A stretch of DNA of 64,000 nucleotides, taken from positions 806,001 through 870,000 of the forward strand of contig CM063290.1 in assembly GCA_032173965.1 (NCBI GenBank), given 5' to 3'. The notes under the pieces are model-generated. The model did no database searches. It saw only the letters and a list, made by a program, of their open reading frames with translations, and had not been told where the DNA came from. The translations under genes were made by a program, and so were the position numbers. This document shows positions 1 through 64,000 of the stretch, piece after piece; position 1 is the stretch's first letter; every line of letters starts with the position of its first letter. This DNA is from Sitta carolinensis (taxonomy: Eukaryota; Chordata; Aves; Passeriformes; Sittidae).

Positions 1-590
1 CTTTGCTTAATTTTGAAGTACTTGATAGTTTTGTGAAAGCTTTTTATTGAAGTGTAGTTCAATTATGGGATGGAAAAATGCCATTATGGGGAAAAAAAAG
101 TTTTATTTCCAAAGTCTCCAAAGGAAATATTTTCATGTTCCTGAATCCTGCATTTTGTTCAAAAGACTTCAGAGTGCCTGTCTCAGAATTTTCATATAAT
201 TCCTTGAAAATCCTTTTGTCATTGTAAAGTATTGCTAAATTCAAACTGGCTTTGTAATTCTCTCCAGTCCTCGAGCTATTTTTCTCTAAATTGCTTCTTT
301 GTTATAAAAATAGTATTTTGCCCACCTCCAATTGATAGGACATTTTCCTCTGATGACTACAAAAATTCCACATGATGAGTGACTAGCACTGAATAACCCT
401 AAAGGGTCAAAGATGAGGATATTTTTAGAGCCTGATCCTATAAATATTCCCTTACTGAGTGTAAGGTGTCCATTCATATTATCTTACTGTACACTGTAAT
501 TAACTTGACTGTCAAGGGCAATATTTACAGTAGATTTTATTATATTGACATTGAGTAAAGAATTAAGAATATGATTGTATTCTCTTTTAG
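1..590. other. MME intron (5' side of the window)
   Basis: AT-rich sequence ends in the acceptor tctcttttag at 590. Short open frames here show no recognisable protein. No repeat or regulatory element was identified. Confidence 0.7.
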
Positions 591-26123
<25,533 letters not shown>

Positions 26124-27390
26124 CAGACTGCAGACCCCACATCTCAAGGAGCTTTCCAGGAAAAGAGACCTTTCCAGCTGATTTTGGGAAGGGGAGGAGG
26201 GAAGAAAACAGAGGGGAATATGCTAGAGACACGGCTGTAGCCCTTGGTAAACATGCAAACCCGAATCATCACCCATCACAGCACCGAAGAAGGCCTGAGG
26301 CAGTGCTGGGCTGCCTCTCCCACAGCTCCTAACTCACCTGGCAGTGCACAGCCACACTTCACCTGTACTTTACCCCTGCCCCCATGGCCAGAGGCTTTTT
26401 GGATTCAAGGTAAAGTGGCAAAGTAGAACACCTGGTTTCCCCCCAGCCAGTGAATGCAGATTTCTGATCAGGGGGAGGAAGGAAGTTCTCAGTAACACAC
26501 ATTTTAGCCACCACAACACGACAGAGAGACAACAGCTTATATCCCAGTGTCACACTTTGTACCCTCTGCTGTTACGGGAAATCTGTCCTACCAAATGTTT
26601 TAATTTTTACTTGAAACCATTTATACAAGAGGAGTCCAAAGACCTGCTGTACTTCAGTACCTTCTCACTAATTACTCCAGAGTGTATTACCTGAAGTCCC
26701 TATTTACAAGTTAATTTACAGCTTTCCAGACCAACTGAAGTTGTAGGTAATTTATTAATTTCTGTACCTATAATATGTAAGATTGTGATCAAAGACCCTT
26801 TCACCATTTTCTAAGCTTTTTCTTGCTTTCTCTAAAGTTGCTCTTTTCTAAAGTTTCTAGTAATGTATAAATCATAGTTTTTATATTTAAATCTTGAGCT
26901 ACACTTTTGACTTGAAGTATTGTAACATATCAGTGGCTGCATAGAACTGGGAAATTGGAGTAAGGGATGGTATCAGGCAATAAGATAAAGCCTACAAAAC
27001 TGAGTTCTCCAATGGAGGGCACAAACTTTGAAGTTTTTAGGCTGACTCTGTCAGTGCTTAGGCTCTGATCCTGCACATAACTTGTACGTGTTCTGATCAA
27101 TGTCAGTCCTCACATCAGGAAAGCTGCACAGCTGATTGCAAGAGTCTGAAGGAGCTTTAAGTAAGAGGGTAAAAGGCTTTAAATCTGCAATGATATGTAT
27201 TAAACATTCTTATGCAGATTGCAAAGGAACTTACTGCTTTGTTTATCAAAGCAAAGACATTTCCAAATCAAGTACCAGATACCTCAGATGACTGCTACAA
27301 TAGGTCTATTTAAAAACCTATGTCCTTTTAGCTTTCTGAGTTTGTCATCTGATCAAAACGTTTTGATAATAAACTGAAATTATGAGCCAA
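26124..27390 (+). other. MME: Probable MME 3' untranslated region
   Basis: This is AT-rich sequence with no exon-like open frame after the MME stop. The best polyadenylation candidates are ATTAAA at 27199-27204 and AATAAA at 27368-27373, the latter just before a switch to very GC-rich sequence. The end point is an inference from these signals only. Confidence 0.45.
27368..27373 (+). terminator. MME: Candidate MME polyadenylation signal AATAAA
   Basis: A canonical AATAAA lies 1.25 kb after the stop codon, with ATTAAA 170 bp upstream as an alternative. The local sequence is AT-rich and gives way to a CpG-rich block about 100 bp further on. No transcript data are available to choose between them. 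Confidence 0.4.
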
Positions 27391-27479
27391 ATGCAGTGTG
27401 TGTTCTTCACAGGAACCATGAAAATACAAAAGAAAAAATTCTCTGCAAATCAATGTCTGTGCTTGCCCCCGAGCCCCTC

Positions 27480-27760
27480 AGCTCAGAAAACACAGCCCGC
27501 AACAAACAACTCCCTCTGGCAGCTCCCGCGCAGGAGCGAGCCCCAGCAGAGAGGGGAAACCCAGAGCTGCTCTATTTCACACAGAAACCAAGGGTTCGCA
27601 CAGAACAAGGACCCAAAGCCGCCTGCAGCTCTCGCAGGGAGCTGGAAGGGGCTGCGGACCGAGGGAGAGCGCAGACGGACGGGCACTGCCCAGGGGAGGG
27701 GCGGCTGCCGGCGCTGCGGGCCGCGCGGCTCCGCCCGGGCTCCTACCTCAGCGGCACGGC
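27480..27760. other. CpG-rich segment 3' of MME
   Basis: GC-rich sequence with frequent CG dinucleotides, a GC-box-like ggggaggggcggctg near 27690 and a cgcgcggctccgcccggg run begins about 100 bp past the last candidate MME polyadenylation signal. It merges into the 30-bp array. On the minus strand gctgag|gtagga at about 27750 resembles a splice donor. It may be a promoter, but no transcript is proven. Confidence 0.45.
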
Positions 27761-29140
27761 GGCTCCGGGTTCCTCCGGGACAGGGCTAGGGGCTCCGGCT
27801 TCCTCCAGGTCCGGGTTCGGGGCTCCGGGTCGTTCCTGAGCCGGGCTGGGGGCTCCGGGTCCTTCCTGAGCCGGGCTCAGGGCTTCAAGTCCCCTCAGAT
27901 CCAGGCTCGGGGCTCCGGGTCCCCTCATGTCCGGGCTCGGGGCTCCGGGTTCCTCCAGAGCCGGGTTCAGGGCTCCAAGTCCCCTCAGATCCGAGTTCAG
28001 GGCTCCAAGTCCCCTCAGGTCTGGGTTCGGGTCTCCCAAGTCCCCTCAGATCCGAGTTCAGGGCTCCAAGTCCCCTCAGGTCTGGGTTCAGGGCTCCAAG
28101 TCCCCTCAGGTCCAGGTTCAGGGCTCCAAGTCCCCTCAGATCCGAATTCAGGGCTCCAAGTTCCCTCAGGTCCGGGCTCGGGGCTCCAAGTCCCCTCAGA
28201 TCCGAGTTCAGGGCTCCAAGTCCCCTCAGGTCCGGGCTCGGGGCTCCAAGTCCCCTCAGATCCGAGTTCAGGGCTCCAAGTCCCCTCAGGTCCGGGCTCG
28301 GGGATCTGGGTCCTTCCTGAGCCGGGCTCAGGGCTCTGGGTTCCTCCAGAGCCAGGTTCAGGGCTCCAAGTCTTCTCAGGTCCGGGCTCAGGGCTCCAAG
28401 TCCCCTCAGGTCCGGGTTCAGGGCTCCAGGCCCCTCCAAGTCCCCTCAGGTCCGAGGTTCAGGGCTCCAGGCCCCTCAGGTCCGGGATTCGGGGCTCCAG
28501 ACCCCTCAGGTCTGGGATTCGGGGCTCCAGACCCCTACAGATCCGGGGTTCGTGGCTCCAGACCCCTCAGGTCCGGGTTCGTGGCTCCAGACCCCTCAGA
28601 TCCGGGGTTCGGGGCTCCAGACCCCTCAGATCCGGGGTTCGGGGCTCCAGACCCTCAGGTCCGGGATTCGGGGCTCCAGGCCCCTCAGGTCTGGGATTCG
28701 GGGCTCCAGGCCCCTACAGATCCGGGGTTCGTGGCTCCAGGCCCCTCAGGTCCGGGGTTCGTGGCTCCAGGCCCCTCAGGATCCGGTGTTCGGGGCTCCA
28801 GGCCCCTCAGATCCGGTGTTCGGGGCTCCAGACCCTCAGGTCCGGGGTTCGGGGCTCCAGGCCCCTCAGGTCCGGGGTTCGTGGCTCCAGGCCCCTCAGA
28901 TCCGGTGTTCGGGCTCCAGGCCCCTCAGATCCGGTGTTCGGGGCTCCAGGCCCCTCAGATCCGGTGTTCGGGGCTCCAGACCCCTCAGGTCCGGGGTTCG
29001 GGGCTCCAGCCCCTCAGGTCCGGGGTTCGTGGCTCCAGGCCCCCAGATCCGGTGTTCGGGCTCCAGCCCCTCAGATCCGGTGTTCGGGGCTCCAGGCCCC
29101 TCAGGTCCGGGGTTCGTGGCTCCAGGCCCCTCCGCGTCCC
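27760..29140. repeat. 30-bp CpG-rich minisatellite array, about 45 copies
   Basis: The unit is close to tccgggttcggggctccaag followed by tcccctcagg, with a 30-bp step (27961, 27991 and so on). Two subfamilies follow one another: an aagtcccctcag type to about 28430, then a caggcccctcag/cagacccctcag type. Because 30 is a multiple of three, the array stays open in several frames on both strands, giving 10-residue repeats such as GSKSPQVRVQ (+) and DLRGLGALNP (-). That is expected of such an array and is not evidence of a gene. Confidence 0.96.
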
Positions 29141-29233
29141 CCCGGATTCGGGGTCGGGCCCCGGCGCTCCTGAGGGCGAGTGCGAGAGCGCCCCCCTGCG
29201 GCCCGCCCTCCCCGCGGGGCGCCCCTGGCGGAC

Positions 29234-29395
29234 AGAACCGGCACCGGACCGGATCGGACCGGATCGGACTGAACCGGACCGGATCGGACCGGACCGAACC
29301 GACACCGACATTGGCAGCGGACCGAACGGGCACCGGAGCGGATCGGAGCGGACCGCACTGAAGCGGGACCGACGCCGGGACCCGGACCGGCACCC
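29234..29395. repeat. Decamer-type ACCGGATCGG repeat
   Basis: About 160 bp of accggatcgg-like repeats degenerates into gagcggaccg and gaccgacgccgg forms. It is extremely CpG-dense and directly follows the 30-bp array, with a short unique CpG-rich spacer between. Confidence 0.9.
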
Positions 29396-29545
29396 GCCGC
29401 GCGGGTGTTCCCTTTGCCCCTCGGCCCCGAGCAAGGCGGGCCCTCAGCCCCGCGGGGGGCGCGGGGTGCGCACCGGGGTGGGCGCAGGGGAGCGAGCTGT
29501 GCGAGGGTGCGGGGCTGGCAGGTGAGCCCCTTCCCCGGGCTGCTG
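29396..29545 (+). promoter_or_regulatory. CpG-island-like segment with a consensus splice donor
   Basis: Unique GC-rich sequence (gcggggggcgcggggtgcgc and similar) ends in gggctggcag|gtgagc, with the cut after 29521. A CpG-dense segment followed by a textbook donor on the plus strand is what a non-coding first exon looks like. No initiator element or downstream exon could be identified, so this is only a candidate. Confidence 0.3.
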
Positions 29546-29629
29546 CACGCAGGAGGCGGGCAGTGGGTGGGCAAAGCGCCCTGGAGCCGCCGTGCTTGGC
29601 GTGGGACTGGGAACATCCCAGCCCGGACT

Positions 29630-30428
29630 GCTTCACAGGCAGGTGTGCTCCCTGTCCCAGCCCAGACTCTGCTTCACAGGCAGGTGTGCTCCCTGTCCCA
29701 GCCCAGACTCTGCTTCACAGGCAGGTGTGCTCCCTGTCCCAGCCCAGACTCTGCTTCACAGGCAGGTGTGCTCCCTGTCCCAGCCCAGACTCTGCTTCAC
29801 AGGCAGGTGTGCTCCCTGTCCCAGCCCAGACTCTGGTTCACAGGCAGGTGTGCCCCTGTCCCAGCCCAGACTCTGGTTCACAGGCAGGTGTGCTCCCTGT
29901 CCCAGCCCAGACTCTGGTTCACAGGCAGGTGTGCTCCCTGTCCCAGCCCAGACTGGTTCACAGGCAGGTGTGCTCCCTGTCCCAGCCCAGACTCTGCTTC
30001 ACAGGCAGGTGGCTCCCTGTCCCAGCCCAGACCTGCTTCACAGGCAGGTGTGCTCCCTGTCCCAGCCCAGACTCTGGTTCACAGGCAGTGTGTGCTCCCT
30101 GTCCCAGCCCAGACTCTGCTTCACAGGCAGGTGTGCTCCCTGTCCCAGCCCAGACTCTGGTTCACAGGCAGGTGTGCTCCCTGTCCCAGCCCAGACTCTG
30201 CTTCACAGGCAGGTGTGCTCCCTGTCCCAGCCCAGACTCTGGTTCACAGGCAGGTGTGCTCCCTGTCCCAGCCCAGACTCTGCTTCACAGGCAGGTGTGC
30301 TCCCTGTCCCAGCCCAGACTCTGCTTCACAGGCAGGTGTGCTCCCTGTCCCAGCCCAGACTCTGGTTCACAGGCAGGTGTGCTCCCTGTCCCAGCCCAGA
30401 CTCTGGTTCACAGGCAGGTGTGCTCCTC
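29630..30428. repeat. 41-bp minisatellite array, about 19 copies
   Basis: The unit begins ttcacaggcaggtgtgctcc and continues ctgtcccagcccagactctg, then c or g. The step is 41 bp (29641 to 29682). Copies alternate irregularly between a ctctgcttcaca and a ctctggttcaca form, and some have one- to three-base deletions (about 29850, 29950 and 30010). Three overlapping open frames cross it, one per reading frame, as expected when the unit length is not a multiple of three. Confidence 0.97.
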
Positions 30429-32581
30429 TCTGCTCTGCTCTGCACCAGTCATGCTCTGTGCACCCCAACACCCCTACATGGGATTTCGAGCATTAAAGAA
30501 TACAAACATGAGTCTGGAAGTTTCCAGGATGCCACATGCAGCATCCCAGGACAGGGGCACAGACACTCCTCTCTACTCGTTTTGCTCCAAGAGCTGTTCA
30601 GGGAAAGCCAGGCAGAGGCTGTGGGCAAGCTTGGCATCATAGTGTAACAAAATTGTCATGGCCTGATTCTGAAGTTATCACCTTGCTCACCAGCATTCTT
30701 CAAGAAATCTGAATGTGCATGGGTTTTTTCCCCTCAATCACCAGCACCTCTCTGAGAGAAAAGAACCTGGCTCTCAAATACTCATTCTCTTTTTCAGGAA
30801 TGAAAAACCCCAAAGCTTTTGCTACCCGTTTACTCCCGCATGTAAGGAGACAGACCCGAGTGGGTTGTCTGAAGGTGGTTACAAAAGGTCACTCTGCAGA
30901 GTGCTCAGTGATCTTCCAACAGCGTGGGGGATGCATATTTTCTTGGAATAATCCTCTCTTTATTACCCCATAAAACTGGCAGAAACTTCTGCTTCGTATA
31001 CAGCAATCAGCTCAACGATATTGACGCCAACCTAGAAAGTTATTTTGGTTTGCTCTGCCAAATCAGATTTCAAAAATCAGGTAAAGCTAAACCAGATTGT
31101 AGTGTTTACATTTTCTCTCAGTAACATTTTAATTGGAAACATTCGATTTCCAGCGTTGTGAGACACCCAGAGAGCTGTTTGGGCCCGTGGGCCCCTTCAG
31201 AACTCTTTCCCTCTGTGCCTGGTAAATGAAGTGAGTTGTGAAAACACAGAGGTGGTCACTGTGCAGTCCTGGCTGGATCAGTGTGGGTGGGCTCAGCCAC
31301 GGAGGAACCGAAGGTGAGACCCCGAGGTGTGGCTCAGGGTGGGCTGCCCCGAGCCAGCCCTTGCAGGGGCTGCTCCCACCTGCAGGGCCTGCACAGCAGC
31401 CTCGGGGAGCTCCGGGGTTTAGCCCCTCTCTTTCAGGACATCTGACGAGAGTGGATCTTCCCTGTGCCCTCAGCTGATTCCCAGGTGAAGAAACCCGGTG
31501 TTCAGCCAATTCCCAACCGGAATGTCACACTTCAGTGCTCCTGCTGACTGCTGGAGTGGCCCAGGAATGTTCACGGCTGCACTACGGTCAAATCTATTTG
31601 TGTTTCCATTCCTAAAGCTCAACAGACAGTGCCCACAGATGGAGACAGGATGTCTGACTGTCCTCACATTCTCAAAATTGTACAAATTGAATGAGCAGGA
31701 CTCAAAAAAATAGTTTCTTTCTCTATTTAAGCTCATCAGGGGTCATTAAGAATATTTTCACATTCCCTTAAACATACATCTTGCTGGGATCTTCCAGACA
31801 TGCCTTTCACAATCAATTCTCTGCGTTAACTGAATTATTAATGATTTCATCCTCTCAGAACTGCAGTTCTTCAGTAGAAAAACCTTCATGCCCAAAATCC
31901 CAAAGCTGTCAGTGAAAATGCAGTGATCTGATGCTCAGTTGTGAGTTCTAAGTGGCAAACTCACTGGAAGTTCACATGGCTCATTATTGACTGGGGAATA
32001 TAATTATCTCCAATTATAATTAAAAAGGCAAAGCCCCCAGTCCAGGACACTGCGGGCCCCCGGTGAGCCTGAGATTCAGACACACTCAGCTGCACAACCC
32101 TCCCAGCCTGAACAAGCCTGAGGTTTTCTTTTCGATGGACAAAAGTTTCTGTTTCATAACAATAGAGTCCAAGAGATTTTCCCCATAATAAAGCTAAAAA
32201 TACTTGCCCAGGCCCCATGAGAAATGAACCCTTGTCTGCTTCAAGCAAGCTTGAAGTTCCTTAGCTGGTAGTAGCTATTTTAAAAGTTTGCTGTTTAACA
32301 AGCAGGCAGGTATCTGACCTACCACGAGATTCTGAAAACCACCCCTCAACTGCAAATAATCTGAGAACAGGGAAATTGGTTTGGAGATTCTTACTAATGG
32401 ATAAAAAGTGTGCACAGCATTTACATTGTCGATATTAAAAATAACTCACTTTATACCTATTTTAGTAATTAGAAATCTAAATTGAAATTCCGTGTTCTTC
32501 TCATCAACATCGTTTTGGGTTCTTCTGACCTGTAAGACAGAAAATTCCATTTAAAAAGGTGGCAATGCCAAGCAGGGAGCT
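30429..32581. other. Intergenic sequence between MME and STRIT1
   Basis: Mostly unique sequence with AT-rich and GC-rich stretches. No exon-like frame with splice borders, no RNA gene and no clear transposon was recognised. Part of it may be STRIT1 3' untranslated region or a non-coding third STRIT1 exon. TTTATT at 30959-30964 would read AATAAA on the minus strand, but it is too far from the coding exon to assign. Confidence 0.4.
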
Positions 32582-32727
32582 TGGTGTGTGACACCAGCAG
32601 GGGAGGCTGGTGTGTGGACACTGCCCTCACTGCTCACTGAGGCTCTGTGTGACACTGCCATCCCCTCGGGGCTCTGTGTGACACTGCCATCCCCTCGGGG
32701 CTCTGTGTGACACTGCCCTCACTGCAG
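32582..32727. repeat. Short 29-bp tandem repeat next to STRIT1 exon 2
   Basis: Three clear 29-bp units of ggctctgtgtgacactgcca plus tcccctcgg start at 32641, 32670 and 32699, preceded by degenerate copies from about 32582. It lies 55 bp beyond the STRIT1 stop, on the 3' untranslated side. Confidence 0.85.
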
Positions 32728-32781
32728 GCTGTCCCCATCACTCACCGCAGGTGCCGCGGGTCGCTGCCGCCGCTCGGTGCC

Positions 32782-32876
32782 TCAGGAGAAGACGATGTAG
32801 ACCATGAGGGCACAGCCCAGGATCCAGCCGAGTGCCAGCAGCACGGGCACGAGCAGGCGGGACAGCGGGGCCTGGG
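32782..32876 (-). CDS. STRIT1: STRIT1 coding exon 2 (transmembrane helix and stop)
   Basis: Coding part 95 nt. The acceptor is ccctgtccctgtgccag ending at 32877 on the minus strand. A second AG four bases further in would break the frame set by exon 1. It encodes LLVPVLLALGWILGCALMVY and then IVFS, a strongly hydrophobic helix. Codons are very GC-rich at third positions, unlike the AT-rich flanks. Confidence 0.93.
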
Positions 32877-34382
32877 CTGGCACAGGGACAGGGACAGGGT
32901 CAGGGACACGGCAGGGAGCCCTGGAGGAGCCCAGCAGTGCCCGGGGGATGCCCAGGGTGGCTGGGATGGCCCGGGCTGCTCAGAGGAGCCCAGGGCAGCC
33001 CAAGGTGGAGCACACGGCAAGCAGGACTGGCTTTACACAAACACATCACACAACACATAATTCTGAAGACCCTTCTCTGTTTCCTGCAAACAGCACACTC
33101 TTGCCAGAAAGCAGAATAACAACCTTTGAGATCCTAATACTTATCAATATATCACAACCTCTTACAACACATCTTTACACAGTTAATAGAATTACAGGTT
33201 TTTGAAGGGAATAATGAATCCTATAAAACTACTCACAACACCTTGCACAGTTTAGATCAAGCAGGCAGATTCAGAGGGATAGTTAATAATTTAGGGATTG
33301 CCACACTGTTCTTCTAAAGCTCTGCACAGCAAACTGTCTCACCATGACACTGCACAGTGTGTCTGCCAGAGGGACAGCAGATCTGCATGTGCTGCCATGA
33401 AAATATTAAACACATAAACAACCACACAGGAAAAGCACCCTGCCCTGACGCCGGGGGTCCCTCAGCTGTTTCCTGCAGGGGCTGTTTCTGCCCTGACGCC
33501 GTGTCAGGGGTGGTTCCCCTGCCCCTGCCGTGTCCCTGCAGGTCTCAGCACACGCAGGGCTGCATCCTGCTGGGGGCACAGAGGGAGCTGTGCTCTCAGA
33601 GCTCTGCTGCTGCCTCTGGGGCTTTGTCAGGGGAGCTCCACCTTAAACCAGCACGTGCAGAATTTCTGGCTATCAAGGAAAACTCAACTAGTTTGAGTCC
33701 TTTCCTACCTTAGCAGAAACTCACTCTCCCTAGATACCAGAGTCAGTGGTGCAAAAAAAACAGGAGATAAGTCTAAAAGTTTTGAACCTAGGTATGAAGA
33801 TGTATTAGAAAGTTGCCTTTACAAGTGCTACCTGAGTAACTGTGCACACAGCACACACCACAGCTACAGCTGTAAATTTAAGTGAAATAAATAAAAAATT
33901 TCAATAGATACAAAATTCATTTTTATAAACTGCCTTTTCTCCTTGGAGAGAGTGAAGTGTGCTTACAATGGAAAGGTCATTATTAAAATTTCATTCTGCT
34001 CTGCCTCGAGCTTCGTGGGTTTAGTCTAAATTATTCTGTGTTCATTTGGCACTACACTTGGAGCTCAGCTACACACAGTATAACAAAAATGCTGTCAAAC
34101 GTAACTCATTTTACACATTGTCCTATTATGTCAGCTAATTTGGAATGACAACTACAAAAAATAAACAAAACAAACCTGGTAGGATTCAAAAATACAGGAG
34201 GAACCCAAGCTGTTAATAGAATTAGCTTTTCAAGCGATTACACGTTCCTACTGAAAAGTAAAATATATATGGTGTACCAGACAAGAACACGGGTAGCTGA
34301 GTATATTCACACTGCATTGCTCAGATCTATTAATTTCAGTATATCATTGCATTCAATTGTGCCTCTTACCTGGTTCTGCCAT
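32782..34382 (-). CDS. STRIT1: STRIT1 (DWORF), 35-residue SERCA-activating micropeptide, two coding exons
   Basis: DWORF is a single-pass micropeptide of the muscle sarcoplasmic reticulum. It binds the calcium pump SERCA and raises its activity, opposing phospholamban and sarcolipin. Exon 1 (34382 down to 34370) gives ATG and four codons with one spare base. Exon 2 (32876 down to 32782) completes the codon and runs to TGA at 32784-32782. The spliced frame is 35 codons: MAEPAQAPLS, then RLLVPVLLALGWILGCALMV, then YIVFS. It aligns without gaps to human DWORF (35 residues), sharing MAE, LLVP, the GWI-GC core and the YxVFS end, with the helix-kinking proline at residue 15. The ATG has G at -3 and +4, and an in-frame TAA lies five codons upstream (34400-34398). 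The gene lies between MME and PLCH1 on the minus strand, as in mammals. It is too short for routine gene finders. Confidence 0.93.
32877..34369 (-). other. STRIT1: STRIT1 intron
   Basis: An intron of about 1.5 kb with donor gtaagag and acceptor ccag. It is mostly AT-rich unique sequence, with a GC-richer stretch near 33430-33650. No other exon or repeat was recognised. Confidence 0.75.
34370..34382 (-). CDS. STRIT1: STRIT1 coding exon 1 (MAEP)
   Basis: The 13 coding bases atggcagaaccag are followed by donor gtaagag. The first three residues MAE match mammalian DWORF, where the first exon also encodes only the first four residues. The phase (one base left over) fits exon 2 exactly. The untranslated leader probably begins 30-50 bp upstream, judged from the TATA-like element. 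Confidence 0.88.
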
Positions 34383-34450
34383 TCCCTCTCTGCTAGTTTA
34401 ATGGCAGGTTTGGGTTTGCCTCTGCAGTTGCTCTGAGAGCCCTGGGATGC

Positions 34451-34486
34451 TTTAAATAGAGCAATATTTGGAATGTGCTGCAGCTG
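34451..34486 (-). promoter_or_regulatory. STRIT1: Putative STRIT1 muscle promoter motif cluster
   Basis: Read on the minus strand towards exon 1: E-box CAGCTG (34486-34481), MCAT/TEAD motif CATTCC (34475-34470), CArG-like CCAAATATTG (34471-34462, one mismatch to CC(A/T)6GG), and TCTATTTAAA (34460-34451), which resembles both a TATA box and a MEF2 site. The last is about 70 bp from the ATG. The motifs are seen directly. Their role is inferred from the known muscle expression of DWORF. Confidence 0.5.
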
Positions 34487-37400
34487 CCTGGCTCGCTGGT
34501 GCCAGGGGTTGGCTATAAGCATTCAATTGTCTACAAAGGCAGGAATTCAGGGGTTCAAGGTTACCTCTGCCTGCTCCTCCAACTGCACCTCTGTTGCAGA
34601 GCAATCGACTGCAGAGGGAGGCAGACAGGGAGGAAAGTGCTTTGTGGTCTCTTTACGGCAGGGAAGCCCCCATGGTAAAGGCAGGGGACTCATGAGCAGC
34701 CCTGCACGGCCAGCCAGGGCTCTGGTGTGTTGGGAGAGCCCCTCTCCTCTCCCAGCCCGCCCTGCTGAGGGGCCCAGGGCAGGTGTCCTGCAGGCAGCAG
34801 CTCTGCTGGGCCCCACCAGCTCTCCCAGGACGGGCTGCTCTGCAGGGACCCTGCACAGGGCAGAGCAGGGGGCAGGAACGTGCCAGCCCCTCCCCAGGCA
34901 CCCCCAAGGAAGGGGATTTCCTTACTGCTTCTGCAAAATGGGAGCAATCTTACAATAAAACTCAGGGCTGTGTAGCACTTTATTATGCCATGCACAGTTC
35001 AGCCTATCACAACATTTTGAGACACGAGAATAAACCACCAGCTTCACTTTCTTTGGCTTTGCTATAAAGCAAATCCTTTTGGGATAAGATCCAATTTGTT
35101 GTGAAAAGAAATATGACTCTGTGTAAAATATTTATGGAAAAAATATCTCTGATACAATAACTTCATTGGCCGCACAGCTGTTCCTGTAAGAATCCTATCT
35201 GGTTTGGTTCTGCTAATTATATCTATCCATCTGATCTCATGGAAATAATTTCCAGCAGGAATCATGTATTCCTGACAAGACCATCTGACCTTCAGGGATT
35301 GGGATCCTTCCAGGCCCAGTTGCCACAAGCAAGGGCAGCGAGTCATTGCTGCTCCCAGAGCTGGGGAACTGCTGCCCCAGGGAGTGCTGTCCTGCACGTC
35401 CAAAGCTGGACTTAAAGGAGATCAAAGCTGTAACTGCAGCAAAGAAGAGAGTAACAATATAGACATTATTTTAAACAACACATCTTCTGTTGGGAACTGA
35501 GGAATGAACTGCAGACATCAATTCTACAATAGACCTCAGTCCAACAGCCAAAAATAAAATAAAAAAGGCAGAGGGACAGTTTCAAAATATAAAAACAAGG
35601 AGAGGACACAAGGCTTAAGAAAATACTCAGAATGATCTGTGGCAAAACGCATCTACAGCTTTGCTGCTGAAGAACAATACACAAGAAGAACAATTCCCTC
35701 ATTTCTATTTGTGTTCCCAGTTACGTGACCTTGTTTCATGTTTTCCCCTCTCTGTTGTGCTGGGACACTCAATATCCAGAGTTACACTTGGATGGGCAGT
35801 TGGGCTCAGAAACGAGATTCCTTTTAGCCTCCAGCTCTCTGGGGTGCTCAAACAGATTGGTCTCAGGGCAACCTTTGGGGCAGCCTCTGGGACTTCGTTC
35901 CCATTGACTGCTTGAAGCTGGAGATCACTTCAAATGCTTTACATGTCTGCAGTGCTTTAAGGGAACTGGGGCCAAAATTAGGGTAAGGCAGCAGGGCTGC
36001 AAGGCTTTCTGTGAGAGAAATGATTTTAAAGGGAAAAATCCTTTTGGTGCCTGGTGTTTGGGCAGGAACTGTCAGAACCTCACTGACCAAAGCAAATTGG
36101 CCATTTTTAGGGTTAGAGTACCTAATATGTTTTGAGCACATTCCAGTCTTCATCACTGCATCAGTAGCCAGAAATGAAATACTGGAATGTCACATTTTTT
36201 TGTTACTGTACTTGTAACCTCTGGGAATCTGCACCCACATGCAGGAGGCTGGCAAAGAAACACTTTGTTTTACAAATTCTATATGATCCCTATAAATAAC
36301 TGCAGCCTACACTGCTTTAGAGGAGATTACAAGGACAGACCAACTCATCTTCACAAAGGGAATGCTCCAAGTAATAAAAGCTTTATAGCTTTGTAATACT
36401 GATATTAATTTTTAAATCACATTTCTTTCAATTGATCTTTTTCCTTTAAGAAAAAACCTTGATTTACTAGCATATCAAAAGCCAAGATTATATGCCTTGA
36501 ATTATTTTATGGCTTTCCCATACTCTCTTGTGACCTGCAGACTAACATACGAGAATATCAGATTATTGCATTCACAAAAGAGGTTTATGTGTGGAAAATC
36601 TGTCTAATGAAATGCATTTTATTAGTCACACCAATCTCAGTATTTGAAAGCTCCCTTAACAAACTGTAGAAGTAGACATTACTTCTACTCACATTTACAT
36701 CATGAAAATAAAGACTGATTTATTTGATAACTATGCAACCGGAGACCTGAAAAAAATCCATGTATTAAGCTACTAAATAATTAATTCCACACGCTGCTTC
36801 CTAGGGCTCTGGTCTCCACATCATTTCTGCTGGCAGAGAGAGGCACCACTCAGCTGAGTGCTGAGATACCTGCAGAAGGCAGCTGCAGCTGTGCGGGGAC
36901 AGCCCCGTGGTGTGAGAGCTCAGTGAGCTGTGCCATTCCCGGCTCGGGCCCCGGGGACTGGGAACAGCAGCGGTACCGAGGAGGGCTGGAGGTGGATTTG
37001 CCTCGGGACAGCTCCTGGCAGCTGAGCGATGGCAAATTCCTCCGGAGCTGGCCCACGGCGTGGCCCCAGCTCCCTGACTGCCCAGCAGCTGCTGGCTGCC
37101 TGGGGCCCTGCAGGAGGCTGCGAGGTGGGAGCAGCAGCAGGAGCTCGGCAGAGCCCGGGGGTGGCAGCAGCTGGACGGAGCCCAGGGTCCCCAGCACAGG
37201 AACCACATGCCCTGAGCTGGCACTGAGCCCCCAGGGACAGCCCAGCTCAGGGGCAGCCTCAGGACAGGTTTCAGGTTCTCCATGTACGGACTTCACCCAT
37301 TGCTTCCTGTCCTGTGATTTTTGTTCTGGAAGGGACCCAGCCCTTCACACACCATCGATACCCAGGGGTTACGATTTGAGAATGGCAGCTTTCTGGAGGA

Positions 37401-38364
37401 TGTGAGTTATGATTTATACATTACTGCAACCTGTTGCTGTGGCTTTTACTGTCTACTTGGCATTTCCTTCAGAACTGAAAGGCATTTAATGTGTCACTTG
37501 GATTTGCACTGAATCTGAACTCCTGGACCAAGTCAGGCTTACCACGCTGCATTTTCCATCTGATTTTTCTGCTGTGACAGAACAATGAAGTTAATAATTA
37601 CTCCATTCTGTTTCTCTGGATGAGAAAAAAATAACCTGCAGTGCACTCTGTGTGCAGCAAAGAGCCCGAGGAAGGCTCCCTGGTACAGGCAGGGGCGTTT
37701 TTGGCCCTGCAGCAGCTGCAGCCACCTGAGCAGCAGCCCTCAGCTACACTTCAGGCTGAGTGGGCAGGAAGGCTGAGGGGGCTGAGCAGGGCAGGCAGAG
37801 AGCAGGAGCCACCTGGGACACTCCAACAGGGCTTTCACCAGGCTGATCCTGCACACGGGGGTGGGAACAGCTGGAGACTGCATCACAGTTTTGGCTGCTC
37901 CTTTGTTCTAACTCCTGAAAAACAAGGGACTGAAGAGCTCAGCTGGGATGTGTGTCCCAGCTCTTGGTCCAGCCCCACATTTCCTGGCTGAAAACAACTG
38001 ACCAGGGTGAAGATGCTGCGTTCACAAACAACCCCTGGCCTGTGTCATTTCAGCTCATGTGCTGGGAAAAAGTCAGACACGGGCTGAAAACATCTTTATT
38101 TGATCTTACTGTGTCCTCTGAAAGAACATTGGCTTGTGCCAGCAAGGAACACAATGGCAAAACACAAACTGGCTGAAGAAAAAAGGGTGTGTTCATTATC
38201 ATAAATTGTGAAAGAATTTCTAAAATGTCATGTTTGTCCAAGATTTATTTCTTAATTTGACCATTCCAGTTGACCATAAACACTGGATAAAATGGAGCAA
38301 GTTAATTTCAATGTCCTCTTTAGAGCAAAACGAAGGATTTCTTCAGAGTCTTTTATGCTACATT
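34487..38364. other. Intergenic sequence upstream of STRIT1
   Basis: No gene was recognised. It contains the likely distal STRIT1 regulatory region, GC-rich patches at about 34640-34900 and 36890-37260 (the latter with scattered CG dinucleotides), and AT-rich unique sequence. The open frames in the GC-rich patches overlap on both strands and show no domain. Confidence 0.45.
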
Positions 38365-38470
38365 TTCATGGAATCAGGGAAGGGTTAATGTTGGAAAAGA
38401 TCACCAAGTCCAACCACCAGCCCAGCACTACAGCTCAAGTGGGTACAAGGCAGCCCTAAAGTCACCTTCC
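38365..38470 (-). mobile_element. CR1 LINE 3' fragment, antisense
   Basis: The plus strand reads tcatggaatcagggaagggt, ttggaaaagatcaccaagtc and caaccaccagcccagcacta, the antisense form of the CR1 3' end (usual form: GGTTGGAAAAGAYCTCTAAG, then ATCATCAAGTCCAACC). About 100 bp is recognisable. Confidence 0.75.
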
Positions 38471-39711
38471 CCAGCAGAGAACCTGCAGATAGCCTGCTCT
38501 CATCTGCTCATATAGGGACTCTCCAGTCTTAAAAACTGGGAAAAGCAAGGTTGGGACAAAACTGAAGAGTAGAAGAAAACCTCTGAAAAATCCAAGGCAT
38601 GCCCAGGAGCAGGAACCCCCAGTGTGTCCCAGCAGTTCTGAGAGTGCCAGGAGCTCCAGACCCCCAGACTCACCCTGGCAGTGCCAGCTGGATCCCAGGA
38701 TCTCAGTGCCAGGCTGGCACTGTGCTCCTGGGGGGCTGCCTCACTCCCACTCACCTTGCAGACAACAGCCAGGGCATCCTCTCTTTCCTTTTCCAGGTGA
38801 TTCTAGCATCAGCTTCTCTGATTCCATACCCCATGGAGATGTTCCCTCCTTTAGCAGTCCATCTCCCTGAAGGAGAACATGAGAGGGATCCTTGCCCTTG
38901 CATTTCCTATGGCTTATATATTCCTTGTTAAATGAACCCTCTGTGCTGGGAAAAACGCACTTTTAAATTTACCATGGCAAATCAGTTAATTAAAAAAAAA
39001 AGCTTTGCAAGCCTTCAAAAGCCATGAAGATATTACCAAGTTTTACCTGACCAGAAATAAGGTTCTCAAAAGCAATAAAAAAAGACAATTTCATGCACAA
39101 GTTAAATGACAATCTTATTTGTAAGAAGAGAGCAGTTTTAGGAGGAAGATGACTGCAACCACAGAGTCCTTAGAGAAAATGTGTGTGAAGAACAGCAGCT
39201 CCAAACTGGTGCTGCAGTTCCCTCTTGTGACAGCCAGAGCAAATTCCTACTTGCAGAGAACAGGAGGTTCAGTCAGCAGAGCCACTGCAGCTCTGTGCAC
39301 ACACGGAGGTGTGGGCTGGCGATTCTGCACAAACTAAACCTGCTGGTCTTGAAACATTCTTCGGGAAAGATGTATTCCCTGGTTTGGGGCTGTGGAAAAG
39401 GAGTTTCCCCACCCTGGGGTGCCTTTGCCCCTGTTCACCATAATCCCACAACAGGTACAGGAAATGAAGCACCTGAACCTCCTTCCCCAGCCCGAGGTCC
39501 CTCTGGCACTGGCCAGAGATCTCCAAGGTGACAGGCAGGGGCAGTTCTGCTGCTCAGATCACCTGAGTAACCAGGAGCAGTATTTACAGGCAGAAACAGA
39601 GACTTTGCTGCTTGACATGAATTCTCCCTGCCCTTCTCATGTCTCTAGGTTCTTCACCATATTTTGCTCCAAACTAAGCTCCCAGAATTGACTGGTTTAG
39701 CTTGTGGTGCA

Positions 39712-39840
39712 GCTCTTGGTTTAGGTTGGGAAGAACCTTAAAGCCTGTCTCATTCCACCCCCTGCCATGGGCAGGGACACCTTCCACAGACCAGGATGCT
39801 CCAAGCCCTGTCCAACCCTTTAACGTTTGCAGGGAGTGTC
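39712..39840 (-). mobile_element. CR1 LINE 3' fragment, antisense
   Basis: The plus strand reads taggttgggaagaaccttaa, then ccccctgccatgggcaggga, caccttccacagaccaggat and gctccaagccctgtccaacc. This is the classic antisense CR1 3' end. The 19-bp tandem repeat begins about 70 bp further on. Confidence 0.88.
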
Positions 39841-39905
39841 CCCGAGTCCAGCAGTGTCCCTGGTCACAGATCCAGCAGTGCTCCCTGCTTAAACACCTGC
39901 AGGGA

Positions 39906-40045
39906 GTGTCCCTGAGTGCCAGCTCTGTCCCTGAGTGCCAGCTCTGTCCCTGAGTGCCAGCTCTGTCCCTGCTCATACACCCAGCTCTGTCCCTGAGTGC
40001 CAGCTCTGTCCCTGCTCACCCCAGCTCCATCCCTGCTCACCCCCA
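39906..40045. repeat. 19-bp tandem repeat
   Basis: About seven units of cagctctgtccctgagtgc or the variant cagctctgtccctgctcac, decaying into cagctccatccctgctcacc. It abuts the CR1 fragment on its left. Confidence 0.9.
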
Positions 40046-42232
40046 ACTCCATCCTGCCCCAGCAGTGCCCTCTGGCTCCTGGCACACTCTGGAACCCCAG
40101 GCTGTGCCCCCCATCACCCCGGGCACTCTGGCACTCTGGGCTTTGTCACTGCCCAGCTCAGAGGGAGCTGCTGGGCTCCCAGCAGCTCCACAGCTCCCGC
40201 AGGAGCTGAGCACTGGGAATCTCTCCCGGAGCAGCTCCAGGCAGGGCTGGCTGCCAGCAGATGGCAATCCCTGCCCGCAGTGCTGGGCAGCCAGGCCAGC
40301 CACGGGCTCAGCCCTTGGGGAAAAGTCTTCTTAAAAACACGAAAAACAATGAAGGATTTCTAGAATTGATTACATTACATAATGTTTACATAGGAGAAAT
40401 ATTGTCTTGGATTTCGGGCTGCAAACCCCTGCTCTTGGCATACAGAACCTACAGACAGAAAGCAGTGAGGCAGCTCTCCCTTCTCCCTCAGCCACCCCAA
40501 GGATGCCCCACAGGCACCAGGAAATTATTTCAAATAACCACCACATGAGGGAAGATCAGCACTGGGAAGGGAGCTGCTCCTGCAACAGCCCTGCCCTGGA
40601 AAACAGGGCCATGATCCACATTTCTGTTAGCCACCCCTCCAGCCCCTTCCCTTGTGTTTAGGGAGCAGAGAACAATGCCTGAACTCACCTCTTTCCTCAA
40701 AAATCAACGTGTTCTGCTCCTCAAATGACAAAAGAGGTCACGAGTGAATTTTCCCCAAAGCGGTGTTTTGTTCTGAAGAATAATGGGTTTATAAAATCCT
40801 CCTTCAAAGGATAAAATGGTCCCTTTTTCAGGCCCTTCCCTGCACGCAGAAATTTACTACTTTAATTACTCCACTTTTAAGTTAATTGCTGCAAAAATGC
40901 AGAAATTCTTAGTTCAGTAAAAGGCTTTCCTCAGAGTCAGTTTATTCTGGCTTCATTTAAATTAAACTGAAATAAGCTATCTTTAAACCTCATCAAGAGC
41001 ATGTTATCTTTTGCAAGGGCTTAAGAGCTTTACAATCGTGCTGCCAGTAAAGGGACAGGCAGAAAAGCCTGAAGGCTGGGGGAAAAAAGGTAGTTTTGAA
41101 GATTTTTATAGGGGTGCAATCTCTGCAAATAGTCTTTTGATAAGTTATCTTAAAGCTCGGATTTAAAGCAAAACTGGAGGAAACCCACCCTCCTAGGGGG
41201 GATGATCTCTGCTGGATCATCTCATCAGCAGACAGCAAGTGATTGTTTTCTCAAGGCAGAACAGAATTTTTCATGGATTTTTACCTGAGCACCAGCCTTT
41301 GCTACTTCAGCAGGCGCTGTGAACTGACATCAAGATTTCTAGGCTACAAAATTCCCCAAAAATACTGGTCAAAATATTCCATGTGTTACATGAACAGTTA
41401 CCATCATCATCAACCAGCAGCAATAGTTTAGAATATACAAAACCCCCAAAAGAATCACAAAAATAACATACTCCTCCTCTCCAGAGAAACTGATGCTGCT
41501 GGCAACTGAGACAAATACATTCAGTGAATATTACCATTATCTGATACATTCTTTCATGCAGATTGAGGATTCTAACACCCCCAAAGTTTATTTTTGTATG
41601 AGCAGACACTTGGGAAGGAAGTAAAGCAATAATTTAATTTCCAAATAGTTTGGGATTTTTCAGACATTCCCTATGTGACTTTTTTCCCTTGGGAATTATT
41701 TCTGAGCAAGCAACATAAAAGTTTAAATGCTGTCAAATGCCAAAGGATGTTTTCTTCTAAATGAATGCTAATTAAATTAGTAGCAAAGGTAATTACATTG
41801 ACCTTAAATTCTGGATGTATTAAGCGACATTCAAATGGAGACAATTAATATTCAGTGTCATGTCTTTCTGTACTGCTACATTAGCATATAATTCTTAAAG
41901 GTGTCCAGTTGTGAAATGAAGGGTGTGTAATGTACTGACCATGTCCTTGATGCCTGTCTGTCACTCCCTGGGGGCTGACTGTGACCCTGCCAGTGCCAGG
42001 TGCCCTCGTCCCATGGGTGACACGGGACAGCTCTGCAGGGCCCTGCAGCCTTTGGTGCCATGGCTCTGTCCTAGGGCGAGCTCAGGTGAGCTAAAACTGA
42101 TCCCAGAGAACGTCAGTTAAAGCAGAGTCCTTCACAGCCTACAGGAGCCTTTCGGTCACCCCTTCTGTGACTCCTCCCAGGAACTGTCACAAGGATGCCA
42201 CTCCTGTCCTTCCAACAACTCCACAGCAGCAG
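40046..42232. other. Intergenic sequence, no gene seen
   Basis: GC-rich to about 40330, then AT-rich unique sequence with long A/T-dominated stretches. No splice-bounded exon, RNA gene or transposon was recognised on either strand. Confidence 0.45.
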
Positions 42233-42488
42233 GACTTGGGAGAGGACAGCAGGAACCTGGGAGAGCACACCAGGAACCTGGGAGAGCACATCAGGAACCT
42301 GGGAGAGGACAGCAGGAACCTGGGAGAGGACAGCAGGAACCTGGGAGAGGGCACCAGGAACCTGGGAGAGGGCACCAGGAACCTGGGAGAGCACAGCAGG
42401 AACCTGGGAGAGCACAGCAGGAACCTGGAAGAGGGCACCAGGAACCTGGGAGAGGGCACCAGGAACCTGGGAGAGGACAGCAGGAGCT
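42233..42488. repeat. 21-bp minisatellite, about 12 copies
   Basis: The unit is aggaacctgggagaggacagc, with variants gagcacagc, gagcacacc and gagggcacc in the last third. The step is 21 bp (42251, 42272 and so on). Since 21 is a multiple of three it yields 7-residue repeat frames (RNLGEDS on plus, QVPAVLS on minus) that need not be genes. Confidence 0.95.
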
Positions 42489-44266
42489 GAGGGACAGGAC
42501 ACAGGGAATGGCTCCCACTGTCAGAGGCAGGGCTAGGTGGGATACTGGGAAGGAATTGTTCTCCCTGGGGAAGAACAAGGGCAGCACAAAGCTCAACATT
42601 CAGAATTAGTCAAATCATGTCACAACCTCCAACGTGCCAACGCTCACGGCAACAACAGCATTAAAAAACCTCCTGAAAATACAGCAAAACAGTCTTAAAG
42701 GCCATTCCCTGGCCTTTGTCCTGTGCCTGACAGCTGTCCCCTGCCAGCTAGAGGGGGGGTGTGACACTGGCCCCTCCCAGGCAGCCCCGTGCCCTCCCAT
42801 GGGAACAATGCCCAGGCTCTGTGGCAGGGCTGCTCCCTTCCCTCAGTGCCAGGGCACCTGGGGCTGCTCTGGGCACTGAGCACTGGCACCATGCAAACTG
42901 CCAGGCTGCTTCATGTGCAGGCTATTTTCAGATGGTTGATTGTTAGTTTGCTGTCTGTACCACGTTACTGCTGCATTTCCCAGTGCAGTGCTCACCCCTG
43001 CCCCACTGCACCTTGCCCCCCAGCCATGAAGTTAGGCATATCTAATATATGGTATGTTCTATATTATATAGTGGTGTACATAGGAGATCACAGCTTTGGT
43101 CTCTTTGTGCTCAGCCCTAGGCTCTGACACTGGAATAAAAAACCTGTACAACAGAGATATTTCAAAGTATTATCCTCTGGCCTCTCCAAAGTAGTCAATA
43201 TGCTTTAAAATGTCAAATTAATTTTCTCCTACTGAAATTAACAGTTTTGGATGGTTGTTTCCAGGCCGATCAATAATACTGATAGAAGGAGCTGATTTTG
43301 GAGCTCTTCACTGACTTTAATGAACATTACAGGAGAGCCTGGGCCTTAAACCACAACTCTTTCAAATTCCCTCTGACAAATTATTGATTTCCTTGCTGTT
43401 CTGGCTGTGAGGAAGAGCTCTCCCTCCCATCCAGGTACATCCAACCAAGCTCCTGCCAGCTTTATCTCAGCACAGCAATATCCACCCCCAGCACAACACT
43501 GCATCCCATCCCTACAGTGACACAGGGAAGCCAACGATCCCATCACTTAACTCATCTTTAAATGCTGCACCTGGATATGCATTTTGAAATTTAGCATGAG
43601 ATAATATTAACAAATTCCCAGTATTGCATTTATCCCTGATTTAAAAAGCTTAAGATATATCTCTTTCTCCTTGTATAAACCAATTCAAGTTATATAATAG
43701 TATGTGGATTTACTTTGCCCCAGTTCCAGCTGGCAATATATTGTTAAGCCAAGGCTGTACAATTGCAATTTGGCAGAAAACAGGTCAGGGTTTTATTACA
43801 CATCAAAACTCTCAAACTGTTCTGAATGTTTCAAACTAAAAAGGCAAATAGAAAATAACCCTTGTGTCAGAATGATCCTATTCCATTACCTCGCTCATAA
43901 ATTTATATTGAGGACATTTTTACTGGTCCTTCTGCTGCTTTTCCACATCTGTCTGTGCAGTTGGCTGTGATGAACCCTGGGACAAAGTGAGGGTGGCAGT
44001 GCAGGGGTGCAGGGCAGGGGACACCTGAACCTGGCCGTGGGAATGGCCCCAGCTCAGACCTGCAGGGAAGGAAAGGCAGCGCCAGGGGAAGGAGCAGGGG
44101 GGCAAAGAATGGGGTGGAAAAGACCGTGCAGGTGGTGGGCTGAAGGTCTGGAGATCCTGGAGGGACACTGGGCTGTGACCCAGGGCATGAGGGACACTCA
44201 GGACAAGATTCATCTCTGAGCAGAGATCTCCCTGCTGACAGGGGACTCACTACTGTCCAGAGCCTC
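42489..44266. other. Intergenic sequence, no gene seen
   Basis: Unique sequence with an AT-rich centre (about 43020-43960). No coding exon, RNA gene or recognisable transposon was found. Confidence 0.4.
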
Positions 44267-45362
44267 CTTCAGCCCAGAGCTGTGCAGGGCACAGAGCCCT
44301 TCTCCTGCAGCCCAGAGCTGTGCAGGGCACAGAGCCCCCTCCCTGCAGCCCAGCTGTGCAGGCACAGAGCCCTCCCCTGCAGCCCCAGAGCTGTGCAGGG
44401 GCACAGAGCCCCCTCCCCTGCAGCCCCAGAGCTGTGCAGGGACACAGAGCCCCCTCCCCTGCAGCCCCAGAGCTGTGCAGGGACACAGAGCCCCTCCCTG
44501 CAGCCCCAGGTGTGCAGGACACAGAGCCCCCTCCCCTGCAGCCCGGGGCTGTGCAGGGACACAGAGCCCCCTCCCCTGCAGCCCCAGAGCTGTGCAGGGC
44601 ACAGAGCCCCCTCCCCTGCAGCCCCAGAGCTGTGCAGGGGCACAGAGCCCCCTCCCCTGCAGCCCCAGGGCTGTGCAGGGGCACAGAGCCCCCTCCCCTG
44701 CAGCCCCAGGGCTGTGCAGGGGCACAGAGCCCCCCTCAGCCAGGCTGTGCAGGGGCACAGAGCCCCCTCCCCTGCAGCCCCAGAGCTGTGCAGGCCAGAG
44801 CCCCCCCTGCAGCCCAAGCTGGCAGGCACAGAGCCCCTCCCCTGCAGCCCCAGAGCTGTGCAGGGGCACAGAGCCCCCTCCCCTGCAGCCCCAGAGCTGT
44901 GCAGGGGCACAGAGCCCCCTCCCCTGCAGCCCCAGAGCTGTGCAGGGACACAGAGCCCCCTCCCCTGCAGCCCCAGAGCTGTGCAGGGACACAGAGCCCT
45001 CCCCTGCAGCCGGGGCTGTGCAGGGGCACAGAGCCCCCTCCCCTGCACCGGGCTTGCGACACAGAGCCCTCCTGCACCGGCTGTGCAGGGCACAGAGCCC
45101 CCTCCCCTGCAGCCCCAGAGCTGTGCAGGGGCACAGAGCCCCCTCCCCTGCAGCCCCAGAGCTGTGCAGGGGCACAGAGCCCCCTCCCCTGCAGCCCCAG
45201 AGCTGTGCAGGGGCACAGAGCCCCTTCCCCTGCAGCCCAAGCTGTGCAGGGGCACAGAGCCCCCTTCCCTGCAGCCCCAGAGCTGTGCAGGGGCACAGAG
45301 CCCCTCCCTGCAGCCCCGGGGCTGTGCAGGGGCACAGAGCCCCCTCCCCTGCAGCCCCAGCC
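44267..45362. repeat. 41-bp C-rich minisatellite, about 26 copies
   Basis: The unit is cagccccagagctgtgcagg followed by ggcacagagccccctcccct and g, with a 41-bp step (44881 to 44922). Both ends and the centre (44730-44830, 45010-45090) have shortened copies with several-base deletions. Six frames are open across parts of it, including 350-460 codon frames on both strands, because the unit holds no stop triplets and its length is not a multiple of three. It is unrelated in sequence to the other 41-bp array at 29630. Confidence 0.97.
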
Positions 45363-48300
45363 CTCAGTGCCAGCAGAGCCCGTGGATCCCCAGCCCTGTC
45401 CTTGCCTGCACACGGGCTCAGAGCTTCCTGGGTGCCCGTGGCTGCTGCTTTGGGCAGATCCTCTCTGCCGTGTGCCACCCCACTGCTCAGCCCCTTCCTG
45501 GCCTGCCTTAATCCTCTCAACATTATATTTTTAGCATAATTACAGCTGTTCACTAATTTGCTGCTAACAGATGATTCCAAGTTCATTGAAGGAGATACCA
45601 GAACTACAAAGAGCCTCTTTGACTCTCCACTGCCAATTTTAACAAATATTAAGGAGTCTCTAATGAGTCATGTCAGTACTGAAATTAAGCTGCATATTCC
45701 AGTATTTCAGCTCTTTTGGGTAAAATACTTTTGTAACAATATAGATCAAACTAATTACAGATCTTAAATTACAGGACTGTCTTCCACCAATCATGACATC
45801 CCAATATAAGCATGTCCCAATAAAAGTTCCTACTGCCTCTGAATTCTGCTTATTCCACCTTTTACCTCTGTGATGTTGCACTGTGTGTCTCAATTTCATA
45901 AACAGCAGCTGCTCCAGGAAAACAAAACACAGATCATCTCCTTCCTTATTAAATCTCCTTCCCAGCTTGTCTTCTGGATTTTTAAACAGCCTTTTGCTGA
46001 ATGATCCCTCTACACATTTTGATATCAACATATCCTGAGCCTCAGACTGCTCCCCTGCCACCCCTGCACATTGATTTTTAAGCAGAAAATCAGGACTTTA
46101 CCCCCCCACCCCTCAATACATCGTAAAGCTGATCATCTAATCTTACAAATTCATAAAGCACAGAAGGCCTGGAATGCTGTCCCTGCTGGCTCAGAGGCAG
46201 AGGGGTGTTGTGGCACAGGGGCTGGGGTAGGGAGGGAGGGGACAGAGCAGGGACAGGGAGCAGCTGCAGCAGGGGCAGGATGGAGTGGGGAGCACTCCCT
46301 TGGGCTGCTCTGGCTGCCAGAGGAATGCTTTGCTCCAGGGACACAGTGATCCCCACGATCCCACCACCCACTGCTGGCTTTTAGAGCAAGGCAGGTACTT
46401 TTTAGCCTGAAGGGAGGCAGAGCTCCCAGGGAGAAGAGGAAGGTGGCTGCACCTCTGTCTGTGTGGCTGCACACCCCTCACCTGAGGCTGCCCGCCCAGC
46501 CCACGGCCTGGGCAGCATCCCAAGGTAATTCCAGGTTCTGCCACGGCTCCTTGGCTTCAGAGAAAAGCATTCACAACCCCCCTCTGCCATTAAAATGCTT
46601 GGAAGAGTAAGGGTGGCTCAAGCCTGTCTAAACAGTTGTCATTTATTAACCTATGTTTCATGGCACCAGCTCTACTGCTGCAAGGAATTAGTCATTTATT
46701 TAGTTCTGACATTTCCTCTCCTGTCATTAAATTCAGTCTTCTGTATAATACAGAGAAAAGAAAACAATTCCCCCATAGCTACTCAAACTTTATGTATAAC
46801 AATTCTCTGAACAAGATGATGATTGTGTGGGCTGCAATCTCATAGAACTGCAGTGGGACTCAGGATCGTTTCCAGATAACTTGAAAAATCCTTTTAAAAT
46901 TCATCCATAGCCATTATTCGTGTCTCCTGACATGTGACAACTCATTGCACCACAAATCAATGAATTTTCATTGTCACAAATGCATTTCCCCAGCTCATCT
47001 TTGCACTCAGGGCTCATCCCTGTCCCTCCCTGCTGGGCAGGATTGCTGCCACACACCAGGAGCTGTGAACAGCCCCGGCACACAGAGCCATTGCCCACTC
47101 TCGGCCTTTGTGATTCAGTCAAACCACTCAGCTGCAGAATGCCCCATTTCCTGCTGGGCATTCCCAGTCTGAGCACCGAGGCAGTGGCTGCACAAGTTAA
47201 GCTAAGGAGGAGGAGCAGGAATCCCCGGGCTCTCCGTAAGGGATGCCTTTATTGCTGTTTCACTGAACGACTGGCTCCACATCCAGGAAATATTCCCTCT
47301 CCAGCTGACTGCCCTCCATGGAGGGAATCCAGCACTGCTGGAGGTGAGGGTTCCTGCTGGGAGCTGGGCCAGGGCAGCTCAGCCCCTCACTGAAATCACT
47401 GACCCCACAGACCCCAGATCTTGAGGGGACTCATCAGCCACAGACAGCAGTGAAACTGAGCTCCTACTATGGATTACAGAAATAAAACCCCAAACATTTT
47501 TCCCTGCTGCCATATGCCAAGATTAAACACCCTGCAATTCAATAAAGCAAAGCTGAGGAAATAAATCCTGCTCTCTGAACATGAGCGTAAGAAACTAAGG
47601 ATGACAACAGAGTTGTTGATCATCTAACAAAACTAAGGCAGGACCATGTGTGCATTTAGCAAAATAATTAGCTCAAGATGCAGGAATGCTAAACAAAGTC
47701 AGGCTTCACCACATGGATCCACCAGAGCTCTGACTTTCAAGCTGGACCTGGCACAATGCAATCCTCTCACACAGTGGGAACTATTAATCATGGGAAGGCA
47801 GATGATAGAGACTTTTCTAACCCTATCCAACAGTTTACAGATTCAAATATATATGACTAATGAGATATTTTCCATCATATTTTTCCACCTCCTCAGTTTC
47901 TGTCATTTCCAGGTACAGGTCCTCTTGCTTTTGTTTTATAGAGAAGGAAGAGATCTGCTGTACCTGCTCATTTTCTTGGCATACACTCTCCATGTTCAGA
48001 GCAGGGGCTGTGGGAGAGGAGCTTTTGAGTTACCCTTTGTTTTCTAATGCAGATCCACTCACGTTTCTCCCATTGAAATCTAATTTGAAGTGTAATATCC
48101 TGCATATGCCTCTCTGATTCTTTGTTCCAGTTTCCCGAAAGCAAAAGGATTTGACAAGGGGCCAAAAGAGCCAGGAATGTCTGAGCGAGTTCCAGCTGCA
48201 CCTCGAGAGCTCCTGCCTTGCTTTAGGAAGCTCCTGGTCTCCATGGCTACAGAGGAGTTGAAAAGTAATGATCAAATGTTACCTTAAATGCTCTCATCCA

Positions 48301-48387
48301 GCACGAAAAAATAACCCTGCTCAGGATGGATGTCCAGTGGAGTGTGACCCCCAAATCCTGCACAGCCTGTCCTGGGGGAAAGGGGAC
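45363..48387. other. Intergenic sequence, no gene seen
   Basis: Mixed unique sequence. GC-richer stretches near 46190-46550 and 47000-47400 contain overlapping chance frames. No exon borders, RNA genes or clear transposons were recognised. Confidence 0.4.
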
Positions 48388-48575
48388 ACTGCCCTGCTGG
48401 ATACTGCCCTGCTGGACACTGCCCTGCTGGACACTGCCCTGCTGGACACTGCCCTGCCCTGCTGGACACTGCCCTGCTGGACACTGCCCTGCTGGACACT
48501 GCCCTGCCCTGCTGGACACTGCCCTGCTGGACCCTGCCCTGCTGGACACTGCCCTGCCCTGCTGGACACTGCCCC
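48388..48575. repeat. 15/20-bp minisatellite (CACTGCCCTGCTGGA)
   Basis: About 11 units of cactgccctgctgga, several with an extra ccctg giving 20-bp steps. C-rich on the plus strand. The minus strand gives a QCPAG/SVQQG repeat frame with no sign of being a gene. Confidence 0.94.
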
Positions 48576-51500
48576 TCAAGGGCTCCCTTTCAGCCTGGAG
48601 GAGCTGTGTGTTACTCAGAGCCCGACAGGCAAGCACACACGAAGAGCACGAGGCAGCAGGGGGACAGCACAGCTGTGACAATTCTGCTCTGCAGACACTC
48701 GGGGTCCCTGGCAGCCCTGGCAGCAGAGCCAGGACAGTGACAGAACCCGGGGGTGCAAGGCCCAGAGCTGGAGCCACCCTCAGTGTCTGAGTGATTAATT
48801 AAACTTCAACGAGTGTCTGTCTGGCAGCTGTTAAAGTCCTGTGCCCAGCTCCACGCAGGTGTTCATGTGGCTCAGGGGGACAGTTCAACCCAAGGGCTTT
48901 CTGTCAAATCCTTCCCTGCTGCTGCTGCCACCCCCCATGCACTCCTCCAGGCCCAGGTGTGCCCAGGTGTGCCAGGCCCAGAACCCAGCAGAGAGGCTGC
49001 AGTTGCTGAACAGATGATACAGGATCTGGAGAGATTCCCAGCTCTGAGTGTAGTTCTGGGTAGCTCAGGAGCTGCCTGGATGGAAGAGCCTTTGGCAGGA
49101 GAGTCAGATCCATGTCAGATGGGCAGCCCTGATCCCTCAGCTCCTGAGCTTCCCCATCATGTTCAGGATTGGTCTTGGCAAGGTCTCTGGTGATCTCTGT
49201 TCCTTTCTTCTTTATTTCTTTAAGCTTAAGAAAAGGCTGCTGCCAATGCATTCAGCAAAGCCCTGTCAGCCAGTCTGCCTTGCTGTGAAATATTAGCAAA
49301 CAAGCAGTGATGGTAACACAGCCAAGTCTAACAAGATCTCCACTTATTATCCTGTCAATTTTGTTGGGAGAATATGGCATTGCTGTCAGATCCATCTGTT
49401 CAGTGCACAGCCTGTGCATAGAAATCACCTCATCTCACACACGGGGAAAGACTGGGGAGAAATCTGAAGGTAAGAGTGAAAGATGAATTAAAGATCTGCT
49501 AATAAATAGTGAGAAGTCAATTAAGATAATTGACCATCTGAGAGCAGCCAGGGTTTGTTCTGGTGTGGAGGGGGTGAAAATTCTCTCTCTAGCACCACAC
49601 AAACAGGATTTGTTGCAGCCTGCACAGATCAAATGTTATCCACAGCTTGGATCACCACGAAGTGATACAGACAGGAGGCACAAGAGCATGGCTGGGAAAA
49701 GCCATGGAAGGAAAACCTCCTATCAACTTAAACATATTTTTTTAAAAATATCAACAAATTAACCTAAGCACTTGTCACAAAATCGCTGCTGGTGTAGCTG
49801 GGATAACTTCCCTGGAAGAAGTGGAAATGGAACGGAAAAACTAACAAATGCTGGAGAAACTTCAAGGGACAAGTATCTATCCCTAACAATATTCCATTAT
49901 TGTTTATTCTGTTCCATTTAGGAGATTGAAGGAAAATTGCTGAGCAAGAGAACAGCTGGTGGAAAACTGGATATCATATTCCAGTTCTCACCAATCAATC
50001 AGTAATGGTTTGACTAACTCTAAACCCATTTCAATACAAAATGAACAGAAATACACTCAGCAACTGCAGCCTCTGCATGTTGAGCCTGGGAAGGCTTTAG
50101 TGGCTCAGCACTGCAGGACTGCCATCACTGCCCACAGTTCTTTCACTTGGTAACAAATGAAAATACATGGGATGTGTATGACCAACAGCTCCGAATTTTG
50201 GGTTAATTTGGATTATTATACACCTCACACAAAGCACATGGAGTTACTCTGTGTTTAAAGCTTCCCATCAGAGCAGCACAGGGCCTTGCTGAGGGAATTC
50301 CTCCTGCTGAGCTTTCAGCATCTCCATTATGTGCAGCAGGAGGTGCTGCCAAAACCATCCCAGAGAGAGGAACCATTTCCTGTGGACTGGACTGAATCCC
50401 TCTGCACCATTCCCAGCACAGACCTACAGCAGAGCAGGGCCTGGTGATGGATGAGCCTGAGCTGATGGCTACAGAAACACCTCCTTTGAGTCAAAACAGG
50501 GGCTTTTCTGCAAGGAAATCAAAGGGACAATTCCTGAACATGTGTGCATCAGCCCTCTTCCCTCACTGCTGCTGTCAGTGCAGCAGCACTCCTGCTGCAA
50601 GGCTGGCTCAGCTCTGTGCCTGGAACAGAGACCAGAGGAGCTGCTGAGGATTTATCTTCCCAATTAAAAACTGTACTGATTGGAAAATTTTGGTTTCTCT
50701 CATGAAAGCACGTTGGCTTCAGCAAGCCAAAAGATGAAATGCTCTGCATTTTGTCTCTCAGTTTGGGTGGAGAGGGATCCAGTGCTCCCACAGCTCCATG
50801 CTGCAGCTCAAACTCTCAATTAGCTTGAGAGAGCTAACGAGCACCCAGCCAAGAACAGTCCCCTTCCACACCCTGTGCATGCAGCCAGAGCCCTGAGCAG
50901 CTCCTCCAGAGGCCAAATCCTTCCAGGGGCAGAAAACTGGGGTCCAGGCCAATATCACTACTGCTAATTTAAATTAATTCAAAGAGCACATGCACCCTCA
51001 CCCTTTAGAAGGCCAGGCACATCCTAAATATTTAACATCATGGTCCCAAGACAAAATAAATGCAAGAATATTAATTACCATCTTACTTACTCAGCATCAC
51101 CTCTGGAAATCAGATATGAAAAAGCACAAGAAATCTGACACGTGCTGTAAACCAAACTCCCATCTCTGGTGCCTTTGGAACAGCTTTAGATGGACCAAGT
51201 CTGGACAAGCAGAGGAGAAACAGACCCCACCCCAGCACACCCCTGGGGACACTCCAGCCACTGCACCAGGCACACTGCAGGCACACTCTCTAAAACACCC
51301 ACATTTGTACTCAGTTGTGTCCCCTCATCCTCCTGAACTCTGCCCTGCAAGAGGATCCTCTTGAAAGCAGCTGAATTTTCATGATACTGAAAAAACGTTA
51401 CCAGCCCTGGAAATAAGAAAGTCAAATTAACATGACTTGCAGCACTCTGCAACTCCCCATATTCTGTTCTCTGAGCACTGTTCATTTGCAGAACTCCAGT

Positions 51501-51888
51501 GAAATTGAACGATCACTTTAGACAAACACATGTTTAACTGAAATAAGATTTTGACTATAAATGTCTAAGATGTGAAACGCTAAATTAAAGAATCCACTTT
51601 AAAGAGCTTGTAAGTTAAATTAGTGCTTGAAAACTCAGCACAAATTAATCATCTGCTTCCAGACATCTGTTTCCCTTAAAAATATGCTTCCTTAAGTCTA
51701 TTACTCCTTGAAATGGGATCACACAGATACAGTCTGACTGCACTGGCGAACGGCAGTCCCCCCAGCTGCACTTTAATTACCCATCCAAGCAATGCCTTGG
51801 AACAGGGGCGGGAGCAGAGCAGAGCTGATGGGAATCGCTGCCACACCCAGGCCTTGCAGAGCCTGCCCCAGAGCCCAGGGATGCTCCT
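48576..51888. other. Intergenic sequence, no gene seen
   Basis: Unique sequence between two minisatellites, moderately AT-rich after 49250. Short frames only, none with recognisable domains or paired splice sites. Confidence 0.4.
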
Positions 51889-53340
51889 GAGGGGACTGCA
51901 ATCCCCTCAGGCTGCTGCAGCAGAACCTGCTGCTCCTCACAGGACTGCAATCCCCTCAGGCTGCTGCAGCAGAACCTGCTGCTCCTGACGGGACTGCAAT
52001 CCCCTCAGGCTGCTGCAGCAGAACCTGCTGCTCCTGACGGGACTGCAATCCCCTCAGGCTGCTGCAGCAGAACCTGCTGCTCCTGACGGGACTGCAATCC
52101 CCTCAGGCTGCTGCAGCAGAACCTGCTGCTCCTGACGGGACTGCAATCCCCTCAGGCTGCTGCAGCAGAACCTGCTGCTCCTGACAGGACTGCAATCCCC
52201 TCAGGCTGCTGCAGCAGAACCTGCTGCTCCTGACAGGACTGCAATCCCCTCAGGCTGCTGCAGCAGAACCTGCTGCTCCTGACAGGACTGCAATCCCCTC
52301 AGGCTGCTGCAGCAGAACCTGCTGCTCCTGACGGGACTGCAATCCCCTCAGGCTGCTGCAGCAGAACCTGCTGCTCCTGACGGGACTGCAATCCCCTCAG
52401 GCTGCTGCAGCAGAACCTGCTGCTCCTGACGGGACCGCAATCCCCTCAGGCTGCTGCAGCAGAACCTGCTGCTCCTGACAGGACTGCAATCCCCTCAGGC
52501 TGCTGCAGCAGAACCTGCTGCTCCTGACAGGACTGCAATCCCCTCAGGCTGCTGCAGCAGAACCTGCTGCTCCTGAGGGGACTGCAATCCCCTCAGGCTG
52601 CTGCAGCAGAACCTGCTGCTCCTGACGGGACTGCAATCCCCTCAGGCTGCTGCAGCAGAACCTGCTGCTCCTGACGGGACTGCAATCCCCTCAGGCTGCT
52701 GCAGCAGAACCTGCTGCTCCTCACAGGACTGCAATCCCCTCAGGCTGCTGCAGCAGAACCTGCTGCTCCTGACGGGACTGCAATCCCCTCAGGCTGCTGC
52801 AGCAGAACCTGCTGCTCCTGACGGGACTGCAATCCCCTCAGGCTGCTGCAGCAGAACCTGCTGCTCCTGACGGGACTGCAATCCCCTCAGGCTGCTGCAG
52901 CAGAACCTGCTGCTCCTGACAGGACTGCAATCCCCTCAGGCTGCTGCAGCAGAACCTGCTGCTCCTGACGGGACTGCAATCCCCTCAGGCTGCTGCAGCA
53001 GAACCTGCTGCTCCTCACAGGACTGCAATCCCCTCAGGCTGCTGCAGCAGAACCTGCTGCTCCTGACGGGACTGCAATCCCCTCAGGCTGCTGCAGCAGA
53101 ACCTGCTGCTCCTGACAGGACTGCAATCCCCTCAGGCTGCTGCAGCAGAACCTGCTGCTCCTGACAGGACTGCAATCCCCTCAGGCTGCTGCAGCAGAAC
53201 CTGCTGCTCCTGAGGGGACTGCAATCCCCTCAGGCTGCTGCAGCAGAACCTGCTGCTCCTGACGGGACTGCAATCCCCTCAGGCTGCTGCAGCAGAACCT
53301 GCTGCTCCTGACAGGACTGCAATCCTCTCAGGGTGCTGCA
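51889..53340. repeat. 49-bp hairpin-forming minisatellite, about 29 copies
   Basis: The unit begins ggactgcaatcccctcaggc and continues tgctgcagcagaacctgctg and ctcctgacg, with an exact 49-bp step (51901 to 51950) and almost no length variation. Copies differ mainly at the join, ctgacggg, ctgacagg, ctcacagg or ctgagggg. Each unit holds the perfect palindrome ctgctgcagcag and the inverted repeat gcagcag-aac-ctgctgc, so each copy could fold into a hairpin. Divergent copies mark the right edge (about 53320-53370). Confidence 0.98.
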
Positions 53341-53544
53341 GCAGTGCCTGGCCCAGGCTCTGCAGGAACCTGCTGCTCCTCGTGCAGCCACACAGAGCAG
53401 TGGCCCAGCCAGGAGGTTCCTCAAGGAAGGAGGTCACAGCCCTCCCTCACAGGACTGTCCCACACCCCAGGTTTTGGGCTGTCAGACACCAGAGTCCCCA
53501 CCCCTGGTGTTACTGTGCAAGGCTGCATTCCCTGTGTGCTGAGA

Positions 53545-53590
53545 TAAGATCAGAGAATGGTGGGGTTTGGAGAAGACCTCACTGGTTTGA
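53545..53590 (-). mobile_element. Possible CR1 3'-end remnant, antisense
   Basis: The sequence gatcagagaatggtggggtt followed by tggagaagacctcactggtt resembles the antisense CR1 end (GAATGGTTTGGGTTGGAAGG, then GACCTC). Only about 45 bp is similar, so the call is weak. Confidence 0.4.
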
Positions 53591-56500
53591 ATATAAAGGA
53601 ACTGTTTCTGTGTCATTACAAAGTCTGACATGGAAGTTCACATTTCTTTTAAATGCACCCACCAGGAAGAATGGGATTTATCTTTATTAGCAAGTGCCCA
53701 GCCAAGCAAGCAGTGAAATTCAGGCTGTTCAGAACCTCAAGCTCCCTTTTCAGCATCCCTGTCCTGTGTGTTCACTGCAGGGCTAGCAGAGCACTGCAGC
53801 TGCTCCAGCTGCTCTCCCTCCATGGCCCCCTCACACTCAAACACAGCCAGGCCAGCACTGGGAGCACAGAGAAGGCAAGGCCAGGTAAGCCAGCTGCACC
53901 CAGACTGCCAACTCTCCTGCCTTGGCCATGGCCAGGCTAAAGTCACGTGCAAAAGAAGAGATTTCCACACCCACAGCTTTCTACACACACAACATTCCAC
54001 CTCAACTAGGCCAGCCAGGCACTGCTCATTTTAATTTCTTTCTGTCTCAACCAACACAGGACTTTAAAAGATAATCTCTGCTAGAAATTCAATTTATTTC
54101 TCCTCCTGCATGTCTAAGCAGATCTGTAATCAGTGTAATCACTGCCACTGTCTCGTGTGTGACTGAGGGTCCTGCACATGATTTTCCCTCTTGTGAAAAG
54201 GAACAGCATTAAGATCTTATCAAAACAAATCCAAGTGAGCATCAGTCCAAGAACAAAACTGACCCAGCATGCTCCTGGGTGAAAATCTCGCTGTTCTTTC
54301 ACAAAATGTTTTATTCTTACATACCTTAATCTTATTTAAGGTGTGAATGGGAAAGTCAGGGTGAAAGCCCTCCTAGCAAAGTGTCAGAACAGGGGCTCCT
54401 GTGCCAGGAGTGAGGGATGTGGGATGGCTCCCTAACACCTGCAACATCCTGTACAACTGCTTAAAGCAGGGCAGTTGATATTCCAGTAAACAACCACATA
54501 AATGTAACTGCAGACTCTTTTCTGGCTTTGAATTAGAAAATATATAATTTCTCAAAATATGCCAAACCCATCTGTTCTTTGCAGATTCTTGAACAGCTTA
54601 ATTTATGCCTTCTTTCATGAACTAGCAAAGCAATTTAAGCCTGCCAACCCAGGATGAGAGCCACTAGCCTTTACTAGGCTGAAGTGATTGTTTATTCTGT
54701 GTTGGTACAGATTCTGAACCAAAAAAGTCTTCACTAGATGGATTTTCAACAAGCTGCAGCCTTGTTCAGACAGTTTAATTAATTTTGAGAGAAGACTAAA
54801 ATTGAATGGCCTTCTAGATGTGTGAACTGCAGATTGCTGCTCCGTCCCAGCCATATGTCTAAACCCCTGGCTCTGTACAACGCTGCTTGGGATTGCACAC
54901 ACCAGATGTTCCCAGATGCTCCCAGAATTTAAAGGCTGAGTTCTGGAGGTGCTGAATCTCTGGGCTCAGGGTCCCTTCAGTTCATAACCCAGGGCACAGT
55001 GCTGGAGAGGGAGGCATTTGCAGTTTGCCCAAAGTGTCCCATTCCCACGGAGTTTTGGAGTTGCTGCATAGAGCATGTCACCCCCAGGCTGGATTTTCTG
55101 GGACCCCAAATGGCTGCTGCAGCTCCAATTCACAGTGACACAAACATTTCTGACCCAGTGTCCCCCACCAGCTCGGGGCTGGCATCACCAGTACTCACCA
55201 GTAACACCACATCCCCTGGGCACGAGGATCAGCAGCGTGGTTCAGGACCCCAGGACACTTCATGGCAGGAACAATCCCACAGGAGCAGCTGGATGGGCAG
55301 CAGGGACATTTGTTTGTATTGCTTCCACTCCATGAAAGAAAACAAAGCTTGTTCATTTAAACTAAAAACTGAAGAAATGTTGTATATATATTTATATTTA
55401 TATATATATATATTTATATATAAAAAGGCTGATGTGTATTTGGCTTCAGCTGCACTACAAAAACGCTGCCCTGCTCCATTAGCCAAATGTCACTGTCACA
55501 CAAAGAACTGTCCCTGGATTAACTCCTAAAATTATAAGAAATTATGTGATAAAACACACTGCAGTAATCTATCCTGACCTCCTGTAAGCACCATACAATT
55601 CTTCTAAATTAATTCCAATTAAAGCAAGTTTTTCCACCTCCCACAACGGAGATCTTCTCGTTTGCTTCCTTGCAAGCACTGTTCCCAGGCCTCAGTCACA
55701 CCTCCCAAACTGCATCCTGGCCATGAGGTAGAAATCCAGCTCCAAAATGTAAAGGATTAATCCAGTGTCTGGTTCTGTTCCTCCGTAGGAAAATGCTTTT
55801 TGTTTAGAAAATCCACTGTTCTCTCCCAAGTGATAACACAGCCACTCTCCTGGGTTAGAGCCTGAGTGGAACAGACAAACTCAAACGTGGCTCCTGATCC
55901 AGAAGGGAGACCAGAGCTCAGCTGCCACCTTCAGCCAAGAACTACCTGTGAAATGAATGATCTTCCTTCCCTCCTGCCATCTCCTGCCAAGGCAGATGTG
56001 TACAGTCACTACCTGCTACTGGATTCAGCACCAATCTATTTGGATAGATTTTTTTTTTTCAGAAAACATGTAACCAAGTGCTTAAAAATCTATTTTAATG
56101 ACGTTTTCAAGAATAATAATACTCTGCATTACAAAAGAAAGAGGTAAAAGGTACGTCTTTGACATATCAGAAAAACTTACAGCAAAGGCAAAGAGTATCT
56201 TCCAACCAAAATAAAGCTATGTTGTTCCCTACAGGGAAGCTTTAGGTGTCTGAGATTCCTTCACCCAATTCACTTTCAGCCTTCATAGAAAGAGGTGAAC
56301 AGTCAATATAGACACTCTACCATGTCAGTTTAAATATTCCACTGACTGTCGACAATGTAGCAATAAAATTTAAAATATACAGAAAATGGATCTGCTGTTC
56401 CAAAGCTACTCACACAACCAACAGCAAAAATACATAACAAAATAAGCAGAAATTAAGTGTTTTCATTCATAAAAGCAGAATTACTCCCACATTCCACTCT

Positions 56501-56890
56501 GTCTCAAATCAACACGGTAACCAAAAAGGAAGACAAATCTACACAGGACTCACAAATCCGGACTAATCCTAATTCTACAAACCATTTGCTGTAGAAACAC
56601 AGTTCACACATGAAAACATGTAAAATTCATAATAACAGCTCAGAACAAGTGATGCTAAGGAAGGGTCGCAGCCTGTTGGGCAGAACAAGCCCCAGCCCAG
56701 CATTCCAGACACCGCAGTGCTTTGGAGAATCCTCACAGAAGGCCAGAAGTGATCACCAGAAGGGTTTTTCCAGGCAGGAGGCCAAGAGAGCAGGTCGGCA
56801 GCGCTGCCCGCCGTGCGCTGTCGGGCCCTGGAGCACGGAGCGCTGCGAGCGCCTCCCGGCCGTGCGGGCAGAGCGCGCTGCGCCCGCCTC
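53591..56890. other. Intergenic sequence and possible distal PLCH1 3' untranslated region
   Basis: Unique sequence, becoming AT-rich after about 55350. On the minus strand ATTAAA (plus TTTAAT at 56094-56099) is one candidate polyadenylation signal for PLCH1, 1.1 kb past its stop, followed by a T-run on the plus strand. No separate gene was recognised. Confidence 0.35.
55381..55424. repeat. TA-rich microsatellite
   Basis: About 44 bp of tata/ttta repeats, such as tatatatttatatttatata and tatatatatatttatatata. Confidence 0.9.
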
Positions 56891-56894
56891 GGCG

Positions 56895-57165
56895 GACGGG
56901 CAAGGGCACGGCAAACACCGGCCCAGGGGCACGGCAAACACCGGCCCACGGGCACGGCGAACACCGGCCCACGGGCACGGAGCGTGCTCGGGACGAACCT
57001 GAGCGCTCAGGGCAAGGGGCACCCTAAACCAACACCGACCCACGGGCACGGAGTGCGCTCGGGACGAACCTGAGCGCTCCAGGCAAGGGGCACGGCAAAC
57101 CAACACCGACCCACGGGCATGAAAGAGCGCTCGGGACGAACCTGAGCGCTCCGGGCAGCTCCCGG
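56895..57165. repeat. Tandem repeats just past the PLCH1 stop codon
   Basis: Two nested patterns lie here: about four short units of ggcacggcaaacaccggccc, then three longer copies of 71-72 bp sharing ggacgaacctgagcgctc (at about 56991, 57062 and 57134) and aacaccgacccacgggca. The block is CpG-rich and begins about 30 bp beyond the stop codon, in the presumed 3' untranslated region of PLCH1. Confidence 0.88.
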
Positions 57166-57192
57166 CGAAGCCCTGCCGCCTGCGGCTCGGCG

Positions 57193-59330
57193 CTACAGCC
57201 GCAGCAGGAAATAGATCTCGGGCTGCTCGTGGGCGCCGGGCGGCAGCGGCAGCTCCCCGCAGCCGTGCTGCAGGGCCGAGCAGGCGCCCTCCGGCACGCC
57301 GCGGTGCTCGCCGGGGCAGCCGTGCAGGTAGCGGGCGATGTAGGAGCCGGTGGAGTGCCGGTTCGCGGCGTGCCCCGCCGCCTTGTGCCGCAGCACCACC
57401 CCGGGCACGCCGCTGCCCTCGCAGGGCCGGGGCTTGCCCGCCGCCTCCTGCCGCTCCCGGGCGCGGCTGGCGATGTTCCGCACCCGGCTCTGGCTGCGGG
57501 ACGACAGCTTCCTCACCAGGGCGCGGGGGCAGTCCTCGTCCGCCTGCCCGGGGCACGGCGGCTCCCGGCCGTCCTCCTGCTCCGGGGACAGCAGCCTCCG
57601 CAGCTGCTCCGTCAGCGCGTCCGTCGAGTGCGGCCTCACGGCCTGCATGGCGGCCGCCTTCCTGTCCCTCAGGCCCGACGAGATGAAGCTGCGGCTGATG
57701 TACTGATACTTGCTCTCGAAGTTGCAGGAAATGTCCTCCGAGGTCAGGTCTCCGAGGCTCTTGGACTTGCAGGGGCTGCCGTGCTGGCTGGCGGGGTGCG
57801 TGTGGAAGGGCAGTGCCCGCGGCGGCGCGGGCCGGGCTGCGCAGAGCGGCGGGGCCCGCCCGGCAGCGCGGGGCCGCTCCGCGGGCACAGGCGGCTGGCT
57901 GCCCGCGATCCCCGAGGGCACAGGCGGCTGGCTGCCCGCGATCCCCGAGGGCACAGGCGGCTGGCTCCCTGCGGTCCCCGAGGGCACAGGCGGCTGGCTG
58001 CCCGCGGGCACAGGCGGCTGGCTGCCCGCGTTCCACGCCTGCCCCGCGCAGGGCCGGGCCGCAGCACCGGGCGCAGCAGCGGAGCTGCTCCCCGAGGTGC
58101 TGTCCGCACCGCGCCCAGGGTCCTGCTGCTGCCTCAGGCTCAGTGGAGAAGCCAGCTGGCTCATGTCCTGCCGTCGGTACTCACAGGCCGTCACCGGGAG
58201 CTCCTGGCAGTCCCCGTCCACCTCCAGCAGGCTGCTGCTGGCAGAGCGCTCCCCGGGGACAGGCGGCCCCAGCGCCTCCGCGAAGAGGAGACTGTTGGAA
58301 CCGAAAGAACTGGCAGACTCGGGGGCTTCCCAGCTTGGGCCAGATTTTGTAGCACAATTCCTTCTGGGGTTTGCGTTTAGCAAAGAGAGGGCTGAAGAAC
58401 AAGAAGAGTCAGGCAAGTTGCTTTCTAGGCTGTTTAATCTTTTCTTGCCAGCTAATGCTCTGTGGCTCTTACATTCAGAAGCTGGAGATGCCTCGTGGAT
58501 AATTTTGTGTGTGGAATACTCTGCATCCTCCAGGCTGGAGAACGTGGCTGTGTCCGGAGTGGAGAATAAAGGGGACTTGCTGCATTTTGTGGGATTGACG
58601 TTGTGCCTACAGGGGCTGCTCAGGTCTGCAGCAAACACGTGTGGGAGTGCAGCCCCCACCCTGGGGGTCTGGCTGCTGCTGCCATGGGGGCTGGAGGCAG
58701 GGGGAAGGGGAGTTTGGTCATCTGTGCCATCGAGCTGCCCAAGGAGAGCGGACACAGAGCTGTCCAGCTCGCTCTCAGTTGAGAGAGACACTTCATCAAT
58801 GAGGTGAGAAATGTCACTGTCCTGCAGGGCCACCGTGGAGTGACAGTCAGGGCCCTCAGGGCACACGGCAGAAGAAAGGGAAAGAGGTGCTGCAGTGCTG
58901 TTCTTCGTGTCATATTTGTGATTCTCCACCTCTCCTTTCTGAGAAAGAGAAGTCCCCATGAGGCTGATTTTCCCTTCCTTAGATGCTTTTGTGTCATCTT
59001 CCTTTTTACTGTCTGCACAGTTTTGGTGGTGTGATTTTTCTGTGGGAAGTTCAGAGTCAGAGTCCTGCACTAGGGGGACAGTTCCATCAGAAAGATGATT
59101 CGCCTGGTAGTCCACGAGATGATTTGCTTGAGCTACACCATTTGAAAAAAACAAATGTTCAGGTTGCTCCTGTGGAGGTGGTACTAAAGAGTCAGCTGTA
59201 GAATCCCTCTGGTCATTCTCCTTCTCAAACTGAGATCCTAAATTTGAAGCATTTTCCTTTTGGTCCGAACGTGGAAAAACCAATTCTTTCAAGCTGGTTT
59301 CCTTCTCATTTGTATTTTCCTCACTGTTGG
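57193..59330 (-). CDS. PLCH1: PLCH1 last exon, 711-residue C-terminal tail
   Basis: A single exon of 2138 coding bases follows acceptor tttctcatttaatttag and ends at TAG (57195-57193). The N-terminal half (to about 58340) is serine- and acid-rich with moderate GC. The C-terminal half is very GC-rich and holds the 11-residue repeat [11 protein letters not shown] (57890-58040). A conserved block [20 protein letters not shown] followed by ISRSF lies near 57690-57770. The protein ends in IYFLLRL, a hydrophobic C-terminus that could be a PDZ ligand. No catalytic motif is expected here. Confidence 0.94.
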
Positions 59331-62300
59331 CTAAATTAAATGAGAAACATATTAGTGGCATACAAGACTGCTCTGTGTATCAACAGCTATTTTGTCCTTA
59401 GACAGACAAATGGAGAACGCAAAACTGGGTACAGTTGTGACAGAACTTAATCATGGGGTTGTGCAGGTTTAGTACAAATTATCTGAGTGACATGAATAAA
59501 TGGAAAAGTACAACTGCAGGCACTTCATTGAAATTTCCTTGGAATGTCTATTACATCAAGCAGGTGATGTAATATTTGTTGTAAGTAATGTTAATGAGGT
59601 ACCACATCATAGCTTGCACGTGGCATTACCTTCAGCTGTGTTCCTAGTCACATTTGTACTATAAAGAAGCGTGGCAATAAAGACAGAACAAAACAGCTCT
59701 GTTAAAAGACACAACACTTGAAAACAAGATGCATGCTTCAAGCTGAGTCAAAAGCATTGAGTAGATGGACTCCAGACTGGTTTATACAAGTGGTTACTGC
59801 AAAGTGCTACAGTACAAGGATTTCAGTTGGATCTTCTACCAGCAAGCAGCATTCACAAGCACAAGGGTTTGAATTCCTCAAAAAACACGTATTGGATGTT
59901 TTCTCCACCAAATCCTTTTGTCTTTCTATGCCAGATCTGGGCTCTGTGCCTCACTCCTTTGGAGATTTAATGAAGTGGGGACTACAGAAGTAAACTTGGC
60001 ATAATAGATACTGGTTTTAATGCTTGCTAGAAATCAGGTACTCTTGGAAGAAGCAAGGGGAGCCCTGACCGGTCACCAAAAGTAATTTTGGAAGCGTCTT
60101 ACCAGATGTGTCGTCCCGTCCCCTGCTCTCGCGGGCAGTGTCCTCTGCGGGGCAGGGCAGCTCTACCATGAGGAATCTGTCCACGGGCATGGAGGCGGGG
60201 CGCGCCTGCACGCTGCGCTTGGGCCGCCGGACCACCCCTTCCTCGTCCTTCAGGTCGGAGGGCTCAGAGGCACTGTCCTTCATGTCAGCAGCCTCCAGGA
60301 AGCCCATCTTGCTCTTCTTCCTGCCCTTGGCCGGCGCGCTGGCCGTGCGCCGCAGGATGCGCTCGCCGATGGAGCGCTTGCGCACGTGGTGCCCGCCGGG
60401 CTCGGCCGTGCCCGCCTTGGGCGCCCTGGAGAAGAGCCCTCGGAGCCCCATCAGCTGCTTGCTCTGCAGGGACAGCAACAGCACAGCCTGCCTGAGCTCA
60501 GGGGCCAGGCACGGCTGCTCTCGCAGTGCTCATGAGCGATGGCGACAGAGCTCAAAACGCAGCAAAGCAAAAAGTCACACCAAGCCACTCACAGCTACTC
60601 TGAGCAAGGAGCTCCCAGCACAGGTCTCCATGGATTCATGCATGCCTGCCTTGCTCCTCATTAGGATGGCAGCCTGCCACAGCTACCAGAGAGCTTTGCT
60701 CAGTCTCCTAATGGGAGCTGACAGGGCACTAGGAAGTGCTCAGCAGTGACAGGCTGCACATTAACGTGAAGGGTTCTATGCATGGGCTTCATCAAAGCAA
60801 TATTCAGATGTTTCAGAGCCTGCATGGAGAATGGTTCCAGTTTGGCAGTTGCAGATCATGCGATTGGGAACCACTGGAAAGTCTGTGCCCAGCAAGTGCA
60901 AAGTGCATGCTCATGAGCTCTACCTTTGTGGCTCCTAGAAAGTGCATTATTGTGTAACTGGGATTGAGGATTAAAGGGCTCCACTGAAAGGCAAAAAGAA
61001 ATGCAAACTTGCAGAAAAGCAAAACCTGTGCACTAAAATTTAAAATTAGATTAGGTTAATTTCAGTTAATTAAATTAGCTGCTAAAAATAGCTTGTCAAA
61101 TATCATGTTCTGGTGCAGCTACAGTTCTCAAGATCTACTTCCAAAATAAGATCAGTTTAGCACACAGAAGAAATGTACCTCCTGTACCTAGACAAGATAA
61201 TTGTTAGGTGCTAACAGTGAGAACATCTGCCAGGATGTGCTCAGCAAGAGTGGAGTCATGGCATGGTGGAGTTTCCTAGCTGAACGGCTGCAAGGAAACC
61301 CCACACACACTCTGAGCCTCCTGAGCACTCTAACACAAATCCTGGGAGGCTCTGGGGTACATTTAAATCCATTTTTATCAGCAGGAAGAGGTAAATTTCC
61401 AGATGTACCTACCTTTCCATAGGTCTCATTAATGATTATATGAACAAATATGGAAGCTTCTGTCAGTCCTTCTAAATACACATGGCGATAGCCTGGGGAA
61501 ACAGAAAGGGAAATATTTCCACACAAACCACCACCAAGAACCAGCAGTTTGCATTTTATGCCCACTGACTGTGAAAGTGATGTATACACAGGAAGCCACT
61601 GGTGCCTTTAGGAAACTTCTCTGGTGTCCTCACAGGTTTTCTGAGCCCCAGTACAAATTGTTTCCAAGTCATAAAAATCACCCCAGCAGTAATTCCCAAA
61701 AGCACATTCCTTTGAGGAATGGTGCATAAAGCACCCTGAGAGAACAGAGGAGTTGTCCATGAAATCACAGAGAAACATTTCTAAAATCTCTCTTCTCGTG
61801 CTGGTACCATCCTCCTGGGTTTGGGGGAGGATCCCAGGCCAGGAGAACAGGGGGACTCACCAGGCACGAGGCTGCTGAAGGCCACAGTCCTCTGCCCCAC
61901 AAAGTCTCTCCCGATGGGGTCGTGGTCCCACACCAGGAACCGCACCAGGGCGATTTCGGGCATGTGGATGGTGAAGGTGAGGGTCTCCTCCCACACAGGA
62001 TTGAAGCCTGCAGCACAGACAGCACACTCTTGGGGAAACAAGCCCATGGCCAGTGCTTGCCTGGGTTCCCAAGAGACACATCCAGCAGCAGCAGTGACAA
62101 TTCCATCACGTCAGTCATTAAATGTGACAGATGTGCCTCTAGGGCGGCTTTAAAAATAAAATGGGTCTGCCTGGGAGCTGGCAGGGATACCCAGGCAAGC
62201 ACTGAGACAGATACAGGTATAGATACAGACAGATTTGGAACTTCTGCATAAAGGAGATTTAAGAACAATTCAGTTAAAAGATAATGTGGGCAACATCTCC

Positions 62301-64000
62301 TGCCCTTCACCTATAACTTGTTTGTCTCCACCCCAGAAATTCTGTCTGGGAAGCAGAAATAATTTGTTAAAATACAAACATTTGATTCTATCAGATAACT
62401 TTATTACTTGGATGTTTTGCAAATTAGAAATTGCAAATTAGAAATCAATAACAGAAATCAAAACCAGACACCGATTCATTTATAATTATTTAATATTTTA
62501 CTGTCAGAAGAAGAAATCGCTTAGATTATCTTACCATTGTCGTCCACCACCCTGGTCTGATCTTTACAGCAGTCAACAGGTAACCCAATAATCTCCACCT
62601 CAACAAAGGGATCTATTATCTGTTTTTCAAAAACACAATATTTTAAAGGCAAGTCAGTCATACAAATGAAGGTGAATTTTGTAAGAATTAATGGAGAGAG
62701 TTGATTTAAATTCATGTGAGAATTCAAGCCCCTTTGAGTGACATGAATTTTCAAGCAGCACTATCATGGGTATTGGTTCCATGAAGTCTGTGTTGATGTA
62801 TGGTTTGCATCAAGAGCTATGGGCAGTTGTGACTAATTTTCATAGAAGTCCCCCTTTAAAATCCAAAACAAATCAGTTCTTAAACATCACGAGTAGGACA
62901 CAGGCTGGGGGAGGTGTAGTATTTAGTGACCAAAAGCTTGACAGTATCTGAAAGTTACTGGTGTGTTTGAATGGGGAGAAGGTTTGAGTCACACACTGCC
63001 ACGTCACTGCAGGAGCTGCCCTGAAGCACCTGCTGGGAGCTGAGCATCTCACCTCTCCTCTGTCCCCCAGCATGGAGTCAGGAGGCTTGGGCAGCTGCTG
63101 CCCACTGATGATCTTCAGAATAAGCTGCTTCTTAGGACTGGCAGGAAGTGGATCAGCAGAGTAGGGGTTGAAGGTGCCTGAAAGACGGCAAGCATGAGAG
63201 TGTAAGGAAAAAGAGACACATTATAAATACCACTCCCCAAGACACCACAGACAGACAAATTCGGCCAGAAATGAGCAACTGTGAGTAGGGAGCAGCTGCT
63301 CAGTTATTTTAAAATTCTCTTCCTGTTTCTTACAACCTTTTCTGGGTGGAGCAGTCCTTTTTTATGTGATTTCAAGGCAGAGCTGGACCAAGCCCTGGAT
63401 ACTTGCTCCTGGGCCACTGCAGAGCCTGTTCTATTTCCTGCAGCTGGTCATTCTAGGACCCCTTTTTCTTCTTTTAAACACATGTTAATAAGGCAAAGAC
63501 CTCAAAATATACATATAGGTATATGATCCCAGTAAGAGATTGCACACTGGTACAAGTCTAAGAGCTATGAGTGCATGGAAATACGAAAGATTCTTAATTT
63601 GCTTGCACTTTCCTTTCTTGTTCCTTTGCTGTGAAGGACACTTTGTGAAAGGCTTGGCAGCTGGAACCTTACCTTTGCACATCTGCTGAGGTTTGAGGAC
63701 ATAACCACAGTTGCCATTTACCCTGAATTTTGCTTCATTTAACTGCATCACACGTCCCTCAGACTGGTAGTTCAGGGCCACTGAAAGAGAGAAGTTGGGT
63801 GTCATTAATAAAGACAATTTTACTTGGCACCTGCACACCAAAAGGGAAGGAAGTCTTTCCTGCAGCTCCTACCTAACTGGCAGCCCACATTCCAGTAAGG
63901 AACAGGGTTGAAGTTGCTGGAGTCGATCCGGTAGGCTGAGGGATAGACCCTGGTCAGCTGCCTCTGGTTGTAAAGCATGAACTGCTCAGCCTTCTGCTGC
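57193..64000 (-). CDS. PLCH1: PLCH1 (phospholipase C eta-1), last eight exons, 5' partial
   Basis: PLC-eta enzymes hydrolyse PIP2 to diacylglycerol and IP3 and are unusually calcium-sensitive. They are mainly neuronal and neuroendocrine. The window holds the end of the catalytic Y box, the C2 domain and the long C-terminal tail. All phases agree: 63873-64000, 63673-63780, 63053-63177, 62535-62619, 61861-62007, 61413-61492, 60103-60463 and 57193-59330. Catalytic histidines (X box), the PH domain and EF hands lie beyond the right edge. PLCH1 rather than PLCH2 is chosen because the neighbours are MME and STRIT1. The two paralogues are similar in the C2 domain, so sequence alone is less decisive there. 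Confidence 0.95.
57890..58040 (-). repeat. PLCH1: 33-bp coding minisatellite in the PLCH1 tail
   Basis: The 33-bp unit begins ggctggctgcccgcgatccc and continues cgagggcacaggc. Three full units and two shortened units (18-21 bp) repeat GSQPPVP(A/S)G with the insert IA or TA. Every change keeps the frame, which supports real translation of this exon. Confidence 0.93.
60103..60463 (-). CDS. PLCH1: PLCH1 exon, start of the C-terminal tail
   Basis: The 361-nt exon follows acceptor tgtccctgcag and ends at donor gtaaga. It encodes [18 protein letters not shown], a basic segment [20 protein letters not shown] and later [19 protein letters not shown]. The [10 protein letters not shown] motif is shared with the tail of PLC-eta2 and has basophilic-kinase-like sites. 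The tail is otherwise predicted to be disordered. Confidence 0.93.
61413..61492 (-). CDS. PLCH1: PLCH1 exon, end of the C2 domain
   Basis: The 80-nt exon follows acceptor ctgtttccccag and ends at donor gtaggt in phase 0. It encodes [20 protein letters not shown] and then NETYGK. GYRHVYL and the SIFVH strand close the C2 fold. Confidence 0.96.
61861..62007 (-). CDS. PLCH1: PLCH1 exon, C2 domain ([10 protein letters not shown])
   Basis: The 147-nt exon follows acceptor tctgtgctgcag and ends at donor gtgagt. It encodes [40 protein letters not shown] and VAFSSLVP. The [11 protein letters not shown] loop carries acidic residues of the C2 calcium site. Confidence 0.97.
62535..62619 (-). CDS. PLCH1: PLCH1 exon, C2 domain
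   Basis: The 85-nt exon follows acceptor gtttttgaaaaacag and ends at donor gtaaga. It encodes [20 protein letters not shown] and then [15 protein letters not shown] and the following DDNG are hallmark C2 segments. Confidence 0.96.
63053..63177 (-). CDS. PLCH1: PLCH1 exon, linker and start of the C2 domain
   Basis: The 125-nt exon follows acceptor cgtctttcag and ends at donor gtgaga. It encodes [20 protein letters not shown] and then [29 protein letters not shown] is the first C2 strand of PLC enzymes. Confidence 0.96.
63673..63780 (-). CDS. PLCH1: PLCH1 exon, end of the Y domain
   Basis: The 108-nt exon follows acceptor ctctctttcag and ends at donor gtaagg. It encodes [20 protein letters not shown] and then [16 protein letters not shown]. 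The GCGYVLKP-type block closes the PLC catalytic barrel. Confidence 0.96.
63873..64000 (-). CDS. PLCH1: PLCH1 exon, Y-box part (cut by the window edge)
   Basis: It encodes [39 protein letters not shown] and CQL, the highly conserved end of the PLC Y domain (YPxxxRxDSSNFNP). It ends at donor gtagga with one base left over. The 5' border is outside the window. Confidence 0.96.

What the first reader, a model, noticed from the sequence alone, without database searches (positions are those of the whole stretch)
32782..34382. An avian DWORF (STRIT1) micropeptide gene hidden in two tiny exons
Joining 34382-34370 to 32876-32782 on the minus strand gives exactly 35 codons, the human DWORF length, with a gapless alignment by eye: MAE start, LLVP with proline at 15, GWI-GC core and YxVFS end. 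Exon structure, splice phase, Kozak context, an upstream in-frame stop and the MME/PLCH1 neighbourhood all agree. The longest uninterrupted piece is about 30 codons, so automatic annotation would probably miss it. A bird copy implies that SERCA activation by DWORF predates the bird-mammal split.
Basis: partly seen in the sequence, partly recalled or inferred. Interest (0 to 1): 0.93.

Follow-up and report, generated by a model that had tools for sequence, protein, structure and literature searches.

The report
Ordinary bird gene for DWORF peptide
This stretch of DNA, very likely from a songbird, carries in two exons predicted to be spliced together the code for DWORF, a 35-residue peptide that likely speeds the calcium pump of heart and slow muscle; the same gene is already on record for many birds, turtles and mammals, so it is real but ordinary.

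Summary
Joining 34382-34370 to 32876-32782 (minus strand) gives 35 codons and a stop, GT/AG intron ends, a gapless match to human DWORF (21 of 35 identical), and 54.4 bits against Pfam's DWORF model (cut-off 27). In the 1.03-Gb genome it is the only match over the cut-off. Neprilysin (MME) lies on one side, tail to tail, a phospholipase C gene on the other. Phospholamban, sarcolipin and likely SERCA pump genes are present elsewhere. So it is the single-copy orthologue of STRIT1/DWORF, predicted to activate SERCA. The two claims that made it interesting fail. It is not hidden: 23 bird protein clusters found here are already named DWORF, one (Chamaea) differing at 1 of 35 residues. It adds nothing on age: turtle and coelacanth records turned up, and a review states conservation from lamprey. 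One grain of truth remains: only 7 of the 23 bird records begin with the conserved MAE of the 13-base first coding exon, so automatic models may often miss that exon, or use another. Expression, splicing and pump activation are inferred, not shown.

The parts
34370..34382 (-). coding part of exon 1: ATG GCA GAA CCA G (MAEP plus first base of codon 5)
   Evidence: canonical donor GTAAGAGG follows
32877..34369 (-). intron 1 (1493 bases), GT...AG
   Evidence: splicing predicted, no transcript data here
32782..32876 (-). coding part of exon 2: rest of codon 5 to the stop TGA (31 of 35 residues, the whole hydrophobic helix)
   Evidence: the only match over the Pfam DWORF cut-off in the genome
34398..34400 (-). 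in-frame TAA 18 bases upstream of the ATG
34444..34475 (-). likely muscle promoter elements: CATTCC (MCAT-like) at 34475-34470 and CTATTTAAAG (MEF2-like/TATA-like) at 34459-34450; ten residues of the swift (Apus apus) DWORF model match 34473-34444 exactly
   Evidence: motif names recalled, function inferred
34565..34652 (-). possible alternative first exon, weakly similar (E 0.023) to the N-terminus of the pintail (Anas acuta) 70-residue model; same splice phase, but here an in-frame TAA and no ATG precede it, so it could only be non-coding
32746..32781 (-). predicted 3' untranslated remainder of exon 2, if the donor GTGAGTG at 32745 is used; a matching acceptor would open exon 3 at 32529
   Evidence: prediction only
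19346..19471 (+). neprilysin (MME) exon with the HEITH zinc site
   Evidence: a 36-residue stretch matches neprilysin chain 4xbh_A at E 6e-17, 33 of 36 identical
20817..20834 (+). neprilysin exon core GENIAD, within GINTLGENIADNGGVRQAYK
26109..26123 (+). end of neprilysin: CRVW and stop, tail to tail with DWORF
63686..63781 (-). phospholipase C Y-domain exon (PLCH1 by position and recall)
63874..64000 (-). phospholipase C Y-domain exon, running out of the window

Best explanation
The minus strand carries the single-copy orthologue of STRIT1, whose two coding exons are predicted to be spliced into the 35-residue membrane peptide DWORF, a likely activator of the muscle calcium pump SERCA. Inferred working: a heart and slow-muscle transcript starts just upstream of 34400; exon 1 gives MAEP, exon 2 gives a short amphipathic stretch, the Pro15 kink and one transmembrane helix with Gly21-x-x-x-Gly25; in the sarcoplasmic reticulum membrane the peptide would sit in the groove of SERCA that phospholamban and sarcolipin also use, displace them and raise turnover. 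The sequence, its family membership, its uniqueness in the genome and its neighbours are shown here; transcription, splicing, translation, location and activation are inferred from mammalian DWORF.
For: Exact 35-codon join with canonical splice ends, upstream in-frame stop and strong start context. Full-length gapless match to human DWORF and to the Pfam DWORF model at twice the cut-off. Only match over the cut-off in 1.03 Gb. Named DWORF records with the same MAEP start and 35-residue length in other birds, e.g. Chamaea fasciata 34 of 35 identical. Residues singled out in the review, Leu12, Pro15, Gly21 and Gly25, are all present; Pro15 is kept in 65 of 66 relatives counted from the C-terminus, and in the 66th (P0065, a partial record lacking the last residue) once it is read in register. 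Turtle (4 of 5) and mammal (27 of 31) records share the MAE start. MME and a phospholipase C flank it. Likely partners exist in the genome: phospholamban, one match over the cut-off of 3; sarcolipin, 1 match, over the cut-off; 11 of 13 matches to the SERCA-type ATPase model fall on three contigs, C21, C24 and C213.
Against: No transcript, ribosome or protein data were available. 16 of 23 named bird clusters start otherwise than MAE, so use of this exon 1 in birds is not universal in the records; the swift record in those 16 does contain an internal MAE. Lys4 of the human peptide is Pro here, so the N-terminal charge differs. No AATAAA was found in the 1782 bases after the stop (only ATTAAA at 31133), so the 3' end is not located. 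In one search no single match passed the whole-protein cut-off of the pump model, and only 13 of 123 candidates were scored.
Confidence: 0.95

Rival explanations
1. The exon 2 peptide is real DWORF, but in this bird the working mRNA uses another first exon, so the N-terminus is not MAEP.
For: 16 of 23 named bird clusters have other N-termini; a stretch at 34652-34566 resembles the pintail model's N-terminus, weakly (E 0.023), with the same splice phase; the start of the Pipra model resembles 38862-38830 (E 0.047, with a stop inside).
Against: In this window the pintail-like exon has an in-frame stop and no ATG. MAEP is found in songbird (Chamaea, Oenanthe), manakin, falcon, woodpecker and stork records and MAE in most of the turtle and mammal records. 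Three further records (P0009, P0010, P0032) appear to run straight through the intron-side sequence next to exon 2, which looks like modelling or unspliced sequence rather than a true first exon.
Confidence: 0.08
2. The locus is a decayed or unexpressed copy of DWORF.
For: No expression data here.
Against: Open frame, canonical splice sites and start, and the residues invariant across the 23 bird records are intact; it is the only copy found in the genome and keeps its intron and neighbours.
Confidence: 0.02
3. Chance resemblance of a short hydrophobic frame.
For: Short hydrophobic helices give weak matches, e.g. a PsbY chain at E 0.13 and five sub-threshold genome matches at E 0.29 to 6.4.
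Against: Genome-wide E 1.0e-8 for exon 2 alone, Pfam 54.4 bits for the joined frame, near-identical named bird records, neighbours as expected.
Confidence: 0.001

Closest known systems
DWORF / STRIT1 (Pfam PF22030), bird records such as Chamaea fasciata P0003 and Oenanthe melanoleuca P0007
   Same: 35 residues, MAEP start, near-identical transmembrane core; Chamaea differs at one residue of 35 (Q6P)
   Different: nothing of substance
Human DWORF (PDB 7mpa)
   Same: length, gapless alignment, MAE start, LLVP with Pro15, GWIxGC, YxVFS; 21 of 35 identical
   Different: Pro4 instead of Lys4; residues 6-9 QAPL instead of GSTF. The mammalian 34/35-residue pair differs by an alanine at the exon 2 boundary (PMC12233064, passages); here the next downstream AG is 5 bases away and shifts the frame, so that particular 34-residue form is not available
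Phospholamban and sarcolipin (PF04272, PF05366)
   Same: single-helix SERCA regulators of muscle (recalled; PMC8396278, passages)
   Different: separate genes in this genome (C7 and C1); inhibitors, with Asn where DWORF has Pro15 (PMC13368986); the window peptide matches only the DWORF model

Membership tests
DWORF / STRIT1 | match to the curated family model over its cut-off | tested here: met
   54.4 bits against 27, model positions 1-35 of 35
DWORF / STRIT1 | 34-35 residues, single transmembrane helix at the C-terminal side | tested here: met
   35 residues; hydrophobic run from residue 12 on, judged by eye, aligned gaplessly to 7mpa_A
DWORF / STRIT1 | Pro15, Leu12 and Gly21-x3-Gly25 | tested here: met
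   all present; importance from PMC13368986 section 8
DWORF / STRIT1 | two coding exons, first four codons in exon 1 | tested here: met
   13 + 95 bases, intron phase 1, GT/AG; mammalian exon 2 boundary at residue 5 per PMC12233064 (passages); the mammalian exon count itself is recalled
DWORF / STRIT1 | neighbours MME and PLCH1 | tested here: met
   MME by sequence; phospholipase C Y domain on the other side; the name PLCH1 and the human gene order are recalled
DWORF / STRIT1 | expression in heart ventricle and slow skeletal muscle | not testable with these tools
   no RNA data
DWORF / STRIT1 | binds SERCA and raises its activity | not testable with these tools
   needs a biochemical assay; likely pump genes are present
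Phospholamban or sarcolipin | match to PF04272 or PF05366 | tested here: not met
   not listed at E up to 10, with HMMER's filters on

The most novel reading that the evidence does not exclude
The tail-to-tail pair MME-DWORF is a functional gene pair: neprilysin attacks the SERCA inhibitors phospholamban and sarcolipin but spares DWORF (reported in PMC13344947), DWORF displaces phospholamban, and the two genes, with stop codons 6.7 kb apart here, have stayed together since before birds and mammals parted because they are co-regulated to release the pump.
Probability: 0.04. Interest if true: 0.6.

Novelty: already known. Interest (0 to 1): 0.14.

Why it matters
It matters little as a discovery: DWORF is a described, curated family already named in many bird records. 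It is useful as a clean example of a 13-base first coding exon: in 16 of the 23 named bird clusters seen here the record does not start at the conserved MAE, so bird DWORF N-termini in databases deserve checking before anyone compares N-terminal function or raises antibodies.

Tried and rejected
Considered and rejected: chance hydrophobic frame; retrocopy (intron kept, single copy, neighbours kept); a phospholamban or sarcolipin relative. I looked for the alternative first exons of other bird models in the window. The N-termini of P0002, P0004 and P0008 gave no convincing place; the start of P0006 (Pipra) met 38862-38830 at E 0.047 with a stop inside. The swift model's upstream part matched next to exon 1 (34473-34384, E 2.3e-4), the pintail model's weakly at 34652-34566 (E 0.023), and ten residues of the owl model at 35175-35146 only at E 0.33. 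One search took 18 of the 66 records, and its output was cut, so some rows for P0020 and P0021 were not seen. Rfam at gathering thresholds found nothing in the window. A Pfam scan of three other open frames near the phospholipase C exons found nothing at E up to 0.01 (3 of the 5 frames). The second genome match (C3, E 4.1) was not examined.

Literature: the search returned unrelated bird papers; two searches listed 15 of 27 and 10 of 13 papers, none with a bird DWORF in its title or start of abstract; passages of PMC8203291, PMC8396278, PMC12673850 and PMC8818594 added nothing on birds, and PMC6202051 held none of the terms sought. The original description (Nelson 2016, PMC4892890) is not held, so its conservation figure was not seen; the lamprey statement is taken from the review PMC13368986. 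PMC6886504 (one passage) lists STRIT1 among genes first found by PhyloCSF. The chicken Ribo-seq paper PMC13220464, which mentions DWORF once, was not opened. No structure was predicted, since a solved chain covers the whole peptide. dN/dS was not computed: no DNA of other birds was at hand.

Full report
What was checked. The intron starts GTAAGAGG and ends CCTGTCCCTGTCCCTGTGCCAG. An in-frame TAA lies 18 bases upstream of the ATG, the start context has G at -3 and +4, and 30 of 35 third codon positions are G or C.

What it is. Against solved structures, the peptide matches DWORF (7mpa_A) over its full length without a gap, E 1.4e-10; the only other match at E up to 10 is a PsbY chain at 0.13. 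Identity is 21 of 35. Against Pfam-A at E up to 10 it matches one family, DWORF (PF22030), 54.4 bits with a curated cut-off of 27. The window lies in an unnamed 1.03-Gb genome; searched with the DWORF model in six frames, six matches came up at E up to 10 and only this exon 2 passed the cut-off (E 1.0e-8; the next 0.29). The same model rang, under its cut-off, in 2 of 14 control genomes. With the peptide itself, two matches came up, this one and a weak one at E 4.1 that I did not examine. The 13-base first coding exon is too short to score; a pattern of the MAE codons followed by a donor, written after seeing the exon, occurs once in the window, here, against a mean of 0.01 in 100 shuffles.

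Neighbours. A neprilysin exon with the HEITH site lies at 19346-19471 on the plus strand; the best matches of a 36-residue stretch among solved chains are neprilysins (33 of 36 identical to 4xbh_A), ahead of endothelin-converting enzyme. Two more neprilysin pieces, including the C-terminal CRVW and its stop at 26121-26123, match neprilysin chains (the C-terminal piece alone is weak, 13.1 bits, and was part of a two-piece query). The stop codons of MME and DWORF are 6,658 bases apart, tail to tail. On the other side, phospholipase C Y-domain exons lie at 63686-63781 and from 63874 on the minus strand. That this is PLCH1, and that the human genes have the same order, is recalled.

What animal. 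The keratin family PF02422 (typical of feathers, recalled) gave 150 matches, all that were scored out of 212 candidates. With a near-identical songbird DWORF record this makes a songbird very likely; no call named the species.

Is it new? No. A search with exon 2 returned 7 proteins at E up to 10, six of them named DWORF in birds (Chamaea, Chiroxiphia, Manacus twice, Pipra, Oenanthe) and one unnamed. Chamaea differs at one residue of 35. A profile search returned 66 proteins at E up to 1; by the names shown I sorted them into 23 bird, 31 mammal, 5 turtle, 1 coelacanth and 6 unnamed clusters. A review states conservation from lamprey to mammals (PMC13368986, section 8 read). So the bird gene is on record, and its age beyond the bird-mammal split was already known. 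Literature searches for DWORF with chicken (21 papers listed), STRIT1 (28 papers) and DWORF with lamprey (4 papers) showed, in the listings and in the passages I opened, no paper on a bird DWORF; most of those papers were not opened, and this concerns print in this library, not the sequence databases.

What remains of the annotation point. Only 7 of 23 named bird clusters start with MAE, against 4 of 5 turtle and 27 of 31 mammal clusters. The swift record runs, in frame, from upstream sequence into an internal MAE, and that upstream part matches the window just before exon 1 (34473-34384, E 2.3e-4), so the swift seems to have the same exon 1. Other records appear to read through the intron edge or to use other exons. 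In the window a pintail-like alternative first exon would have the right phase but an in-frame stop and no ATG. I take this as a sign that automatic models often miss the 13-base exon; true alternative promoters in other birds are not excluded.

How it likely works. Residues singled out in the review (Leu12, Pro15, Gly21, Gly25) are present. Pro15 is kept in 65 of 66 relatives counted from the C-terminus, and the exception, a partial record, has it too when read in register. Gly21 is Ala in the fox, dog and elephant records. Phospholamban and sarcolipin are present in the genome. The SERCA-type pump model gave 13 matches at E up to 1e-20, 11 of them on three contigs (C21, C24, C213) and one each on C30 and C1; no single match passed the whole-protein cut-off, as expected for genes split into exons, and 13 of 123 candidates were scored. 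By analogy with mammals the peptide would displace the inhibitors and raise pump turnover (starts of the abstracts of PMC8203291 and PMC6202051). None of this was tested here.

Bold reading. A preprint reports that neprilysin weakens binding of phospholamban and sarcolipin to SERCA but leaves DWORF unaffected (PMC13344947, passages); an earlier paper's title says that neprilysins cleave SERCA-inhibitory micropeptides (PMC9338278, listing and passages). Its gene is the neighbour of DWORF. A search for DWORF, neprilysin and MME together listed one paper, PMC13344947, and its text holds none of the terms locus, neighbour, chromosome and synten-. The linkage is most likely plain inherited gene order; the functional-pair idea is untested.

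Noticed in passing
26124-32781: MME (neprilysin) and DWORF lie tail to tail with 6,658 bases between stop codons; neprilysin is reported to act on SERCA inhibitors and spare DWORF.
   Followed up: partly
34444-34473: Ten residues' worth of sequence here (FQILLYLKHP) is matched exactly in the swift DWORF model, around MEF2-like and MCAT-like motifs: a likely conserved promoter read as protein in that record.
   Followed up: partly
15242-16632, 27753-29133, 29616-30426, 44263-45360, 51882-53344: Large minisatellite arrays (units 80, 30-90, 41, 41 and 49 bases), several of which carry long open frames that are likely spurious.
   Followed up: no
32641-32717: A perfect 29-base repeat, 2.7 copies, just downstream of the DWORF stop, inside a predicted 3' intron.
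   Followed up: no
P0012, P0013, P0027 (owl and two parrot records): By eye their long N-terminal extensions share a stretch like VREE(A/T)xLKKA, which could be a real alternative first exon in those birds; that stretch had no convincing match in the window.
   Followed up: partly
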